A DNA stretch of 64,000 bases from Prevotella sp. GTDB taxonomy: Bacteria > Bacteroidota > Bacteroidia > Bacteroidales > Bacteroidaceae. A model generated the notes under the pieces. The model did no database searches. It was not told the DNA's origin and saw only the letters and a program-made list of their open reading frames with translations. Positions within the stretch are counted from its first letter, which is position 1. Each line of letters begins with the position of its first letter. Shown one piece after another: positions 1 through 64,000 of the stretch. Both the position numbers and the translations under genes were made by a program. The stretch spans positions 1-64,000 of the forward strand of contig JAEEWT010000015.1 of NCBI GenBank assembly GCA_016287755.1, given 5' to 3'.

Positions 1-105
1 GGTGTCACCGATTATTTCGACAGGTCATCTATCAGTAGCGGTCTTCAACAGATCAACCACTCATCACAAACAGATCTTGATCTTCAGGTGAAATGGCGGT
101 TCTGA
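1..105 (+). CDS. C-terminus of an outer-membrane beta-barrel protein (truncated by window edge)
   Basis: Frame 1 reads GVTDYFDRSSISSGLQQINHSSQTDLDLQVKWRF*; alternating residues and a terminal Phe are typical of Bacteroidetes OMP C-termini. Confidence 0.5.
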   Translation, partial: GVTDYFDRSSISSGLQQINHSSQTDLDLQVKWRF

Positions 106-202
106 TGAAAAAGTCGGATGATTTCTTCATTATCTCCTACCTTTTTCGTACTTTTGCACGGAAACAGTCAAAGAGACTCGGTCAAAGGTAAAAACATAGA
201 AT

Positions 203-1153
203 ATGGTATACAATGAATTAGGAAAGACAGGAATGCTGGTGTCGAATCTTGGATTCGGGGCCTCCTCGTTAGGTGGTGTATTTCACGAGATCCGCGAGGC
301 GGAGGGAATACAAGCCGTACACACCGCTGTTGACAACGGAATCAACTTTATTGATGTATCACCGTATTATGGTCATCTGAAGGCCGAGACGGTATTGGGT
401 AAAGCATTGAAGGAGATTCCCCGTAACCAATTCTACCTCTCCACCAAGGTGGGGCGCTATGGTAAGGATGGGGTGAACCTATGGGATTACTCCGCACAAC
501 GGGTTACCGACAGCGTGTATGAGAGTATGGAACGACTGAACATCGACTACATCGACTTGATTAATGTGCATGATGTGGAGTTCCAGTCTCACCGCGAAGG
601 AGGATTGCAGAAGATTGTTGACGAGACATTACCCGCATTGGTTGAACTGCGCAAGAAAGGGGTGGTGAAGCATGTGGGTATCACAGACCTCCAGCCCGAG
701 AACCTGAAATGGGTGGTGGAAAACAGTGCTGAGGGCACCGTGGAGTCAATACTCTGCTTCTGTCATTACAGTCTGAACGATGAGCTGCTGCTCGACTATC
801 TCGACTTCTTCGAGAGTCGTGGCATAGGTATCATCAATGCATCACCGTTCTCCATGGGACTACTCTCGCAACGGGGCACACCTGATTGGCATCCCGCTCC
901 CGAAGCGCTAAAGGAGGCGTGCCAAAAGGCTGCGGCCTACTGTGCCTCGAAGAACTATCCCATTGAGAAACTGGCTATCCAGTACAGTACCAGTCTGAAT
1001 CCCCGTATTGCCACCACCTTGTTCAGCTCCGCCAATCCCAAGAATGTGCTAAAGAACATCGATTATGTGAATGCACCCATCGATGAACAGTTGGTGAAGG
1101 AGGTACAAGAGATTATCGGTAACCAGATGCGCGTTCGCTGGGAAAACACTTAA
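203..1153 (+). CDS. Aldo/keto reductase, L-galactose/L-fucose dehydrogenase type
   Basis: ELGKTGMLVSNLGFGASSLGGVF, NFIDVSPYYG, STKVGRYG, DYIDLINVHDVEF, INASPFSMGLL...PDWHPA resemble plant-type L-galactose dehydrogenase. Confidence 0.85.
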   Translation: MVYNELGKTGMLVSNLGFGASSLGGVFHEIREAEGIQAVHTAVDNGINFIDVSPYYGHLKAETVLGKALKEIPRNQFYLSTKVGRYGKDGVNLWDYSAQRVTDSVYESMERLNIDYIDLINVHDVEFQSHREGGLQKIVDETLPALVELRKKGVVKHVGITDLQPENLKWVVENSAEGTVESILCFCHYSLNDELLLDYLDFFESRGIGIINASPFSMGLLSQRGTPDWHPAPEALKEACQKAAAYCASKNYPIEKLAIQYSTSLNPRIATTLFSSANPKNVLKNIDYVNAPIDEQLVKEVQEIIGNQMRVRWENT

Positions 1154-1196
1154 CTGTCAACTGTAAACTATCAACTATCAACTTAATTCGAACATA

Positions 1197-2117
1197 GTGA
1201 GAATTATTGATGCTCACAGTCATTTGTGGCTGAAACAAGACACGGAGTGGAACGGCAAGCGTATCTACCCGTTAGAGAACGGCAGGGCGATGTTCCTTGG
1301 CGAAGAGGTGCAGATGGTGCCACCGTTCATGATTGACGGCAGGAACACAGCAGAGGTGTTTCTCTCGAACATGAACTACGCCCAGGTATCAGCTGCGGTG
1401 GTGGTGCAGGAGTTCATCGACGGATTGCAAAACGACTATCTCGAAGAGGTGCAGAAGCAATATTCGCAACGGTTCCTCTGCAACGGAATGGTTGACTACT
1501 TCCAACAGGGCACCTATATGCAACAGTTGAAGGATTTGGCCGAACGTGGTTTCCGTGCCATTACCATTCCTGGTCATCGAATCATTACCGACAAGGTGCG
1601 CATCCTGCTCAACAGTGATGAGATGATGCAGATGTTCCGCGAGATGGAAGCACGCAACATGATTCTCTGTGTGACACTGGCTGACGGTGACTGTCAGGTG
1701 GGTGAACTGAAGGAGGTGATTCAGGAATGTCCGCAACTGAAGATTGCCGTTGGTCACTTCGGTATGCCTACCATCGAGGGCTGGCAGGAGCAGATCAAGC
1801 TGGCAAGAAACAAGAATGTGATGATTGAGTCGGGCGGCATCACCTGGCTGTATAACTCGGAGTTCTATCCGTTCCCCTCAGCCATCAAGGCAATTCGTGA
1901 AGCCATTGACCTGGTGGGCGTAGAGAAGCTGATGTGGGGTTCTGACTACCCACGCACCATTACCGCCATCACCTATAAGATGTCGTACGACTTCGTGGTG
2001 AAGAGCAAGGAACTGTCGGAACAGGAAAAGGAATTGTTCTTAGGTGAGAATGCCCGTCAATTCTTCGGGTTTGAGGAGTTGGTGGACTTACCATATATTA
2101 AAAACATGTCGGAATAA
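1197..2117 (+). CDS. Amidohydrolase-family protein, possible sugar lactonase (COG3618-like); GTG start
   Basis: N-terminal MRIIDAHSHLW metal motif, internal GHFGMP, C-terminal MWGSDYPRT; sits between two sugar dehydrogenase-like genes. Confidence 0.75.
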   Translation: MRIIDAHSHLWLKQDTEWNGKRIYPLENGRAMFLGEEVQMVPPFMIDGRNTAEVFLSNMNYAQVSAAVVVQEFIDGLQNDYLEEVQKQYSQRFLCNGMVDYFQQGTYMQQLKDLAERGFRAITIPGHRIITDKVRILLNSDEMMQMFREMEARNMILCVTLADGDCQVGELKEVIQECPQLKIAVGHFGMPTIEGWQEQIKLARNKNVMIESGGITWLYNSEFYPFPSAIKAIREAIDLVGVEKLMWGSDYPRTITAITYKMSYDFVVKSKELSEQEKELFLGENARQFFGFEELVDLPYIKNMSE

Positions 2118-3145
2118 TGAAAGCAGTACAGATAACCGCCGAACAGCAGATGGCGGTAGTAGAGTTAGAGAAACCGGAAGTGAAGAGCGGAGAAGTGCTC
2201 TTGCAAATCAATTACGTGGGATTCTGCGGTAGTGACTTGAATACGTTCTTGGGTAGAAACCCGATGGTGAAGATGCCCGTGATTCCTGGTCATGAGGTAA
2301 GCGCCACCATTGCCGCAATAGGTGATAACGTGCCCGAAACCCTGAAGGTGGGCATGAAGGTAACCGTAGATCCTTACAGCAACTGCGGTCATTGTTCCTC
2401 ATGTCGCCATGAGCGGGCCAATGCTTGTGAGCATAACGAGACCTTAGGTGTTCAACGCAACGGTGCCATGCGGGAATATTTCGTCATGCCGTGGCAGAAG
2501 ATTATTCCTGCCGAAGGACTGACCTCGAAGGAGATAGCCCTGATAGAACCCATGAGCGTGGGCTTCCATGCCGTGAACCGCGCCGAGGTGACAGATATCG
2601 ACCATGTATTGGTTATTGGCTGCGGCATGATTGGTATCGGTGCTATTGTACGTGCCAGTCTGCGGGGCGCCACAGTGACAGCTGTTGACCTGGATGATGA
2701 GAAGTTGACACTGGCCAAGAGGATGGGTGCGGCATATGTCGTCAATTCCAAGACCGATGATCTTCATGCCCGACTGATGGAGATTACCGACGGATTAGGT
2801 CCTGATGTGGTAATCGAAGCCGTGGGGAGTCCGTTTACCCAGAATCAGGCTGTCAACGAGGTGGCTTTTACCGGTCGCATCGTATTCATCGGCTACGCCA
2901 AGGCCGAGACGTCTTTCATCACCAAGCTCTTTGTACAGAAGGAACTGGATATCCGCGGCTCACGCAATGCCAAGCCAGCCGACTTCCGTGCGGTGATTCA
3001 TTATATGCAGCAGAATCGTGACTACCCCAAGGAGGAACTGATTTCATCCGTTGCTACTCCAGAAACAGCTCTTGAAGCCATGGAGCAATGGGCGGCAGCA
3101 CCGGCAAAGGTGTTCAGAATACTGGTACAATTCTCTCACCTCTAA
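2117..3145 (+). CDS. Zinc-dependent alcohol/sugar dehydrogenase (MDR family)
   Basis: GFCGSDLNTFLG, PGHEVSATI, structural Zn motif CGHCSSCRHERANAC, Rossmann VLVIGCGMIGIGA. Confidence 0.9.
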   Translation: MKAVQITAEQQMAVVELEKPEVKSGEVLLQINYVGFCGSDLNTFLGRNPMVKMPVIPGHEVSATIAAIGDNVPETLKVGMKVTVDPYSNCGHCSSCRHERANACEHNETLGVQRNGAMREYFVMPWQKIIPAEGLTSKEIALIEPMSVGFHAVNRAEVTDIDHVLVIGCGMIGIGAIVRASLRGATVTAVDLDDEKLTLAKRMGAAYVVNSKTDDLHARLMEITDGLGPDVVIEAVGSPFTQNQAVNEVAFTGRIVFIGYAKAETSFITKLFVQKELDIRGSRNAKPADFRAVIHYMQQNRDYPKEELISSVATPETALEAMEQWAAAPAKVFRILVQFSHL

Positions 3146-3164
3146 TATTCTCACCTCTATAAAT

Positions 3165-3599
3165 ATGGAACACGAGGATTTCTTCATCCATAAGCTGGAA
3201 CATAGGCACATCAAGCCCACGGCCACCCGACTGCTGATTCTGCAGCAGATGTACCGGGGAGATGAGATGGTATCATTGCCTGAACTGGAACGACTGCTTC
3301 CCACGGTGGATAAATCAACGATCTCGCGGTCGTTGACGCTCTTCCTGCTACACGGACTGATTCATGCGGTGGATGATGGGAGTGGATCGCTGAAGTATAA
3401 TGTATGTTCGGATGATTGTGATTGTGCGGAGGAGATCGATGATGAGCATACACACTTCTTCTGCGAGCAGTGCCGGAGAACATTCTGTTTGAAGCAAATC
3501 CAAGTACCAGTGGTGCCCTTGCCTGATGGCTTCAAACTTAACAGTATTAATTATGTACTGAAAGGATTGTGCCCTGAATGTGCTGCGAAACAGAAGTGA
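3165..3599 (+). CDS. Fur-family transcriptional regulator
   Basis: KPTATRLLILQQM...DKSTISRSLTLFLLHGLIHAV winged helix; HTHFFCEQCRRTFCL...LCPECAAK zinc motifs; ATG at 3165 preferred over the 3051 ORF start. Confidence 0.85.
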   Translation: MEHEDFFIHKLEHRHIKPTATRLLILQQMYRGDEMVSLPELERLLPTVDKSTISRSLTLFLLHGLIHAVDDGSGSLKYNVCSDDCDCAEEIDDEHTHFFCEQCRRTFCLKQIQVPVVPLPDGFKLNSINYVLKGLCPECAAKQK

Positions 3600-4845
3600 T
3601 AAAGGATCATCGGAAGGGAACAAGGTGGAACGGTTATGGAATAGGAATTATATCAGGGTGATGACAGCGAATTTCTCGCTGTTCTTTGCTTTCTATCTGC
3701 TCACACCTCTGCTCCCGCTGTATCTGTCGGAAGTGTTCGGCACCAATAAGGATACCATCGGTATTCTCCTTTCCGGCTACATCATCGCTGCCCTTCTGAT
3801 CCGTCCTTTCAGCGGCTTCATCGTGGATACCTTCGACAGGAAGAAGGTGTTGATGATTTGCTTCTTCTTTTTCTTTATCTGCTTTGCGGGATATATAGCA
3901 GCGGGGACATTGCTGATGTTCGCCATAGTAAGAACCGTGCATGGAGCTCCCTTTGGGGCGCTGACCGTGGCCAATAGTACTGTGGCAATTGATGTGCTAC
4001 CATCATCAAGACGCAACGAGGGTATAGGTTACTACGGACTGAGTAACAATCTCGCCATGGCCATCGCACCTTCTATCGGTATCTGGCTCTATCGAGCCTG
4101 TAACAGCTTTGACATCTTGTTCTGGACAGCCTTTCTGGTGGCAGGATTGGGAATGATGGTTGATGCTTCGGTAAGGTTGAGGAAAGCACCACTGAGGGAG
4201 AAAGGTACTGGAATGAGTCAGCGTTTACCCCATCTATCATTCGACCGCTTCTTCCTTACCCGGGCTTGGCTGATGGCGGTGAATATCGCCCTGTTCAGTT
4301 TCTGCTTCGGCGTACTGAGTAACTACCTGGCCATATACAGTAAGCAGGTGTTGCATATCACCACGGGAACGGGAACCTATTTCATGCTCTTGTCGATGGG
4401 CCTGTTCGTCAGTAGGTTGCAAGGTGCTCCCCAATTACGAATGGGTAGGCTAACCCAGAATGCAGCTGGAGGAATCGTGATCTCTTTGGTGGGCTATACC
4501 CTCTTTGCCCTGACTGCCCACATCTCTTCAACCACCCTGATTCCTATATGCTATTACGGCTCGGCCATCCTGATTGGTTTGGGAAACGGACACATGTATC
4601 CTGCTTTCCTGAATATGTTCATCGCCGTGGCCAGAAACGATGAAAGGGGAACGGCTAACTCAAGTATTCTTACAGCATGGGACCTGGGCATGGGCTTCGG
4701 AATCTTACTGGGAGGCGTGGTGTCGGAATATATGGGTTATTCAGCCACGTTCTGGATGGTTGCCCTTGATAATGCTGTTGGTGTGGCGCTCTTTTTCTTG
4801 GCCACAAGACGGTTTTTTGAACAGAGACGTAGAAAGGAACTTTGA
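3580..4845 (+). CDS. MFS transporter
   Basis: About 12 hydrophobic segments; FSGFIVDTFDRKKVL-type MFS loop motif. Confidence 0.85.
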   Translation: MLRNRSDKGSSEGNKVERLWNRNYIRVMTANFSLFFAFYLLTPLLPLYLSEVFGTNKDTIGILLSGYIIAALLIRPFSGFIVDTFDRKKVLMICFFFFFICFAGYIAAGTLLMFAIVRTVHGAPFGALTVANSTVAIDVLPSSRRNEGIGYYGLSNNLAMAIAPSIGIWLYRACNSFDILFWTAFLVAGLGMMVDASVRLRKAPLREKGTGMSQRLPHLSFDRFFLTRAWLMAVNIALFSFCFGVLSNYLAIYSKQVLHITTGTGTYFMLLSMGLFVSRLQGAPQLRMGRLTQNAAGGIVISLVGYTLFALTAHISSTTLIPICYYGSAILIGLGNGHMYPAFLNMFIAVARNDERGTANSSILTAWDLGMGFGILLGGVVSEYMGYSATFWMVALDNAVGVALFFLATRRFFEQRRRKEL

Positions 4846-4870
4846 CTTTGTAGAACTTATGCAACAAAAA

Positions 4871-4906
4871 TTTGTTTTTTCGCTCACTTAATCGTATCTT
4901 TGCAGC
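4871..4906 (+). promoter_or_regulatory. Bacteroidetes-type promoter of ruvB
   Basis: TTTGTTTTTTCGCTCACTTAATCGTATCTTTGCAGC; -33 TTTG and -7 TATCTTTG. Confidence 0.75.
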
Positions 4907-4907
4907 A

Positions 4908-5936
4908 ATGAACGAAGATTTTGACATAAGAAGGGAAATGTCGTCGGCGGAGAAGGATTTTGAAAATGCCCTTCGCCCATTGCGGTTCCATGACTTCAGC
5001 GGACAGAAAAAGGTGGTGGAGAACCTGGAGGTGTTCGTGGAGGCAGCGAAATACCGTGGGGAACCGCTCGACCATACCTTGCTGCACGGTCCGCCAGGAC
5101 TCGGAAAGACAACACTCTCGAACATCATCGCCAATGAACTGGGCGTGGGGTTCAAGATTACCAGCGGACCGGTGTTGGATAAGCCGGGCGACTTAGCTGG
5201 TATCCTTACTTCGTTGGAGCCTAACGATGTGCTGTTCATTGATGAGATACACCGACTGTCGCCTGTGGTAGAGGAGTATCTGTATTCGGCCATGGAAGAC
5301 TACCGTATCGATATCATGATCGATAAGGGTCCTTCGGCACGCAGTATCCAGATCGACCTGAACCCCTTCACTTTGGTGGGAGCCACCACACGAAGCGGTT
5401 TGCTGACAGCCCCACTTCGTGCCCGCTTCGGTATCAACATGCACTTGGAATACTATGAGCCCGAAACGCTGCAGAAGATTGTGAAGCGGTCGGCTTATAT
5501 CCTGAAGGTGCCCATTACCGATGAGGCTTCCATGGAGATTGCCCGTCGTTCACGCGGAACGCCCCGTATTGCCAATGCCCTGTTACGACGTGTTCGCGAC
5601 TTTGCTCAGGTGAAGGGTAATGGAAATATCGACACTAATATTACCAAGATGTCATTAACAGCGCTGAACATCGATCAGTATGGTCTGGATGAGATCGACA
5701 ACAAGATCCTGCTCACCATCATCGATAAGTTCAAAGGCGGTCCAGTGGGTGTAGGCACCATTGCCACGGCCATTGGTGAGGATGCCGGAACCGTGGAGGA
5801 GGTGTATGAGCCGTTCCTGATTATGGAGGGATTCATCAAACGCACACCTCGGGGACGCATGGCTACCGAGCTGGCTTATAAGCACTATGGAAGGAATCCC
5901 TACACAGGGAATATCATGGAACCGGAACTGTTTTAG
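4908..5936 (+). CDS. ruvB: Holliday junction branch migration DNA helicase RuvB
   Basis: [61 protein letters not shown] at 4908. Confidence 0.97.
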
Positions 5937-5984
5937 AATTGAAGAATTGAAAGATTGAAGAATTGAAGTCAATGAAGTAAAGAT

Positions 5985-6422
5985 ATGAAGACAGGAGTAT
6001 TCGTGGGGAGCTTCGACCCCTTTACCATCGGGCATGACCATATCGTTAAACGTGCGTTACCGCTGTTCGACCGAATCATCATCGGTGTGGGTGTGAACGA
6101 GCGGAAGCAGTATATGCAGAGTGCGGAGATTCGCAAGCAGAAGATCCAAAAGCTCTACAAGAACGAGAAGAAGATCACGGTGAAGACCTATTCAGACTTG
6201 ACCGTTGACTTTGCTCACCGTGAGATGGCGGATTACATCATCAAAGGGGTGAGGTCGGTAAAGGACTTCGAATACGAGCGTGAGCAGGCAGATGTGAACC
6301 GTAGACTGGGAAACATCGACACCTTGTTGTTCCTGGCCGAGCCGGGTATGGAGAGCATCAGCTCATCCCTTGTACGTGAACTCGTTCACTTCGGTAAGGA
6401 CGTACGAGAATTCCTTCCATGA
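5985..6422 (+). CDS. coaD: Pantetheine-phosphate adenylyltransferase
   Basis: GVFVGSFDPFTIGHDHIVKRAL; ESISSSLVRELVHFGKDVREFLP. Confidence 0.96.
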   Translation: MKTGVFVGSFDPFTIGHDHIVKRALPLFDRIIIGVGVNERKQYMQSAEIRKQKIQKLYKNEKKITVKTYSDLTVDFAHREMADYIIKGVRSVKDFEYEREQADVNRRLGNIDTLLFLAEPGMESISSSLVRELVHFGKDVREFLP

Positions 6423-6455
6423 CCTTTGAGCTTTGAATTTTGAACTTTGAACTTT

Positions 6456-6878
6456 ATGATTACATATAGTGTAGAAGGCGTGAAGATGCCGAAGATCAAG
6501 AGGAGAGAGACCACCGCATGGATTCGTGCCGTGGCAGCCTCTTATGGTAAGAAGGTGGGAGAGATAGGCTATCTTTTCTGCAACGATGAGAAGATCCTTG
6601 AGGTGAATAATGAATACCTGGGGCACGACTACTACACAGATATCATCACCTTCGACTATTGTGAAGGTGATACGCTGAATGGTGACTTGGTGATCTCGCT
6701 TGATACGATACGCACCAATGCCGAGAAGTTCGGCAAGGATTATGATGAAGAACTGCACCGCGTCATCATCCACGGCATTCTCCACCTTTGTGGTATCAAT
6801 GACAAAGGTCCTGGAGAACGTGAGATCATGGAAGCGGCAGAAAACAAAGCCTTGAAACAGTTGACAGTTGATAGTTGA
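6456..6878 (+). CDS. ybeY: Endoribonuclease YbeY (rRNA maturation)
   Basis: NNEYLGHDYYTDIITFDY, HRVIIHGILHLCGINDK zinc motif. Confidence 0.93.
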   Translation: MITYSVEGVKMPKIKRRETTAWIRAVAASYGKKVGEIGYLFCNDEKILEVNNEYLGHDYYTDIITFDYCEGDTLNGDLVISLDTIRTNAEKFGKDYDEELHRVIIHGILHLCGINDKGPGEREIMEAAENKALKQLTVDS

Positions 6879-6909
6879 CAGTTGACAGTTATTTTTCAAT
6901 TCTCAATTT

Positions 6910-8484
6910 TCAATTCTGTATAACTTCCAACCCTTTCTGTACAATATGGTTTTCCTCGTTCATCACCTGGAAATACTCAGTCATGTCCCACAGGTCGCGG
7001 GCAATCAAAGCCTTCAATTGCAGACGCAGGTAGGGTAGTGTACGCTTCATCTCATCCTCATCCTTTGCTTTCACGTTCTGCTTCTCTGCAGCAGCGAGAA
7101 TGGAGTCGATGAGAGATTGCGGTACCTGATACTTGCTGTTAAACTCTTGGAACGACGGGTAGGTCTTCTTGAGTGTGTTACGGTTGTTGTCGATGTAGCG
7201 CAGACTATGATCTGTCACGATGCTCTTGGCCGCTAACTGTCGATGGAATCGTGTATATTGCAGCGTGTCGAGGGGCACGAAAGCATCAGGCATGATACCT
7301 CCTCCACCATATACAGTACGATGTTGGCGCAGGGTCTGGAACTTCTGTGAATCATCGAAGTGGATACTATCAGGGTTCATCAGCTCCCCATGCTTCAAAC
7401 GGTTCTCGAAATCCATCTCGTATTCCTTCAAGTCGCCTTTCTTATACGGCTTCTGAATACAGCGTCCCGAAGGCGTATAGTAATGCGCGATGGTCAAACG
7501 GATCATAGAGCCGTCGGGCAGATCAATGGGACGCTGAACCAATCCTTTACCAAAGGTGCGTCGTCCTACAACCCATCCGCGATCATGATCCTGCAAGGCA
7601 CCGGAAACAATCTCCGCAGCCGAAGCCGTGAGCTCGTTCACCAATACCACCACCTTACCAGTCAGCATTCTTCCTGTACCCTCAGCATAATAGTCAATAC
7701 GATTCTGCCGCAGTCCTTCGGTATATACAATCAGGTCGGATTTCTGCAGGAACTCATTGGCTATCTGCACTGCTGCCTGCAAGTAGCCGCCCCCATTATC
7801 CTGGAGATCCAGAATCAAGTCCTTCATTCCCTGCCCCTTCAGGTTGTTCATTGCTTCGATGAGCTCCTGATGAGTGGTAGCCCCGAAGTTATCGATGCGG
7901 ATAAAGCCGATGGAGGGTCGGATCATATAAGAGGCAGTGATGCTCTTCACGGGAATCTTATCGCGTGTCACGATGAAATAGAGCATGTCGGGAACGCTGC
8001 GACGAACAATGCCCAGCTTCACCTTCGTACCCCGCGGACCGCGCAGTCGTTTCATGATATCCTCCTTAGGCATCTTCACGCCCGCAATGGCCGTATCGTT
8101 AACCGTCACAATGCGGTCGCCTGAAAGGATACCCACCTTCTCCGAAGGACCGTTCACGACAGTCTGAATCACCAGCAGGGTGTCTTCCACCATATTGAAC
8201 TGCACGCCGATACCGTCGAAGTTTCCTTGCAACGGCTCATTCAGGGATTTCACCTCTTTGGGCGTAGCATACGAGGAATGAGGATCCAGTTCTTTCAGCA
8301 TGCCACGAATGGCATCCTCCACAAGCTTGGTTTCATCTACAGAATCCACATATAGGTTACTGATGGCCATCTCGGCGATTTGCAGCTTGCGCAACGGACT
8401 GTCGGCTCCCATGTTAATACGGAACTGGGCGCTCATAGAGAGGGTAAGCAGCAAGGCTGCAAGGGTTATGATGTTTCTTTTCAT
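6910..8484 (-). CDS. S41 family carboxyl-terminal processing peptidase
   Basis: PDZ region, KDLILDLQDNGGGYLQAAVQIA, NELTASAAEIVSGALQDHDRGWVVGRRTFGKGLVQ. Confidence 0.95.
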   Translation of the reverse strand: MKRNIITLAALLLTLSMSAQFRINMGADSPLRKLQIAEMAISNLYVDSVDETKLVEDAIRGMLKELDPHSSYATPKEVKSLNEPLQGNFDGIGVQFNMVEDTLLVIQTVVNGPSEKVGILSGDRIVTVNDTAIAGVKMPKEDIMKRLRGPRGTKVKLGIVRRSVPDMLYFIVTRDKIPVKSITASYMIRPSIGFIRIDNFGATTHQELIEAMNNLKGQGMKDLILDLQDNGGGYLQAAVQIANEFLQKSDLIVYTEGLRQNRIDYYAEGTGRMLTGKVVVLVNELTASAAEIVSGALQDHDRGWVVGRRTFGKGLVQRPIDLPDGSMIRLTIAHYYTPSGRCIQKPYKKGDLKEYEMDFENRLKHGELMNPDSIHFDDSQKFQTLRQHRTVYGGGGIMPDAFVPLDTLQYTRFHRQLAAKSIVTDHSLRYIDNNRNTLKKTYPSFQEFNSKYQVPQSLIDSILAAAEKQNVKAKDEDEMKRTLPYLRLQLKALIARDLWDMTEYFQVMNEENHIVQKGLEVIQN

Positions 8485-8494
8485 TTTCTTCTAG

Positions 8495-10450
8495 TTAATA
8501 TATTTCTTCCTCCTCTTCGGGGCGGTCCTCTTCCACCACGAGGTTATCGATGATGAAGTTCTGGCGTTCGGCCGTGTTTTTGCCCATGTAATACTCCAGC
8601 AGCTTCTGTACCTGATCGTTCTTATGAAGGGTAACCTGTTCGAGGCGCATATCAGGACCGATGAAGTTCACGAACTCATCAGGTGATATCTCGCCAAGAC
8701 CTTTGAATCGCGTGATCTCAGGCTCCGGTCCTAACTCGCTGATGGCATTCAGTCGTTCCTCCTCACTATAGCAGTAGCGTGTGATGAAGTCACTTTTCTT
8801 GCCCTTCCCCTGATCAGCCTCGGCCAGCACCTTTTTGTTCTTGATCTTCGTCCGTCGGTTACGAACACGGAACAGTGGCGTCTGCAGCACATACACATGT
8901 CCTTTCTTGATGAGTTCCGGGAAGAACTGCAGGAAGAAAGTGATGATGAGTAGACGGATATGCATGCCGTCCACATCCGCATCGGTAGCCACAATCACCT
9001 TATTATATCTCAACGTGTCAAGACCGTCCTCAATGTCGAGGGCAGCCTGCAGCAGGTTGAACTCCTCGTTCTCATAGACCACCTTCTTGGTCAGACCGAA
9101 TGAGTTAAGCGGCTTACCACGCAGGGAGAACACTGCCTGTGTATTCACGTCACGACTCTTGGTGATGGATCCGCTGGCCGAGTCACCCTCGGTAATGAAG
9201 ATACTACTCTCCTCCTTACGGTCGTTCTTCACATCACTGAAGTGAATACGACAGTCGCGCAGCTTCCTGTTATGCAGGTTCGCCTTCTTAGCCCTTTCAC
9301 GAGCCAGCTTGGTGACACCTGCCATGGCCTTGCGCTCCTTTTCACTCTCGCTCACCTTCTGCAGCATCACCTCAGCCACATCCGTATGCTTATGCAAGTA
9401 GTTATCCACCTCGGTCTTGATGAAGTCGCCCACATATTTGTTCACGCTCACCCCATTAGGACTCATGGTCAGCGAGCCCAGCTTGATCTTCGTCTGACTC
9501 TCGAACATCGGCTCCTCCACATTCACGGCGATGGCCGCTACGATACCGTTACGGATATCGGTATATTCGAAGTTCTTACCCGAAAACTCCTTGATGGTAC
9601 GCGCAATATGCTCCTTGAAGGCACTCTGGTGCGTACCGCCCTGGGTGGTATGCTGACCGTTGACGAACGAGTGGTATTCCTCGCCATACTGGTTGGTATG
9701 GGTGAAGGCAATCTCTATATCCTCCCCTTTGAGATGGATGATGGGGTAGATGCCCTCGGTGGTCATATTATCGTTCAGCAGATCCTCCAAGCCATTACGA
9801 CTCAGAATGCGCCTTCCGTTATACATAATGGTAAGACCCGTGTTCAGATACGTATAGTTGCGGAGCATGATCTCCACGATATCATCATGGAACTGATAGT
9901 TCTTGAACAAGGTATTATCAGGCTCGAAGAAGATATAGGTACCATTCTCATCCTGTGTATTCTCGGTCTTGTCGCTTTTCATTACACCTCTTTCAAAGGT
10001 GACGCTGCGTACCTGACCTTCGCGGAAGCTCCTTACCTCGAACCGTGCGCTCAGCGCGTTCACAGCCTTCACACCCACACCGTTCAAGCCCACACTTTTC
10101 TTGAACGCCTTCGAGTCGTATTTACCACCAGTATTAAGTACGCTTACCGCCTCCACCAGCTTTCCCTGAGGGATTCCACGACCATAGTCGCGCACGGTAA
10201 CACGCAGGTTGTCCTCGATATCGATCTCTATGCGCTTACCCGCATTCATCTTGAATTCGTCGATAGAGTTGTCGATCACCTCCTTCAGTAGCACGTAGAT
10301 ACCATCTTCGGGTAATGAGCCATCGCCCAGACGACCGATATACATACCCGGGCGTGTTCTTACGTGTTCCATATCCGACAGGTGGCGGATATTATCATCG
10401 GTATATTGAACCTGTTCGTTTTCTATGATGATGTTCTCTTCCATGTTCAC
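8495..10450 (-). CDS. parE: DNA topoisomerase IV subunit B (type IIA)
   Basis: [69 protein letters not shown]. Confidence 0.93.
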
Positions 10451-10459
10451 GTTAAAGGG

Positions 10460-11596
10460 TTATAGGTCTTTTTTGTAACAACGGAGTCGTTTGTTGATAT
10501 GCGAATCGAAATACTGCCAGTTGCTCAGCACATGGGTATTCGTTTCCATCTGCGGCATGGCTTGCGCCCATTTGAAGCCATAGCGCTGGTATTGTTGCAC
10601 CAGACAGTTGAAAATCATGGCATTGGCTCCACGCGAGCGGTATTCGGGCAATACACCAATCAGCAGCATATCCACCGTATCGGCATGATGCCATTTAATC
10701 GCATCGATCAGGTGCCACCAGCCCAGCGGGAACAGTCGGCCGTTATGCGTCTTCTTCATGGCGGCGGAAAGCGATGGGAACGTAATGCCGAATCCCACCA
10801 TCTTGTTGTTATCATTGCCGTCAACCACCGTGCAGATCAAGTTCATATCCGCAATCTTGATATACTGATCCACTAGCTGATCCACCTTCTTGTCAGATAG
10901 CTGAGCGAAGCCATACAGATCCTTATAGGTGGCGTTCAGCAAGCGGAACACCTCTCGTCCATAGCCTTCCTTGAGCAGTTCGTGGCGTGTGAGCTTATGC
11001 ACATGCAGGTGGAAGCGCTGTTCGGCCATGCGGGCAATACGACTGATCTTTTCCGGCACCTGTTCCGGTACCTTTACCATGCACTGCACATAGTCGTTGT
11101 CTTTGAGGAACCCACCCATCTGCTCGATGTGCTTGGGGTAGTAGGAATAGTTATAGTGGGCATACATCGTACCGATGGTGTCGAAGCCCTCCACGAGCAT
11201 TCCCTCACGGTCGGTATCGGCAAAGCCCATCGGACCCACCATCTGGGTCATTCCCCGCTGGCGCCCCCAGTCCTCTACAGCATGAATCAGCGCCTTGCTC
11301 ACCTCAAGATCGTCGATGAAATCGAACCATCCGAACCTCACGATCTTCTTCTGCCAGCGCTCGTTAGCCTTGCGGTTGATGATGGCAGCGATACGCCCCA
11401 CCACCTTACCATCCTGCCAAGCCAGGAAATACCCCGCCTCGCAGTCTTCAAACGAGGCATTTCTATCATGCCTCAGCGTGTTCATCTCGTCAAAATGCAG
11501 ATAAGGCACATCATACGGGTCGTTTCTGTACAGGTCGTACCTGAACTGTATGAAGGTCTCAAGATCTTTCCTCGTCTTTACGCTCTTGATTTCCAT
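10460..11596 (-). CDS. GNAT-like N-acetyltransferase-fold protein (paralog A)
   Basis: GYFLAWQDGKVVGRIAAIINRKAN, MLLIGVLPEYRSRGANAMIF; closely similar to the next ORF. Confidence 0.6.
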   Translation of the reverse strand: MEIKSVKTRKDLETFIQFRYDLYRNDPYDVPYLHFDEMNTLRHDRNASFEDCEAGYFLAWQDGKVVGRIAAIINRKANERWQKKIVRFGWFDFIDDLEVSKALIHAVEDWGRQRGMTQMVGPMGFADTDREGMLVEGFDTIGTMYAHYNYSYYPKHIEQMGGFLKDNDYVQCMVKVPEQVPEKISRIARMAEQRFHLHVHKLTRHELLKEGYGREVFRLLNATYKDLYGFAQLSDKKVDQLVDQYIKIADMNLICTVVDGNDNNKMVGFGITFPSLSAAMKKTHNGRLFPLGWWHLIDAIKWHHADTVDMLLIGVLPEYRSRGANAMIFNCLVQQYQRYGFKWAQAMPQMETNTHVLSNWQYFDSHINKRLRCYKKDL

Positions 11597-11619
11597 AGAT
11601 GGTTTCGTGCAGACAATCC

Positions 11620-12777
11620 CTATGCTGTTGTTGATAGTTTCTTGATATAGCAGCGGCGGCGTTTATGCTGTTCTGTTTCCAGATACTGCCACTGACTTTG
11701 TACTTTCTCGTTTGTTTCCATTTCCACCTGACTCTCTCCCCAGATGAATCCGTATTTCTGATACCACGGTATGAGATATGCGAAGAGCAGCGCGTTTGCC
11801 CCTTTCATGCGGTATTCGGGTAAGATGCCCACCATCTCCAGATCCACATAATCAGTCTTGTGGAACTTCAGCGCGCGAATCAGGTGCCACCAGCCAAACG
11901 GAAGGAGCCGACCCCTGCAGCATTTCTGCACCGCCCGTGAAAGCGACGGCAGGGTGATACCCGCTCCCACTAACTTATGGTCGTCTGTGGTCCAGTCTTC
12001 TATCACCACAATCAGGTTCAGATCGGCCCACCGCAGGTACATATCAAGGTATTGCTTAATCTGCTTGTCAGAGAGTTCAGAAAAACCGTAGAGATCCTTG
12101 AAGGTCTCGTTGATCAAGTGGAACACCTTCAGTCCGTAGCCCCCCTGCACTTCCTTCATCGACAGTGAGCGGGCATGCAGGTTATAGCGTTTCTCGATCA
12201 TCTGCGCAATCTTGGCGAACTTCTCAGGAATCTGTTCCGGGATATAGATCTTGAACTCCACGTAGTCGTTATCTTTCTCCCATCCTCCCAGCTTCTCCAT
12301 GTGCTGCGGATAGTAAGGGTAGTTATAGATGGTGGCCATCGTACCCAACTGGTCGAAGCCCTCGGTAAGCATTCCCTCCGGGTCGAAATCCGTGAAGCCC
12401 AGCGGACCGATGATTTCTGTCATTCCCTTCTCCTTGGCATAGTCCTCTACAGCCTTGAACAAAGCGCCGCTCACCTCGATGTCATCCACGAAGTCGATCC
12501 AGCCGAAGCGAACGCTCTTTCTTTGCCAACGCTCATTGGCCTTATGATTGATGATTGCTGCTACACGACCCACCACCTTTCCCTCCTGGTAAGCCAGGAA
12601 ATACTCAGCCTCGCAGAAGTCGAAGGCGGCATTTTTCTTCTTGTCCAGCACGAACATATCGTCGCTGAACAGGTTGGGCGCATCATACTCGTTACCTTCG
12701 TAGAGGTCGTAGTGTAACTCCACGAATGCCTTCAGATCAGCTCTTGTCTCAACTCTTTTTATTTCTACAGATGCCAT
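11620..12777 (-). CDS. GNAT-like N-acetyltransferase-fold protein (paralog B)
   Basis: EYFLAYQEGKVVGRVAAIINHKANERWQRKSVRFGWIDFVDD, EMVGILPEYRMKGANALLFAYL. Confidence 0.6.
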   Translation of the reverse strand: MASVEIKRVETRADLKAFVELHYDLYEGNEYDAPNLFSDDMFVLDKKKNAAFDFCEAEYFLAYQEGKVVGRVAAIINHKANERWQRKSVRFGWIDFVDDIEVSGALFKAVEDYAKEKGMTEIIGPLGFTDFDPEGMLTEGFDQLGTMATIYNYPYYPQHMEKLGGWEKDNDYVEFKIYIPEQIPEKFAKIAQMIEKRYNLHARSLSMKEVQGGYGLKVFHLINETFKDLYGFSELSDKQIKQYLDMYLRWADLNLIVVIEDWTTDDHKLVGAGITLPSLSRAVQKCCRGRLLPFGWWHLIRALKFHKTDYVDLEMVGILPEYRMKGANALLFAYLIPWYQKYGFIWGESQVEMETNEKVQSQWQYLETEQHKRRRCYIKKLSTTA

Positions 12778-12912
12778 TTCCTTGATAATCTGATTTCATT
12801 TGGCAAAGATACGGATTTTTTATGAAACGGCCAAATTATAAGGGCTGTAGAGCGCAAAAATCCTTTAACGGGAGCGGGTCCAAATGTTAAAAAACACTGA
12901 ACGCCGTAGACG

Positions 12913-13022
12913 CTACCAGCGTTTGACGTTCCCGCTATCAGAGAATGACGTTCCCACTATCAGCGTTTGAGGCACTTTCAATGGGAAACTGCCATAGTTT
13001 CAATCGCAAAGTGCCATAGTTT
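12913..13022. repeat. Five tandem units of exactly 22 bp (three type A, two type B)
   Basis: CTACCAGCGTTTGACGTTCCCG / CTATCAGAGAATGACGTTCCCA / CTATCAGCGTTTGAGGCACTTT / CAATGGGAAACTGCCATAGTTT / CAATCGCAAAGTGCCATAGTTT. Confidence 0.85.
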
Positions 13023-13047
13023 TTAGCCGTGCTCAGCAAATCATTTC

Positions 13048-13120
13048 TCCTTCCTCCATCGTCCTTCGTCCTTCCTCCATCGTCCTTCGTCCTTCCTCCA
13101 TCGACCATCGTCCTTCCTCG
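13048..13120. repeat. 21-bp tandem repeat, three full copies plus a partial
   Basis: TCCTTCCTCCATCGTCCTTCG x2, TCCTTCCTCCATCGACCATCG, TCCTTCCTCG. Confidence 0.95.
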
Positions 13121-13132
13121 AAAAACAAAAAA

Positions 13133-13336
13133 CTTACAATCCAACTTTCCAACAATCTTACATTAAGCACCTTCTCACTTTTTGCGGTTGCAGATTGTCA
13201 AAATTGGAACGTCAAATCAAAGTGATTATAAGTATTATAATTCTATATTAATATATAATATAAATATTATATATAATATAGGACATTGATTCCCGCACTT
13301 CAAAAACACCTTAATGTAAGAAAGTTGGAATGTAAG
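13133..13336. repeat. Interrupted inverted repeat around an AT-rich core
   Basis: Arms CTTACAATCCAACTTTCC...TCTTACATTAAG (13133-13167) and CTTAATGTAAGAAAGTTGGAATGTAAG (13310-13336); core rich in TATAATATAAATATTATATA. Confidence 0.65.
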
Positions 13337-13428
13337 AATGTAAGAAAATGCCCAAACGCTCATTTTTTCAGATACCTTTTGGCGGTTTCAGTATTTTGTT
13401 GTAACTTTGTGTCACCAAACAAGAAGCA

Positions 13429-14340
13429 GTGACCAAGATGAAGCAGAGCGGGCGCGATGTGGCAAAAGCCTACCAGCGGTATTTGAAGCTGGAGAGGAAC
13501 TTCACGGTAAATACCGTGGATGCATACATGCGTGACCTGCAGAAGCTGGTGGATTACCTGCGTGCTGAGGGTATTGACCCGGTGGAAGTGAAGTTGGAGG
13601 ACCTGCAGCACTTTGCGGCCTCGCTGCACGATATTGGTATTTCACCGCGCTCCCAATGCCGCATCCTGAGCGGTGTGCGGGCGTTCTATCGTTTCCTGTT
13701 CGTTGACGGCTGGGTAGATAGTGATCCGTCGGAGCTGTTGGAATCGCCGCAGATAGGTGAACACCTGCCCGAGGTGCTCTCTACCGAGGAGGTGGACATC
13801 CTGGAAAAGGCCATCGACCTGTCGAAATGGGAAGGTCATCGTAACAAAGCCATTATCGAAGTACTTTTTTCCTGCGGACTGCGAGTGAGTGAACTGGTGA
13901 ACCTGAAACTGTCGAACCTCTATCTCGACGAGGAGTTCCTGCGGGTAGAGGGAAAGGGAAGGAAGGAACGCTTGGTACCCATTTCTCCACGAGCCATCAA
14001 GGAACTGGGCTATTGGTTTGACGACCGCTGCAGGATGGACATCAAACCTGGCGAGGAGGACTATGTGTTCCTGAACCGAAGGGGAGCCCATCTCACCCGC
14101 ACCATGATCCTGATCATGATTAAACGACTGGCTGAGGAGGCTGGAATACACAAAACCATCTCGCCACATACCCTCCGGCATTCTTTTGCCACGGCACTCT
14201 TAGAGGGCGGAGCCGACCTGCGTGCCATTCAGGCCATGCTCGGTCATGAATCCATTGGAACCACCGAGATCTATACACATATTGATACACACACATTGCG
14301 CGAGGAAATACTGAATCACCATCCAAGGAACATGCGGTGA
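13429..14340 (+). CDS. xerD: Site-specific tyrosine recombinase XerD-like
   Basis: FSCGLRVSELVNLKLSNL, HTLRHSFATALLEGGADLRAIQAMLGHESIGTTEIYTHID. Confidence 0.93.
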   Translation: MTKMKQSGRDVAKAYQRYLKLERNFTVNTVDAYMRDLQKLVDYLRAEGIDPVEVKLEDLQHFAASLHDIGISPRSQCRILSGVRAFYRFLFVDGWVDSDPSELLESPQIGEHLPEVLSTEEVDILEKAIDLSKWEGHRNKAIIEVLFSCGLRVSELVNLKLSNLYLDEEFLRVEGKGRKERLVPISPRAIKELGYWFDDRCRMDIKPGEEDYVFLNRRGAHLTRTMILIMIKRLAEEAGIHKTISPHTLRHSFATALLEGGADLRAIQAMLGHESIGTTEIYTHIDTHTLREEILNHHPRNMR

Positions 14341-14453
14341 TTTATTGTTTTATAATGTTAAATTATCGTTTTTCGATAAATTATTATTGAAAACATTTGG
14401 TTGTTTCAAAAAACGTTTGTACTTTTGCAAACGAAATAACAACTATAAATGGA

Positions 14454-15104
14454 ATGAAGACAAAACTGAATATTATTTGTGGACTCATCTTTGTGGTGAT
14501 TATAGCAAGCTGTATGGGTGCGGCGTTCGACTTCAACATCGGAAGGAACGAAGCAAACCACGATATGGGGGTACAGGTTGACAATGCTGAGCAACAGGTA
14601 CTTGATGCCGATCTGGTGGAGCTGATTCCACTTGGCGACAAGCGTACAGCCGTGAAAGTGAAGAATGCCACCACAGGAAAGGAAATCAATGCCTGGCCGA
14701 CAAAGATGTATGTAGAGACAGATTCGTACGAACCCAAGAGCACAGGGGCTTATCTGCTGGAGACATTCGCTGCCGTTATCGGCCTGATCGGTTTTGTGGG
14801 CGGAATGTTCACATTCATCTGGTTTATCATCAGGGTAAACGGCAGTCATATATTCGACAGGAAGAACATCGTCCTGCTTCGGATTACAGGTACAGGACTG
14901 CTTGTCTATGGTGTTATATCTATGGTGTGGAGCATACTGACACGCATCCATACCGTGGCAGCTTTCTCGCTCGACGGCTATGCTAACAACTGGCTGGGAG
15001 GACTTGAATACGCCCCGATTCTCTTAGGACTCATCGCGTTCGTGGCAGCACAGGTGTTTGCCATGGCTCATCAAATGAAAGAAGACCAGGAATTAACGAT
15101 TTAA
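14454..15104 (+). CDS. DUF2975-like membrane protein
   Basis: Four hydrophobic segments; RVNGSHIFDRKNIVLLRITGTGLLVYG; immediately followed by a small Cro/CI-type HTH gene. Confidence 0.65.
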   Translation: MKTKLNIICGLIFVVIIASCMGAAFDFNIGRNEANHDMGVQVDNAEQQVLDADLVELIPLGDKRTAVKVKNATTGKEINAWPTKMYVETDSYEPKSTGAYLLETFAAVIGLIGFVGGMFTFIWFIIRVNGSHIFDRKNIVLLRITGTGLLVYGVISMVWSILTRIHTVAAFSLDGYANNWLGGLEYAPILLGLIAFVAAQVFAMAHQMKEDQELTI

Positions 15105-15108
15105 GGCT

Positions 15109-15333
15109 ATGGGTAGGATTATAGTAAACTTGGACGTGGAGATGGCGAAGCGGAAGATCGCACTGGGCGAACTGGCCGAGAAAGTGGGGTTGACGCCTGC
15201 GAACCTCTCGATCCTGAAAACAGGGAAGGCCCGGGCCATACGCTTCTCTACCCTCGAGACGATTTGTCGTGAGCTGGGCTGTCAGCCGGGGGATATCCTG
15301 GAGTACAGGGAAGAAAATGATGAGGATGTGTAG
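15109..15333 (+). CDS. Small XRE/Cro-CI family HTH regulator (YozG-like)
   Basis: MAKRKIALGELAEKVGLTPANLSILKTGKARAIRFSTLETICRELGCQPGDILEY. Confidence 0.85.
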   Translation: MGRIIVNLDVEMAKRKIALGELAEKVGLTPANLSILKTGKARAIRFSTLETICRELGCQPGDILEYREENDEDV

Positions 15334-15411
15334 TTTTTCCTTATCATGGATAGTCTAATGAATAAAGAGAGTTCAATTTTCGGATATTAATCATTTATTA
15401 AATATAGTATT

Positions 15412-18222
15412 ATGCGTTTAAGAAAACTTTTCATGATGGCATTTCTCTTCATCGCCGTATGTGCTACGGCGCAGCAAATGCCACAACTTCCAGTTGACAA
15501 AGACGTGAGGATTGGTAAACTGGACAACGGACTGACTTATTACATCCGTTACAACAACTGGCCGGAAAACCGGGCCGAGTTCTACATCGCACAGAAAGTG
15601 GGATCTATCCAGGAGAATGAAGACCAGCGCGGACTGGCTCACTTCCTGGAGCACATGTGCTTCAACGGTACGCAGAATTTCCCCGGTAACGAGGTGATGC
15701 GCTACTGCGAGAGCATTGGTGTGCAGTTTGGTGTTGACCTGAATGCCTACACCAGCTACGACCGTACTGTGTACAATATCTCGAATGTGCCTACGGCCAG
15801 AACAGGTGCTCAGGACAGCTGTCTGCTGATTTTGCACGACTGGGCTGACGGTCTGCTTCTCGAACCCGAGGAGATTGACAAGGAGCGTGGTGTGATCCAT
15901 GAGGAATGGCGCCTGCACAGTACTGCCCAGGGTCGTATGATGGAACGCAGTCTGCCCAAGCTCTATCCGGGTAGTAAGTACGGACAGCGCTATCCTATCG
16001 GTTTGATGGAGGTGGTTGACAACTTCAAGCCGCAGACTTTGCGCGACTACTACGAGAAATGGTACCACCCAGGTAACCAGGCTATCATCGTGGTGGGTGA
16101 TGTGGATGTTGACCGCATCGAAGGTAAGATCAAGGAACTGTTCGGTGGTATCAAGACACCTGAGAATCCCGCACCCGTGTTGGATGAGCAGGTTCCTGAC
16201 AACGATACACCTATTTATATTGTTGAGAAGGACAAGGAGCAGAAAACCAATGGCGTGGAAATGATGATCAAGCACGATGCCTTCCCCGACTCTTTGAAGA
16301 ACACCGTGGCTTATGTCTTGAACAACTACATCAGAGGACGTGCCATGGATATGCTCAACGACCGTTTGAGCGAGCTTGCTCAACAGCCCGACTGTCCTTT
16401 CGTGAGTGCTTGGATTTCTGACGGCAGATATGTCTACTCAAAGACGAAGGAGGCACTCGACATCGATGTGTCACCGAAGGACGGAAAGCTGGAGGCTGCT
16501 TTGGCTGCCGCATTCAACGAGGCTCGCCGTGCAGCAGAGTTCGGCTTCACAGCCACAGAGTTCCAGCGCTCGAAGTCTGACTACGAGAGCTTTATCGAGA
16601 AACAGTACAGTAACAAGGACAAGCGTACCAACGCACAGTTCGTGAACGACTACGTGGAGAACTTCTTGGAACATGATCCGATTGCATCGATTGATGATTA
16701 CTACGCGCTCTGGAAACAGATTATTCCTGCTATTCCTGTGGATTTGGTGAATCAGTATATGAAGGAGCTCGTTCCCGCATCAGATACGAACTTAGTGGTG
16801 ATTACCATGCTCAGCGAGAAGGAAGGAAACGTGTATCCCACAGAGGCTTCTCTGAAGAAGGCTGTTGATGAGGCACGTGCCGAAAAGCTCACTGCATATG
16901 TGGATAATGTAAAGGATGAGCCGTTGATGACAACACTGCCTAAACGTGGTGCTATCCTGGAGACCAAGAAGAGTGATAAGTTCGACTATCAGACGCTGCT
17001 TCTCTCAAATGGTGTGAAGGTAGTGCTGAAGAAGACCGACTACAAGAAGGACCAGGTGCTCCTGAGTGGCTCATCAGAAGGTGGCTCCTCACTCTATACG
17101 GAAAAGGATATTCCTAACCTGAGTATGTTCAACCAGGTAGTCAACGCCAGCGGATTGGGTAGCTTCTCTTCTACCGAACTGAGGAAGGCCTTGGCTGGAA
17201 AGATTGCCAGTGCCAGCATCAGTCTGGGAGAGCGTAAGCAATCGGTTAGCGGTAGCTCTACACCTACGGATATGGAGACCATGTTCCAGCTGATCTACCT
17301 GTACTTCACCAAGATACAGAAAGACCAGAAGTCGTTCGACAACTTGATGAATACCATGGAACTGCAGCTGAAGAACAAAGCCAGCGATCCGATGCAGGTG
17401 TTCCAGGATTCTGTTATAGCCACGGTGCAAAATCATAACAAATGGGCTACACCGATTGATCTGAAGGGCTTGAAGAAGGTGAACTACGACCGTATCCTGC
17501 AGATCGCCAAGGAGCGTTTCAGCTATGCCGACGGCTATACCTTTACCATTATCGGTAACTTCGAGGAGGATTCTATCCGTCCGCTCATTGAAACCTACCT
17601 CGCTTCACTGCCCGTAAACGGTAATGTGAAGAAGAGTCATAAGGTGGTTGAAGTTGCGAAAGGTAACATCAAAAACAGCTTCAAACGGAAGATGGAAACT
17701 CCGCAGGCTATTTCTGCGATGATTTGGACCAACGAGGATATGGAGTATAACCTGGAGAATGTGGTTAAGGCCGACATGGCAGGACAGCTGCTCATGATGA
17801 TCTACCTGAAGAAGATCCGCGAGGAAGCCAGTGCAGCATATACATGTAGCGCACAGGGTCAGTTCCAGCGTGACGAGTTTGATAAGATGGCCATGATTCA
17901 GGTGGTTTGCCCGATGAAACCGGAGAAATCTGACGAGGCCCTGAAGATCATGAGCGAGGAGGTTCCCGCCCTGGCTAAGAGCTGTGATGCCGACATGCTG
18001 ACCAAGGTGAAGGAGTATATGCTGAAGAGCTTCGATGATGCTACCCAGACCAATAGCTATTGGAAGAGCATTGTTGATAACAACCGCATGTTCGGTCTTG
18101 ACTTCCATACCAACTTCAAGAAAGTGGTGGAGGCTCAGACTCCCGAGAGCATCTGCAAGTTCATGCAGGAGTTCCTGAAGCCGGGTAACAAGATAGAAGT
18201 TACCATTATGCCGAAGGAGTAG
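15412..18222 (+). CDS. M16 family metallopeptidase (insulinase/pitrilysin type), secreted
   Basis: Signal peptide; HFLEHMCFNGTQNFPGNE (HxxEH), duplicated M16 domains. Confidence 0.95.
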   Translation: MRLRKLFMMAFLFIAVCATAQQMPQLPVDKDVRIGKLDNGLTYYIRYNNWPENRAEFYIAQKVGSIQENEDQRGLAHFLEHMCFNGTQNFPGNEVMRYCESIGVQFGVDLNAYTSYDRTVYNISNVPTARTGAQDSCLLILHDWADGLLLEPEEIDKERGVIHEEWRLHSTAQGRMMERSLPKLYPGSKYGQRYPIGLMEVVDNFKPQTLRDYYEKWYHPGNQAIIVVGDVDVDRIEGKIKELFGGIKTPENPAPVLDEQVPDNDTPIYIVEKDKEQKTNGVEMMIKHDAFPDSLKNTVAYVLNNYIRGRAMDMLNDRLSELAQQPDCPFVSAWISDGRYVYSKTKEALDIDVSPKDGKLEAALAAAFNEARRAAEFGFTATEFQRSKSDYESFIEKQYSNKDKRTNAQFVNDYVENFLEHDPIASIDDYYALWKQIIPAIPVDLVNQYMKELVPASDTNLVVITMLSEKEGNVYPTEASLKKAVDEARAEKLTAYVDNVKDEPLMTTLPKRGAILETKKSDKFDYQTLLLSNGVKVVLKKTDYKKDQVLLSGSSEGGSSLYTEKDIPNLSMFNQVVNASGLGSFSSTELRKALAGKIASASISLGERKQSVSGSSTPTDMETMFQLIYLYFTKIQKDQKSFDNLMNTMELQLKNKASDPMQVFQDSVIATVQNHNKWATPIDLKGLKKVNYDRILQIAKERFSYADGYTFTIIGNFEEDSIRPLIETYLASLPVNGNVKKSHKVVEVAKGNIKNSFKRKMETPQAISAMIWTNEDMEYNLENVVKADMAGQLLMMIYLKKIREEASAAYTCSAQGQFQRDEFDKMAMIQVVCPMKPEKSDEALKIMSEEVPALAKSCDADMLTKVKEYMLKSFDDATQTNSYWKSIVDNNRMFGLDFHTNFKKVVEAQTPESICKFMQEFLKPGNKIEVTIMPKE

Positions 18223-18326
18223 TATACCTATAGATAGTGAGAATCCATAAATAATTCTGATTTTCTTTTGAGAATCCCCAAAATTGCCGTACCTTTGCAC
18301 CCTAATATTTATTAAGGTGTAAAGGT

Positions 18327-19583
18327 ATGGCTTATTTATTTACTTCAGAATCCGTTTCAGAGGGACATCCCGACAAGGTGTCCGACCAGATTTCCGATGC
18401 ATTGCTCGATCAGTTCCTGGCATACGACGATAAGGCGCGTTGTGCCATCGAGACTTTTGTAACTACCGGACAGGCGGTGATCATGGGTGAGGTGCACTCT
18501 GATGCCTATATCGACCTGCAGACCATCGCCCGTAAGACGATCAAGAAAATCGGATATACAAAGAGTGAATACCAGTTCGATGGTGACTCTTGCGGAATCC
18601 TTACCAGTATCCATGAGCAGAGCGTGGATATCAACAGGGGTGTTGACAAGGCGGATGCTGATGATCAGGGCGCTGGCGACCAGGGTATGATGTTTGGTTA
18701 TGCCGTGAATGAAACAGAGAACCTGATGCCTGTAAGTCTTGACCTTGCACACTTGATTATGCGAACCTTGGCTGATATCCGCAAGGAAGGGAAGGTGATG
18801 ACTTACCTTCGTCCGGATGCAAAGAGTCAGGTAACGGTGGAATACTCTGACGAGGGTGTTCCCCAGCGCATCGATACCATCGTTGTCTCTACACAACATG
18901 ACGAGTTCGACGAGGATGAGGCCATGCTCAACCGTATCAAGGATGATGTCATCAATATTCTGATTCCGCGGGTAAAGCAACAGATTCATTCTCAGAAGGT
19001 GCTCGATCTCTTCGGATTCGATATCAACTACCTGGTGAACCCCACAGGAAAATTCGTCATCGGCGGTCCTCATGGGGATACGGGTCTTACAGGGCGTAAG
19101 ATCATTGTTGATACCTATGGTGGAAAGGGTGCTCATGGAGGTGGTGCCTTCTCGGGCAAGGACTCATCAAAGGTGGATCGCTCTGCTGCCTATGCTGCCC
19201 GTTACATCGCCAAGAACATGGTGGCTGCCGGTGTGGCCGATGAGATGTTGGTACAGTTGAGCTACGCTATCGGTGTGGCTAAACCCGTAAGCATCTATGT
19301 GAACACGTATGGGAAGAGTCATGTAAACATGCCCGACAGTGAGATAGCTAACCGTATTGGAAAGATGTTCGACCTGCGTCCGAAAGCCATCGAGCGCATG
19401 CTGAAACTTCGTCAGCCGATGTATCTGGAGACTGCAGCCTATGGACATATGGGTCGCAAGAACGAGGTGGTGAAGAAGACATTCACCAGTTTCTACCACG
19501 AAACCAAGACCATCGAGGTGGAGCTCTTCACTTGGGAGAAGCTCGACCGGGTGGATGAGATCCGTAAGGCATTCTTCGGCTGA
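18327..19583 (+). CDS. metK: S-adenosylmethionine synthetase
   Basis: [47 protein letters not shown]. Confidence 0.97.
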
Positions 19584-19617
19584 TTAGATTCCCGTTTCAC
19601 CATCCGTAGGCAGAAAG

Positions 19618-20715
19618 ATGCACACAGATTGGTTCCAGCAGCAGGATACGTTGCAGCAAGTACGCCCGTCGGCTCAACCTGTTACAGAGCCAGTGGAAGG
19701 TACAACCTCGGAGGCTTCTCTTGAGGAGGAGACTACTGTAGCTGTTCCTCAGGAAAAGCCGGAGCGTACAAGACATACCTATCAGGAACTGCAGCAGCTG
19801 CCACCCAATGCCACACCTGCCCAACTCGACTCTGCCATCCAGTCGGTATTTCGCCCCGAGGTGAAGTCGTTGGCCACACCTCAGGATACCTTGCTCCTTT
19901 CCAGTAAGGATAGTGTACAGGAAGCTACCGACATCAACTTTTCCAAGTACTACAAGGAGGGCTTTTTTACCAATAATGCCTTGTTACACCCGGAGCTGAA
20001 CGTGGAACGCTATGGCGTGGCTGGCGACCCGGTTCCTTACTCCATTCAGAACGATGATGTCATCACGGGTCTGCTATTAGGATGCTTCCTGCTGATGGTG
20101 TTCTCCTTCTCCCGTCTTCATCATTTCATCCTGCAACAAGCAAAAAGCTTCTTCCATATTCAGCGCAGTGAGAATGTGACGGTTTCTACAGAGACGTCCG
20201 ATGAGTTCCGCTTCCAGTTCTTCATGGTGGCACTCACCTGTCTGCTCTGGGCGCTTCTGGCCTTTTTCTACACTCAGGCCAATGTGGCAGATACATTCAT
20301 CTTGCAATCGCAGTATCAGCTCATCGCCATTTTCTTTGGTTGTTTCTCGGTCTATTTCCTGTTGAAAGGAATCCTTTATCCCGTATTGAATTCCCTCTTC
20401 TTCAACAGGAAAAAAAATGAACAATGGATGAAATCTATGCTCTACCTTTCTGCCATGGAAGGGGTGGTGCTGTTTCCTATCGTTATGTTACAGAGCTATT
20501 TCGGTATTTCTGTGCAAAGTGCCATCATTTATGCGGCTGTAGTTTTAATTTTAGTGAAATTATTGACGATTTACAAGTGCTTTGTAATCTTTTTCAGACA
20601 AAATGGGGCCATTCTGCAAATAATTTTGTACTTTTGTGCGCTCGAAATAGTTCCCATGCTCGCTTTAGCGGGTTTTCTAGTGATGATAGTTGATTATTTG
20701 AAAATAAATTTTTAG
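19618..20715 (+). CDS. DUF4271-like integral membrane protein
   Basis: C-terminal multi-TM region, position directly upstream of hemD. Confidence 0.65.
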   Translation: MHTDWFQQQDTLQQVRPSAQPVTEPVEGTTSEASLEEETTVAVPQEKPERTRHTYQELQQLPPNATPAQLDSAIQSVFRPEVKSLATPQDTLLLSSKDSVQEATDINFSKYYKEGFFTNNALLHPELNVERYGVAGDPVPYSIQNDDVITGLLLGCFLLMVFSFSRLHHFILQQAKSFFHIQRSENVTVSTETSDEFRFQFFMVALTCLLWALLAFFYTQANVADTFILQSQYQLIAIFFGCFSVYFLLKGILYPVLNSLFFNRKKNEQWMKSMLYLSAMEGVVLFPIVMLQSYFGISVQSAIIYAAVVLILVKLLTIYKCFVIFFRQNGAILQIILYFCALEIVPMLALAGFLVMIVDYLKINF

Positions 20716-20722
20716 GACATTA

Positions 20723-21472
20723 ATGATAAAGAAAATTCTCATTTCACAACCGCAGCCGACAAGTGATAAATCTCCATACTTCGATATTGCAAAGGACTAC
20801 GATGTGGATCTTGTTTTCCGGCCGTTCATTAAAGTGGAAGGACTGACATCCAAGGAATTCCGTCAGCAGAAAGTGAGCATCACGGGCCATACCGCTATTG
20901 TGTTCACATCTCGCCATGCTATAGACAATTTCTTCAAGCTGGCCAAGGAGATGCGATTGGAGATTCCTGAGGACATGAAATATTTCTGTGTAACGGAGCA
21001 GATTGCTTTCTATATCCAGAAGTATGTGCAGTATCGCAAAAGGAAGGTGTTCTTCGGTCAGACAGGAAAGATCACGGATCTGGTTCCTTCAATGGTCAAG
21101 CACAAGACTGAGAAGTTCTTGATTCCCATGAGCGATGTGCATGATAACACAGTGAAGGAGTTGCTCGATTCGAAGAAACTGCAGCACACTGAGTGTATCA
21201 TGTATCGCACGGTGAGCAATGACTTTACCGAGGAAGAGGTGAAAGCCTTCGATTACGACATGTGCGTCTTCTTCAGTCCTGCAGGCATCAGTGCCTTTAC
21301 CAAGACTTTCGGTTCCACAAAGAACGATATCGCTGTGGCAACCTTCGGACCCTCTACTTCCAAGTCTGCCCACGAGGCTGGCCTGAATGTGGTTATAGAG
21401 GCACCTTCTGAGAAGTTCCCTTCGATGACCGGTGCATTGAAATCCTATCTGGCACGTCAGGACGAAGACTAA
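20723..21472 (+). CDS. hemD: Uroporphyrinogen-III synthase
   Basis: ILISQPQPTSDKSPYFDIAK, VFTSRHAIDNFF, FFSPAGISAFTKTFG, ATFGPSTSKSAHEAG. Confidence 0.88.
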   Translation: MIKKILISQPQPTSDKSPYFDIAKDYDVDLVFRPFIKVEGLTSKEFRQQKVSITGHTAIVFTSRHAIDNFFKLAKEMRLEIPEDMKYFCVTEQIAFYIQKYVQYRKRKVFFGQTGKITDLVPSMVKHKTEKFLIPMSDVHDNTVKELLDSKKLQHTECIMYRTVSNDFTEEEVKAFDYDMCVFFSPAGISAFTKTFGSTKNDIAVATFGPSTSKSAHEAGLNVVIEAPSEKFPSMTGALKSYLARQDED

Positions 21473-21474
21473 TC

Positions 21475-21855
21475 ATGCTTGATACCGCAGCTTTCACTTT
21501 AGCCAAGGAAGAGCGCGTTTCAAGTAAGCGACTGATTGACGAGCTCTTTTCGGGAAGCAACAGTCGTTCCATGGTGGCCTTTCCCATTCGACTTGTCTAT
21601 ATGCAAGTAGAGAACGACCATCCTCAGGCACAGATCCTGGTGAGTGTATCTAAGCGGTATTTCAAGAAAGCGGTGAAACGCAACAGGGTGAAGCGGCAGA
21701 TCCGCGAGGCTTATCGGAAGAACAAGCATCTCCTGCCCAAGCAAGAAGGAAAAGGTGTCGTATTGGCCTTTATATGGCTCGACGAACATCTGCGAAGCAG
21801 TGAAGTGGTGGAACGCAAGGTGGTAAAACTCCTGCATGGATTATCTGAACGATGA
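21475..21855 (+). CDS. rnpA: Ribonuclease P protein component
   Basis: [33 protein letters not shown]. Confidence 0.93.
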
Positions 21856-22106
21856 TGAAAGTACTGAAAGCCATCATACATGGAGTGTCATGGGTGCTGG
21901 TGTCATTACTGCTCCTTCCCATCTGGTTTTATCAGAAGGCCATCTCGCCTTACACACCGCCTTCGTGCCGGTTCACACCTACCTGTTCAGAATATGCCCG
22001 ACAGGCTTTGCTGAAGCACGGACCCATCAAAGGGTTGTGGCTGGCCATCAAGAGAATCTCGCGCTGCCACCCCTGGGGAGGCTCCGGCTACGATCCGGTT
22101 CCCTAA
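21852..22106 (+). CDS. yidD: Membrane protein insertion efficiency factor YidD
   Basis: [59 protein letters not shown]. Confidence 0.97.
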
Positions 22107-22115
22107 CCCACAACA

Positions 22116-22151
22116 CCCATTAACCCCATTAAGCCCATCAACCCCATTAAA
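22116..22151. repeat. 9-bp tandem repeat, four units, directly upstream of tyrS
   Basis: CCCATTAAC CCCATTAAG CCCATCAAC CCCATTAAA. Confidence 0.9.
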
Positions 22152-22161
22152 AATAAACAAA

Positions 22162-23457
22162 ATGAAAAATTTCGTAGAAGAACTTCGCTGGCGTGGAATG
22201 CTGGCACAGATTATGCCAGGAACAGAAGAACTGCTCCAGAAAGAAATGGTAACAGCCTATTTAGGAACAGATCCCACAGCCGATTCATTACATATTGGTC
22301 ATCTCTGCGGCATCATGATGTTGCGTCATCTGCAGCGCTGTGGCCACAGACCCATCATCCTTGTAGGTGGTGCCACAGGTATGATTGGCGACCCTTCAGG
22401 AAAATCACAGGAGCGAAATCTGCTCAACGATGAGACCTTGCGTCATAACCAGGAGTGCATCAAACAGCAAGTGGCCAAGTTCCTTGATTTTGAGTCGAAG
22501 GAACCGAATGCTGCCATCATGGTGAACAACTACGACTGGATGAAGAATTTTACCTTCCTCGACTTTGCTCGTGAGGTGGGTAAGCACATCACTGTCAACT
22601 ATATGATGGCTAAGGAATCGGTGCAGCAGCGTCTGAATGGTACGGCTCGTGACGGTCTTTCATTCACGGAGTTCACCTATCAGCTCCTGCAGGGATACGA
22701 TTTCCTCTATCTCTACCAGCACTATGGGGTGAAGCTGCAGTTAGGTGGTAATGATCAATGGGGTAATATGACCACCGGTACTGAGCTTATCCGTCGTACG
22801 TTAGGTAACGAGGTAGAGACTTTCGCGCTCACCTGTCCGTTGATTACCAAGAGCGACGGTAAGAAGTTCGGTAAGACCGAGAGTGGAAATATCTGGCTCG
22901 ATCCGAAGCGTACCACACCGTATAAGTTCTATCAGTTCTGGCTGAATGTGAGTGATGATGATGCTGAACGTTACATCAAGATCTTCACTTCTTTGGAGAA
23001 GGATGTGATTGACGCTTTGGTGGAGGAACACAAGCAGGATCCGGGTCGTAGAATCCTTCAGCGTCGTTTGGCAGAAGAGGTAACCGTAATGGTTCACTCT
23101 CGCGAGGCGCTTGATACGGCTATTGAGGCAAGTAACATCCTCTTCGGCAAGAGCACAAAGGAGAGTCTTCAGAAACTTGATGAGCAGACCTTCCTCGACG
23201 TGTTCGATGGCGTTCCACAGTATGAGATCAGTAAAGAGCAACTCGGACAGGCTGCCATTGAATTGCTCACAGCCTCTGCTCCTGTCTTCCCCTCAAAGGG
23301 TGAGATGCGAAAGATGGTGCAAGGTGGTGGCGTGAGTCTGAACAAGGAGAAGCTGACCGATCAGAACAGAATCATCACCACTGATGACCTCATCGATGGT
23401 AAATATCTGCTGGCTCAGAAAGGAAAGAAGAACTATTTCCTCTTGACAGTGAAGTAA
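22162..23457 (+). CDS. tyrS: Tyrosine--tRNA ligase
   Basis: [16 protein letters not shown] (HIGH), [22 protein letters not shown] (KMSKS-like), C-terminal S4 domain. Confidence 0.96.
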
Positions 23458-23513
23458 GAATCTTTGTGGAGTGAGGAATGTGGAGTGAGGAGTGAGAATA
23501 CAAAAAAATTATA

Positions 23514-23553
23514 TTTTTGTTTTGTATTTCGCTCACTTATTCGTACCTTTGCA
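23514..23553 (+). promoter_or_regulatory. Promoter module of tRNA-Gln (40 bp identical to the tRNA-Leu module)
   Basis: TTTTTGTTTTGTATTTCGCTCACTTATTCGTACCTTTGCA. Confidence 0.8.
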
Positions 23554-23565
23554 GCCGAATTTGAT

Positions 23566-23636
23566 TGGGTGATGGTGTAATGGTAACACTACAGGTTTTG
23601 GTTCTGTCATTCCCGGTTCGAATCCGAGTCACCCAA
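23566..23636 (+). tRNA. tRNA-Gln (anticodon TTG)
   Basis: TGGGTGA acceptor pairs with TCACCCA; anticodon arm ACAGG-TTTTGGT-TCTGT; T-loop GGTTCGAATCC. Confidence 0.93.
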
Positions 23637-23656
23637 CTCCAGGAAGCTGGATAAAA

Positions 23657-23686
23657 AATAGAGAGATACCGCGGTATCTCTCTATT
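23657..23686. terminator. Perfect 30-bp palindrome, terminator between tRNA-Gln and the convergent HU gene
   Basis: AATAGAGAGATACCGCGGTATCTCTCTATT, T-run on the plus side. Confidence 0.85.
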
Positions 23687-23714
23687 GTGTTTTTGTAAAA
23701 TCTTTACAAAATGA

Positions 23715-23987
23715 TTACTTGATAGCATCTGCCAACTCAGCACCAGCCTTGAATTTAGCCACCTTCTTAGCAGCAATCTTAATCTTCTGCTTTGTAGCGG
23801 GGTTGATACCCTCACGAGCAGGACGCTTGTTTACACTGAATGTACCAAAACCTACAAGAGCAACCTTGTCACCTGCTACGAGCGCACCCTTGATAGCTGC
23901 AATAGTAGCGTCGAGAGCCTTCTTTGAATCAGCCTTTGTCAGACCAGCACCAGCTGCAATCTTCTCAATTAATTCTGTCTTGTTCAT
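23715..23987 (-). CDS. HU family DNA-binding protein
   Basis: [71 protein letters not shown]. Confidence 0.96.
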
Positions 23988-24193
23988 AATTTTACCTATT
24001 AAATGATTAAAAATTAATACGTTATTCAAAATTCTTTCGCAAATATAAGCGAAACAATTCATAAAACAAACAAAAAAGTGAAAAAAGTGAAGAATTTCAT
24101 GAAAAAAAGTGCTATTAGCCCCATTTTTCTGCCTAATAACAGATATTTTTCGTATTTTTGTCGCATCATTTAAGGTTTAGAACAAAAAAGGCT

Positions 24194-25120
24194 ATGCGAC
24201 GTATTCCTACCATTACAAAAAACCTACTGATTATAAACGCGTTGATGTTCCTGGCACTTTTGGTGTTCCAGATGAAGGGCATTAACCTGAACGACGTGCT
24301 GGGACTCCATTTCTTCATGGCGTCTGACTTCCATCTCTACCAGCTCGTGACATACATGTTCATGCATGCGAACTTTGAGCATATCTTCTTCAATATGTTC
24401 GCCTTATGGATGTTCGGCTGTGTGGTAGAAAGTGTATGGGGACCGAAGAAATTCCTTTTTTATTACATTTCTTGCGGAATCGGTGCTGGCATTATTCAAG
24501 AAATCGTACAATTTGTGTCGTTCTACTTCATGGCGACGTCACAGATTCCAGGGGCCGGATTCGGCGACTTGTGGCAGATTGCGCAGAATTCTTCTGCCGT
24601 ACTGAACGCATGGACTACTGTGGGTGCATCTGGTGCTATCTATGCCATCTTGCTTGCCTTTGGCATGATCTTCCCCGAAGAACGCATCTTCATCTTCCCG
24701 CTGCCCATTCCCATCAAGGCGAAATGGTTCGTGGGTATCTATGCCGCCATTGAGCTGTTCTCGGCACTGGCTACTCCTGGTGACAGCGTGGCTCACTTTG
24801 CCCATCTTGGCGGTATGCTCTTCGGCTTCCTGATGATACGCTATTGGCGCAAGCATCCCGAGAGCGACAGATATGGAAGAAGCAACGGTCAGCAGTTCTT
24901 CGACAAACTGCGTACCAACTGGGAGAACCGCAGTCATAGGAATGCGGACGCACCACGAAACAATCGTCAGGACGACCGTTCCACCCGTCATACAGAGGAC
25001 TCATCTACAGAGAAAACCAACCAACAAGAGATAGACCGTATCCTCGACAAGATACGCCGTAGCGGCTATGATAGTCTGACGGACGAGGAGAAGCGAATAC
25101 TCTTCGAGAGTGGGAACTGA
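24194..25120 (+). CDS. Rhomboid family intramembrane serine protease
   Basis: HANFEHIFFNMFALWMFG, GASGAIYAILLAFG, HFAHLGGMLFGF. Confidence 0.94.
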   Translation: MRRIPTITKNLLIINALMFLALLVFQMKGINLNDVLGLHFFMASDFHLYQLVTYMFMHANFEHIFFNMFALWMFGCVVESVWGPKKFLFYYISCGIGAGIIQEIVQFVSFYFMATSQIPGAGFGDLWQIAQNSSAVLNAWTTVGASGAIYAILLAFGMIFPEERIFIFPLPIPIKAKWFVGIYAAIELFSALATPGDSVAHFAHLGGMLFGFLMIRYWRKHPESDRYGRSNGQQFFDKLRTNWENRSHRNADAPRNNRQDDRSTRHTEDSSTEKTNQQEIDRILDKIRRSGYDSLTDEEKRILFESGN

Positions 25121-25129
25121 TATTATTGC

Positions 25130-26230
25130 ATGCTCAAGACAATCAAGACATTCACGAGAAACTTGATCATCGGGGCTAATGTGGCCACGGTGATCATGAT
25201 GTTATTGGTGGGCTATTCTGGAAGACTCAATCCTGAATCGTTCCCCATCCTGTCGAATGCCTGTCTGTCTTTCCCTATATTCCTCGTCATCAATATCTTT
25301 TTCCTTTTCTTTTGGTTGCTCTTCTATCCCAAAGGAGCCCTTGTTTCCCTTCTTGGTATTATTATATGTTATGTACCCGTGCGAACATACTGTCCTTTGA
25401 ACCTGAAGAGTGAGAAACCTGTGGGTTGCATCAAGGTGATGACCTACAACGTGGATGGTTCCATGAAGAAGGAAACTGATGCACAAGGAAAAGTTATTTA
25501 TCCTGCCCTGGAGTATATAGGTGCCAGCGGAGCCGATGTGGTATGTGTGCAGGAAGCCTATATGACCAGAGAGAAGGCTGCCAGTTTGCGACACATCTAC
25601 CAGTATGCTGATACGGCCAGAAACGAACATGGCGGTTCATGTCTTACCCTGTTCAGCAAGTTCCCCATCATCAACCAGGAGCATATCCGTTTGGGCAATA
25701 GTCTGAACACCAGCGCGGCCTTCTATCTGAAAATCAAGAACGATACGGTCATTGTGATAAACAACCATCTGGAATCAAATAACTTGTCGTTACAAGACCG
25801 TGAGAACTTTGAGAAAATGGCCGAGGGCTCGCAAAACCGTGAGTTGGCAGGCAAGGAGTCGAAACTGCTGATGGAGAAACTCGCTGAGGCCTCTAAGATC
25901 AGAGCACCGCAGGCCAGGAAGGTGGCAACGTATATTCGTCATCATTCACATTATCCCATCATTGTTTGCGGTGATTTCAACGACAACCCGCTGTCGTATG
26001 TCCACCATACGATTGCCGAAGGATTGACCGACTGCTTTGTGGCTACAGGTAACTGGCCCGGATGGACATTCAACCACAACCGCATCCGTGTGCGTATCGA
26101 CCATATCTTATGCTCGAAAGATATTGTTCCATACCAGTGCCGTGTGGACAGTAAAATCAACGTTAGCGACCATCATCCAGTGAGTTGTTGGCTAAAAATT
26201 GGGCTTAAATCACAAAAAATCAATAATTAA
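25130..26230 (+). CDS. Endonuclease/exonuclease/phosphatase family protein
   Basis: Three N-terminal TM segments; KVMTYNVDGS, VVCVQEAY, VCGDFNDNPLS, RIDHILCS, VSDHHPV. Confidence 0.9.
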   Translation: MLKTIKTFTRNLIIGANVATVIMMLLVGYSGRLNPESFPILSNACLSFPIFLVINIFFLFFWLLFYPKGALVSLLGIIICYVPVRTYCPLNLKSEKPVGCIKVMTYNVDGSMKKETDAQGKVIYPALEYIGASGADVVCVQEAYMTREKAASLRHIYQYADTARNEHGGSCLTLFSKFPIINQEHIRLGNSLNTSAAFYLKIKNDTVIVINNHLESNNLSLQDRENFEKMAEGSQNRELAGKESKLLMEKLAEASKIRAPQARKVATYIRHHSHYPIIVCGDFNDNPLSYVHHTIAEGLTDCFVATGNWPGWTFNHNRIRVRIDHILCSKDIVPYQCRVDSKINVSDHHPVSCWLKIGLKSQKINN

Positions 26231-26362
26231 CGGCCCGAAATTTTTCGAGAATGTGAAAAATTATGTATCTTTGCACGCTCATAATGCCGTTCGTTGAAAA
26301 ATGAATGGCAAAATTGTGTTGATAAACAGTGAAATAATAATTAAAAACAATTCATCAATAAA

Positions 26363-29332
26363 ATGCAAAACAAAGGTATCGTTATTTGTACAGCCGTCTT
26401 ACTGACACTGGCAAGTATCTTCTACCTGTCGTTCTCAGCAGCTACACGCTACTATGACAGTCAGGCAGCAAAGATCCAAGACCCGATTGCACAGCAGGAC
26501 TACAAGGACTCTGTGAAGTATCTGGGCGTCTATTCTTATCAGAAGTGCTTGGAGACTCAGATTGGTCTGGGTCTTGACCTGAAAGGCGGTATGAACGTCA
26601 TCCTCGAAATCAGTGTTCCTGATGTAGTAGAAGTACTGGCAGACCACAAGACTGACCCGGCTTTCGTGAAATCTATGCAGGAGGCTAAGAAAGAAGAGGA
26701 GACAAGTCAGAGTGATTTCATCTCGTTGTTTATCGACGCTTATCACAGAAATGCACCGGGTCATCGCCTGGCAGAGATCTTCGCTACTCAGCAGCTGAAG
26801 GGCAAGGTTTCTACTCAGAGCACTGACAAAGAGGTGGAGAAGGCTCTGCGCGATGAGGTGCAGACCGCCATCGACAACTCTTTCAACGTGGTGCGTAACC
26901 GTATCGATAAGTTCGGTGTGGTACAACCCAACATCCAGAAACTGGAAGGTCAGCAGGGACGTATCATGGTGGAAATGCCTGGTATCCGCGAGCCGGAGCG
27001 TATCCGTAAGTTGCTCCAGGGTAGTGCCAACCTCGAGTTCTGGGAGACTTATAACAGTCAGGAGATTACTTCTTACTTCTCTCAGCTCGACCAGCGTCTG
27101 CTGGCTAATGGCGCTGAGACATCAGCTGATTCTGCTGCAGTGGCTCAGGAGGATACGGTAAAGGCTGATGCTCCCAAGCTGGACATCAAGGCTAACAAGA
27201 CTGCCGATGCTGTAACTGACGAGGCAAAGATCGCTGAACTGAAGAAGCAGCACCCGCTGCTCGCCATGATGTCGCTGGCTCCCCAGGGTAGTCTGAGCGT
27301 TGTGGCTTATGCCAATGTTCGTGATACTGCCGAGATCAACAAGTATATCTACAGTGAGTTGGCACAGAAGATCTTCCCGTCAGACCTGAAACTCTGCTGG
27401 GGTGCTACTCCTTCAGATATGGTCAACAGCAAGAACGTATATGAGTTGTATGCTTTGAAGAAGACTGGTACCAACGGTCGTGCTCCGTTAGAGGGTGACG
27501 TAATCGTTGACGCCAAGGATGAGTTCCATCATGTAACTGGTCTTCCTTGCGTAAGCATGTCCATGAACAGCGATGGTGCCCGTCGTTGGGCAACCCTTAC
27601 CAAGGCTAATGTAGGTAAGGCTATTGCTATCGTTCTTGACGATGCTGTTTATTCAGCTCCTCGTGTAAATGGTGAGATCTCTGGCGGTAACTCTGAGATC
27701 ACCGGTAACTTCACCGTTGAGACCACCAAGGACTTGGCCAACACGCTGAAGTCTGGTCGTATGCCTGCTCCTGCCCGTATCGTACAGGAAGAGGTGGTTG
27801 GTCCTACACTGGGTGCCCAGTCAATCAAGCAGGGTATCATGTCATTCATCGTTGCCTTCATCCTGTTGATGATCTACATGGTGATGATGTACGGCTTCAT
27901 CCCTGGTATGATGGCTAACTTCGCCCTGATCGTGAACCTGTTCTTCACCTTGGGTATTCTGACGTCGTTCCAGGCGGCATTGACCATGTCAGGTTTGGCC
28001 GGTATCGTATTGACGTTGGGTACTGCGGTTGACGCGAACGTGCTGATCTATGAACGTATCAAGGAAGAGATGCGAAACGGCAAGGGAATCAAGGAAGCAC
28101 TGAAGGCTGGTTACAGCAATGCCTTCTCGGCTATCTTCGACTCTAACCTTACCTCTTTAATCACAGGTATCATCCTGCTCTACTTCGGTACAGGTCCTGT
28201 TAAGGGCTTCGCTACTACCTGGATCATTGGTATTGCCTGCTCATTCTTCACCGCTGTGTTCCTCACACGTCTGATCTACGAGAACCGTCTGAACAAGGAC
28301 AAGTGGCTGAACCTGAAGTTCTACACCAGCATCTCCAAGAACATGCTGCAGAACCTCCACATCCCGTTCATGAGCTTCTACAAGAAGACCTTCGTACTGG
28401 TGGCTGCTGCTATCGTGGTGTTCCTCATCAGCTTCTTCGTTCGTGGCTTGAGCAAGAGTATCGACTTCACCGGTGGTCGTAACTATGTAGTTACCTTCGA
28501 GAAGTCTGTTCAGCCGGAGGAGATTCGTGGTCTGCTCGTTCAGGCCTTCCCGGGCTGTAACACAGGTGCTATCTCTATTGGTACCGACAACAAGACCATC
28601 CGTATCTCTACCAACTATAAGATTGAGAGTAACAGTCCTACAGCCGACGATGAGGCTGAGACCATCCTTTATACCGCTTTGAAGAAAGCCGGTCTGGTAT
28701 CTCAGGCTGACGTAGAGTCGTTCAAGAACCCCGATGTTCGTGAGGGTGGCTCTATCATCAGTTCAACGAAGGTAGGTCCGTCAGTGGCTAAGGATATCAC
28801 CTACGGCGCTATCATCAGTGTGCTGATTGCCTTGGTTGCTATCTTCCTCTATATTCTGTTCCGCTTCCGCAACGTGGCCTTCTCTGTTGGTTCTATCGTT
28901 GCTCTGGCTGTGGATACATTGGTAGTACTCGGTCTGTACTCACTGCTCTGGGGTATCGTGCCCTGGTCGTTGGAGATTGACCAGACCTTCATCGGTGCTA
29001 TTCTGACGGTGATTGGTTACTCCATCAACGATAAGGTGGTGGTATTCGACCGTATCCGTGAGAACCTCGGTCTGCATCCGAAGCAGGACAAGCAGAGTCT
29101 GTTCAATGAGAGTATCAACCAGACACTGGCTCGTACCGTCAACACCTCTATCTCTACGTTGCTCGTGTTGCTGTGTATCTTCATCCTTGGTGGTGCAAGC
29201 ATCCGCAGCTTCGCCTTCGCCATGATCCTCGGTGTGATCTTCGGTACCCTCTCTTCTATCTTCATTGCTTCTCCCGTTGCTTATCTGGTGATGGGTCGTA
29301 AGATCAAGGAAGATGATGTAGTAAAGGCTTGA
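26363..29332 (+). CDS. secDF: Protein translocase SecDF (fused)
   Basis: GLGLDLKGGMNVILEI, TLGTAVDANVLIYERIKEE, second half ITYGAIISVLIALVAIFLYILFRFR, GYSINDKVVVFDRIRE. Confidence 0.96.
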   Translation: MQNKGIVICTAVLLTLASIFYLSFSAATRYYDSQAAKIQDPIAQQDYKDSVKYLGVYSYQKCLETQIGLGLDLKGGMNVILEISVPDVVEVLADHKTDPAFVKSMQEAKKEEETSQSDFISLFIDAYHRNAPGHRLAEIFATQQLKGKVSTQSTDKEVEKALRDEVQTAIDNSFNVVRNRIDKFGVVQPNIQKLEGQQGRIMVEMPGIREPERIRKLLQGSANLEFWETYNSQEITSYFSQLDQRLLANGAETSADSAAVAQEDTVKADAPKLDIKANKTADAVTDEAKIAELKKQHPLLAMMSLAPQGSLSVVAYANVRDTAEINKYIYSELAQKIFPSDLKLCWGATPSDMVNSKNVYELYALKKTGTNGRAPLEGDVIVDAKDEFHHVTGLPCVSMSMNSDGARRWATLTKANVGKAIAIVLDDAVYSAPRVNGEISGGNSEITGNFTVETTKDLANTLKSGRMPAPARIVQEEVVGPTLGAQSIKQGIMSFIVAFILLMIYMVMMYGFIPGMMANFALIVNLFFTLGILTSFQAALTMSGLAGIVLTLGTAVDANVLIYERIKEEMRNGKGIKEALKAGYSNAFSAIFDSNLTSLITGIILLYFGTGPVKGFATTWIIGIACSFFTAVFLTRLIYENRLNKDKWLNLKFYTSISKNMLQNLHIPFMSFYKKTFVLVAAAIVVFLISFFVRGLSKSIDFTGGRNYVVTFEKSVQPEEIRGLLVQAFPGCNTGAISIGTDNKTIRISTNYKIESNSPTADDEAETILYTALKKAGLVSQADVESFKNPDVREGGSIISSTKVGPSVAKDITYGAIISVLIALVAIFLYILFRFRNVAFSVGSIVALAVDTLVVLGLYSLLWGIVPWSLEIDQTFIGAILTVIGYSINDKVVVFDRIRENLGLHPKQDKQSLFNESINQTLARTVNTSISTLLVLLCIFILGGASIRSFAFAMILGVIFGTLSSIFIASPVAYLVMGRKIKEDDVVKA

Positions 29333-29373
29333 TGTAAGATGAAACTTGAGTGAATTCACCTTATATTATATAT

Positions 29374-29408
29374 AAAGAATCCGCATGGTAACGCCATGCG
29401 GATTCTTT
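29374..29408 (+). terminator. Intrinsic terminator downstream of secDF
   Basis: AAAGAATCCGCATGG-taacg-CCATGCGGATTCTTT, perfect 15-bp stem. Confidence 0.9.
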
Positions 29409-29431
29409 CTTAACCGACTTGTTTCTGAGTA

Positions 29432-30379
29432 ATGTTTCGGAGAATTCTATATGCGGCAGCACTGATGCTTCTCATCGTTAGCTGTACCCATCATGAGATA
29501 CCACAAGGTTCCATTCCCCTTGCCAACAGTCATTATGGTAGGGCGATGCAACTCTGTGAGGGGAACCACTATGCCGAGGCAGAACTCATTCTGAAGGAAG
29601 GAGAACTGGTTGCTGAGGCCAGCGATAATATTCTCGAACTACAGAAATGTCAGGATACGCGTTTTCTGGTGGCACAAATTCTGAGCGCTACCACCCAGAA
29701 ACGAAACTACGAACTGATTCACGACCATGAGAAGGCCACAAATATGGCGCAGTTCGTCACATTAGCAAAAGAACTACTCCACCATACTTATGAACAGGAG
29801 AAGATTACCGAATTGCAGCATCAATACGAAAAGCAGGCCAAAGACCGCCGCCATTACCAAATACTCGCATATCTCTTCGGACTCCTCTTTCTGGCAATCC
29901 TCATGGTGCTCGCCATCCTCTATTTCAACAGGCGGCGCATTGAACAATACAATAGCATTCTCGACCTCAATGCCCAAACCATCGAACGGGCACAGCGGCG
30001 TATTGAAGTATTGTCACAGGAAAGCGAAGCCCACGATAAGGAAATCAACCGCCTAAACGAAAAAATCACTTCCGCACGCCGTTCCACCAACGAACGCTTA
30101 GGTCGTGGCAAGGAAGTATTCGACCATATTGTTGCAGGAGGAAAACTACCACCGTCGGCAGATGATGAGAACAGTCTCATCGATTATTATTCTGTAAGCC
30201 ACTATGCCACCTTCCACGAATGGACTACTGGCTATGATCATCTCACCGCTCGCCTCTACACCTATTTAATCTTACAGGACATGGGTAAACAAGATGATGA
30301 CATCGCTCAAATTCTCTGCATCAGTCCCTCTGCCGTGCGCTCCATCAAATCAAGAGTAAAAGCAAGAAGGAAGCCTTAA
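29432..30379 (+). CDS. Membrane-tethered regulator: lipobox, helical/TPR-like region, TM, coiled coil, C-terminal LuxR-like HTH
   Basis: LIVSCTHH lipobox; ILAYLFGLLFLAILMVLAILYF TM; ARLYTYLILQDMGKQDDDIAQILCISPSAVRSIKSRVKARRK HTH. Confidence 0.65.
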   Translation: MFRRILYAAALMLLIVSCTHHEIPQGSIPLANSHYGRAMQLCEGNHYAEAELILKEGELVAEASDNILELQKCQDTRFLVAQILSATTQKRNYELIHDHEKATNMAQFVTLAKELLHHTYEQEKITELQHQYEKQAKDRRHYQILAYLFGLLFLAILMVLAILYFNRRRIEQYNSILDLNAQTIERAQRRIEVLSQESEAHDKEINRLNEKITSARRSTNERLGRGKEVFDHIVAGGKLPPSADDENSLIDYYSVSHYATFHEWTTGYDHLTARLYTYLILQDMGKQDDDIAQILCISPSAVRSIKSRVKARRKP

Positions 30380-30514
30380 AAGATAGGAAAACAACCAAAT
30401 CCTGTTGCAATTATATGCTCAGAATGCGCCTAAATTAATAATTAAATCTCTGGTTTTCAATTGTTTGTAAGAAAACCGTCTTTGCAACACACGCTGAAAA
30501 TAGTCCCCCGAAAA

Positions 30515-30546
30515 TTTGCAACCTTACTGATTGGATCCTAATTTTG
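30515..30546 (+). promoter_or_regulatory. Promoter of the TonB-like gene
   Basis: TTTG - 20 nt - TAATTTTG. Confidence 0.7.
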
Positions 30547-30594
30547 CCAGTGAGAAGTTCACTTTATTACGAATCATTTAAAACGATAACAACT

Positions 30595-31422
30595 ATGGCA
30601 AAGTTAGATTTAGTATCACTGGAATGGACCGACCTCGTGTTCGAAGGGCGCAACCAGAATTACGGGGCCTACCAGCTTCGCACGGAAACTTCCAAGCGAA
30701 ACCTCTGGTCCATCATCTTTGTAGTCCTTTTGGCAATACTCCTCTATCTTGGTCTTACCTTAGAGAACATGGTAGAGGCGCACCGCACTGTTGAAAATAC
30801 CCAGATCGTGGAGGTTACTAGCCTTCGTGACAAGAAAGACGTAAAGGTTGAACGGAAAGAGGAGATCAAGATAGAACCTGAGCGAATCGTTGAGAAGGTG
30901 AAGTCATCCATCAAATTCACCGCCCCAGTCATCAAGGAAGACGATCTGGTGAATGAAGAGGAAGAAATTAAACTCGATGAAATCGAGAACAGTAACAAGG
31001 CCATTGGTGCTTTGAACGTTGAAGGCACTGACGAGGTGGGCAGCGAAGTGCTCAAGATCAAGGATGAGATTGCACAACCCGAGCCTCCGAAGAACACGGA
31101 AGAAAACACGATCTTCGAGGTGGTGGAACAGCAGCCTTCGTTCCCAGGTGGTGATGCTGCCTTGATGTCATGGCTCAAACAGAACCTCAAATATCCATTA
31201 ATGGCTGCAGAGATGTCCATTCAGGGTCGTGTAATCGCACAGTTCGTGGTTGAGAAGGACGGTTCCATCACCGACGTAAAAGTTGCCAAGAGTGTGGATC
31301 CCTCCCTCGACAAGGAGGCTGTCCGCGTCATCAAGAGCATGCCCCATTGGATTGCAGGTCGCCAGAATGGTTCACCTGTTCGTGTCAGGTACACTCTTCC
31401 TGTCACTTTCAAACTGCAGTAA
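30595..31422 (+). CDS. Energy transducer TonB-family protein
   Basis: DLVFEGRNQNYGAYQLR, N-terminal TM, C-terminal FPGGDAALMSWLKQNLKYPLMAAEMSIQGRVIAQFVVEKDGSITDVKVAKSVDPSLDKEAVRVIKSMP. Confidence 0.93.
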   Translation: MAKLDLVSLEWTDLVFEGRNQNYGAYQLRTETSKRNLWSIIFVVLLAILLYLGLTLENMVEAHRTVENTQIVEVTSLRDKKDVKVERKEEIKIEPERIVEKVKSSIKFTAPVIKEDDLVNEEEEIKLDEIENSNKAIGALNVEGTDEVGSEVLKIKDEIAQPEPPKNTEENTIFEVVEQQPSFPGGDAALMSWLKQNLKYPLMAAEMSIQGRVIAQFVVEKDGSITDVKVAKSVDPSLDKEAVRVIKSMPHWIAGRQNGSPVRVRYTLPVTFKLQ

Positions 31423-31465
31423 ACAGCGGAAATGAAATTGGCTGAATAGGCAGTGGAGAGGCACA

Positions 31466-31503
31466 AAAAAACTCCTGAGACTTTCGATCTCAGGAGTTTT
31501 TGT
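31466..31503. terminator. Bidirectional terminator between the TonB-like gene and eno
   Basis: AAAAACTCCTGAGA-ctttcga-TCTCAGGAGTTTTT. Confidence 0.88.
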
Positions 31504-31523
31504 TTGTTCGTTTGTCAGTCTGA

Positions 31524-32966
<1,443 letters not shown>

Positions 32967-33046
32967 TTAATGATTTTTAATACACAAACCGACAGATTGC
33001 ATGCGCTCCTTTTCCGAATGCTCAATGCAGTTGACAAAATCAGGTA

Positions 33047-34186
33047 TCAGAATGGGGCGAAAGCGTCATCCTGTACGTTCTTGATGGCCATGCACTCCAT
33101 CTCCACGAGCCAGCCTGGACGACAAACGGGTCCGTTCACGAATACCTTCGGTTTATCGGGGAACCGCTCATCGTAGAGAGCCTTTACCGTGCGGTAGTCG
33201 GCCATATCGCGCAGATAGACAATCATCTGCATCACCTCATCATAGGATGAACCTGCTTCCTTCAGCAGCGCCTCCACATTTTCCCACATGTGCTTCGTCT
33301 GTGCAGCCACATCACCTTGGTGAACAATCTCGCCTTTGTTGTTGATGCTTGCCGTACCCGAGATGAACACATGGCGGCGGTCGCCGTAGTTGATATATGT
33401 GCCCCGCTCAAAGCTCACCCCGTAGTCGCTGGTGCGGTTCAGATGATCGGCAGCATACAGGTAGTGTACCTGCTCCTTGCAGATGCCGTCAACCGCATAG
33501 TTATCCATCTGCGAAAGCACATGGGCGTCAGCCTGTCGGCCTCCGATACCCGTACTGGCAATGAAATGGGTCTCGTCGGTAAGGTTCTGCGTGAAGAACA
33601 CCGTGTTGCGGGCCTTCACCACACCAGGATAGTTGTTATCCACATCGTTCACGAAGAACCACGTGCGGATACAGTTGTCAGCCAGACTGCATCCCTCCTG
33701 CATCAACTGCATGATGTATTCGTTGAGCAGCAGACGGGTCTGATACTCCGAGTTTTTAGCCAGGTTATGAGCGCTGGCATTCCACAGATGACGGTAGTTG
33801 CCATGGGTCACCTCATGCAGTCCGCAGTGCAAGGCACGAGTCTCCACATTAGTCTGCAGATACGCCCATACCGCAATCTTCGTTCCATCCAGTGGAGCCT
33901 GCTCGATAATCGACAAGGCATAGTCGGCATAGTCGCACTCCATGGCGAGAATGGCGTCAGCCTGGTTGTATGCATCACTCAGGAAATAGCGTTTGAAAAC
34001 GGTCTTGGCCCCAGGAAGTTCCTCACGCAGCAGCTTGGTATAAGCTTGATCGATGGCTGCCAGTTGTTCGCGATAGGGTAGAGTCCCATCGCTCACATGG
34101 AGCATCACGTGGTATTCCGTAACCTCTGTTCCGTTGTCAAAACAGCTGATTTCAGCATACGCCTGATCAAAGATTTTCTTATTCAT
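33047..34186 (-). CDS. Two-domain Rid/YjgF-fold protein, possibly chorismatase (FkbO/Hyg5)-like
   Basis: YFLSDAYNQADAILAME; TWFFVNDVDNNYPGVVKARNTVFF...HFIASTGIGGR; C-terminal VFISGTASINNKGEIVHQGDVAAQTKHMWENVEALLKEAGSSYDEV; start moved to ATG at 34186. Confidence 0.65.
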   Translation of the reverse strand: MNKKIFDQAYAEISCFDNGTEVTEYHVMLHVSDGTLPYREQLAAIDQAYTKLLREELPGAKTVFKRYFLSDAYNQADAILAMECDYADYALSIIEQAPLDGTKIAVWAYLQTNVETRALHCGLHEVTHGNYRHLWNASAHNLAKNSEYQTRLLLNEYIMQLMQEGCSLADNCIRTWFFVNDVDNNYPGVVKARNTVFFTQNLTDETHFIASTGIGGRQADAHVLSQMDNYAVDGICKEQVHYLYAADHLNRTSDYGVSFERGTYINYGDRRHVFISGTASINNKGEIVHQGDVAAQTKHMWENVEALLKEAGSSYDEVMQMIVYLRDMADYRTVKALYDERFPDKPKVFVNGPVCRPGWLVEMECMAIKNVQDDAFAPF

Positions 34187-34232
34187 GGGTGCAAAAGTAC
34201 TAATAAGTGCGCAAAAAACAAAGAAAAAAAAT

Positions 34233-34263
34233 GTTTTTTCGCTCACTTATTAGTACCTTTGCA
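34233..34263 (+). promoter_or_regulatory. Promoter of the CE6-CE1 esterase gene
   Basis: GTTTTTTCGCTCACTTATTAGTACCTTTGCA. Confidence 0.75.
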
Positions 34264-34279
34264 GAAACATTCATACTAA

Positions 34280-36253
<1,974 letters not shown>

Positions 36254-36263
36254 TCATACAGTG

Positions 36264-36303
36264 GTACGGGGGTACAATGGTGTACTCCCGTACTTTCTCT
36301 TTT
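36264..36303 (+). terminator. Intrinsic terminator downstream of the CE6-CE1 gene
   Basis: GTACGGGGGTAC-aatggt-GTACTCCCGTAC then TTTCTCTTTTT. Confidence 0.85.
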
Positions 36304-36325
36304 TACCTTCAATAAATACTAATCT

Positions 36326-37861
36326 ATGACAAAGTATTACTGGCTTGTAGCTCTATTAATGCTAACCCTGTCATCGTGTTCCCAAGGCGGGAAACGATAT
36401 ACGATAGGAGTGTCGCAATGCTCTGAGGATATCTGGCGCGAGAAACAGAACGCAGAGTTGCGGATGGGGGCTTATTTCCACGACAATGTGGAACTGAAGT
36501 TCGCCGCAGCCTATGATAGTGATGAGCGTCAGGTGCAGCAGATCGATAGTCTGATGAACGAGGGTATAGACCTCCTGATTGTGGCTCCCAACCAGGTGAA
36601 CACCATCTCACCGGCCATCGACAGGGCCTACGACAAAGGTATTCCCGTGATTGTGTTCGAGCGCAAGACAGGTTCGCAGAAATATACCGCCTTTATCAGT
36701 GCCGACAACTACGAGATGGGACATGTGATGGGCGAGTATATTGTTTCGCGTCTTCACGGTAAGGGAAATGTCCTCGAGATCAAAGGTCTTGCAGGCTCTT
36801 CACCTGCCATAGAGCGCCACAACGGTTTCATGGACGCCATCAAGGACGAGCCTGGCATCAAGGTGGTGGGTTCGTTGCAAGGTGACTGGACCGAGGAAAC
36901 GGCTTGCCAGATTTCCAAACAGTGGCTGGCAGCCAACGAGGGAGTACCTGTCGACTTGGTGTTCGGCGCTAACGACCGCACGGCCATGGGTGCCCGCGAA
37001 GCATTAGGGGAGAAGCCCCTCTACTGCGGAATCGATGGTTTGCCGGGCAAGGACGGCGGTATCCAGCTTGTACGCGACTCATTGCTCGATGCTTCGTTTA
37101 TCTATCCCACCCACGGCGACCAGCTCATGGATTTGGCTATACGTATTCTGGAAGGACAGCCCTATGAGAAAGAGACCATGCTGATGTCGGCTCTTGTGAC
37201 GCACGACAATGCCAAGGTCTTACTCATGCAGGGTGAGGAGATGATGCGACAGGCAAATCAGCTGGACCAGTTGCACGCAATGGCCGATGGTTATCTGGAA
37301 GAGCTTGGCGCGCAGCGCTTGGTAAACTGGCTGGCTTTGGGCTTTATCTTCCTCCTGGTAGGATTGTTCGTGCTCTTCTACCTCTATCATCTCCGTAAGA
37401 TTGCTCTGCAGAGAGCGCGCGTGATGCATACATTGTGGAATATGCGACCAGACAGCATTTCTGTTGGTCGTGGACACAAAGAGGAGTTAGCAACCGATGC
37501 TATGTCTACAGATACAGAGGAGCAGGAAGAAGATGAGCCGACCAATGTCTCTCTTTTCATCACCCGGTTCAAGGAAGTGGTGGAAGCACGCTTGGAGGAC
37601 AGTGATGTAGGTGTGGAGGAGCTGGCAGCCGACATGAGTCTTAGTCGGGTACAGCTTTACCGCAAGGTGAAGGCAGTAACAGGTTCTTCGCCTGTTGAAC
37701 TGTTGCGTACCGCCCGATTGAACCGTGCTTACCAGCTACTGCTCACCTCCGATATGAGCGTCAGCGAGGTGGCCTATGCTGTAGGCTTCACCGCCCCCAG
37801 CTACTTTACCAAATGTTTCAAGGAAGAATACGGTATGGTGCCGGGAGATATTAGGAAGTGA
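36326..37861 (+). CDS. Hybrid regulator: periplasmic sugar-binding (LacI/RbsB-like) domain, TM, AraC-type HTH; no histidine kinase or receiver
   Basis: LSSCSQGG lipobox-like; YTIGVSQCSEDIWREKQNAELR, GIDLLIVAPNQVNTISPAIDRAYDKGIPVIVFERK; TM NWLALGFIFLLVGLFVLFYLYHL; AraC VEELAADMSLSRVQLYRKVKAVTGSSPVELLRTARLNRAYQLL...VGFTAPSYFTKCFKEEYGMVPGDIRK. Confidence 0.9.
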   Translation: MTKYYWLVALLMLTLSSCSQGGKRYTIGVSQCSEDIWREKQNAELRMGAYFHDNVELKFAAAYDSDERQVQQIDSLMNEGIDLLIVAPNQVNTISPAIDRAYDKGIPVIVFERKTGSQKYTAFISADNYEMGHVMGEYIVSRLHGKGNVLEIKGLAGSSPAIERHNGFMDAIKDEPGIKVVGSLQGDWTEETACQISKQWLAANEGVPVDLVFGANDRTAMGAREALGEKPLYCGIDGLPGKDGGIQLVRDSLLDASFIYPTHGDQLMDLAIRILEGQPYEKETMLMSALVTHDNAKVLLMQGEEMMRQANQLDQLHAMADGYLEELGAQRLVNWLALGFIFLLVGLFVLFYLYHLRKIALQRARVMHTLWNMRPDSISVGRGHKEELATDAMSTDTEEQEEDEPTNVSLFITRFKEVVEARLEDSDVGVEELAADMSLSRVQLYRKVKAVTGSSPVELLRTARLNRAYQLLLTSDMSVSEVAYAVGFTAPSYFTKCFKEEYGMVPGDIRK

Positions 37862-38025
37862 CAAGTTACAAATAGTAAATATCGTTCATTCTATGGCAAA
37901 AATGTTACATGCAACAAAATTTGCACGGGATGAACGATATTTTTATGCCCTCACGCGTGTTTGTTGATACTTTTGCAACATATTTCAACAATTAGCAAAG
38001 TATTAACTAAAAACGAAAAAAGCAA

Positions 38026-41000
38026 ATGGAAAGACTAAAGAGATTCCTCATGAGCATGACGCTCATCTTTGCGAGTACTATAATGTACGCGCAAGAGATT
38101 ACGGGAACGGTGGTCGATGCAACTGGTGAGGCTGTGATCGGCGCCACAGTGATGGAGAAGGGAACCTCGAACGGTACGATTACCGATTTTGACGGAAACT
38201 TCAAATTAAAGGTGAGCGAGGGTGCAACACTTGTATTCTCCTACATCGGATTCAGAACTGAGGAGTTACCAGCACAGCAGGGCATGAATGTAACGATGCA
38301 AGACAATGCAAAGGAACTGGCCGAGGTGGTGGTGGTAGGTTACCAGACCCAGCGTAAGGCCGACTTGACAGGTTCTGTATCGGTAGTTGAGACAAAAGAC
38401 CTGAAGAGTTCATCCGACACCGACCCGATGCGAGCCTTACAAGGTAAGGTGCCGGGCATGACCATTACAAGCAATGGTTCACCAGTAGGCGCCGGTACGG
38501 TACGCATTCGTGGTATCGGTTCATTCAACTCTTCGCAGGATCCTCTCTTCGTGATCGACGGAGTGCCCACAACAACCAACCTGAACACCCTCAACATGAA
38601 CGATATTGAGTCTATGCAGGTGTTGAAGGATGCTGCTTCAGCTTCTATCTACGGTAGCCGCGCTGCCAACGGTGTGATCATTATCACCACCCGTAGCGGA
38701 AAGAAGGGCGATAAGGTAAAGGTTGACTTCTCAGCCAGTCTGACTGCCCAGTTCTACAACTCTCAGTCCATGATGAAACTGGCCAACACAAAGGAATATG
38801 CCACCTCAATGGCTCAGGCAGCCATGAACGACGGACTGGATCCTGAGTTGTATGCCAACAACTACGGTCTTACCCTAAATGCAGCTGCAGGTACTCCTAT
38901 CAGTGCTTATGATCCCGCTTCAGGACAGATGCGCCAGTTCACCGTGAACGGTCTTTACGACGGCTACATCAATGCTAAGCGCACCATGCGTTTCAGCGAT
39001 ACCGACTGGCTGGAACAGATCTCTCGCACAGGTTTCGCACAGCACTACGACGTATCTATCTCTAATGCTACTGAAAAATCATCAGCTCTCTTCTCTTTCG
39101 GATACAAAAAGAACAACGGTATCCTGAAGTACACCGACTTTGAGAGCTTCTCCGGTCGTATCAACACCAGCTACAAGGTGAACAAGATGATCACCATTGG
39201 CGAGAATGCTACGATTACCTATTCTAACCAAGTTGACTGTCAGCCCTTGGAGAACGCACTGAAGATGTCGCCCACGGTACCTGTCTATGAAGAGGACGGC
39301 GTTACCTTCTCGGGTCCGGTAGGTGGTATGAGCGACCGTCAGAACCCGCTTCGCGAGCTTTATCACAACCGCGACAACCGTTTGAAGATGTGGCGTATCT
39401 TTGGTAATGGCTACATCAATATCCAGCCCATCAAGGGTCTGACACTGCGTTCCAACTTCGGTCTTGACTACTGGTCGGAGTATATTCACAGCGTGACCTA
39501 CACATGGCATTCCGACGTGGTGAACAACTCAACACCGTCGACTAACCTCGGTGCCAAGAACTCAGTGAAGTGGACCTGGTCTAACACAGCTAACTATAAC
39601 TTCGTGCTTGGCGTGGATCATTCGTTCATCCTGCTGGGTGGTATGGAGCTCCACAGAGACATCGAGGACAGGGCAAATGCTTACGCACAGATGTTCGCCC
39701 TTGAGAACTACGACTATATGTATCCCGATGCTGCCACAGGTACACAGCGTGCAGGTGGTATCCAGGAGGGCTACAACCTCGTTTCTTTCTTCGGAAAGGT
39801 TGACTATAACTGGAAGGACTTGCTGCTGGCTTCATTCACTATCCGTCATGATGGATCAAGTCGTTTCGGTGCCAACAACCGCTATGGTACCTTCCCCGCT
39901 GCAACATTAGGTTACCGTATCTCACAGCACCTCGGACAAGACTGGATTGATGATATCAAGGTACGTGCTTCTTGGGGACAGACTGGTAACCAGGCTATTT
40001 CCAACTATGCTCGCTACGGACTCTATGCTGCCACCTATGGTGGTGGACGTAATGAGTCAACAGCCTACGACCTCGCACTGGCTGGCAGTGGTATCTTCCC
40101 CTCTGGCTTCCGTGCTACACAGGCTCAGAACAACGACCTGAAATGGGAGACCACCGAGCAGTGGAATGCGGGTCTTGACTTCACCCTCTTCAACAGCTCC
40201 GTATATGGTACGTTCGATACCTATATTAAGAAGGTAAAGGACATGCTCATCAATCCTGCCTATCTGGGTTCGATGGGTGAAGGTGGTGCCAGCTGGCTCA
40301 ACGGTCCTTCACTCCAGAACTGGGGTATGGAGCTTGCCCTTGGCTATCGTCACACCACAGCCTACGGTCTGAAGTACAACATCAACGGTAACCTCGACTT
40401 CTACCGCTCTAAGGTTACATACCTGCCCGAGACGACAACCGGTTCGTATGTACATACCGCCAAGGAGAACCTCGTAGAGTCTGGGCATCCTTACGGCTCT
40501 ATTGTAGGTTACGTGGTTGACGGTCTCTTCCAGAACCGTGAGGAAGTGCTGGCCAGCGGTCAGGAGAATGCCCGCGTGGGCGGTCTGAAGTATGCCGACC
40601 TCGATGGTAATGGTATCATCAACGAGCAGGATCAGACTTGGATCTTCAACCCGGTGCCCAACTTCTCTTGGGGTTTGAACGTGGAGCTGAGCTACAAGAA
40701 CTTCGACTTCAACATGTTCTGGCAGGGTGTTGCCGGTCAGGATGTGTATAACGACCAGAAGTTCCAGACCGACTTCTACAGCATCACCGATGCAGGATCT
40801 AACAAGGGTAACCGTATGCTGGGTGCTTGGACAACAGCCAACACCAGCAGTAGCATCCCTGCACTGACAACCAACAATACCGGAAACGAAAACCGTGCTT
40901 CTACCTACTTCGTGGAGAATGGTTCCTATGCTAAGCTCCGTCAGGTGCAGATCGGCTATAACCTGTCGAACAGCCTTATCGAGAAGCTGAAGATGACAAG

Positions 41001-41136
41001 TGCACGCATCTATCTCTCTGGTCATAACCTGCTCACCCTGAAGAGTAGCAGTCTGACCTGCTCTGATCCTGAGAATCCTCGCTGGATGTATCCTAACAGC
41101 ACCAGCATCACCTTCGGAATCCAGGCAAGCTTCTAA
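38026..41136 (+). CDS. susC: SusC/RagA-family TonB-linked outer membrane protein
   Basis: ITGTVVDATGEAVIGATVMEKGT...SYIGF, VVVGYQTQRKADLTGSV, plug GTVRIRGIGSFNSSQDPLFVIDGVP, KDAASASIYGSRAANGVIIITT. Confidence 0.97.
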   Translation: MERLKRFLMSMTLIFASTIMYAQEITGTVVDATGEAVIGATVMEKGTSNGTITDFDGNFKLKVSEGATLVFSYIGFRTEELPAQQGMNVTMQDNAKELAEVVVVGYQTQRKADLTGSVSVVETKDLKSSSDTDPMRALQGKVPGMTITSNGSPVGAGTVRIRGIGSFNSSQDPLFVIDGVPTTTNLNTLNMNDIESMQVLKDAASASIYGSRAANGVIIITTRSGKKGDKVKVDFSASLTAQFYNSQSMMKLANTKEYATSMAQAAMNDGLDPELYANNYGLTLNAAAGTPISAYDPASGQMRQFTVNGLYDGYINAKRTMRFSDTDWLEQISRTGFAQHYDVSISNATEKSSALFSFGYKKNNGILKYTDFESFSGRINTSYKVNKMITIGENATITYSNQVDCQPLENALKMSPTVPVYEEDGVTFSGPVGGMSDRQNPLRELYHNRDNRLKMWRIFGNGYINIQPIKGLTLRSNFGLDYWSEYIHSVTYTWHSDVVNNSTPSTNLGAKNSVKWTWSNTANYNFVLGVDHSFILLGGMELHRDIEDRANAYAQMFALENYDYMYPDAATGTQRAGGIQEGYNLVSFFGKVDYNWKDLLLASFTIRHDGSSRFGANNRYGTFPAATLGYRISQHLGQDWIDDIKVRASWGQTGNQAISNYARYGLYAATYGGGRNESTAYDLALAGSGIFPSGFRATQAQNNDLKWETTEQWNAGLDFTLFNSSVYGTFDTYIKKVKDMLINPAYLGSMGEGGASWLNGPSLQNWGMELALGYRHTTAYGLKYNINGNLDFYRSKVTYLPETTTGSYVHTAKENLVESGHPYGSIVGYVVDGLFQNREEVLASGQENARVGGLKYADLDGNGIINEQDQTWIFNPVPNFSWGLNVELSYKNFDFNMFWQGVAGQDVYNDQKFQTDFYSITDAGSNKGNRMLGAWTTANTSSSIPALTTNNTGNENRASTYFVENGSYAKLRQVQIGYNLSNSLIEKLKMTSARIYLSGHNLLTLKSSSLTCSDPENPRWMYPNSTSITFGIQASF

Positions 41137-41204
41137 GAATTGAAGAATTTAAGGATTAAAGGATTAAAGAAGTTAAGAATAAAAGTTTTAATAGCATTAT
41201 CATT

Positions 41205-42941
41205 ATGAAAACAATATATAAAGCAATATGTGCAGGTCTGATCGTTTGCGGAACGCTGACTTCTTGCAACGATTTCATCGATGTTGAGCCTAAGGGTGTC
41301 ATCAGTGAGGATCTGGCTATGAGTCAGCCTGAAGAGATGGTAACGGCAGCCTATGCCAAGCTTGGCGACGACTGGTACACTTATCCGTTTAACCTCTGGC
41401 CTTATGCCGATGTTTCTTCCGACGATGCCATGAAGGGTGGCTCAGGAACAACCGATACGAACTATCACTCTGTTGAGGTATGGTCAACACTGACAGCCTC
41501 TACCCCCGACCATATGGACGAGCTGTGGTACCACCTTTATTGCTCAGTGAGCCGTTGCAACCGTGCCTTGGTTTCTCTGGAGAACAATGAGACCATGGAC
41601 GCAAAGACAAAGGCTATCCGCGAGGGTGAGGTCCGCTTCCTCCGTGCCCACTTCTACTTCAAACTTGTCCAGCTCTGGAACCAGGTGCCTTGGATCGACG
41701 AGGAAGTATATAAGGTGCACTCTGAGGAGCAGACTCGTAACGATGAGTTCTCTCACGACGAGCTGATGCAGAAGATCGTGGCCGACTTCAAGGCTGCCTA
41801 CGATGTGTTGCCTGTTTCACAGGCTGAGGGTGGACGTGCCAACAAGATTGCCGCTGCGGCTTATCTGGCCAAGTGCTACCTGACCATGGCTTGGGGTGAT
41901 GGCTATGAGGCCAACACAGGTGTGAGTCATATCAACAACCAGTATATGCAGGAAGTGCTGAAATATACCCAGGAGGTGCAGAACTCCCAGTATGGCTACC
42001 TCGAGGACTACGGTGATATCTTCCTTCCCGAGTACAAGAACTCCAAGGAGAGCGTGTTTGCCGTACAGCACTCCGACTATCAGGATGATAACACCCTGTA
42101 CGGTCGTGCTAACTGGAGTAATATGCTGAATGGCTGCTGGGGTATGTGGTCGTGCGGATGGGACTTCCATAAGCCTACCCAGAACCTGGTGAACGCCTTC
42201 AAGACCAAGGACGGTCTGCCCATGTTCGACGACTATAACAAGGAGACAGCTTATCCTACCAATGGTGTTCCTAACGCACAGAAGTGGGATCCGCGTCTCT
42301 TCCACACAGTAGGTATTCCTACCTTCCCCTACAAATACGAGGTGGAATATACTATGACCAAGGACAACTCACGTAATCCTAACACCTATGGCTACTATGC
42401 TTCACTGAAGGAGGTGCCGCAGCGTTCCAAGGGTGAGACCTTCGACAACCCCTGGCAGGCTTTCGCCATGAACGACTACGTGTTCCGCTACACCGACGTG
42501 ATGCTGATGCGTGCTGAGGCCCTCATCGAGACAGGTGCCTTGGAAGAGGCCCGCACCATTATCAACGATATCCGCAACCGTGCGAAGAACTCTGTAGCTA
42601 AGCACATCGCTTATGCAGCCGACCAGTGCGAGATTGCCCTTTATCCTACCAGCTACTTCCAGGACAAGGAAACAGCCCGCAAGTGTCTGCAGTGGGAGCG
42701 CCGTCTGGAGATGGCCATGGAGAGCAGTCGTTACTTCGACCTTCGCCGCTGGGGTATTGCCTCACAGACACTGAACAATTTCTTCGAGAAAGAGAAAGAC
42801 GTGTCTTACGACGGTCAGACTTATGCTCAGTACTACAAGGATGCCCACTTCACACCGGGCAAGAACGAGTACTTCCCGCTGCCTTACATCCAGCTCTACT
42901 ATGTGCCTGGTCTCTACACCCAGAACAAGGGATATAATTAA
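41205..42941 (+). CDS. susD: SusD/RagB-family nutrient-binding outer membrane lipoprotein
   Basis: LTSCNDFIDVEPKGVISE lipobox; RGEVRFLRAHFYFKLVQLW-like motif; YFDLRRWG. Confidence 0.95.
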   Translation: MKTIYKAICAGLIVCGTLTSCNDFIDVEPKGVISEDLAMSQPEEMVTAAYAKLGDDWYTYPFNLWPYADVSSDDAMKGGSGTTDTNYHSVEVWSTLTASTPDHMDELWYHLYCSVSRCNRALVSLENNETMDAKTKAIREGEVRFLRAHFYFKLVQLWNQVPWIDEEVYKVHSEEQTRNDEFSHDELMQKIVADFKAAYDVLPVSQAEGGRANKIAAAAYLAKCYLTMAWGDGYEANTGVSHINNQYMQEVLKYTQEVQNSQYGYLEDYGDIFLPEYKNSKESVFAVQHSDYQDDNTLYGRANWSNMLNGCWGMWSCGWDFHKPTQNLVNAFKTKDGLPMFDDYNKETAYPTNGVPNAQKWDPRLFHTVGIPTFPYKYEVEYTMTKDNSRNPNTYGYYASLKEVPQRSKGETFDNPWQAFAMNDYVFRYTDVMLMRAEALIETGALEEARTIINDIRNRAKNSVAKHIAYAADQCEIALYPTSYFQDKETARKCLQWERRLEMAMESSRYFDLRRWGIASQTLNNFFEKEKDVSYDGQTYAQYYKDAHFTPGKNEYFPLPYIQLYYVPGLYTQNKGYN

Positions 42942-42988
42942 ATTGAAAATTGAAAATTGATAATTGACAATTTAAAATTGACAATAAT

Positions 42989-44485
42989 ATGAAAAAGTTA
43001 TCATTCATTATATTAGCGATGTTCGCTCTTGTCCTGACCGCTTGTCAGGACAAGGACATCGACCGCGAGGCTATGAAGCTTGCTGCCCCCGATGCAGCAC
43101 AGATTACCGGTCAGCTCACTGGCGATGACTACACTTGGACATGGCCGTCTCAGAACAGCAGTATGCAGGTGGCTACCTACCGTAACGGAACACTCTCATC
43201 AATCGAGACCGTCAGTGGTAACAGCTACATCCATAAGAACGTACCAACAAACGTACCGTTTGAGTATGTATTCAAACTCACCGATGGCAGTAACTTCTCT
43301 ACAGGTGTCATCAAGAACTATCTGCGCGAAGGTGCTACCAGCATCAGCGGCGTACAGATGAGTCAGCTTGACAAGGCTGGTGGCTACGATGCATTGGTAG
43401 TATGGGACAAGGCTCCCGATGCTTCTTCCATCCAGCTCACCGCCACCAATGGCAAGCGCACCATCAACGAGACCCTCTCCGGCTCAACCACTCAGTATGT
43501 CATCAACGACGTGGAGACAGGCGACACCTGGGAAGTAGCTTTGGTGGCCAAGAACGACAAGGGTACATCACTCTCTACGAGATCGTCACTCCGCATCGGT
43601 AAGACCGCTATCGGCTTCCTGAGCATCTATGCTACTCCCGAAGAACTGGTTGAGCAGGGTGATGATGATGAGGCTTCAGCTTGGCTGTGGCTGCACGAGA
43701 CCTATCCTACTGCACAGTTCGTGCCGTTCAGCAGCATTACCTCTGCCGACGCCGTAGAGCCGTACCGTGTACTCTTCTGGCTGCGCGATCTGGAAGACGT
43801 GAGCGAAAGCGACGTATGGAACATCCCAGCCGATGTAGAGGCTGCCACACCTATCATCAGGGAATGGTACAAGGAGGGCGGTTCACTGTTGCTCTGGAGT
43901 CATGCCACCGTATATGCCGGTCATCTGGGACGTATCAACCTCGACGACATGAAGGGCAACGACCATGCCTTCGGCTTCGGTAGGGGCGGCATCAACAACG
44001 ACGTTTGGAAGATGGCTGTAGAGCTCAATCCCGACCATAAGTTCAAGAAGGACCACTCAACGCATCCTATCTACAAAGGACTGGAAGTGGAGACCACTCC
44101 CGACACGAAGCTCATCGCCTTCAAGGGTCCGGGTTGGACAGAAGACCACAACTGTCTGTACTTCAACCTGCCCAGTCTGTGGACCGGTATCGGTAACCAG
44201 GACGAGGCTTGCTACACACAGTGTACCCAGACTTACGGCGTCTATCCGCTCGGCACTTGGGACAGTCAGATCTGGTGGGTTAGTCAGATGAACGTCTGGG
44301 AAGCCCAGCAAGGTAACACCGAGTTCAAGGGCACGCTCCTCTGTATCGGTAACGGCGGCTGCGAGTTCTCTATGAAGAATGCCGACGGTACGCCCGACAA
44401 GAGTGCACACCCGAAGAACAATATCTATCAGGACAATGTTCTCACATTGGCTAAGAACAGCTTAGAGTATCTGAAGACAAGATAA
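42989..44485 (+). CDS. DUF4960-like outer-membrane lipoprotein of the fructan PUL
   Basis: VLTACQDKDID lipobox; position between susD and GH32 matches the B. thetaiotaomicron fructan PUL layout. Confidence 0.75.
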   Translation: MKKLSFIILAMFALVLTACQDKDIDREAMKLAAPDAAQITGQLTGDDYTWTWPSQNSSMQVATYRNGTLSSIETVSGNSYIHKNVPTNVPFEYVFKLTDGSNFSTGVIKNYLREGATSISGVQMSQLDKAGGYDALVVWDKAPDASSIQLTATNGKRTINETLSGSTTQYVINDVETGDTWEVALVAKNDKGTSLSTRSSLRIGKTAIGFLSIYATPEELVEQGDDDEASAWLWLHETYPTAQFVPFSSITSADAVEPYRVLFWLRDLEDVSESDVWNIPADVEAATPIIREWYKEGGSLLLWSHATVYAGHLGRINLDDMKGNDHAFGFGRGGINNDVWKMAVELNPDHKFKKDHSTHPIYKGLEVETTPDTKLIAFKGPGWTEDHNCLYFNLPSLWTGIGNQDEACYTQCTQTYGVYPLGTWDSQIWWVSQMNVWEAQQGNTEFKGTLLCIGNGGCEFSMKNADGTPDKSAHPKNNIYQDNVLTLAKNSLEYLKTR

Positions 44486-44496
44486 AAAGAATCACA

Positions 44497-46056
44497 ATGA
44501 AAACAGACTTAAGAAAAGTACAGCACTGCCTCCTCCCCTCTCTGATGAGGGGACTGGGGGTGGCCCTGTTGCTCCTTTTCCTTGCCTGTTCGAAGGATGA
44601 CCCGAAGCAGGACTATAACCCGCTGATTGACGATCCGAAGCCTGAACAGCCGGCAACGCCTGTTGAGCAGCCTACACAGACCAGCTACAGCGAGCAATAC
44701 CGTCCGCAGATTCACTTCACGCCTGCCAAGAACTGGATGAACGATCCCAACGGTATGGTATATGTGGATGGGACGTATCACCTGTTCTATCAGTATAATC
44801 CGCAGGGAAACGACTGGGGTAACATGTCGTGGGGCCACGCAACGTCAACCGATCTGATTCATTGGAAGGAGCAGGCTGTTGCCCTTACCCGCGATGAGTT
44901 AGGTGACGTGTTCTCAGGTTCTGCCGTCATCGACAAGAACAATACCGCTGGCTTTGGCGCAGGAGCGATGGTAGCCCTCTACACATCGGCTTCCGGAGCC
45001 CAGCAGCAGAGCATTGCCTATTCAACCGACGGCGGTAAGTCGTTCACCCGCTACAACGGTAATCCTGTCATCAGGAACAACGACGATAACCTGCGCGACC
45101 CGAAGGTGTTCTGGCACGCCGACTCCAAGCAATGGGTAATGGCACTGGCCAAGGGCTGGATGAGAGGAGTAGAGTTCTATGGCTCAACCGATTTGAAGAG
45201 CTGGACGCATCTGAGTACCTTCGTGGTCGACCTCCCCGGACGACCCAGTCTGCAGTGGGAGTGTCCCGACCTTATCCAGTTCGGCAACAAGTGGGTACTG
45301 CTGGTAAGCGTCAACCCCGGCGGTCCGATACTCGGCTCAGGCACCATGTATTTCGTGGGTAGCTTCGACGGTAAGGAGTTCAAGGCCGATGACCTTAACT
45401 ATCCCCTCTGGCTCGACTACGGTATGGACAACTACGCAGGTGTTACATGGAGCAATACCGACAACCGTAAGATCATGATCGGTTGGATGAACAACTGGAA
45501 CTATGCTGGAAATGTGCCCTGCTCACCTTGGCGGTCGGCTATGACCTTGCCTCGCGAGCTGAAGCTCACCGAGCTGAACGGCAAGCCCCTGCTCTGCTGT
45601 CCTGTGGTCAGTGAAATCGACAAGATTGCCGGTCAGTGGCAGACCGTCAGCACCGATGCCTTACCGCTCGATGCGAAGAAGTCGGCCTACCAGCTGCGCA
45701 TCACGGTCAGCATGGATCAGAACACCACCGTAACCCTCAGCAACGGCAACGACGAGAAGTTCGTGTTCGACGTCAATGCCTCCGACCGTTCCTTAACGGT
45801 TCATCGCACCTCAGCAACAGGTAGGACCGACTTCAACGGCAGCTTCTCCATCCCATCGATGAAGGCTCCGCTGAATATGGAAGGAAACAACGTGGTGATC
45901 GATCTGTTTGTCGACCAGTCGTCGGTGGAGCTCCTCACACAGGATGGAGCAATGTCCATGACGAACCTCGTCTTCCCACAGTCTATCTACGACCACCTCT
46001 CGTTCTCCAACGCCACGGGTAGTGCCCAGGTACGACCGCTGAGCAGGATATGGTAA
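44497..46056 (+). CDS. GH32 glycoside hydrolase, predicted surface lipoprotein (levanase/inulinase type)
   Basis: LFLACSKDD lipobox; HFTPAKNWMNDPNGMVYVDGTYHLFYQYNPQGNDWGNMSWGHATSTDLIHW; LRDPKVFW; WECPDL. Confidence 0.95.
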   Translation: MKTDLRKVQHCLLPSLMRGLGVALLLLFLACSKDDPKQDYNPLIDDPKPEQPATPVEQPTQTSYSEQYRPQIHFTPAKNWMNDPNGMVYVDGTYHLFYQYNPQGNDWGNMSWGHATSTDLIHWKEQAVALTRDELGDVFSGSAVIDKNNTAGFGAGAMVALYTSASGAQQQSIAYSTDGGKSFTRYNGNPVIRNNDDNLRDPKVFWHADSKQWVMALAKGWMRGVEFYGSTDLKSWTHLSTFVVDLPGRPSLQWECPDLIQFGNKWVLLVSVNPGGPILGSGTMYFVGSFDGKEFKADDLNYPLWLDYGMDNYAGVTWSNTDNRKIMIGWMNNWNYAGNVPCSPWRSAMTLPRELKLTELNGKPLLCCPVVSEIDKIAGQWQTVSTDALPLDAKKSAYQLRITVSMDQNTTVTLSNGNDEKFVFDVNASDRSLTVHRTSATGRTDFNGSFSIPSMKAPLNMEGNNVVIDLFVDQSSVELLTQDGAMSMTNLVFPQSIYDHLSFSNATGSAQVRPLSRIW

Positions 46057-46086
46057 TATACACCGTAATCTATTAAAACGAACAAT

Positions 46087-47748
46087 ATGAAAAAACTGCT
46101 GATAATGATAACCATCTTACTGATGGCAGCGAACGTGAAAGCCCAGGAAGTGCTCATTCTTGGCGACAATCACGCTATGCTGAAACTTGACCAGGGTAGG
46201 AAATACTTGTTGCTACCCGTTCAGGAGAAGGAAGAAAACGCGGCTATTGCCGTGATGGACGGAAGAAATGAAATGGTAAAAAGATTGAATGTTCGGCTCG
46301 CTGTGGACAAGGTTGACTACTTTGTCCCAGTGGAGCTGAAGGATGCCAAGCTGTTCGAAATCACTTTCCATGGCGACCGTCGTACGAAGGGAGCCATCAA
46401 GGATTTTGCCTGTTGGAAGGAGATGAAGTACAGCGACTCCTTTGACACCACTAACCGCGAGCACTTCCGTCCTCTTTACCACCACACACCCGTTTATGGC
46501 TGGATGAACGACCCGAATGGTATGTTCTACAAGGATGGCACCTGGCATCTGTACTACCAGTGGAACCCTTACGGCTCCATGTGGGAGAACATGACATGGG
46601 GCCATTCCACCAGTCGCGACCTGATACATTGGGAGAGTCAGCCCACAGCCATCGAAGCCGACTGGCTGGGTGCTATCTTCTCAGGCTCTTGCGTAACCAA
46701 CGGAAACGATGTGGTGGCCTTCTACACCTCAGCCGGACAGAGTCAGGTGCAGTCGATGGCTGTATCGAAAGACAATGGACGGACGTTCAAGAAGTACGAG
46801 GGAAACCCCGTCATCACCTCCGACAAGCCCGACTTCCGCGACCCGAACGTGTTCTGGTATGAGTCAACCAAGCGCTGGATCATGATTCTGGCCGTGGGAC
46901 AGGAGATGCAGATCTATTCGTCGGCCGACCTCAAAGCATGGCAGTACGAATCGTCATTCGGTCAGGAGTATGGTAACCACGGTGGCGTATGGGAATGTCC
47001 CGACCTCTTCCCCTTGAAGCTTCAGCATTCCGAGAAATGGGTGCTCATCTGCAACATCAACCCCGGCGGCCCGTTTGGGGGTAGTGCTACGCAGTATTTT
47101 GTAGGACAGTTCGACGGCCATAAGTTCACCTGTGAGTCGATGCCGAAGGTAACGAAGTGGCTCGACTATGGAAAGGACCACTATGCCACGGTGTCGTTCT
47201 ATAACGCTCCCGAAAACCGTCGTGTGGTACTGGCGTGGATGTCTAACTGGCAGTATGCCAACCAGGTGCCCACCCTGCAGTTCCGCTCAGCCAACAGCAT
47301 CCCCCGCGACCTCGGTCTGTTCCAATATGGTGAAGAGACTTATCTAAGTGCGGTGCCCTCGAAGGAGATGCTGGCAGTCCGCGGCGCCAAGCTCAAGAAG
47401 CCTTCCGAGGCTTGCGAGATTGTGGTGGATGTGAAAGGCTCTGCCGATATCACCCTGTCGAACGCCAAGGGCGAGAAGGTGGTGATGCGCTACGATGCCC
47501 ATCAGCAAACCTTCACCATGGACCGCACCCAGAGTGGCAATGTGTCGTTCAGCGAGCACTTCGCCTGTACCACCGAGGCACCCACCTATGGCACTATCAA
47601 GCAGTTGCGCCTCTTCATCGACCGCTGCAGCATCGAGGCTTTCGATGCTGAAGGTAAGATGGTGATGACCAACCTCGTATTCCCCTCAGAGCCTTATAAT
47701 ATAATCAAGGTGAAGGGCGGCAAGGCCACCATCTATGAGATCAAGTAA
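46087..47748 (+). CDS. GH32 glycoside hydrolase, predicted periplasmic exo-fructosidase
   Basis: Signal peptide LLMAANVKAQE; YGWMNDPNGMFYKDGTWHLYYQWNPYGSMWENMTWGHSTSRDLIHW; DFRDPNVFWY; WECPDLF. Confidence 0.95.
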   Translation: MKKLLIMITILLMAANVKAQEVLILGDNHAMLKLDQGRKYLLLPVQEKEENAAIAVMDGRNEMVKRLNVRLAVDKVDYFVPVELKDAKLFEITFHGDRRTKGAIKDFACWKEMKYSDSFDTTNREHFRPLYHHTPVYGWMNDPNGMFYKDGTWHLYYQWNPYGSMWENMTWGHSTSRDLIHWESQPTAIEADWLGAIFSGSCVTNGNDVVAFYTSAGQSQVQSMAVSKDNGRTFKKYEGNPVITSDKPDFRDPNVFWYESTKRWIMILAVGQEMQIYSSADLKAWQYESSFGQEYGNHGGVWECPDLFPLKLQHSEKWVLICNINPGGPFGGSATQYFVGQFDGHKFTCESMPKVTKWLDYGKDHYATVSFYNAPENRRVVLAWMSNWQYANQVPTLQFRSANSIPRDLGLFQYGEETYLSAVPSKEMLAVRGAKLKKPSEACEIVVDVKGSADITLSNAKGEKVVMRYDAHQQTFTMDRTQSGNVSFSEHFACTTEAPTYGTIKQLRLFIDRCSIEAFDAEGKMVMTNLVFPSEPYNIIKVKGGKATIYEIK

Positions 47749-47775
47749 AATACGAAATAACGAACAATCAAAATC

Positions 47776-48936
47776 ATGAAACAGAACAAATCTATTTACC
47801 TTATCCCAGTGATGCTATGCTTCTTCTGCATGGGCTTCGTGGATCTGGTGGGCATAGCCTCCAACTATGTGAAGGAAGACCTCGGATTGTCGGACTCTAT
47901 GGCCAATGTGTTCCCCTCACTGGTGTTCTTCTGGTTCCTCATCTTCAGCGTTCCCACGGGTATGCTGATGAACAAGATAGGGCGAAAGAAGACTGTCTTG
48001 CTGTCGCTGGTGGTTACTGTGATATCCCTGCTGCTGCCGCTCTTCGGCGAGAACTTCAGTATCATGCTCGTGGCCTTCTCGCTGTTAGGTATCGGTAATG
48101 CGCTGATGCAGACATCCCTGAACCCGCTGGTGTCAACGGTCATGGGTGGCGGTAATCTCGCTTCAACCCTCACCTTCGGACAGTTCGTCAAGGCCATCGC
48201 CTCGTTCTCGGCTCCTTATCTGGCCATGTGGGGTGCTACGAAACTTATTCCTGAGTTCGGACTCGACTGGCGTGTGCTGTTCGGCATCTTCCTCGTCGTA
48301 GGTATACTCTCAGCCCTGTTGCTCTTCGTTACCCCCATCGAGGAGCCCCCTATCGAGGGTAAGCCTTCCACCTTCGTGGAGTGCTTCAAGCTCTTGGGAA
48401 CACCCATCGTACTGCTGTCGTTCCTGGGTATTATGTGCCATGTGGGAATCGACGTAGGTACCAATACAACCGCTCCGAAGATCCTGATGGAACGACTCGG
48501 CATGTCGCTCAACGATGCGGCTTTTGCCACCTCGCTCTACTTCATCTTCCGTACCATTGGTTGTCTCACCGGCTCGTTCTTCCTCCGTGTACTGAAGATG
48601 CGCACCTTCTTCATCATCAGTGTCATCATGATGGCCTTGTCCATGTGCGGACTGTTCTTCGGAACGGAGAAATGGTTGCTCTATACCGCCATCGCCCTCG
48701 TAGGCTACGGTAACTCGAACGTCTTCTCCATGTGTTTCGCCACCGCTCTTGAGTCTATGCCCGAGAAGCAGAACGAGGTGTCTGGTCTGATGATCATGGG
48801 TCTCTTCGGCGGAACCATCTTCCCGCTCATCATGGGCTTCATGAGCGACGCTATGGGACAGGCTGGTGCCGTACTGGTCATGGCTGTCGGTGTCGTATAT
48901 CTGTTCACCTATATCAAACAACTAAAAACCGCATAG
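47776..48936 (+). CDS. MFS sugar (fructose) permease
   Basis: FFCMGFVDLVGIASNYVKEDLGLSDSMANVFPSLVFFWFLIFSVPTGMLMNKIGRKK; about 12 TM; between GH32 and fructokinase. Confidence 0.88.
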   Translation: MKQNKSIYLIPVMLCFFCMGFVDLVGIASNYVKEDLGLSDSMANVFPSLVFFWFLIFSVPTGMLMNKIGRKKTVLLSLVVTVISLLLPLFGENFSIMLVAFSLLGIGNALMQTSLNPLVSTVMGGGNLASTLTFGQFVKAIASFSAPYLAMWGATKLIPEFGLDWRVLFGIFLVVGILSALLLFVTPIEEPPIEGKPSTFVECFKLLGTPIVLLSFLGIMCHVGIDVGTNTTAPKILMERLGMSLNDAAFATSLYFIFRTIGCLTGSFFLRVLKMRTFFIISVIMMALSMCGLFFGTEKWLLYTAIALVGYGNSNVFSMCFATALESMPEKQNEVSGLMIMGLFGGTIFPLIMGFMSDAMGQAGAVLVMAVGVVYLFTYIKQLKTA

Positions 48937-48940
48937 AACA

Positions 48941-49825
48941 ATGAATCAGAAACGTTATATAGTAGGACTCGGAGAAGTCCTCTGGGATGTACTTCCCGAA
49001 GGTAAGAAACTGGGTGGTGCTCCTGCCAATTTTGCCTATCATGCAGGTCAGTTCTTAGGTAGCGACAACACCATTGCCATTAGTGCGTTAGGCGAGGATA
49101 AGCTGGCCGATGAGACCATCGAGGCTTTGAAGGAGCACGACTTGAACTGTATGCTGCCTCGGGTGCCCTATCCCACGGGAACCGTGCAGGTGCAGCTCGA
49201 CGAGCAGGGCATTCCCACCTACGATATCAAGGAGAACGTGGCATGGGACAATATCCCCTTCAACGAGGATATCCAGAACATCGCCCGTAACTGTCGTGCC
49301 GTTTGCTTCGGTTCATTGGCGCAGCGCAACGTGGTGAGCAGGGAAACCATCCATAAGTTCCTCGATGCCACACCAGCCGACTGTATGAAGATCTTCGACA
49401 TCAACCTGCGTCAGCAGTTCTACACCCAAGAGGTGATACGTGAGTCGCTGCAGCGTTGCAACGTCTTGAAGATCAACGACGAGGAGCTCGTGCTCATCGG
49501 TCGTATGTTCGGCTATCCCGGCTTGGACATGGAGAACAAGTGCTGGCTCATCCTGGGTAAGTACAACCTCGATATGCTGGTGCTCACTTGTGGCACCAAC
49601 GGCTCCTACGTCTTCACGCCAGGCGTGATGTCTTTCCAGCAAACGCCCAAGGTACAGGTGGCCGATACGGTGGGTGCTGGCGATTCCTTCACTGGTTCCT
49701 TCTGCGCCGCCATCCTGAACGGCAAGTCGGTTCCCGAAGCCCACATGAAGGCCGTGGAAGTCTCCGCCTTCGTCTGCACCCAAAACGGTGCTATGCCCAC
49801 GCTCCCTTCCACACTCCTTGAATGA
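48941..49825 (+). CDS. PfkB-family fructokinase
   Basis: VGLGEVLWDVLPEGKKLGGAPANFAYHAGQFLG; VADTVGAGDSFTGSFCAAIL. Confidence 0.93.
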   Translation: MNQKRYIVGLGEVLWDVLPEGKKLGGAPANFAYHAGQFLGSDNTIAISALGEDKLADETIEALKEHDLNCMLPRVPYPTGTVQVQLDEQGIPTYDIKENVAWDNIPFNEDIQNIARNCRAVCFGSLAQRNVVSRETIHKFLDATPADCMKIFDINLRQQFYTQEVIRESLQRCNVLKINDEELVLIGRMFGYPGLDMENKCWLILGKYNLDMLVLTCGTNGSYVFTPGVMSFQQTPKVQVADTVGAGDSFTGSFCAAILNGKSVPEAHMKAVEVSAFVCTQNGAMPTLPSTLLE

Positions 49826-49838
49826 GGAGTGCGGAAGG
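49807..49838 (+). terminator. Hairpin overlapping the fructokinase stop codon
   Basis: CTTCCACACTCCT-tgaatg-AGGAGTGCGGAAG, one mismatch in 13 bp. Confidence 0.55.
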
Positions 49839-49934
49839 AATGTGGAGTGTGGAATGAGATATGCTTCAAATACAAGTGGTTCTGTATATGAATACTGTAT
49901 CTCAGTACTATTCTCACTCCACACTCCACATTCC
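49838..49934. repeat. 22-bp near-perfect inverted repeat
   Basis: GGAATGTGGAGTGTGGAATGAG (49838-49859) vs CTCACTCCACACTCCACATTCC (49913-49934), one mismatch. Confidence 0.85.
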
Positions 49935-50031
49935 ACAAAAACACACCAATTAACAAACCTTAACTCTCCCCCAAGCAAGATTTTTCCTTTTTCGTATTTA
50001 TAAGGCAGATGAACCTATAAAATTATCGAAT

Positions 50032-51357
50032 ATGAAAAAGGAATTGTTTTACGGAATAACCATGATGGCAATGAGCAGTTTGTTGCTGTCGTGTTCCTCT
50101 TCTGAGGAAGTGTTGGATCTTGGTACGACCAAGAAAATGGTGAACATGGTGGCAGACCCCAAGCCGGTGCAGCTGACACAGGCACAGAGGGCGTTCGCCA
50201 ACGACAATAACCTGTTTACACTGAACTTCCTGAAGACGGTGAACGAAACGGATAAAAGCGGTAAGAGCTTTATCTACTCACCGCTCAGCATCACCTATGT
50301 GTTAGGCATGGTGAACGATGCGGCAGTGGGGCAGACCGAACAGGAGCTGGAACAGGTGCTTGGCTTCCACAGAGGAGGCATCCAGGCGGTGAACGACTAC
50401 TGCAAGAACCTCATCGACAACCTGCCGCAGGTGGACAATAAGGTAACGCTGGACATTGCCAACGCCATCTTCCTGAACAAGAGATACACCTTGAAGCAGC
50501 AGTTCGAGAAGGATATGACGACCTACTACGATGCGAAGGCCGAGGCACTCGACTTCTCTTCACCGAGTACATTGGGTCGTATCAATGGCTGGTGTAAAGA
50601 AAAGACGAAGGGCATGATTCCCACCATTTTGGATGCAGTAAACCCCGATATGATGTCTTACTTGCTCAATGCCATCTATTTCAAGGCCAATTGGGCTTCG
50701 GAGTTCGACCCGAAGGACACCAAGGAAGAGCAGTTCCAGAAGGAGAACGGTTCCACCACACTGCCCATGATGCACCAGAACGTGCTGATCAGATACATGG
50801 AGAACGACATCTATTCAGCCGTTGAGATTCCTTATGGCAATGGCATGTGGAGCATGTGCGTCATGCTACCTGAAGAGGGTAAGACCACCAACGACGTTAT
50901 CGACTATCTTGCTCCAACAGGGAGGGACAAGGATGAAACGGTAGTCAACATGCAGTATGATGTCTTTACACCTCTTTATAGTTCCAGACCTTATGAGGTG
51001 GATTTAAAACTGCCCCGCTTCGAGACTTCCTCCGATACGGATGACGTTCAAGACAACCTGATAGGACTCCTGAATAAGATGGGCATTCGCTTAGCTTTTA
51101 ACCCACAACAGTCGGAGATTCCCAACATGTGCGAACAACCCGTCTATATCAACATGATGCGGCAGAAGGCAAAGATCAAGGTGAACGAGGAAGGCTCAGA
51201 GGCAGCCGCAGTAACGATAGCAGGAGTGTTAACTACTTCTGCCCTCCAAGAACCCCGCAAGGCCGTCTTCCACGCCAACCGTCCCTTCGTCTATGTCATC
51301 CGCGAATCCTCCTCCGGTGTCATCCTTTTCGTTGGGAAGTTTACAGGGGAAGTTTAG
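50032..51357 (+). CDS. Serpin-family serine protease inhibitor, predicted lipoprotein
   Basis: LLLSCSSSEE lipobox; FIYSPLSITYVLGMVNDAAVGQTEQEL; LNAIYFKANWASEFDP; hinge NEEGSEAAAVT, HANRPFVYVIRESSSGVILFVGK. Confidence 0.96.
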   Translation: MKKELFYGITMMAMSSLLLSCSSSEEVLDLGTTKKMVNMVADPKPVQLTQAQRAFANDNNLFTLNFLKTVNETDKSGKSFIYSPLSITYVLGMVNDAAVGQTEQELEQVLGFHRGGIQAVNDYCKNLIDNLPQVDNKVTLDIANAIFLNKRYTLKQQFEKDMTTYYDAKAEALDFSSPSTLGRINGWCKEKTKGMIPTILDAVNPDMMSYLLNAIYFKANWASEFDPKDTKEEQFQKENGSTTLPMMHQNVLIRYMENDIYSAVEIPYGNGMWSMCVMLPEEGKTTNDVIDYLAPTGRDKDETVVNMQYDVFTPLYSSRPYEVDLKLPRFETSSDTDDVQDNLIGLLNKMGIRLAFNPQQSEIPNMCEQPVYINMMRQKAKIKVNEEGSEAAAVTIAGVLTTSALQEPRKAVFHANRPFVYVIRESSSGVILFVGKFTGEV

Positions 51358-51445
51358 AACTGAGTTAGGGGTGAAATCCAACCAGCCTACTTTCACCCAG
51401 TTATCAGCCTACTTTCACCCACTTATCAGCCTTCTAACCCATCGT

Positions 51446-51767
51446 AACTAGGCTTATAACTTTGTGACCCGTTGTAGAAGAAAAGATATTCCTCCGCCAT
51501 ATTAGTGTAATCACATGATTACCAGAAGAATAAGGGCGGAGGAATTTAATGTGGTTATGAGAGGAGTCGAGATTATCCGTGAATTGGGTAAGTATTCAAG
51601 GAAGACGATGAACGATGTAAGTTGCTCCGCCAACAACCTGTTGATCATAAGACAATTAGGCGTATTAGCGGAGCATTCGTTTATTCACATCCTTCACACC
51701 TTTACGACGTTAGTTTACTTTTGAATTCCTATAAGCCTTATAATACCCTTCAACTAGGCTTATAACT
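51446..51767. repeat. Dispersed GGCTTATAA / TTATAAGCC repeats
   Basis: AACTAGGCTTATAACT identical at 51446-51461 and 51752-51767, plus TTATCAGCC, AATCAGCCTTATAACTAT and ATAAGCCTTATAA variants nearby. Confidence 0.75.
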
Positions 51768-51954
51768 ATACCTAATCAGCCTTATAACTATGCCTAACCA
51801 GCCTTGTTGCGTGACAGGTGTTCTTTAGCACCACTTTAAAAGCTACCGAAAGGTGGGAGACTGTTAAAAATGTGGAATTAAGATGGTTTTAGAGCAAGAG
51901 AACGGGAATATGTGATGTTTTTATCGTATCTTTGTCATGTAATAATGTACTTGT

Positions 51955-52578
51955 ATGAAAGGAAAAGAGACCTGCAGGACGCTGAAGAATGTACGCTTGG
52001 CCATTGCTCAGGCCAACGGCATCAGCTATGAACCCACGGAATGTACTCACAAAGGGCCATGTGCTGGCACCTGTCCGCGATGTGAGCAGGAAATGCGTTA
52101 TCTTGAGCAACAGCTCTCGCTACGCAAACGCTTGGGCAAAGCAGTTGCCGTGGTGGGGGTCGCCTTGTCGGCACTACATCCCATGCAAGCACAGGGACAA
52201 ACGCCTGCCCATAAGGCCAAAATATTAGCAGACTCAGTACAACTGGACACTATAACCGTCACTTCGATGCTACGTGAAGGTGAACAAGGAGTGGTATGGC
52301 GCGGCCAGGTACTTGACGAGGACAGCCTCCCCATGATAGGAGTCACCATCACAAGAGAAGGACAGCCACTATACTCGGTAACAAACATCAACGGTTGTTT
52401 TGCCATCGAGGCCCCCATTGGGAGCAAGATTATGTTTTCCTATGTAGGGTACGAGAATAAAGAGATTATCATGAAAAGCCAGAACCCCAATCGTGTAATC
52501 TTTGACGAAGTCAGCGATAACCTCATGGGGGAGGTCATTGTTGTACGCACCGATGACGTTTACTACCACAGCAGATAA
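51955..52578 (+). CDS. Cys-rich N-terminal domain, TM/signal-like segment, CarboxypepD_reg-like beta-sandwich domain
   Basis: MKGKETCRTLKNVRLAIAQANGISYEPTECTHKGPCAGTCPRCEQEMRYLEQQL; KAVAVVGVALSALHPMQAQG; GQVLDEDSLPMIGVTITREGQPLYSVTNINGCFAIEAPIGSKIMFSYVGYENKE. Confidence 0.7.
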   Translation: MKGKETCRTLKNVRLAIAQANGISYEPTECTHKGPCAGTCPRCEQEMRYLEQQLSLRKRLGKAVAVVGVALSALHPMQAQGQTPAHKAKILADSVQLDTITVTSMLREGEQGVVWRGQVLDEDSLPMIGVTITREGQPLYSVTNINGCFAIEAPIGSKIMFSYVGYENKEIIMKSQNPNRVIFDEVSDNLMGEVIVVRTDDVYYHSR

Positions 52579-53203
52579 CACAAACCCATCAGGCGTAGCG
52601 CCACTCATCGGACTGAACAGGCATCGGCTGGCCACCGACGGGAAAGGAGTTACCACATTGGTGGCCTTTCACGGTTGCCCACTGCGGTGTGCTTATTGCC
52701 TGAACAGGCGCTGCCAGGAACCCAATGGTGTGTGGCGCGAGCTGACAACAGACGAGTTGCTTAGCGAGGTCATGGTTGACCATCTTTACTTTCTGGCAAC
52801 GGGTGGCGGCATATGCTTCGGCGGCGGTGAGCCCTGCCTGCGCTCTAACTTTATCTGCGAGTTCGCCGACAAGATGCCGTCAGAGTGGAGAATAACAATA
52901 GAAACGAGTCTTAACGTGGACAATAAACTGGTGGAACAGCTGTTTCCGAAGGTCAGCCAGTGGGTAGTGGACGTGAAAGACATGAACCCCGAGATCTATT
53001 GTAAATATACAGGAAGCGACAACCACCTCGTTGTGGAGAACCTTGAATGGCTCAAAAGACAGCATTCAGATAAAGGAAATATTATGCTGCGCCTACCGCA
53101 TATCCCCGGCTACAACACAGCGGAAGACATCGAAAAGAGCCGCCAAAGCCTGCTACAGATGGGCTTCACCGTGTTCGACGACTTTGAATACACTATCTTC
53201 TAA
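52553..53203 (+). CDS. Radical SAM protein, glycyl-radical-enzyme activase-like
   Basis: FHGCPLRCAYC (CxxxCxxC), TGGGICFGGGEPCL, WVVDVKDMNPEIYCKYTG; ATG at 52553 overlaps the upstream CDS by 26 nt. Confidence 0.88.
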   Translation: MTFTTTADNTNPSGVAPLIGLNRHRLATDGKGVTTLVAFHGCPLRCAYCLNRRCQEPNGVWRELTTDELLSEVMVDHLYFLATGGGICFGGGEPCLRSNFICEFADKMPSEWRITIETSLNVDNKLVEQLFPKVSQWVVDVKDMNPEIYCKYTGSDNHLVVENLEWLKRQHSDKGNIMLRLPHIPGYNTAEDIEKSRQSLLQMGFTVFDDFEYTIF

Positions 53204-54104
53204 TAGTGAACCCCACTTTTTGTATACCGCGCTTATACACATTGGCGAGGATGAGGTAGTAGTGCAGCGTTTCGCCCTGTTTCATCGATTGTTTGATGTA
53301 TGCCATCTCGCTCTCGGTAAGTATGTTCTTGAAGAGGAAGCCGGAATGAGTGCTGGGCACAAGGCGTATTTCTTCGGTAATGGGTGAAAGAATGTAAGCG
53401 TATGTTGCCATATAACGGGCACCTGCCTGCCATAGTGGATGGCTCTTGTCGAGAATGTTCTCTAAGTAGATTTGTGCATGCTTGTCAAATTCAGGTGTCG
53501 GCGTGCCATCAGCGTATGTCATCTTACCATCGGCATCCACCACATATTCACCTCCTTTGGTTATGGCATACTTTTCTACCGGGCACTGCTGCTCATATGT
53601 TATGTCGGCTTCACTCTTTACTACTTCCTCTGCTGGCTCTGCCACTTCTTCCACTTTCTTGTCGTCTAGGATGCGCACCAGTTCGTAGGTGCGGTTACTG
53701 GCATCCTGCGGTGGATTGGCCAAAATAGTTCGCTTTACGCGCAGCTCGTATTCATGCCCTCTTTCGTAGGTAAAACCCTTGATGCCGCTGATGGGCAGGT
53801 TCTGCCATTGTCCCGGCTCGTCCTCTGTCATCACTCGCATGCACTCGATGGGATGTTCCCCCATGCTGTCGAAGAGATCGTACATAACACCCGGTTCTGC
53901 GGAAACACTCATGGCAATCACCTTGGTGATGTCCTTGTCGTTGTCATCGTCGTCGCTGCAAGAGCCGAGGGGGAAAGTAGCAAGCAGCATCAAAGTCCCG
54001 ATTAAGCAAGAGGAAAGTGATGCTTGAATAGCTTTCCTGAGCATGAGATGTTTCGGCCAAAGGCCATAGGCGATGGCGCAAATCCTGATTTTCATTGTTT
54101 TCAT
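53193..54104 (-). CDS. DUF4377-like lipoprotein; convergent and overlapping the radical SAM gene by 11 bp
   Basis: FPLGSCSDDDD lipobox; AEPGVMYDLFDSMGEHPIECMRVMTEDEPGQWQNLPISGIKGFTYERGHEYELRVKRTILANPPQDASNRTYELVRIL. Confidence 0.6.
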   Translation of the reverse strand: MKTMKIRICAIAYGLWPKHLMLRKAIQASLSSCLIGTLMLLATFPLGSCSDDDDNDKDITKVIAMSVSAEPGVMYDLFDSMGEHPIECMRVMTEDEPGQWQNLPISGIKGFTYERGHEYELRVKRTILANPPQDASNRTYELVRILDDKKVEEVAEPAEEVVKSEADITYEQQCPVEKYAITKGGEYVVDADGKMTYADGTPTPEFDKHAQIYLENILDKSHPLWQAGARYMATYAYILSPITEEIRLVPSTHSGFLFKNILTESEMAYIKQSMKQGETLHYYLILANVYKRGIQKVGFTIRR

Positions 54105-54229
54105 CTGTGTTATATTTGTTGTAAATGTTTTCTTATAAACACCGAAAACAGGAAATACTGCACTGGTAAGGTGTTAAAATATCAAAACAAGGATTTTACG
54201 TTGCTCACAGAGATAATGATATAATAAAA

Positions 54230-54274
54230 GAAAGAAGTGTGTTGTAACTAATTAATAGTCAACACACTTCTTTC
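54230..54274 (-). terminator. Hairpin downstream of tRNA-Leu
   Basis: GAAAGAAGTGTGTTG - 15 nt - CAACACACTTCTTTC, perfect 15-bp stem. Confidence 0.75.
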
Positions 54275-54282
54275 AAGCCTTG

Positions 54283-54364
54283 TACCCAGAGCCGGGGTCG
54301 AACCGGCACGGGTTGCCCCACTGGTGTTTGAGACCAGCGCGTCTACCGATTCCGCCATCTGGGC
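54283..54364 (-). tRNA. tRNA-Leu (anticodon CAA)
   Basis: GCCCAGATGGCGGAATCGGTAGACGCGCTGGTCTCAAACACCAGTGGGGCAACCCGTGCCGGTTCGACCCCGGCTCTGGGT; anticodon arm CTGGT-CTCAAAC-ACCAG; long variable arm. Confidence 0.93.
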
Positions 54365-54375
54365 TTCAATGCGGG

Positions 54376-54415
54376 TGCAAAGGTACGAATAAGTGAGCGA
54401 AATACAAAACAAAAA
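54376..54415 (-). promoter_or_regulatory. Promoter module of tRNA-Leu (40 bp identical to the tRNA-Gln module)
   Basis: Reverse complement reads TTTTTGTTTTGTATTTCGCTCACTTATTCGTACCTTTGCA. Confidence 0.8.
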
Positions 54416-54676
54416 GCGTTTTTTTTTGTTTTTATTTCCGATACGATGGAGCAGCGAATGCCGTCAAACGAGTTTGAATGGCTGAGTCGTGACAGAGTAA
54501 AACGTAGTTAACGGGAGTACTTTCGGCGAAGCCAAAGAACAAATAATCGAGCAAAAAACCGATGCAAACAACCGCTATTTTGCCAAATTTTCTAAAAATC
54601 ATACTTTTTATTTGCCTACTCCACAATAAATGTATATCTTAGTGCCGTTATATACATAGAGTAACCTATCATTATC

Positions 54677-55768
54677 ATGACAACATATAACAAGGACAAT
54701 TACTGTGTGATTCTGGCCGGCGGAAAAGGTCGCCGATTGTGGCCCTGCAGTCGTTCGAAAAAACCAAAGCAGTTTGTTGATTTCTTTTCAACAGGTCAGA
54801 CTTTATTACAAAGCACCTTCAGCAGAATTTCCAAGCTGATTTCCATAGACAACATTTATGTAAGTACGAACCACGAATATGCGCATTACGTGTTGGAGCA
54901 GCTGCCCGACCTTCCACCAGAGAATGTGTTGAGCGAACCGATTCACCGTAATACGGCACCCAGTGTGGCGTGGGCAACCTATCGCATCCGGCGAAGGAAT
55001 AACAATGCCCGCATAACGATTGTTCCCTCTGATCAGGCTGTGTTCAAGGAGGAGATGTTCTTAGAGAATATCAGTGAAGGACTCGACCTGGTGGCCGCCA
55101 AGGATATTGTGCTGACGATGGGCGTGAAGCCCACCCGTCCCGAACCAGGCTACGGCTATATCCAGAAAGGAAACACAACGGACAATGAGCAGGTGTTCGA
55201 GGTGAAGTCGGTTACAGAGAAACCCGACCGCCAGTTTGCGCAGATGTTCATGGAGAGCGGGGAGTTCCTATGGAATACAGGTATCTATCTGTCGAACGTG
55301 AAACACTTGCGTGATTGCCTTCACCATATCTTCCCCAAGGTGCTACGGCAGATTGACGAAGCCAAAGAGGTAACACTCGAAGAGGAACTGCTGTTCATCG
55401 AGGAGAAATTCCCGTCGTATCCCAATGTGTCTATCGACTCAGGACTGCTCGACGGCAATGATGAGGTGTATGTGATGAACTGCGACTTCGGCTGGGCCGA
55501 CTTGGGTATGTGGCATTCCATCTACGAGAGCATGAAGAAGAGTGATGATGATAATGTGGTGATCACCGATAGGATCATTATCGAGAACAGTAGTGACAAT
55601 ATCATCAAACTCCCCAAAGACCATTTGGGTATTATCCACGGTCTTGAGGGTTTCATCGTGGCTGAACAAGATAATGTATTACTGATCTGCAAGAAGGAAG
55701 ACTCATCTGCACTGGTGCGTAAATACATCAGTGAGGCGCAGATTAAATACGGTGACGATTTTGTTTGA
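54677..55768 (+). CDS. Mannose-1-phosphate guanylyltransferase
   Basis: NYCVILAGGKGRRLWPCSRSKKPKQFVDFFSTGQTLLQSTFSR; NCDFGWADLGMWHSIYE. Confidence 0.93.
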   Translation: MTTYNKDNYCVILAGGKGRRLWPCSRSKKPKQFVDFFSTGQTLLQSTFSRISKLISIDNIYVSTNHEYAHYVLEQLPDLPPENVLSEPIHRNTAPSVAWATYRIRRRNNNARITIVPSDQAVFKEEMFLENISEGLDLVAAKDIVLTMGVKPTRPEPGYGYIQKGNTTDNEQVFEVKSVTEKPDRQFAQMFMESGEFLWNTGIYLSNVKHLRDCLHHIFPKVLRQIDEAKEVTLEEELLFIEEKFPSYPNVSIDSGLLDGNDEVYVMNCDFGWADLGMWHSIYESMKKSDDDNVVITDRIIIENSSDNIIKLPKDHLGIIHGLEGFIVAEQDNVLLICKKEDSSALVRKYISEAQIKYGDDFV

Positions 55769-55782
55769 TAAATTAAAAAAAT

Positions 55783-56187
55783 ATGGATATATTTAGTAAG
55801 ATTGCTGCAGGTGAGATTCCCAGCTACAAATGTGCAGAGAACGAGGAGTTCTATGCTTTCCTTGATATCAATCCGTTGGTGAAGGGTCATACCCTTGTAA
55901 TCCCTCGTAGGGAAGTAGATTACATCTTCGACATGGAAGATGATGAGATAGCCCGCTTCCAGGTATTTGCCAAGCAAGTGGCAAAGGCCATCAAGGCCGC
56001 CTTCCCTTGCAAGAAGGTAGCTCAGGTGGTATTAGGATTGGAAGTGCCTCATGCCCACATCCATCTAATTCCTATGCAATCAGAGAAAGATGTTGATTTC
56101 CGTCGTGAAAAACTTCAGCTCACGGAAGAGGAATTCAAGGAAATCGCAGGAAAAATCCTAGAGAATTTCCAGAAGGAATTACAGTAG
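55783..56187 (+). CDS. HIT family protein
   Basis: IFSKIAAGEIPSYKCAENEEFYAFLDINPLVKGHTLVIPRREVDYIFDM; PHAHIHLIP. Confidence 0.95.
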   Translation: MDIFSKIAAGEIPSYKCAENEEFYAFLDINPLVKGHTLVIPRREVDYIFDMEDDEIARFQVFAKQVAKAIKAAFPCKKVAQVVLGLEVPHAHIHLIPMQSEKDVDFRREKLQLTEEEFKEIAGKILENFQKELQ

Positions 56188-56206
56188 GCCTTAACCTACT
56201 GTAATT
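56177..56206. terminator. Bidirectional terminator overlapping the stop codons of the convergent HIT and greA genes
   Basis: AATTACAGTAGG-ccttaa-CCTACTGTAATT, perfect 12-bp stem. Confidence 0.8.
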
Positions 56207-56658
56207 TTATCAATACGCAACTTAATGGTGCCGCGGGGGATCTTGATTTCCACCTCGTCGCCCACCTTGTGATTGAGCAGACCTTGAGCAATGGGGGTGG
56301 TAATGGAAATCTTTCCTTCGCGCAGGTTTGCCTCGCTCTCGCTTACGATGGTATAGACCATCTTCGCCTTGTTGGCCAGATTGGTCATCTCCACCTTTGA
56401 AAGAATCTGAACAGCATCGGTACTCAAGCGCGACACATCCACCACCTTTGCCTCGGAGATCTGCACCTTCAGACGGTTGATCTTATCCTCGAGGTTTGCC
56501 TGTGCCTCCTTGGCAGCATCATACTCGCTATTCTCGCTCAAGTCGCCCTTGTCGCGGGCCTCGGCAATGGCTGCAGAAGCCTTCGGGCGCTCGATGCTCT
56601 CCAATCGTTTCAGTTCGGCTACCAGTTTGTCGTAGCCTTCTTGTGACATATAAGCCAT
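56191..56658 (-). CDS. greA: Transcription elongation factor GreA
   Basis: YMSQEGYDKLVAELKRLESIERPKASAAIAEARDKGDLSENSEYDAAKEAQ; ISITTPIAQGLLNHKVGDEVEIKIPRG. Confidence 0.97.
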   Translation of the reverse strand: MAYMSQEGYDKLVAELKRLESIERPKASAAIAEARDKGDLSENSEYDAAKEAQANLEDKINRLKVQISEAKVVDVSRLSTDAVQILSKVEMTNLANKAKMVYTIVSESEANLREGKISITTPIAQGLLNHKVGDEVEIKIPRGTIKLRIDKITVG

Positions 56659-56852
56659 AATCTATTTATTTTTAGTTGTTTTCAAAAAGTAAGCAAAATA
56701 GAAAGAATTCCGACTTCCTTTGCCAGAGTCGGAATCCCTTACCTTGTCTAATCTTTAATTATCCGTGGCAAAGTTAGGGATTATTTTCGACACCAACAAA
56801 TATTTTGGAGATAATTTGCTTTTGTTCCCGCTTATTTGTACCTTTGTCCCCA

Positions 56853-57446
56853 ATGAAAGTGTATGCATTTGATTTCGACGGTACGCTGACACGGCGCGAC
56901 TCTTTCGTGGAGTTCATCCGTTTCGTCAAGGGCGATAAGGAATTCCTGAAGTGCTTCCTACGCTATTCGCTCCAGCTGGTGGCGATGAAGTTGGGACTGT
57001 ATCCTAACTGGAAGGTGAAACGACAGGTGTTCAGCTATTGCTTCGCCGGAATGACCGAGGCGGTGTTTGAAGCCTACTGCACACAGTTTGCGCAGTCGAA
57101 GGCCACCATCATGCGTGCTGCAGGACTGGAGAAGATACGCACCTTACTGAATGAGGCCGACACGGAGGTGGTGGTGGTGAGCGCCAGCGTAGAGGACTGG
57201 GTGCGCCCGTTCTTTGGTGAGCTGGCTTCGTCGATGAAGTTCCTCTGCACCAAAGTGGAGGTGAAGGAGGGTAGGTTGACAGGACGGTTCCTTACCAAGA
57301 ACTGCTTCGGGAAGCAGAAGGTGGTACGACTGCAGGAACTGTATCCTGATCGTAAGGAGATGGTGCTCACGGCCTATGGTGACAGTAGGGGTGACAAAGA
57401 GATGCTGGACTATGCAAATGAAGGGTATTATAAACCGTTTAGATAA
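56853..57446 (+). CDS. HAD-IB family phosphatase
   Basis: YAFDFDGTLTRRDSFVEFIRF; VVVVSASVEDWV; AYGDSRGDKEML. Confidence 0.9.
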   Translation: MKVYAFDFDGTLTRRDSFVEFIRFVKGDKEFLKCFLRYSLQLVAMKLGLYPNWKVKRQVFSYCFAGMTEAVFEAYCTQFAQSKATIMRAAGLEKIRTLLNEADTEVVVVSASVEDWVRPFFGELASSMKFLCTKVEVKEGRLTGRFLTKNCFGKQKVVRLQELYPDRKEMVLTAYGDSRGDKEMLDYANEGYYKPFR

Positions 57447-57807
57447 GGACCGACTGGGTGAGATCGTCCGATTCGGCGTGGTAGGCGTGCTTGCCACGTT
57501 CATCCAGTATGCTGTCTATTGGGTGCTCATCCATTGGCTGAATCCCAGTGTGGCAATGACCATAGGTTATCTGGTCAGCTTCGTGTTCAACTTCATTGCC
57601 TCTACCCATTACACCTTCCGCGTGAAGGCCAATGTGCGCCGCGGGGCAGGCTTCGCCTTGTCGCATGTGGTGAACTGGTTACTGCAGATGATACTGCTGA
57701 ACTTCTTCCTCTGGTTGGGCGTGAGTAAGCCTTGGGCTCCCATCCCGATGTTCTGTATCTGCGTGCCCGTGAATTTCCTGTTGGTTAGATTCTTTTTGAA
57801 ACGATGA
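57418..57807 (+). CDS. GtrA family membrane protein
   Basis: LGEIVRFGVVGVLATFIQYAVYWVLI; YLVSFVFNFIASTHYTFR; ATG at 57418 overlaps the HAD gene. Confidence 0.88.
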   Translation: MKGIINRLDKDRLGEIVRFGVVGVLATFIQYAVYWVLIHWLNPSVAMTIGYLVSFVFNFIASTHYTFRVKANVRRGAGFALSHVVNWLLQMILLNFFLWLGVSKPWAPIPMFCICVPVNFLLVRFFLKR

Positions 57808-59219
57808 GAGAGATATTGCGCATGTTCAAGATCCGTCGTGAGGAACGGTGGCTGGCACTGGCGGTGGTGCTGGTGTTTGCCCTGCTGAACGCGCTGACCA
57901 TCTATAAGTATGGCGACCTGTTTATGCGTCCTGCTGATGACTACTGGAAACTGTTCATCGGGAGGTTCCGTGTGTCGGGCTATGATCCCATCACCTATTA
58001 CGTGCTGTCTGATTGGGAGACACGCTATAACGTGTATCGCCATCCGCTGCTCGCCTTCTTCATGTACCTGCCATATCTGCTGAACCAGGGGGTGATGGCG
58101 CTGACGGGACTGAACGGGGTGCAAGTGATGACAGCCCTGATCCTGGTAGCGGCCTCCTTGTATTCGTTCCTGTTCCTGTATCGCATCTTCCGTGAAATCG
58201 TAGGCTTGAGCAAGACAGACGCTCTTCTTCTCTCTACATTGTATTTCTCGTTTGCCTATATCATGGTGGCCACGATGGTGCCTGATCATTTCATCCTTTC
58301 GATGATGATGCTCCTGCTGACTCTTCTTCTGGCAGGAAGGCAGTTGAAGGAGGGTCGACAGATGAAGCGTTCACAAACCATCTGGCTCTTCATCTTCACC
58401 GCAGGTATCTCGCTGAACAACGGTATCAAGGTGTTCCTGGCGAACCTGTTTGTGAACGGGAAGCGTTTCTTCCGTCCGCAGAACCTTATCCTGACCGTGG
58501 CAGTGCCTGCCCTTCTGATGTGGCTGTTCTGTCGGTGGGAGTACAAGACCTTCGTAGTGGAGAAGGAAAAGGCACGCCATGCGCAGAAGAAACAGGAGCG
58601 GGAAGAGAAGAGGGAAAAGGAGAGGGTGCTTCGGTTGGAGACTGCCCGAAAGGATTCCATCCGCAAGGCTCAAGGGGATACCATGGCGGCGGCAGCTCCT
58701 GTGAAACCGACTGTGAAGAAACGCGTTTATACCGGTAAGCCCATCGGCAAGGGGGAGTTTATGCGGTGGACGGATATTACCACCTCGCGTTGGGAGACTA
58801 CGGTGGAGAACCTCTTCGGGGAGTCGTTGCAGTTACACGAGCAGCATCTCTTGGGGGATGTGTTCCGCCGAAGACCTATCATCGTGAGGTATGACCACTG
58901 GTGGAACTATGGGGTTGAGGCTGTTGCCGTACTGCTGTTCCTGGTGGGTATCTTGTGTGGAAGGCGTTCACGGTTCCTCTGGCTCACCCTTTCGTTCATG
59001 GCTGTTGATATGGCCTTGCACATGGGATTGGGCTTCGGCATCAACGAGATATATATCATGTCGCCGCATTACCTGTATGCTATTCCCATTGCCATGGCTT
59101 ATCTGCTGAAAGCGAAGACGAAGGTGATGAGGTTGTCAGTGCGCACGCTTGTACTGCTGCTGGCGGTGTATCTGTGGATTCATAACGGCTACTTGCTGAC
59201 TCAATATATGCTGACATGA
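57804..59219 (+). CDS. Multi-TM membrane protein, DUF6080-like (paralog 1, with charged insert)
   Basis: GRFRVSGYDPITYYVLSDWETRYNVYRHPLLAFFMY; ENLFGESLQLHEQHLLGDVFRRRPIIVRY; insert EKEKARHAQKKQEREEKREKERVLRLETARKDSIRK. Confidence 0.65.
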   Translation: MREILRMFKIRREERWLALAVVLVFALLNALTIYKYGDLFMRPADDYWKLFIGRFRVSGYDPITYYVLSDWETRYNVYRHPLLAFFMYLPYLLNQGVMALTGLNGVQVMTALILVAASLYSFLFLYRIFREIVGLSKTDALLLSTLYFSFAYIMVATMVPDHFILSMMMLLLTLLLAGRQLKEGRQMKRSQTIWLFIFTAGISLNNGIKVFLANLFVNGKRFFRPQNLILTVAVPALLMWLFCRWEYKTFVVEKEKARHAQKKQEREEKREKERVLRLETARKDSIRKAQGDTMAAAAPVKPTVKKRVYTGKPIGKGEFMRWTDITTSRWETTVENLFGESLQLHEQHLLGDVFRRRPIIVRYDHWWNYGVEAVAVLLFLVGILCGRRSRFLWLTLSFMAVDMALHMGLGFGINEIYIMSPHYLYAIPIAMAYLLKAKTKVMRLSVRTLVLLLAVYLWIHNGYLLTQYMLT

Positions 59220-60472
59220 TGAAGGACTTGTGTGTTTCCAAGGAAGAGCGGTGGCCGGCGGTGTATGCGCTGGTGTTCATCCTGTCGTTTCAGTATCTGA
59301 TGATCAAGAAGTTCTTTGGTTTGTTTGCCGACTACAGTGAACAAAGCTGGAACACGTTCATGAGAAACTACCACATGTCGGGCTTCGATCCCATCAGCTA
59401 TGCGGTGCTGTCGGAATGGCATCAGGGATATGATGTGGTGAGACACCCGTTGCTGGCCTTTCTGATGTATCCTTTCTCCTTATTGAACGGACTCCTGGAA
59501 CAGCTCACCACCGTGAACTGTGCACAGTTGGTGATGGGTGCCTTATTAGTGTTTTGCGCCTTTTATACCTTTCTGTTCATGCACAGGATCCTGCGTGAGG
59601 TAGTGGGGGTTGACCGTCTTGCCGCTTTCCTCCTTACCGCTTTCTTCTTCAGTTGCGCGTATATCTGGTTGACGGTTCTGGTGGCCGACCATTTCTGTCT
59701 GTCGTTATTCCTTATTATATATATACTGTACCGGTCGGGGGTGAAACTACGGAAAGGGGAATATTTCAGTATCTGGGAGACCATCTGTTCGTTTGTGGTG
59801 GTGGCAGGTGTGACACTCAGCAATGGAGCCATTGTTTTCCTTTGTGTACTATTTGTCAACGGCCGTGGCTTCTTCCAGAAAGCGTTTTTTCTGAAGGCAG
59901 TAGTGATACCTTCTATTTGTATGCTGACCTTTGCCTTCCTACTGAACCTCACCACCGACAAGGTGCCGTCGGAGAAAGAAAACCCCATCGGGGAACAGAT
60001 GGAATGGGTGGGTACGGATGTGTCGCGCCTGGATATCCTAGTGGAGAATGTGTTCGGTGAGTCTATTCAGCTGCACCGTGAGCATCTGTTAGGAGATATC
60101 TTGATGAAACGTCCTGTTATTGTTCGTTATACATGGCCTGTTCAGTATGTCGTGGAGGCCGTCATCCTCCTCCTGTTCCTGTTGGGGGGTTGGTGGGGAC
60201 GTAAAGAACGGTTCCTGTGGCTGCTGATGAGTGTGCTGGCTTTCAACCTCGTACTGCATGTGCTTCTTGGCTTTGCCATTAACGAGGTGTATATCATGGC
60301 TGCCCATTGGCTCTTTGTGGTACCGCTTACCATAGCGTGGCTGTTGAAAGAGAATCATCGGTGGGTGCAGCTGGTTGTCCTGATACTGATAGCTGCCATT
60401 ACAGTCTATTTACTGCTCTATCATGGCTATTGGCTCCATCGTTATCTGACATGGCCTATTCTTGCCAAATAA
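59216..60472 (+). CDS. Multi-TM membrane protein, DUF6080-like (paralog 2)
   Basis: MRNYHMSGFDPISYAVLSEWHQGYDVVRHPLLAFLMYP; ENVFGESIQLHREHLLGDILMKRPVIVRY. Confidence 0.65.
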   Translation: MMKDLCVSKEERWPAVYALVFILSFQYLMIKKFFGLFADYSEQSWNTFMRNYHMSGFDPISYAVLSEWHQGYDVVRHPLLAFLMYPFSLLNGLLEQLTTVNCAQLVMGALLVFCAFYTFLFMHRILREVVGVDRLAAFLLTAFFFSCAYIWLTVLVADHFCLSLFLIIYILYRSGVKLRKGEYFSIWETICSFVVVAGVTLSNGAIVFLCVLFVNGRGFFQKAFFLKAVVIPSICMLTFAFLLNLTTDKVPSEKENPIGEQMEWVGTDVSRLDILVENVFGESIQLHREHLLGDILMKRPVIVRYTWPVQYVVEAVILLLFLLGGWWGRKERFLWLLMSVLAFNLVLHVLLGFAINEVYIMAAHWLFVVPLTIAWLLKENHRWVQLVVLILIAAITVYLLLYHGYWLHRYLTWPILAK

Positions 60473-61492
60473 TCAGAAATGTTTTTTCTTCTTTGTCCAT
60501 TTACGGAAACGGTTGCTGATGGCCTGTCCGATTTGCTTGAAGTTACCATGACGGAGGTTCAGCCATAGCTCCTCAAGGGAACGGCTAGTCTTCAACCAGG
60601 GATGTCCCCAGGCATTGATGCGGTAGAGACGGTCCTTGTAGCTGGTATCTTCGATGACGTATTGAGGATGACGGAGGGGGAACTGGAGCTCATGGCGTTT
60701 CATGGTGAAGATACGGCGGAAAGCCCGAGGGGTGGTGTAGATGCTTCCCGTGAAATGGGTGCTGTCGGAGGTCAGTCCTCTGTTGTTGATCAGGTTACGG
60801 GTAGGCATGATGGCCATTGCATTGTTCAGGATCATGCTCGACCAGAAGATGCTCTCGTAGAATTCCTTCCCTGCGGCACGGTGGTCATAACACATCTTGA
60901 TGAACTCGTTCCTGTATTTACGCGCATGAACCACACCACGAAGACGTTGCATGGCATAATCGTCGTCGAGGAACGAATACTTTCCGTCCCATTGGTCGAT
61001 TACTCGTCGCCACGAAGCCCATCCCCAGATGCTGCATGTCTGCGTGAAGAAATAGTCGTAAGGGGTGTCTGGGGTTACCTCATCGATGTTGAACCCCGAG
61101 ATCATCCAGATGCGCTCATCATCTTCATAGCGGTCGAGCAGCTCCTTACAGAAAGGGAAGAACGACTGTGACGGCACATCGTCATCTTCCAGAACGATGC
61201 ATTTGTCAACAACAGAGAAAGCCCATTTCTGCGACAGGTATTCCGAGGGGTCGCAACCATAGTTGCGCTCCTGATACTTGCGGTGCACCTCACACTCCCA
61301 GTCGATGTCCTCCACCACCTTCCGACAAGCTTCAATACCAGTCATGTCACGCTCTCCCCGCGGACCATCTTGATAGAGGAACAGCTGGGAGGGCCGCGCC
61401 TTTCTTACTTCATCGAACACTTCTTTGAGGTGGTCGGGACGGTTAAAGAACAGGATCAATACGGCTACATCGATGTTAGCAGGGTGTTTCAT
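60473..61492 (-). CDS. Glycosyltransferase, GT2-like
   Basis: DVAVLILFFNRPDHLKEVFDEVRKARPSQLFLYQDGPR; KWAFSVVDKCIVLEDDDVPSQSFFPFCKELLDRY; start set at 61492, since the longer ORF overlaps the upstream flippase. Confidence 0.82.
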   Translation of the reverse strand: MKHPANIDVAVLILFFNRPDHLKEVFDEVRKARPSQLFLYQDGPRGERDMTGIEACRKVVEDIDWECEVHRKYQERNYGCDPSEYLSQKWAFSVVDKCIVLEDDDVPSQSFFPFCKELLDRYEDDERIWMISGFNIDEVTPDTPYDYFFTQTCSIWGWASWRRVIDQWDGKYSFLDDDYAMQRLRGVVHARKYRNEFIKMCYDHRAAGKEFYESIFWSSMILNNAMAIMPTRNLINNRGLTSDSTHFTGSIYTTPRAFRRIFTMKRHELQFPLRHPQYVIEDTSYKDRLYRINAWGHPWLKTSRSLEELWLNLRHGNFKQIGQAISNRFRKWTKKKKHF

Positions 61493-62949
61493 GGTGCTTG
61501 TTTTTTGGTTTTCGACAGGATGAACTGCATACAGTCTTTCAGGATCTGGGCTCCGGCAATCCGCATGACGAGGTAGTAGATGATGACAGCCAGGATAACC
61601 CTGACAATCAGCAGGAGGACGAGGTTCTGTATTCCGCGGGTGATGAAGGCGGTTAACAGCATGGTTCCCAAGGCGCATAGGGCAAAGGGAGCAATATCTT
61701 TGAGTAAGGAGAGCAGACGGTAGCCGGTGAGCTGTTGTACGAAGTGATGCCATACAAACAGCCAGCAGGAATTCAGGATGACGTATCCGATGACCATGGT
61801 GCGCACCCCATAGGGATAGAGCACGAGCATGAGGATGAGCTGACAGATTCCTAAAGCCAGGGTGTTCCACATATAGGTGTCTGACTTCCCCTTACTGATA
61901 ATCATATTATATAATAAGGTGTTAATGGGCATGAAGGCACCGGCAATGCAAAGCAGCTGCAGGTAGGAGGCGCTGGTGCTCCATTTCTCGCCTATGGCAG
62001 TGATGATGAACTCATGCGACACCATGCCAAAGCCGAACAGCAGGGGGAAGGAGAGGAAGGCGGTGAAGCGGATGAGTTTGCGCATAGCCCTGAGTTGCCG
62101 TTCTCCATCGCTCTTCAAATCAACGAATACCGGTTGGGCCACTGTCTGCACCATACCCTGCAAGAGGTTGAAGCACTTGTAGTCCCATTGGTAAGCCTGG
62201 TTGTAGTTTCCTGCATCTTTGGGCTTAAAGAACCGTCCGAGCAGGATGTTGAGAATTTGGTTGTTCACCTGTGTGAAGATGGCCGAGAACATGATCTTAC
62301 AGCTGAAGGGGAACATACGCTTGATGGGCTCCGGATCAAAGTGCCATCTCGGTCGCCAGTCGGAATAATGCCAGTACATCAGGGTGATTACCAGTACATA
62401 AACGATGCTCTGTGTGGCCAACGACCAATAGGAGAAGCCTTTCCATGCCATCACAGCACCGATGATGTTCGAAATGATGATGGCGACCATACCGCTCTTT
62501 GCCTGCTGCTTGGTGCGAAGGTTCTTGTAGAGGTAGGCCGACTGCGCCAATCCGAAGCTGGAGAACACGAAGCTCATGAAGACATAACGACAAAGAGGGG
62601 TGAGTGCGGGTTGGTGATAATAGCTGGCGATGAGCGGTGCACAGAAGAACAGGATGACATAGATGCAGAGGCTCACCGCGATATTGAACCAGAACACCGA
62701 GTTATAGTCATTGTCGGTAGGATGCTCCATGTTGGCTAAGGCGGTCTTGAAACCACTGCTCTGCAGCTCTACAGCAATGACGGTGAAGATGGTGATCATG
62801 GCCATCATACCGAAATCATCAGGCGACAGCAGTCGTCCGAGAATAATGCCGAACACCAGTCCGATGAGCTGTTGCACGCCATTGTTCATACCGCCCCAGA
62901 ACAGTCCTTTGGCAGTTTTCTCTTTCAGTGATTCAGTATCGTTAGTCAT
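61489..62949 (-). CDS. Lipopolysaccharide/oligosaccharide flippase (MATE/Wzx-like)
   Basis: SLKEKTAKGLFWGGMNNGVQQLIGLVFGIILGRLLSPDDFGMMAMITIFTVIAVELQSSGFKTALA. Confidence 0.92.
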   Translation of the reverse strand: MTNDTESLKEKTAKGLFWGGMNNGVQQLIGLVFGIILGRLLSPDDFGMMAMITIFTVIAVELQSSGFKTALANMEHPTDNDYNSVFWFNIAVSLCIYVILFFCAPLIASYYHQPALTPLCRYVFMSFVFSSFGLAQSAYLYKNLRTKQQAKSGMVAIIISNIIGAVMAWKGFSYWSLATQSIVYVLVITLMYWHYSDWRPRWHFDPEPIKRMFPFSCKIMFSAIFTQVNNQILNILLGRFFKPKDAGNYNQAYQWDYKCFNLLQGMVQTVAQPVFVDLKSDGERQLRAMRKLIRFTAFLSFPLLFGFGMVSHEFIITAIGEKWSTSASYLQLLCIAGAFMPINTLLYNMIISKGKSDTYMWNTLALGICQLILMLVLYPYGVRTMVIGYVILNSCWLFVWHHFVQQLTGYRLLSLLKDIAPFALCALGTMLLTAFITRGIQNLVLLLIVRVILAVIIYYLVMRIAGAQILKDCMQFILSKTKKQAP

Positions 62950-63799
62950 AGATCTCTATATGATTGACATGCGGATGGATCGTATCAAGATCAGGCAACT
63001 GCGTGTAGTCACCATAGATGCAGCGCAGATGGTGATCATAATCATGTGGCACAGGGAACTGATACCCTTCAAACACATGCTCGGCCAGCGGGAAGATGTC
63101 TTCGGCAAAGCGCGGATTGTGGTAGGGAATGCCCATGCCGCTTGTGAGGAGGGTGGAGCCACCCTTAGCCCCTCCATAGGGAGGGGGACTTTGCGTCGAG
63201 GAATCATGCGAAGGAAGAAATCTGCGGAGGAAGGGGAAGACATAGCGGTTGTTGAAGTTGAAGATGCGTCTTACCCGCTTGATGGCCTTGGCATCATCCT
63301 TACTCTTTCGCCACACCTTATACATATGTCCTACAGAAAGCTCTGTGAACTTGTGCAGCCAGATGGGATGCTCTTCCATGGGGAAGATATCGATGTATAT
63401 ACCCTGCTCCTTCCACATCCGGTCGTAGTTGTTCCCCTCGTTCAGCAGCGAGCGACGGTCGCGCACCTTGGCATAGAAGAAGAAATAGTTCGGATCAGTC
63501 TCGTCCGTCTGCAGTGCAAGCCAGTCGGGCAATTCCTTAGTCAGCACCTCCAGTAACCGGAGGTAGTCGTTTCTCATCATCTCAATGTCGAGGTCATCAT
63601 CCCAGGGAATGAAGCCGTTATGACGTACAGCCCCAATCAGCGTACCGCTGCTGAGCCAGTAAGGTATCTGATGCTTTCGGCAGATCTTATCGATCACCAC
63701 CAGTATCTCCAGCATGCGAAGCTGGTGCTTCCGCAGCTGGGAGCCGTCGGGGTTGAAGCGTTGGCGCAGTGCCTGATGGTCAATCGTTGTTGTCTGCAT
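62942..63799 (-). CDS. LicD family phosphotransferase-like protein
   Basis: LRKHQLRMLEILVVIDKICRKHQIPYWLSSGTLIGAVRHNGFIPWDDDLDIEMMRNDY. Confidence 0.93.
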   Translation of the reverse strand: MQTTTIDHQALRQRFNPDGSQLRKHQLRMLEILVVIDKICRKHQIPYWLSSGTLIGAVRHNGFIPWDDDLDIEMMRNDYLRLLEVLTKELPDWLALQTDETDPNYFFFYAKVRDRRSLLNEGNNYDRMWKEQGIYIDIFPMEEHPIWLHKFTELSVGHMYKVWRKSKDDAKAIKRVRRIFNFNNRYVFPFLRRFLPSHDSSTQSPPPYGGAKGGSTLLTSGMGIPYHNPRFAEDIFPLAEHVFEGYQFPVPHDYDHHLRCIYGDYTQLPDLDTIHPHVNHIEIYD

Positions 63800-64000
63800 A
63801 TCGTATCATTTGTTGTCCCCACCGTTGCACCTCGTCCATGGTAGGGGTGTTGACATTCTTTTCTTTAGCTAACTGCCGCAGGAGGTTAAGACCGTAGGGG
63901 AAATCCTCTGTGAAATACCTGCTGCGGAGGTCGGGCACGAAGCCCTCGGCAGTCTCCTTCATCGGCGACAGGATACCCTGGAACGCCTTGATCGACCGTA
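63780..64000 (-). CDS. C-terminus of an NAD/NADP octopine/nopaline dehydrogenase-family protein (truncated by window edge)
   Basis: SIKAFQGILSPMKETAEGFVPDLRSRYFTEDFPYGLNLLRQLAKEKNVNTPTMDEVQRWG; RYFTEDFPYGL is characteristic of this family. Confidence 0.7.
   Translation of the reverse strand, partial: RSIKAFQGILSPMKETAEGFVPDLRSRYFTEDFPYGLNLLRQLAKEKNVNTPTMDEVQRWGQQMIRYADNND

Follow-up and report, generated by a model that had tools for sequence, protein, structure and literature searches.

The 40-bp sequence shared by two unrelated tRNA genes of Prevotella sp. is, judging from the sequence, probably one arm of a palindromic mobile cassette, which carries a sigma-ABfr promoter and inserts itself into existing promoters within a clade of rumen Prevotella. 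The analyzed stretch of 64,000 nucleotides (hereafter the window) belongs to a 3.2-Mb rumen Prevotella genome that is 99.98% complete (G000) and carries about 100 copies of the cassette. Three readings of the shared sequence had been offered in the initial annotation: a transcription-factor site, an extended promoter element, and a mobile promoter cassette. Strong support for the last of these comes from sharp-edged copied units, from sites that are filled in one genome and empty in another, from units exchanged in place among close relatives, and from tandem arrays, whereas neither a factor site nor a sigma-recognized spacer is needed to explain why the spacer is shared.

The 40-mer TTTTTGTTTTGTATTTCGCTCACTTATTCGTACCTTTGCA was recovered exactly at 23514-23553 (plus strand) upstream of the tRNA-Gln gene and at 54376-54415 (minus strand) upstream of the tRNA-Leu gene, as originally reported, and ARAGORN and Pfam bore out the identities proposed for the two tRNA genes, ruvB and the esterase gene (Table 1). 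The variant at the esterase gene was correctly placed at 34233-34263; the variant at ruvB is also present, but the quoted string has 34 nt and spans 4871-4904 instead of ending at 4906. The window contains the 24-bp core CGCTCACTTAWTMGTAYCTTTGCA four times without mismatch and once with three mismatches, at 34190-34213 (minus strand); dinucleotide shuffles yield none. A more diverged relative of the core with eight mismatches, TTGTTCCCGCTTATTTGTACCTTTGTC, is located at 56822-56848 (plus strand), just 5' of an ATG. Genome-wide, the core has 95 matches with up to three mismatches against 0 for the reversed pattern. The suspected enrichment upstream of gene starts was also recovered, as 81 of 103 sites are followed by an ATG frame within 150 nt, with a median core-to-ATG distance of 32 nt in the direction of the motif, compared to 24 of 103 in the opposite direction. 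Two features had been missed, namely the mirror-image promoter at the esterase gene and the palindrome upstream of every core.

Table 1. Cassettes, promoter boxes and neighboring genes in the window
Feature	Position	Strand	Description
ruvB cassette	4837-4902	+	Remnant of the left box and hairpin (GAACTTTGACTTTGTAGAAC), followed by the short stem AACAAAAATTTGTT
ruvB cassette, spacer core	4881-4894	+	
ruvB cassette, -7 box	4895-4902	+	TATCTTTG
ruvB	4908-5936	+	Pfam
tRNA-Gln cassette, right-hand part	23497-23551	+	Palindrome AATACAAAAAAA..TTTTTGTTTTGTATT; conserved spacer
tRNA-Gln cassette, -33 box	23521-23524	+	TTTG
tRNA-Gln cassette, -7 box	23544-23551	+	TACCTTTG
tRNA-Gln gene	23566-23637	+	ARAGORN; mature 5' end 12 nt past CTTTGCA
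Divergent gene	33047-34186	-	C-terminal L-PSP/RidA-like domain; served by the second arm of the palindrome; Pfam
Symmetric cassette	34190-34263	both	Near-perfect 74-bp palindrome between two divergent genes
Symmetric cassette, outward -7 box	34192-34199	-	TACTTTTG
Symmetric cassette, outward -7 box	34254-34261	+	TACCTTTG
Acetylesterase gene	34292-36253	+	SASA and Esterase domains; Pfam
tRNA-Leu gene	54282-54364	-	Downstream of cassette; ARAGORN
tRNA-Leu long-loop cassette, 155 bp	54378-54532	-	Inner module, stem AAATAAAAACAAAA..TTTTTGTTTTGTATTT
tRNA-Leu cassette, -7 box	54378-54385	-	TACCTTTG
tRNA-Leu cassette, -33 box	54405-54408	-	TTTG
tRNA-Leu cassette, left hairpin	54517-54532	-	GCTTCGCCGAAAGTAC
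Putative displaced box	54533-54560	-	Decayed end of an older promoter (TTTTTTGCTCGATTATTTGTTCTTTG), adjoining the tRNA-Leu unit on its left

The 40-mer and its core are not an isolated spacer motif; they form the right arm of a repeat unit. From left to right, the unit consists of a hairpin GCTTCGCCGAAG, a left arm GGTACTCACGTTCGG, an A/T-rich variable stem-loop, and a right arm TTTTTCGCTCACTTAWTCGTACCTTTG, which by its sequence is a complete sigma-ABfr promoter with the -33 TTTG in the stem and the -7 TAnnTTTG at the extreme end. Over 103 aligned sites, the two boxes are separated by 19 nt (20 nt at ruvB), the spacer CTCRCTTAWTCG is almost fixed, and the upstream region is A/T-rich. The earlier remark that the sigma-ABfr model leaves the spacer unexplained is therefore right for the spacer, whereas the -33 and -7 boxes fit that model exactly. 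The stems vary while the spacer core is nearly invariant, and the core itself contains no dyad. Measured from box to box, the unit is 73 bp long in 13 of 65 cases and 81-84 bp in 41 of 65, and a long-loop version of 150-155 bp also exists. Members of this long-loop subfamily (L049, L013, L023, L007 and the unit at 54378-54532 on the minus strand of the window) contain an inner module, GTCACGACTC..GCTGCTCC or AACAAATGAAATGCAAGCATTTCTTTGTT, within the palindrome. Tandem arrays are repeats of the cassette unit. To look for an autonomous longer form, we matched left ends with right ends across about 1.5 Mb of sequence from G000 and the close relative G202; only 73-84-bp units, 150-155-bp long-loop units, and double units were retrieved. 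Short GTGGAGTGAGGA-type repeats, which resemble an unrelated minisatellite, accompany some units (23474-23498 of the window, L035 and L059).

Symmetric sites, with a promoter in both arms, have a divergent gene nearby in eight of nine cases, compared to 24 of 94 for the other types. The symmetric cassette of the window folds as single-stranded DNA at -22.8 kcal/mol (z -7.5), and the DNA fold of the tRNA-Gln cassette has a z of -3.2. Transcription is predicted to start just after the -7 box/CTTTGCA, a position that agrees with the two tRNA genes and with short leaders. A leader-RNA structure was rejected, because the predicted transcript of each gene begins only downstream of the palindrome and thus does not include it.

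By comparing 136 pairs of sites with unrelated flanks, we observed an identity of ~0.8-0.97 over most of the region from -50 to +20 and of 0.3 from +25; a part of this region served to pick the pairs, while the sharp right edge and the stretch left of -45 did not. The drop in identity falls directly after CTTTGCA, and the similarity on the left side fades over -60 to -90. Homologous promoter sequences are found in this way 5' of non-homologous genes in one genome.

The two arms of individual units are matched to each other. The left arm fits its own right arm with a score of 8.93, compared to 6.78 (sd 0.17, maximum 7.41) for permuted arms in 10,000 permutations, a test that ignores the shared ancestry of units. 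Among 61 non-redundant asymmetric units from two genomes, the column pairs with the highest mutual information mostly show Watson-Crick combinations in a nested arrangement. The highest-ranking pair connects the variable base of the -7 box with a left-arm base located ~60 bp upstream (G-C in 35, A-T in 17 and T-A in 6 of 61 units), and the small left hairpin covaries as well. The six covarying pairs form 40 distinct haplotypes, and each pair type occurs on several to many backgrounds; therefore, the covariation does not go back to just one or two founders. Such covariation can also be produced when imperfect palindromes undergo templated repair. In the pairs L9-R5 and L8-R6, most combinations other than Watson-Crick are C/A or A/C when read on the top strand, which corresponds to G-T on the bottom strand and hints that the bottom strand may be the folding one. 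The conserved unpaired bases (TCAC-like on the left, TTAWTC on the right) would suit recognition of a hairpin better than a promoter-only role, since the left conserved stretch lies far upstream of the boxes. The spacer is probably shared by descent and retained as part of a hairpin recognized for mobility, with a possible additional role in promoter strength.

The units are found at -7 boxes, which are their probable insertion point. New units stand immediately 3' of an existing TAnnTTTG, so that they have a box at either end and the predicted start position does not shift. Of 77 units, 41 have an intact TAnnTTTG immediately on their left, and a further 20 have a one-letter variant there; among the first units, 25 of 34 follow TAnnT[TC]T[GA]. 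The displaced upstream boxes are often mutated (e.g. TACCATTG, TACCTCTG and TACTTTG). A prior -33 box is weakly enriched at first units, with TTG 18-21 nt upstream of the left box in only 7 of 34 cases (7% at random, ~2 expected), and thus the left box may in many cases not derive from a functional promoter.

Whole units are present, absent or exchanged at orthologous genes of related genomes. The genome G202 is a close relative of G000, with 95% identity at ruvB. About half of the 59 orthologous element pairs from these two genomes are at least 0.95 identical, yet 23 of the 59 are below 0.80, although most of the 300-nt stretches downstream of these 23 divergent pairs are 0.93-0.99 identical. 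At 23 of the 59 sites, the ortholog is less similar to the element than some non-orthologous copy. The relatives include metagenome-assembled genomes (MAGs), in which short repeats can be misassembled, while an apparent exchange between intact flanks requires two errors. An automated screen for filled and empty sites proposed 10 candidate events, a list confounded by similarity within the family, and five of them (L019, L043, L048, L049 and L083) were kept after reading by eye. In this small set of gains and losses, the only gain polarized by the outgroup G339 is L019, where an 82-bp unit unlike its neighbor unit is present in G202 and absent in both G000 and G339. With the same outgroup, the gene-proximal unit was lost in one genome at L048 and L043, and further unit differences were observed at L049 and L083. 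The tRNA-Gln gene has three different promoters in three genomes over one and the same TACCTTTG box. The tRNA-Leu gene is preceded by a plain -33/-7 promoter without the core at 27 of 30 congeneric loci, two loci of this set being unreadable or without a recognizable promoter, and the core is present in G000 only. In G202, the region 5' of the divergent neighbor of the esterase gene (L340) contains a ladder-like series of TAnnTTTG boxes, accompanied by partial units such as GTTGTTCTCACTTATTCG, before the gene-proximal unit.

Exact matches of the core were identified in 222 of 398 congeneric genomes, with 0 matches for the reversed control, and none were found in 24 other families of the order. 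Almost all named genomes with the core are Prevotella-type MAGs from the rumen or other ruminant guts, together with the isolates Prevotella sp. tf2-5 and MA2016. The genes that follow the units belong to different Pfam families and are functionally mixed, including tRNAs, rnpB, ruvB, aminoacyl-tRNA synthetases, MatE transporters, and the esterase. Four of 20 downstream or neighboring proteins examined are aminoacyl-tRNA synthetases, and the RNase P RNA also sits downstream of a unit (L024, L026, L038, L045 and L014 for these genes together); there may be a bias towards translation genes. In addition, 16 stretches on IMG/VR contigs classed as viral (L209-L224) hold a cassette unit, often with a left hairpin of another sequence, GACCTGCGGTC, and some have ParA-like, DarB-like and DNA-polymerase exonuclease genes as neighbors. 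The unit may travel on phages or plasmids, and some of these contigs may be host DNA.

In the proposed mode of movement, a unit is copied into an existing promoter at its -7 box, and the new promoter would then take over with an unchanged start site and 5' leader. The displaced older box would decay, and units would be lost again through recombination between the repeated boxes. The palindrome, together with the ability of GGTAC to pair with GTACC in two places, the flanking box and the right end of the unit itself, suggests a folded single-stranded intermediate; our preferred guess is an intermediate like that of IS200/IS605-type elements, handled by a different enzyme. We searched for Y1/RAYT transposases (PF01797) in G000, 150 congeners, and 11 selected genomes, in which the positive controls were found. 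No such protein was detected in the element-rich genomes G000, G202, G032, G027 and G249, while Y1 proteins are present in 87 of the 150 congeners, and no cassette unit was found with the element patterns at the 27 Y1 loci scanned. It can be speculated, as a tentative reading of these sequence features, that the cassettes represent an undescribed class of mobile DNA that targets the host -7 box as a folded hairpin, employs a new enzyme, rebuilds the box and takes over the same start, so that housekeeping promoters of the clade have been repeatedly replaced.

The alternative that best withstands these data concerns the mode of movement and not the identity of the cassette, and we consider it possible but less likely. 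Under this alternative, ectopic gene conversion, template switching, or slippage among the many copies of the -7 box and of the palindrome arms would be enough to spread the units, with no transposase involved. It agrees with the direct box repeats that flank units, with the losses at L048 and L043, which fit box-box recombination, with the absence of Y1 transposases in G000 and G202, and with the frequent in-place exchange. However, a plain promoter offers only ~8-10 bp of homology, the units have discrete lengths (73 and 81-84 bp), and the unit gained at L019 differs from its neighbor, which rules out local slippage alone.

That the spacer is read by a clade-specific sigma-ABfr or RNA polymerase, as an extended promoter element evolved separately at each gene, is improbable. 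The nearly invariant core between variable stems and the canonical -33/-7 spacing would be expected of such an element, but unrelated genes also share tens of bases upstream of any promoter box, the left hairpin and left arm are conserved and covary outside the promoter, and the core is missing from the plain promoters that conserved genes have elsewhere in the genus. A binding site for a transcription factor controlling a regulon is still less probable: a conserved non-promoter core does precede many genes, but it has no dyad of its own, and a regulon was rejected on the functionally mixed set of downstream genes, which differs between close relatives. Neither of these two readings would explain the covarying upstream arm or the left hairpin. 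Equally remote is a classic REP/REPIN element mobilized by a RAYT (Y1 tyrosine) transposase, which the short, palindromic, extragenic and partly tandem units in ~100 copies and the frequent Y1 proteins of congeners would suit, but which is contradicted by the lack of PF01797 where units abound and by the lack of units around Y1 genes.

If the mobile cassette is real, a single promoter would become common to unrelated genes, and the promoter of a given gene would differ among close relatives. In an abundant rumen bacterium, even essential genes (tRNAs, RNase P RNA, ruvB, aminoacyl-tRNA synthetases) would have their promoters swapped between close relatives with the transcript start unchanged, and comparable filled and empty promoters would be available for studying promoter evolution. 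A mobile cassette would also point to an unknown mobilizing enzyme and would account for a 'conserved spacer' that can be mistaken for a regulator binding site.

Several known systems resemble the cassette in part. REPINs are short mobile palindromes (PMC3116915), and REP/REPIN elements with their RAYTs (PMC3116915, PMC2817692) share with the cassette ~100 short palindromic extragenic copies, arrays, and a non-autonomous nature. In contrast to them, the right arm of the cassette is a full promoter, and the Y1/RAYT gene is missing from the element-rich genomes tested, as are units beside the scanned Y1 genes. MITEs, such as those of Porphyromonas gingivalis (PMC4596501), are likewise small and non-autonomous, with inverted arms and a flanking direct repeat; in the cassette, however, the direct repeat is the -7 box within the palindrome, and there is an extra left hairpin. 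A parent IS or a long version of the cassette was not found with the patterns used, although the arms are present.

The single-strand transposons of the IS200/IS605 type have hairpin ends, insert 3' of a short fixed target, and contain internal bases that pair with the target and with their own end. The GGTAC/GTACC pairing of the cassette recalls this pairing of guide and cleavage site, and the units similarly follow a short fixed target, TAnnTTTG, that is kept. The cassette differs from these elements in that G000 has no Y1 HUH transposase, the target is the host -7 box, and the unit carries a host promoter.

The sigma-ABfr promoters of Bacteroidota have TTTG near -33 and TAnnTTTG near -7, 19-20 nt apart (PMC7366714, PMC12632263); the cassette has, in addition, a spacer of fixed sequence and a palindrome further upstream, both restricted to this clade. 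An earlier description of the cassette family, or of promoters targeted by such units, was not found in a search that lacked most subscription journals. Short mobile promoters have been proposed before (Matus-Garcia et al. 2012 NAR; van Passel et al. 2014 Genetics; both as cited in PMC8049555). As characterized in that citing article, the putative mobile promoters are, like the cassette, short promoter-bearing intergenic repeats 5' of non-homologous genes; relative to that account, the cassette is distinguished by its covarying palindrome, its discrete length, an end that is itself the -7 box, and its placement at existing -7 boxes. The cassette is best grouped with these mobile promoters as a variant, and there is a real chance that its way of moving is new.

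Follow-up and report, generated by a model that had tools for sequence, protein, structure and literature searches.

What does a radical SAM enzyme that resembles PflA act on when no glycyl-radical enzyme (GRE) is encoded beside it? The question is raised by a 64,000-nucleotide stretch of a Prevotella sp. genome (contig JAEEWT010000015.1, positions 1 to 64,000; here called the window), in which the gene for such an enzyme overlaps a gene for a cysteine-rich protein. A preliminary description of the sequence had offered three roles for the cysteine-rich protein: substrate, Fe-S donor, or membrane scaffold. We analyzed the products of both genes and followed their relatives across sets of genomes at the family, order, and phylum levels.

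Two overlapping genes in the window

The coordinates of the gene pair and of its parts are collected in Table 1.

Table 1. Features of the gene pair (positions are those of the window)
Feature	Coordinates	Strand	Description and basis
Cys-domain protein gene	51955..52578	+	207 aa: cytosolic Cys domain, hydrophobic segment, CarboxypepD_reg; homologues beside the enzyme gene in 73/80 named loci
Five-cysteine N-terminal domain, residues 1-64	51955..52146	+	Conservation, AF2 model
Hydrophobic signal-like segment, residues 63-79	52141..52191	+	Sequence; comparable segment after the Cys domain in 114/133 relatives
QGVVWRGQV, residues 111-119	52285..52311	+	Junction to the CarboxypepD_reg domain; sequence
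CarboxypepD_reg-like beta-sandwich, about residues 116-197	52300..52542	+	Pfam PF13715 (CarbopepD_reg_2), E 1e-11, above Pfam cut-off
Radical SAM enzyme gene	52553..53203	+	216 aa from ATG 52553; PflA-like predicted fold, one [4Fe-4S] motif
CX3CX2C radical SAM cluster motif (C42, C46, C49)	52676..52699	+	Invariant in 57 homologues

The 26-nt overlap that had been described holds when the radical SAM open reading frame (ORF) starts at ATG 52553; the open frame reaches farther upstream, to TTG 52502. The product of the upstream ORF has cysteines at positions 7, 30, 36, 40, and 43. The extra cysteine reported at position 7 is therefore present, and so is the reported cluster, except that its first gap is longer than described (C-x5-C-x3-C-x2-C, not x4). 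The succession of a hydrophobic segment and a CarboxypepD_reg domain also stands: Pfam and NCBIfam profiles detected no TonB plug or beta-barrel, and CarboxypepD_reg is the sole SusC/RagA-like part of the protein. In a survey of 133 relatives, the hydrophobic segment mostly ends in a lipobox or AxA site and about 60 cytosolic residues precede the export signal. The label "membrane protein" is thus right as to the hydrophobic segment but incomplete: in most members, a cytosolic domain of ∼60 residues appears to precede a signal of the lipoprotein or secretory type, whereas others look cytosolic throughout.

Directly upstream of the pair lies a gene for a serpin lipoprotein (50032-51357); serpin genes are also found upstream of Cys-domain genes at four other loci (L126, L134, L135, and L139). 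On the other side, a DUF4377 gene (53193-54104, minus strand) stands tail to tail with the radical SAM gene, the two 3′ ends sharing 11 nt, and is followed by a tRNA-Leu (54282-54364).

A PflA-like enzyme with a single cluster motif

The enzyme matches the Radical_SAM family of Pfam (PF04055, E 1e-13). Among NCBIfam models it scores best with TIGR02494, a GRE-activating family (E 9e-35), although the score lies below the cut-off of that model (120 versus 174 bits). PflA is the best PDB match both by sequence profile (E 5e-23) and by fold (3c8f/3cb8; TM 0.80, E 4e-14), the latter obtained with a predicted model (pLDDT 92); the enzyme, earlier described as GRE-activase-like, is thus predicted to have a PflA-like fold. 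The only invariant cysteines among 57 homologues are those of the one cluster motif. Two further residues are invariant in this set: D29, which precedes the cluster motif and aligns with Asp16 of PflA, and N51, just after it, which aligns with Asn38. In PflA, Asp16 and Asn38 anchor the target glycine peptide (PMC9326890). No SPASM/twitch, RRE, or ferredoxin domain was found in the 216 residues by Pfam or in the secondary structure of the model. A viperin-type defense enzyme was considered and rejected, as the PADLOC match reached only E 0.001, whereas the resemblance to PflA is much stronger.

No link between the enzyme and a glycyl-radical enzyme

The absence of a GRE from the window, which the preliminary description had pointed out, extends to the whole genome: in this 99.98%-complete assembly, searches with PF02901 and PF01228 found no PFL-type GRE, the NrdD type (PF13597) being outside the search. 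PF01228 was also searched in 100 genomes of the same family. A GRE was present in 7 of 13 enzyme-bearing and 64 of 88 enzyme-free genomes (p 0.2), so that 6 of the 13 lack a match. The presence of a GRE thus does not track that of the enzyme, and we see no link between the two. A dedicated GRE elsewhere in the genome, shown to be activated by this enzyme, had been named as a finding that would speak against a role for the Cys-rich protein; PF02901 and PF01228 revealed none in the genome of the window, and across genomes GRE presence does not follow the enzyme.

It is very improbable, therefore, that we are dealing with an ordinary activase for a GRE encoded elsewhere, with the Cys-rich gene a chance or regulatory neighbor. 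The fold and the top profile matches are indeed those of GRE activases, but this explanation is largely refuted by the lack of any PF02901 or PF01228 protein in a near-complete genome, by the 6 enzyme-bearing genomes without a PF01228 match, and by the behavior of true activases of the same family. The latter, in four genomes (G053, G072, G008, and G080), directly adjoin their GRE, as judged by coordinates. In a phylogenetic tree, the enzyme family forms its own clade (support 100/98), from which the true activases encoded in these genomes are separate, and it has a signature of its own: DGxGVT, in which D29, G30, and G32 are invariant and T34 replaces Arg, versus DGPG[IL]R in the true activases.

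The five-cysteine domain

All five cysteines are conserved, as the preliminary description had proposed to check. Among 77 nonredundant domains, G3, C7, L10, R14, C30, G38, C40, and C43 are 100% conserved and C36 is conserved in 97%; the five cysteines also recur in 55 of 55 hold-out proteins. An AlphaFold2 model of the domain, which comprises about 60 residues, predicts with confidence a helical hairpin (pLDDT 89, pTM 0.73) made of helices 2-20 and 41-59 joined by a Cys loop, with the cysteines in the loop and at the start of the second helix. The five cysteines probably bind a metal. No Pfam or NCBIfam model matches the domain in any of 90 proteins, and the PDB offers neither a sequence match (best E 0.5) nor a fold match (best E 3.6). 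The five-cysteine tag is therefore new, being absent from Pfam and NCBIfam. LysW and anti-TRAP gave only weak, zinc ribbon-like matches to residues 1-64 (E 0.5-1) and were not retained as relatives. A twin-arginine export signal (RRxLGKA) was likewise dropped, as its RR is not conserved.

The domain also occurs without cargo. It is fused to the enzyme as its C terminus in three genomes (L061, L062, and L269), and it makes up nearly the whole of minimal proteins of 85 to 88 aa at two loci, L058 and L074. At these two loci (L058:5444-12234 and L074:5252-11805), the minimal protein and the enzyme are encoded among genes for a DUF1848 protein and a large protein, which at L058 has LRR/Sel1 repeats, together with a gene for PDC-S51 (DUF3800) or a NucC-like DUF6602 nuclease; these surroundings look like a defense island.

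The enzyme and the domain occur together

Among 101 genomes of the family of the window, all 13 enzyme-bearing genomes carry the Cys domain, immediately adjoining the enzyme (Fisher p 1e-14). The 13 are true orthologues; two further matches are PflA-type activases next to a GRE and were excluded. In a sample of 295 genomes of the order, 9 of 9 enzyme-bearing genomes also have the domain (p 2e-16), a tenth domain match being a 25-residue remnant. Co-occurrence had been suggested as a check and its failure as a refutation; what we observed is the opposite of such a failure.

The same partner emerges from a wider collection. Relatives of the enzyme, distant ones counted, are encoded in at least 569 stretches of a species-level genome collection; the best 80 of them, our named loci, include cultured Bacteroides, Prevotella, and Segatella species. 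The gene is also carried by Bacteroides xylanisolvens XB1A (NC_021017.1, about 801115-801732). Among the 7 named loci with no Cys-domain gene in the flank, 4 are cut by a contig end, 2 belong to genomes that encode the domain at another site, and for 1 none was found. When neighboring genes were clustered, the Cys-domain family was the sole recurrent neighbor, at 89 of 99 loci, with the next family reaching 8. Where the partner is a separate gene, it lies upstream on the same strand in 61 cases, downstream in 28, and on the opposite strand in 1. Read from their longest frames, the two genes overlap or touch in 47 of 90 pairs. We conclude that the Cys domain is the real partner of the enzyme.

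Some genomes and loci depart from the pairing. Two family genomes have a domain only: G008, which retains a 53-aa enzyme remnant, and G080, where the domain belongs to a HIRAN protein and has been stripped of most cysteines. One genome (G394) has the enzyme, and no Cys domain was found in it; another (G992) lacks the enzyme and encodes an intact Cys domain fused to ADP-ribosylglycohydrolase. Such an intact fusion lies at L266:2995-4059, in a genome in which only PflA-like, nonorthologous enzymes were found. At L116:1566-6627 and L147:2-4876, the radical SAM gene follows a SusC/SusD-like pair rather than a Cys-domain gene.

About 13% of the sampled genomes of the family have the Cys domain. The enzyme of the window is ∼99% identical to that of Prevotella sp. 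RGIG9694, a metagenome-assembled genome from yak omasum. We did not find the system outside Bacteroidales, as a phylum-wide sample of 398 genomes matched only two members of this order. A plasmid of Segatella copri HDE06 (L282, NZ_CP137558.1) carries two Cys-domain genes annotated "energy transducer TonB" and a radical SAM gene; because these genes adjoin MobC, relaxase, and integrase genes, the system can ride on mobile DNA. Three tandem Cys-domain genes are present on a 6.8-kb fecal contig (L283, MT837469.1) filed as "Bacteriophage sp.," an unverified and unannotated entry that is probably bacterial DNA.

One domain, many cargos

As an N-terminal module, the Cys domain is mobile and has been joined to many cargos that are unrelated to one another. 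Among 90 proteins that bear it, here called clients, 55 end in TonB_C and 13 carry CarboxypepD_reg. Other cargos are a serpin (L073) and HIRAN (L075 and L262), these without an export signal, and ADP-ribosylglycohydrolase (L266); some proteins have no cargo. Tandem clients per enzyme are common, with up to 4 or 5 in the genus of the window, and one hold-out locus has six tandem Cys-domain genes, one of them a fragment. In NCBI annotation, the members of one pair appear as "energy transducer TonB" and "radical SAM protein," and two clients carry the TonB label.

A glycine motif recurs in the linkers

The linkers between domain and cargo share a repeated motif, [LFVI]xG[DE][VI], behind which an acidic, Pro-rich stretch is often found. 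The motif was observed 72 times, whereas shuffling predicts 3.3 occurrences and none of 200 shuffles gave more than 8, and it is present in 49 of 61 nonredundant Cys-domain lipoproteins versus none of 49 control lipoproteins from the same loci (p 4e-20). This pattern was picked after inspection of the data; a hold-out was fixed beforehand, with at least 50% predicted. The motif occurred in 8 of 17 new lipoprotein clients (47%, just short of the preset 50%) versus 0 of 49 controls (p 4e-6). HIRAN clients found later (L261-L265 and L268) bear it as well. A looser glycine pattern was discarded as evidence, since it matches 18 of the 49 control lipoproteins.

An independent difference is seen ahead of the TonB_C domain. 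In 35 of 54 Cys-domain TonB_C proteins, a Gly lies 8 to 10 residues before FPGG, versus 0 of 21 ordinary TonB_C proteins from related genomes (p 1e-7), which have F[DTQ]VVE or similar there and never Gly. In two HIRAN-type proteins from enzyme-free genomes (L053 and L270), the Cys loop has decayed and the linker is devoid of LxG[DE]V.

The CarboxypepD-type client of the window itself lacks the strict motif, LxG[DE]V; judging from its sequence and position, QGVVWRGQV is possibly a weak equivalent. The enzyme fusions and the 85- to 88-aa proteins have no cargo motif, so that the target there would be the Cys domain itself or another protein.

A proposed modification system

We think that the two genes are probably one case of a protein-modification system of Bacteroidales. 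On balance, we judge it probable that the Cys domain recruits the enzyme and that the cargo is then modified by it, with the glycine of the motif as the most likely site. We infer the following course of events. The enzyme would be a stand-alone radical SAM protein with a PflA fold that has departed from GRE activation, and the small helical hairpin on each client would be its recruitment module. Docking would take place while the Cys domain is in the cytosol, and any metal held by the domain might be an Fe-S cluster of the auxiliary kind, which is missing from the single-cluster enzyme. Next, the enzyme would take the alpha-hydrogen from the glycine of [LFVI]xG[DE][VI], as PflA does on its glycine loop, and the modified cargo, mostly a TonB_C or CarboxypepD_reg lipoprotein and sometimes a cytosolic serpin or HIRAN protein, would be exported or used. 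The co-occurrence and adjacency of the two genes, the three natural fusions, the sharing of one domain by unrelated C termini, the tandem clients, the enrichment of the motif and its absence from the decayed HIRAN relatives, and the invariance of D29 and N51 argue for this reading; the window client without a strict motif, the fusions and minimal proteins without a cargo motif, genome G394, in which no domain was found, and the enzyme-less genome G992 argue against it. Among the roles first offered for the Cys-rich protein, that of substrate is favored over those of Fe-S donor and scaffold, which keep some probability.

These last roles could be combined in an accessory protein that is not a substrate: it would supply electrons or an auxiliary cluster in trans, in the manner of a SPASM domain or a ferredoxin, and it would hold the enzyme at the membrane, with the periplasmic domain exerting control. 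We consider this unlikely, though far from negligible. The single cluster motif of the enzyme would suit such a helper, as would the existence of the domain alone, whether fused to the enzyme or as minimal proteins, and the five cysteines are more strictly conserved than any feature of the cargo. However, an accessory role leaves unexplained why one enzyme has several paralogous clients, why cargos are as diverse as serpin, HIRAN, and ADP-ribosylglycohydrolase, and why linkers share a glycine motif, and no other substrate gene recurs nearby. A classical RiPP pathway, in which a small secreted peptide is released from a Cys-domain precursor, would account for a leader-like conserved N terminus, a short repeated motif, and several precursors per enzyme. 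We regard it as improbable, given that the clients are proteins of 110 to 470 aa that contain folded domains and bring signal sequences of their own, that no transporter or leader peptidase recurs nearby, and that the enzyme has no SPASM domain. A thioether (sactipeptide-like) cross-link is disfavored by the linkers, most of which have no Cys beyond the lipobox.

Within the recruitment model, we tentatively raise the possibility of a transferable "radical tag": an enzyme that descends from PflA and is brought in by a Cys-cluster domain might place a glycine-centered backbone modification in the LxG[DE]V of unrelated, mostly exported proteins. The product, under this same joint and still doubtful reading, might be a stable glycyl radical or a derivative of one, that is, glycyl-type radical chemistry outside GREs. 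If the recruitment model is right, bacteria that dominate the gut and the rumen use glycine-directed radical chemistry on their surface or periplasmic proteins, and the recruitment domain would be portable, so that it could be moved to other proteins. Evidence of a glycine radical on exported proteins, or of a backbone change derived from a radical, would make the system categorically new.

Relation to known systems

Neither the Cys domain nor its pairing with the enzyme is named or described in the databases and papers that we searched. TIGR04133/TIGR04134, which we take to be the NCBIfam "rSAM/lipoprotein system" of Bacteroidetes, is similar in that it combines a radical SAM gene with one for a lipoprotein. 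TIGR04133 is not among the best 25 of 31 families matched by the enzyme (E ≤ 1), and TIGR04134 is absent from the 11 NCBIfam families matched by the 90 clients (E 1e-3). The clients whose C terminus is TonB_C (55 of 90) resemble the "energy transducer TonB" proteins of Bacteroidetes; unlike ordinary TonB proteins, they add the N-terminal Cys domain and often the extra Gly before TonB_C (35/54 versus 0/21).

Radical SAM RiPP maturases and their precursor peptides have been described for Bacteroidales (PMC10352776). Like such maturases (SuiB, CteB), the enzyme is encoded beside several leader-bearing, motif-repeating proteins, here presumed to be its substrates. Unlike them, it has no SPASM or RRE, the leader is a five-cysteine helical hairpin, the cargos are full folded domains, and the locus includes no exporter or peptidase.

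The closest relatives are the PflA/TIGR02494 activases. The likeness covers the predicted fold (TM 0.80 to 3c8f/3cb8), the CX3CX2C, DG.G, GGEP, and DxK-type motifs, the equivalents of Asp16 and Asn38, and the lack of SPASM. The family of the window differs from these activases in having no GRE partner, in its DGxGVT signature, in forming a clade of its own, and in its obligate Cys-domain partner. For annotation, this means that "PflA-like" is not the same as "GRE activase."
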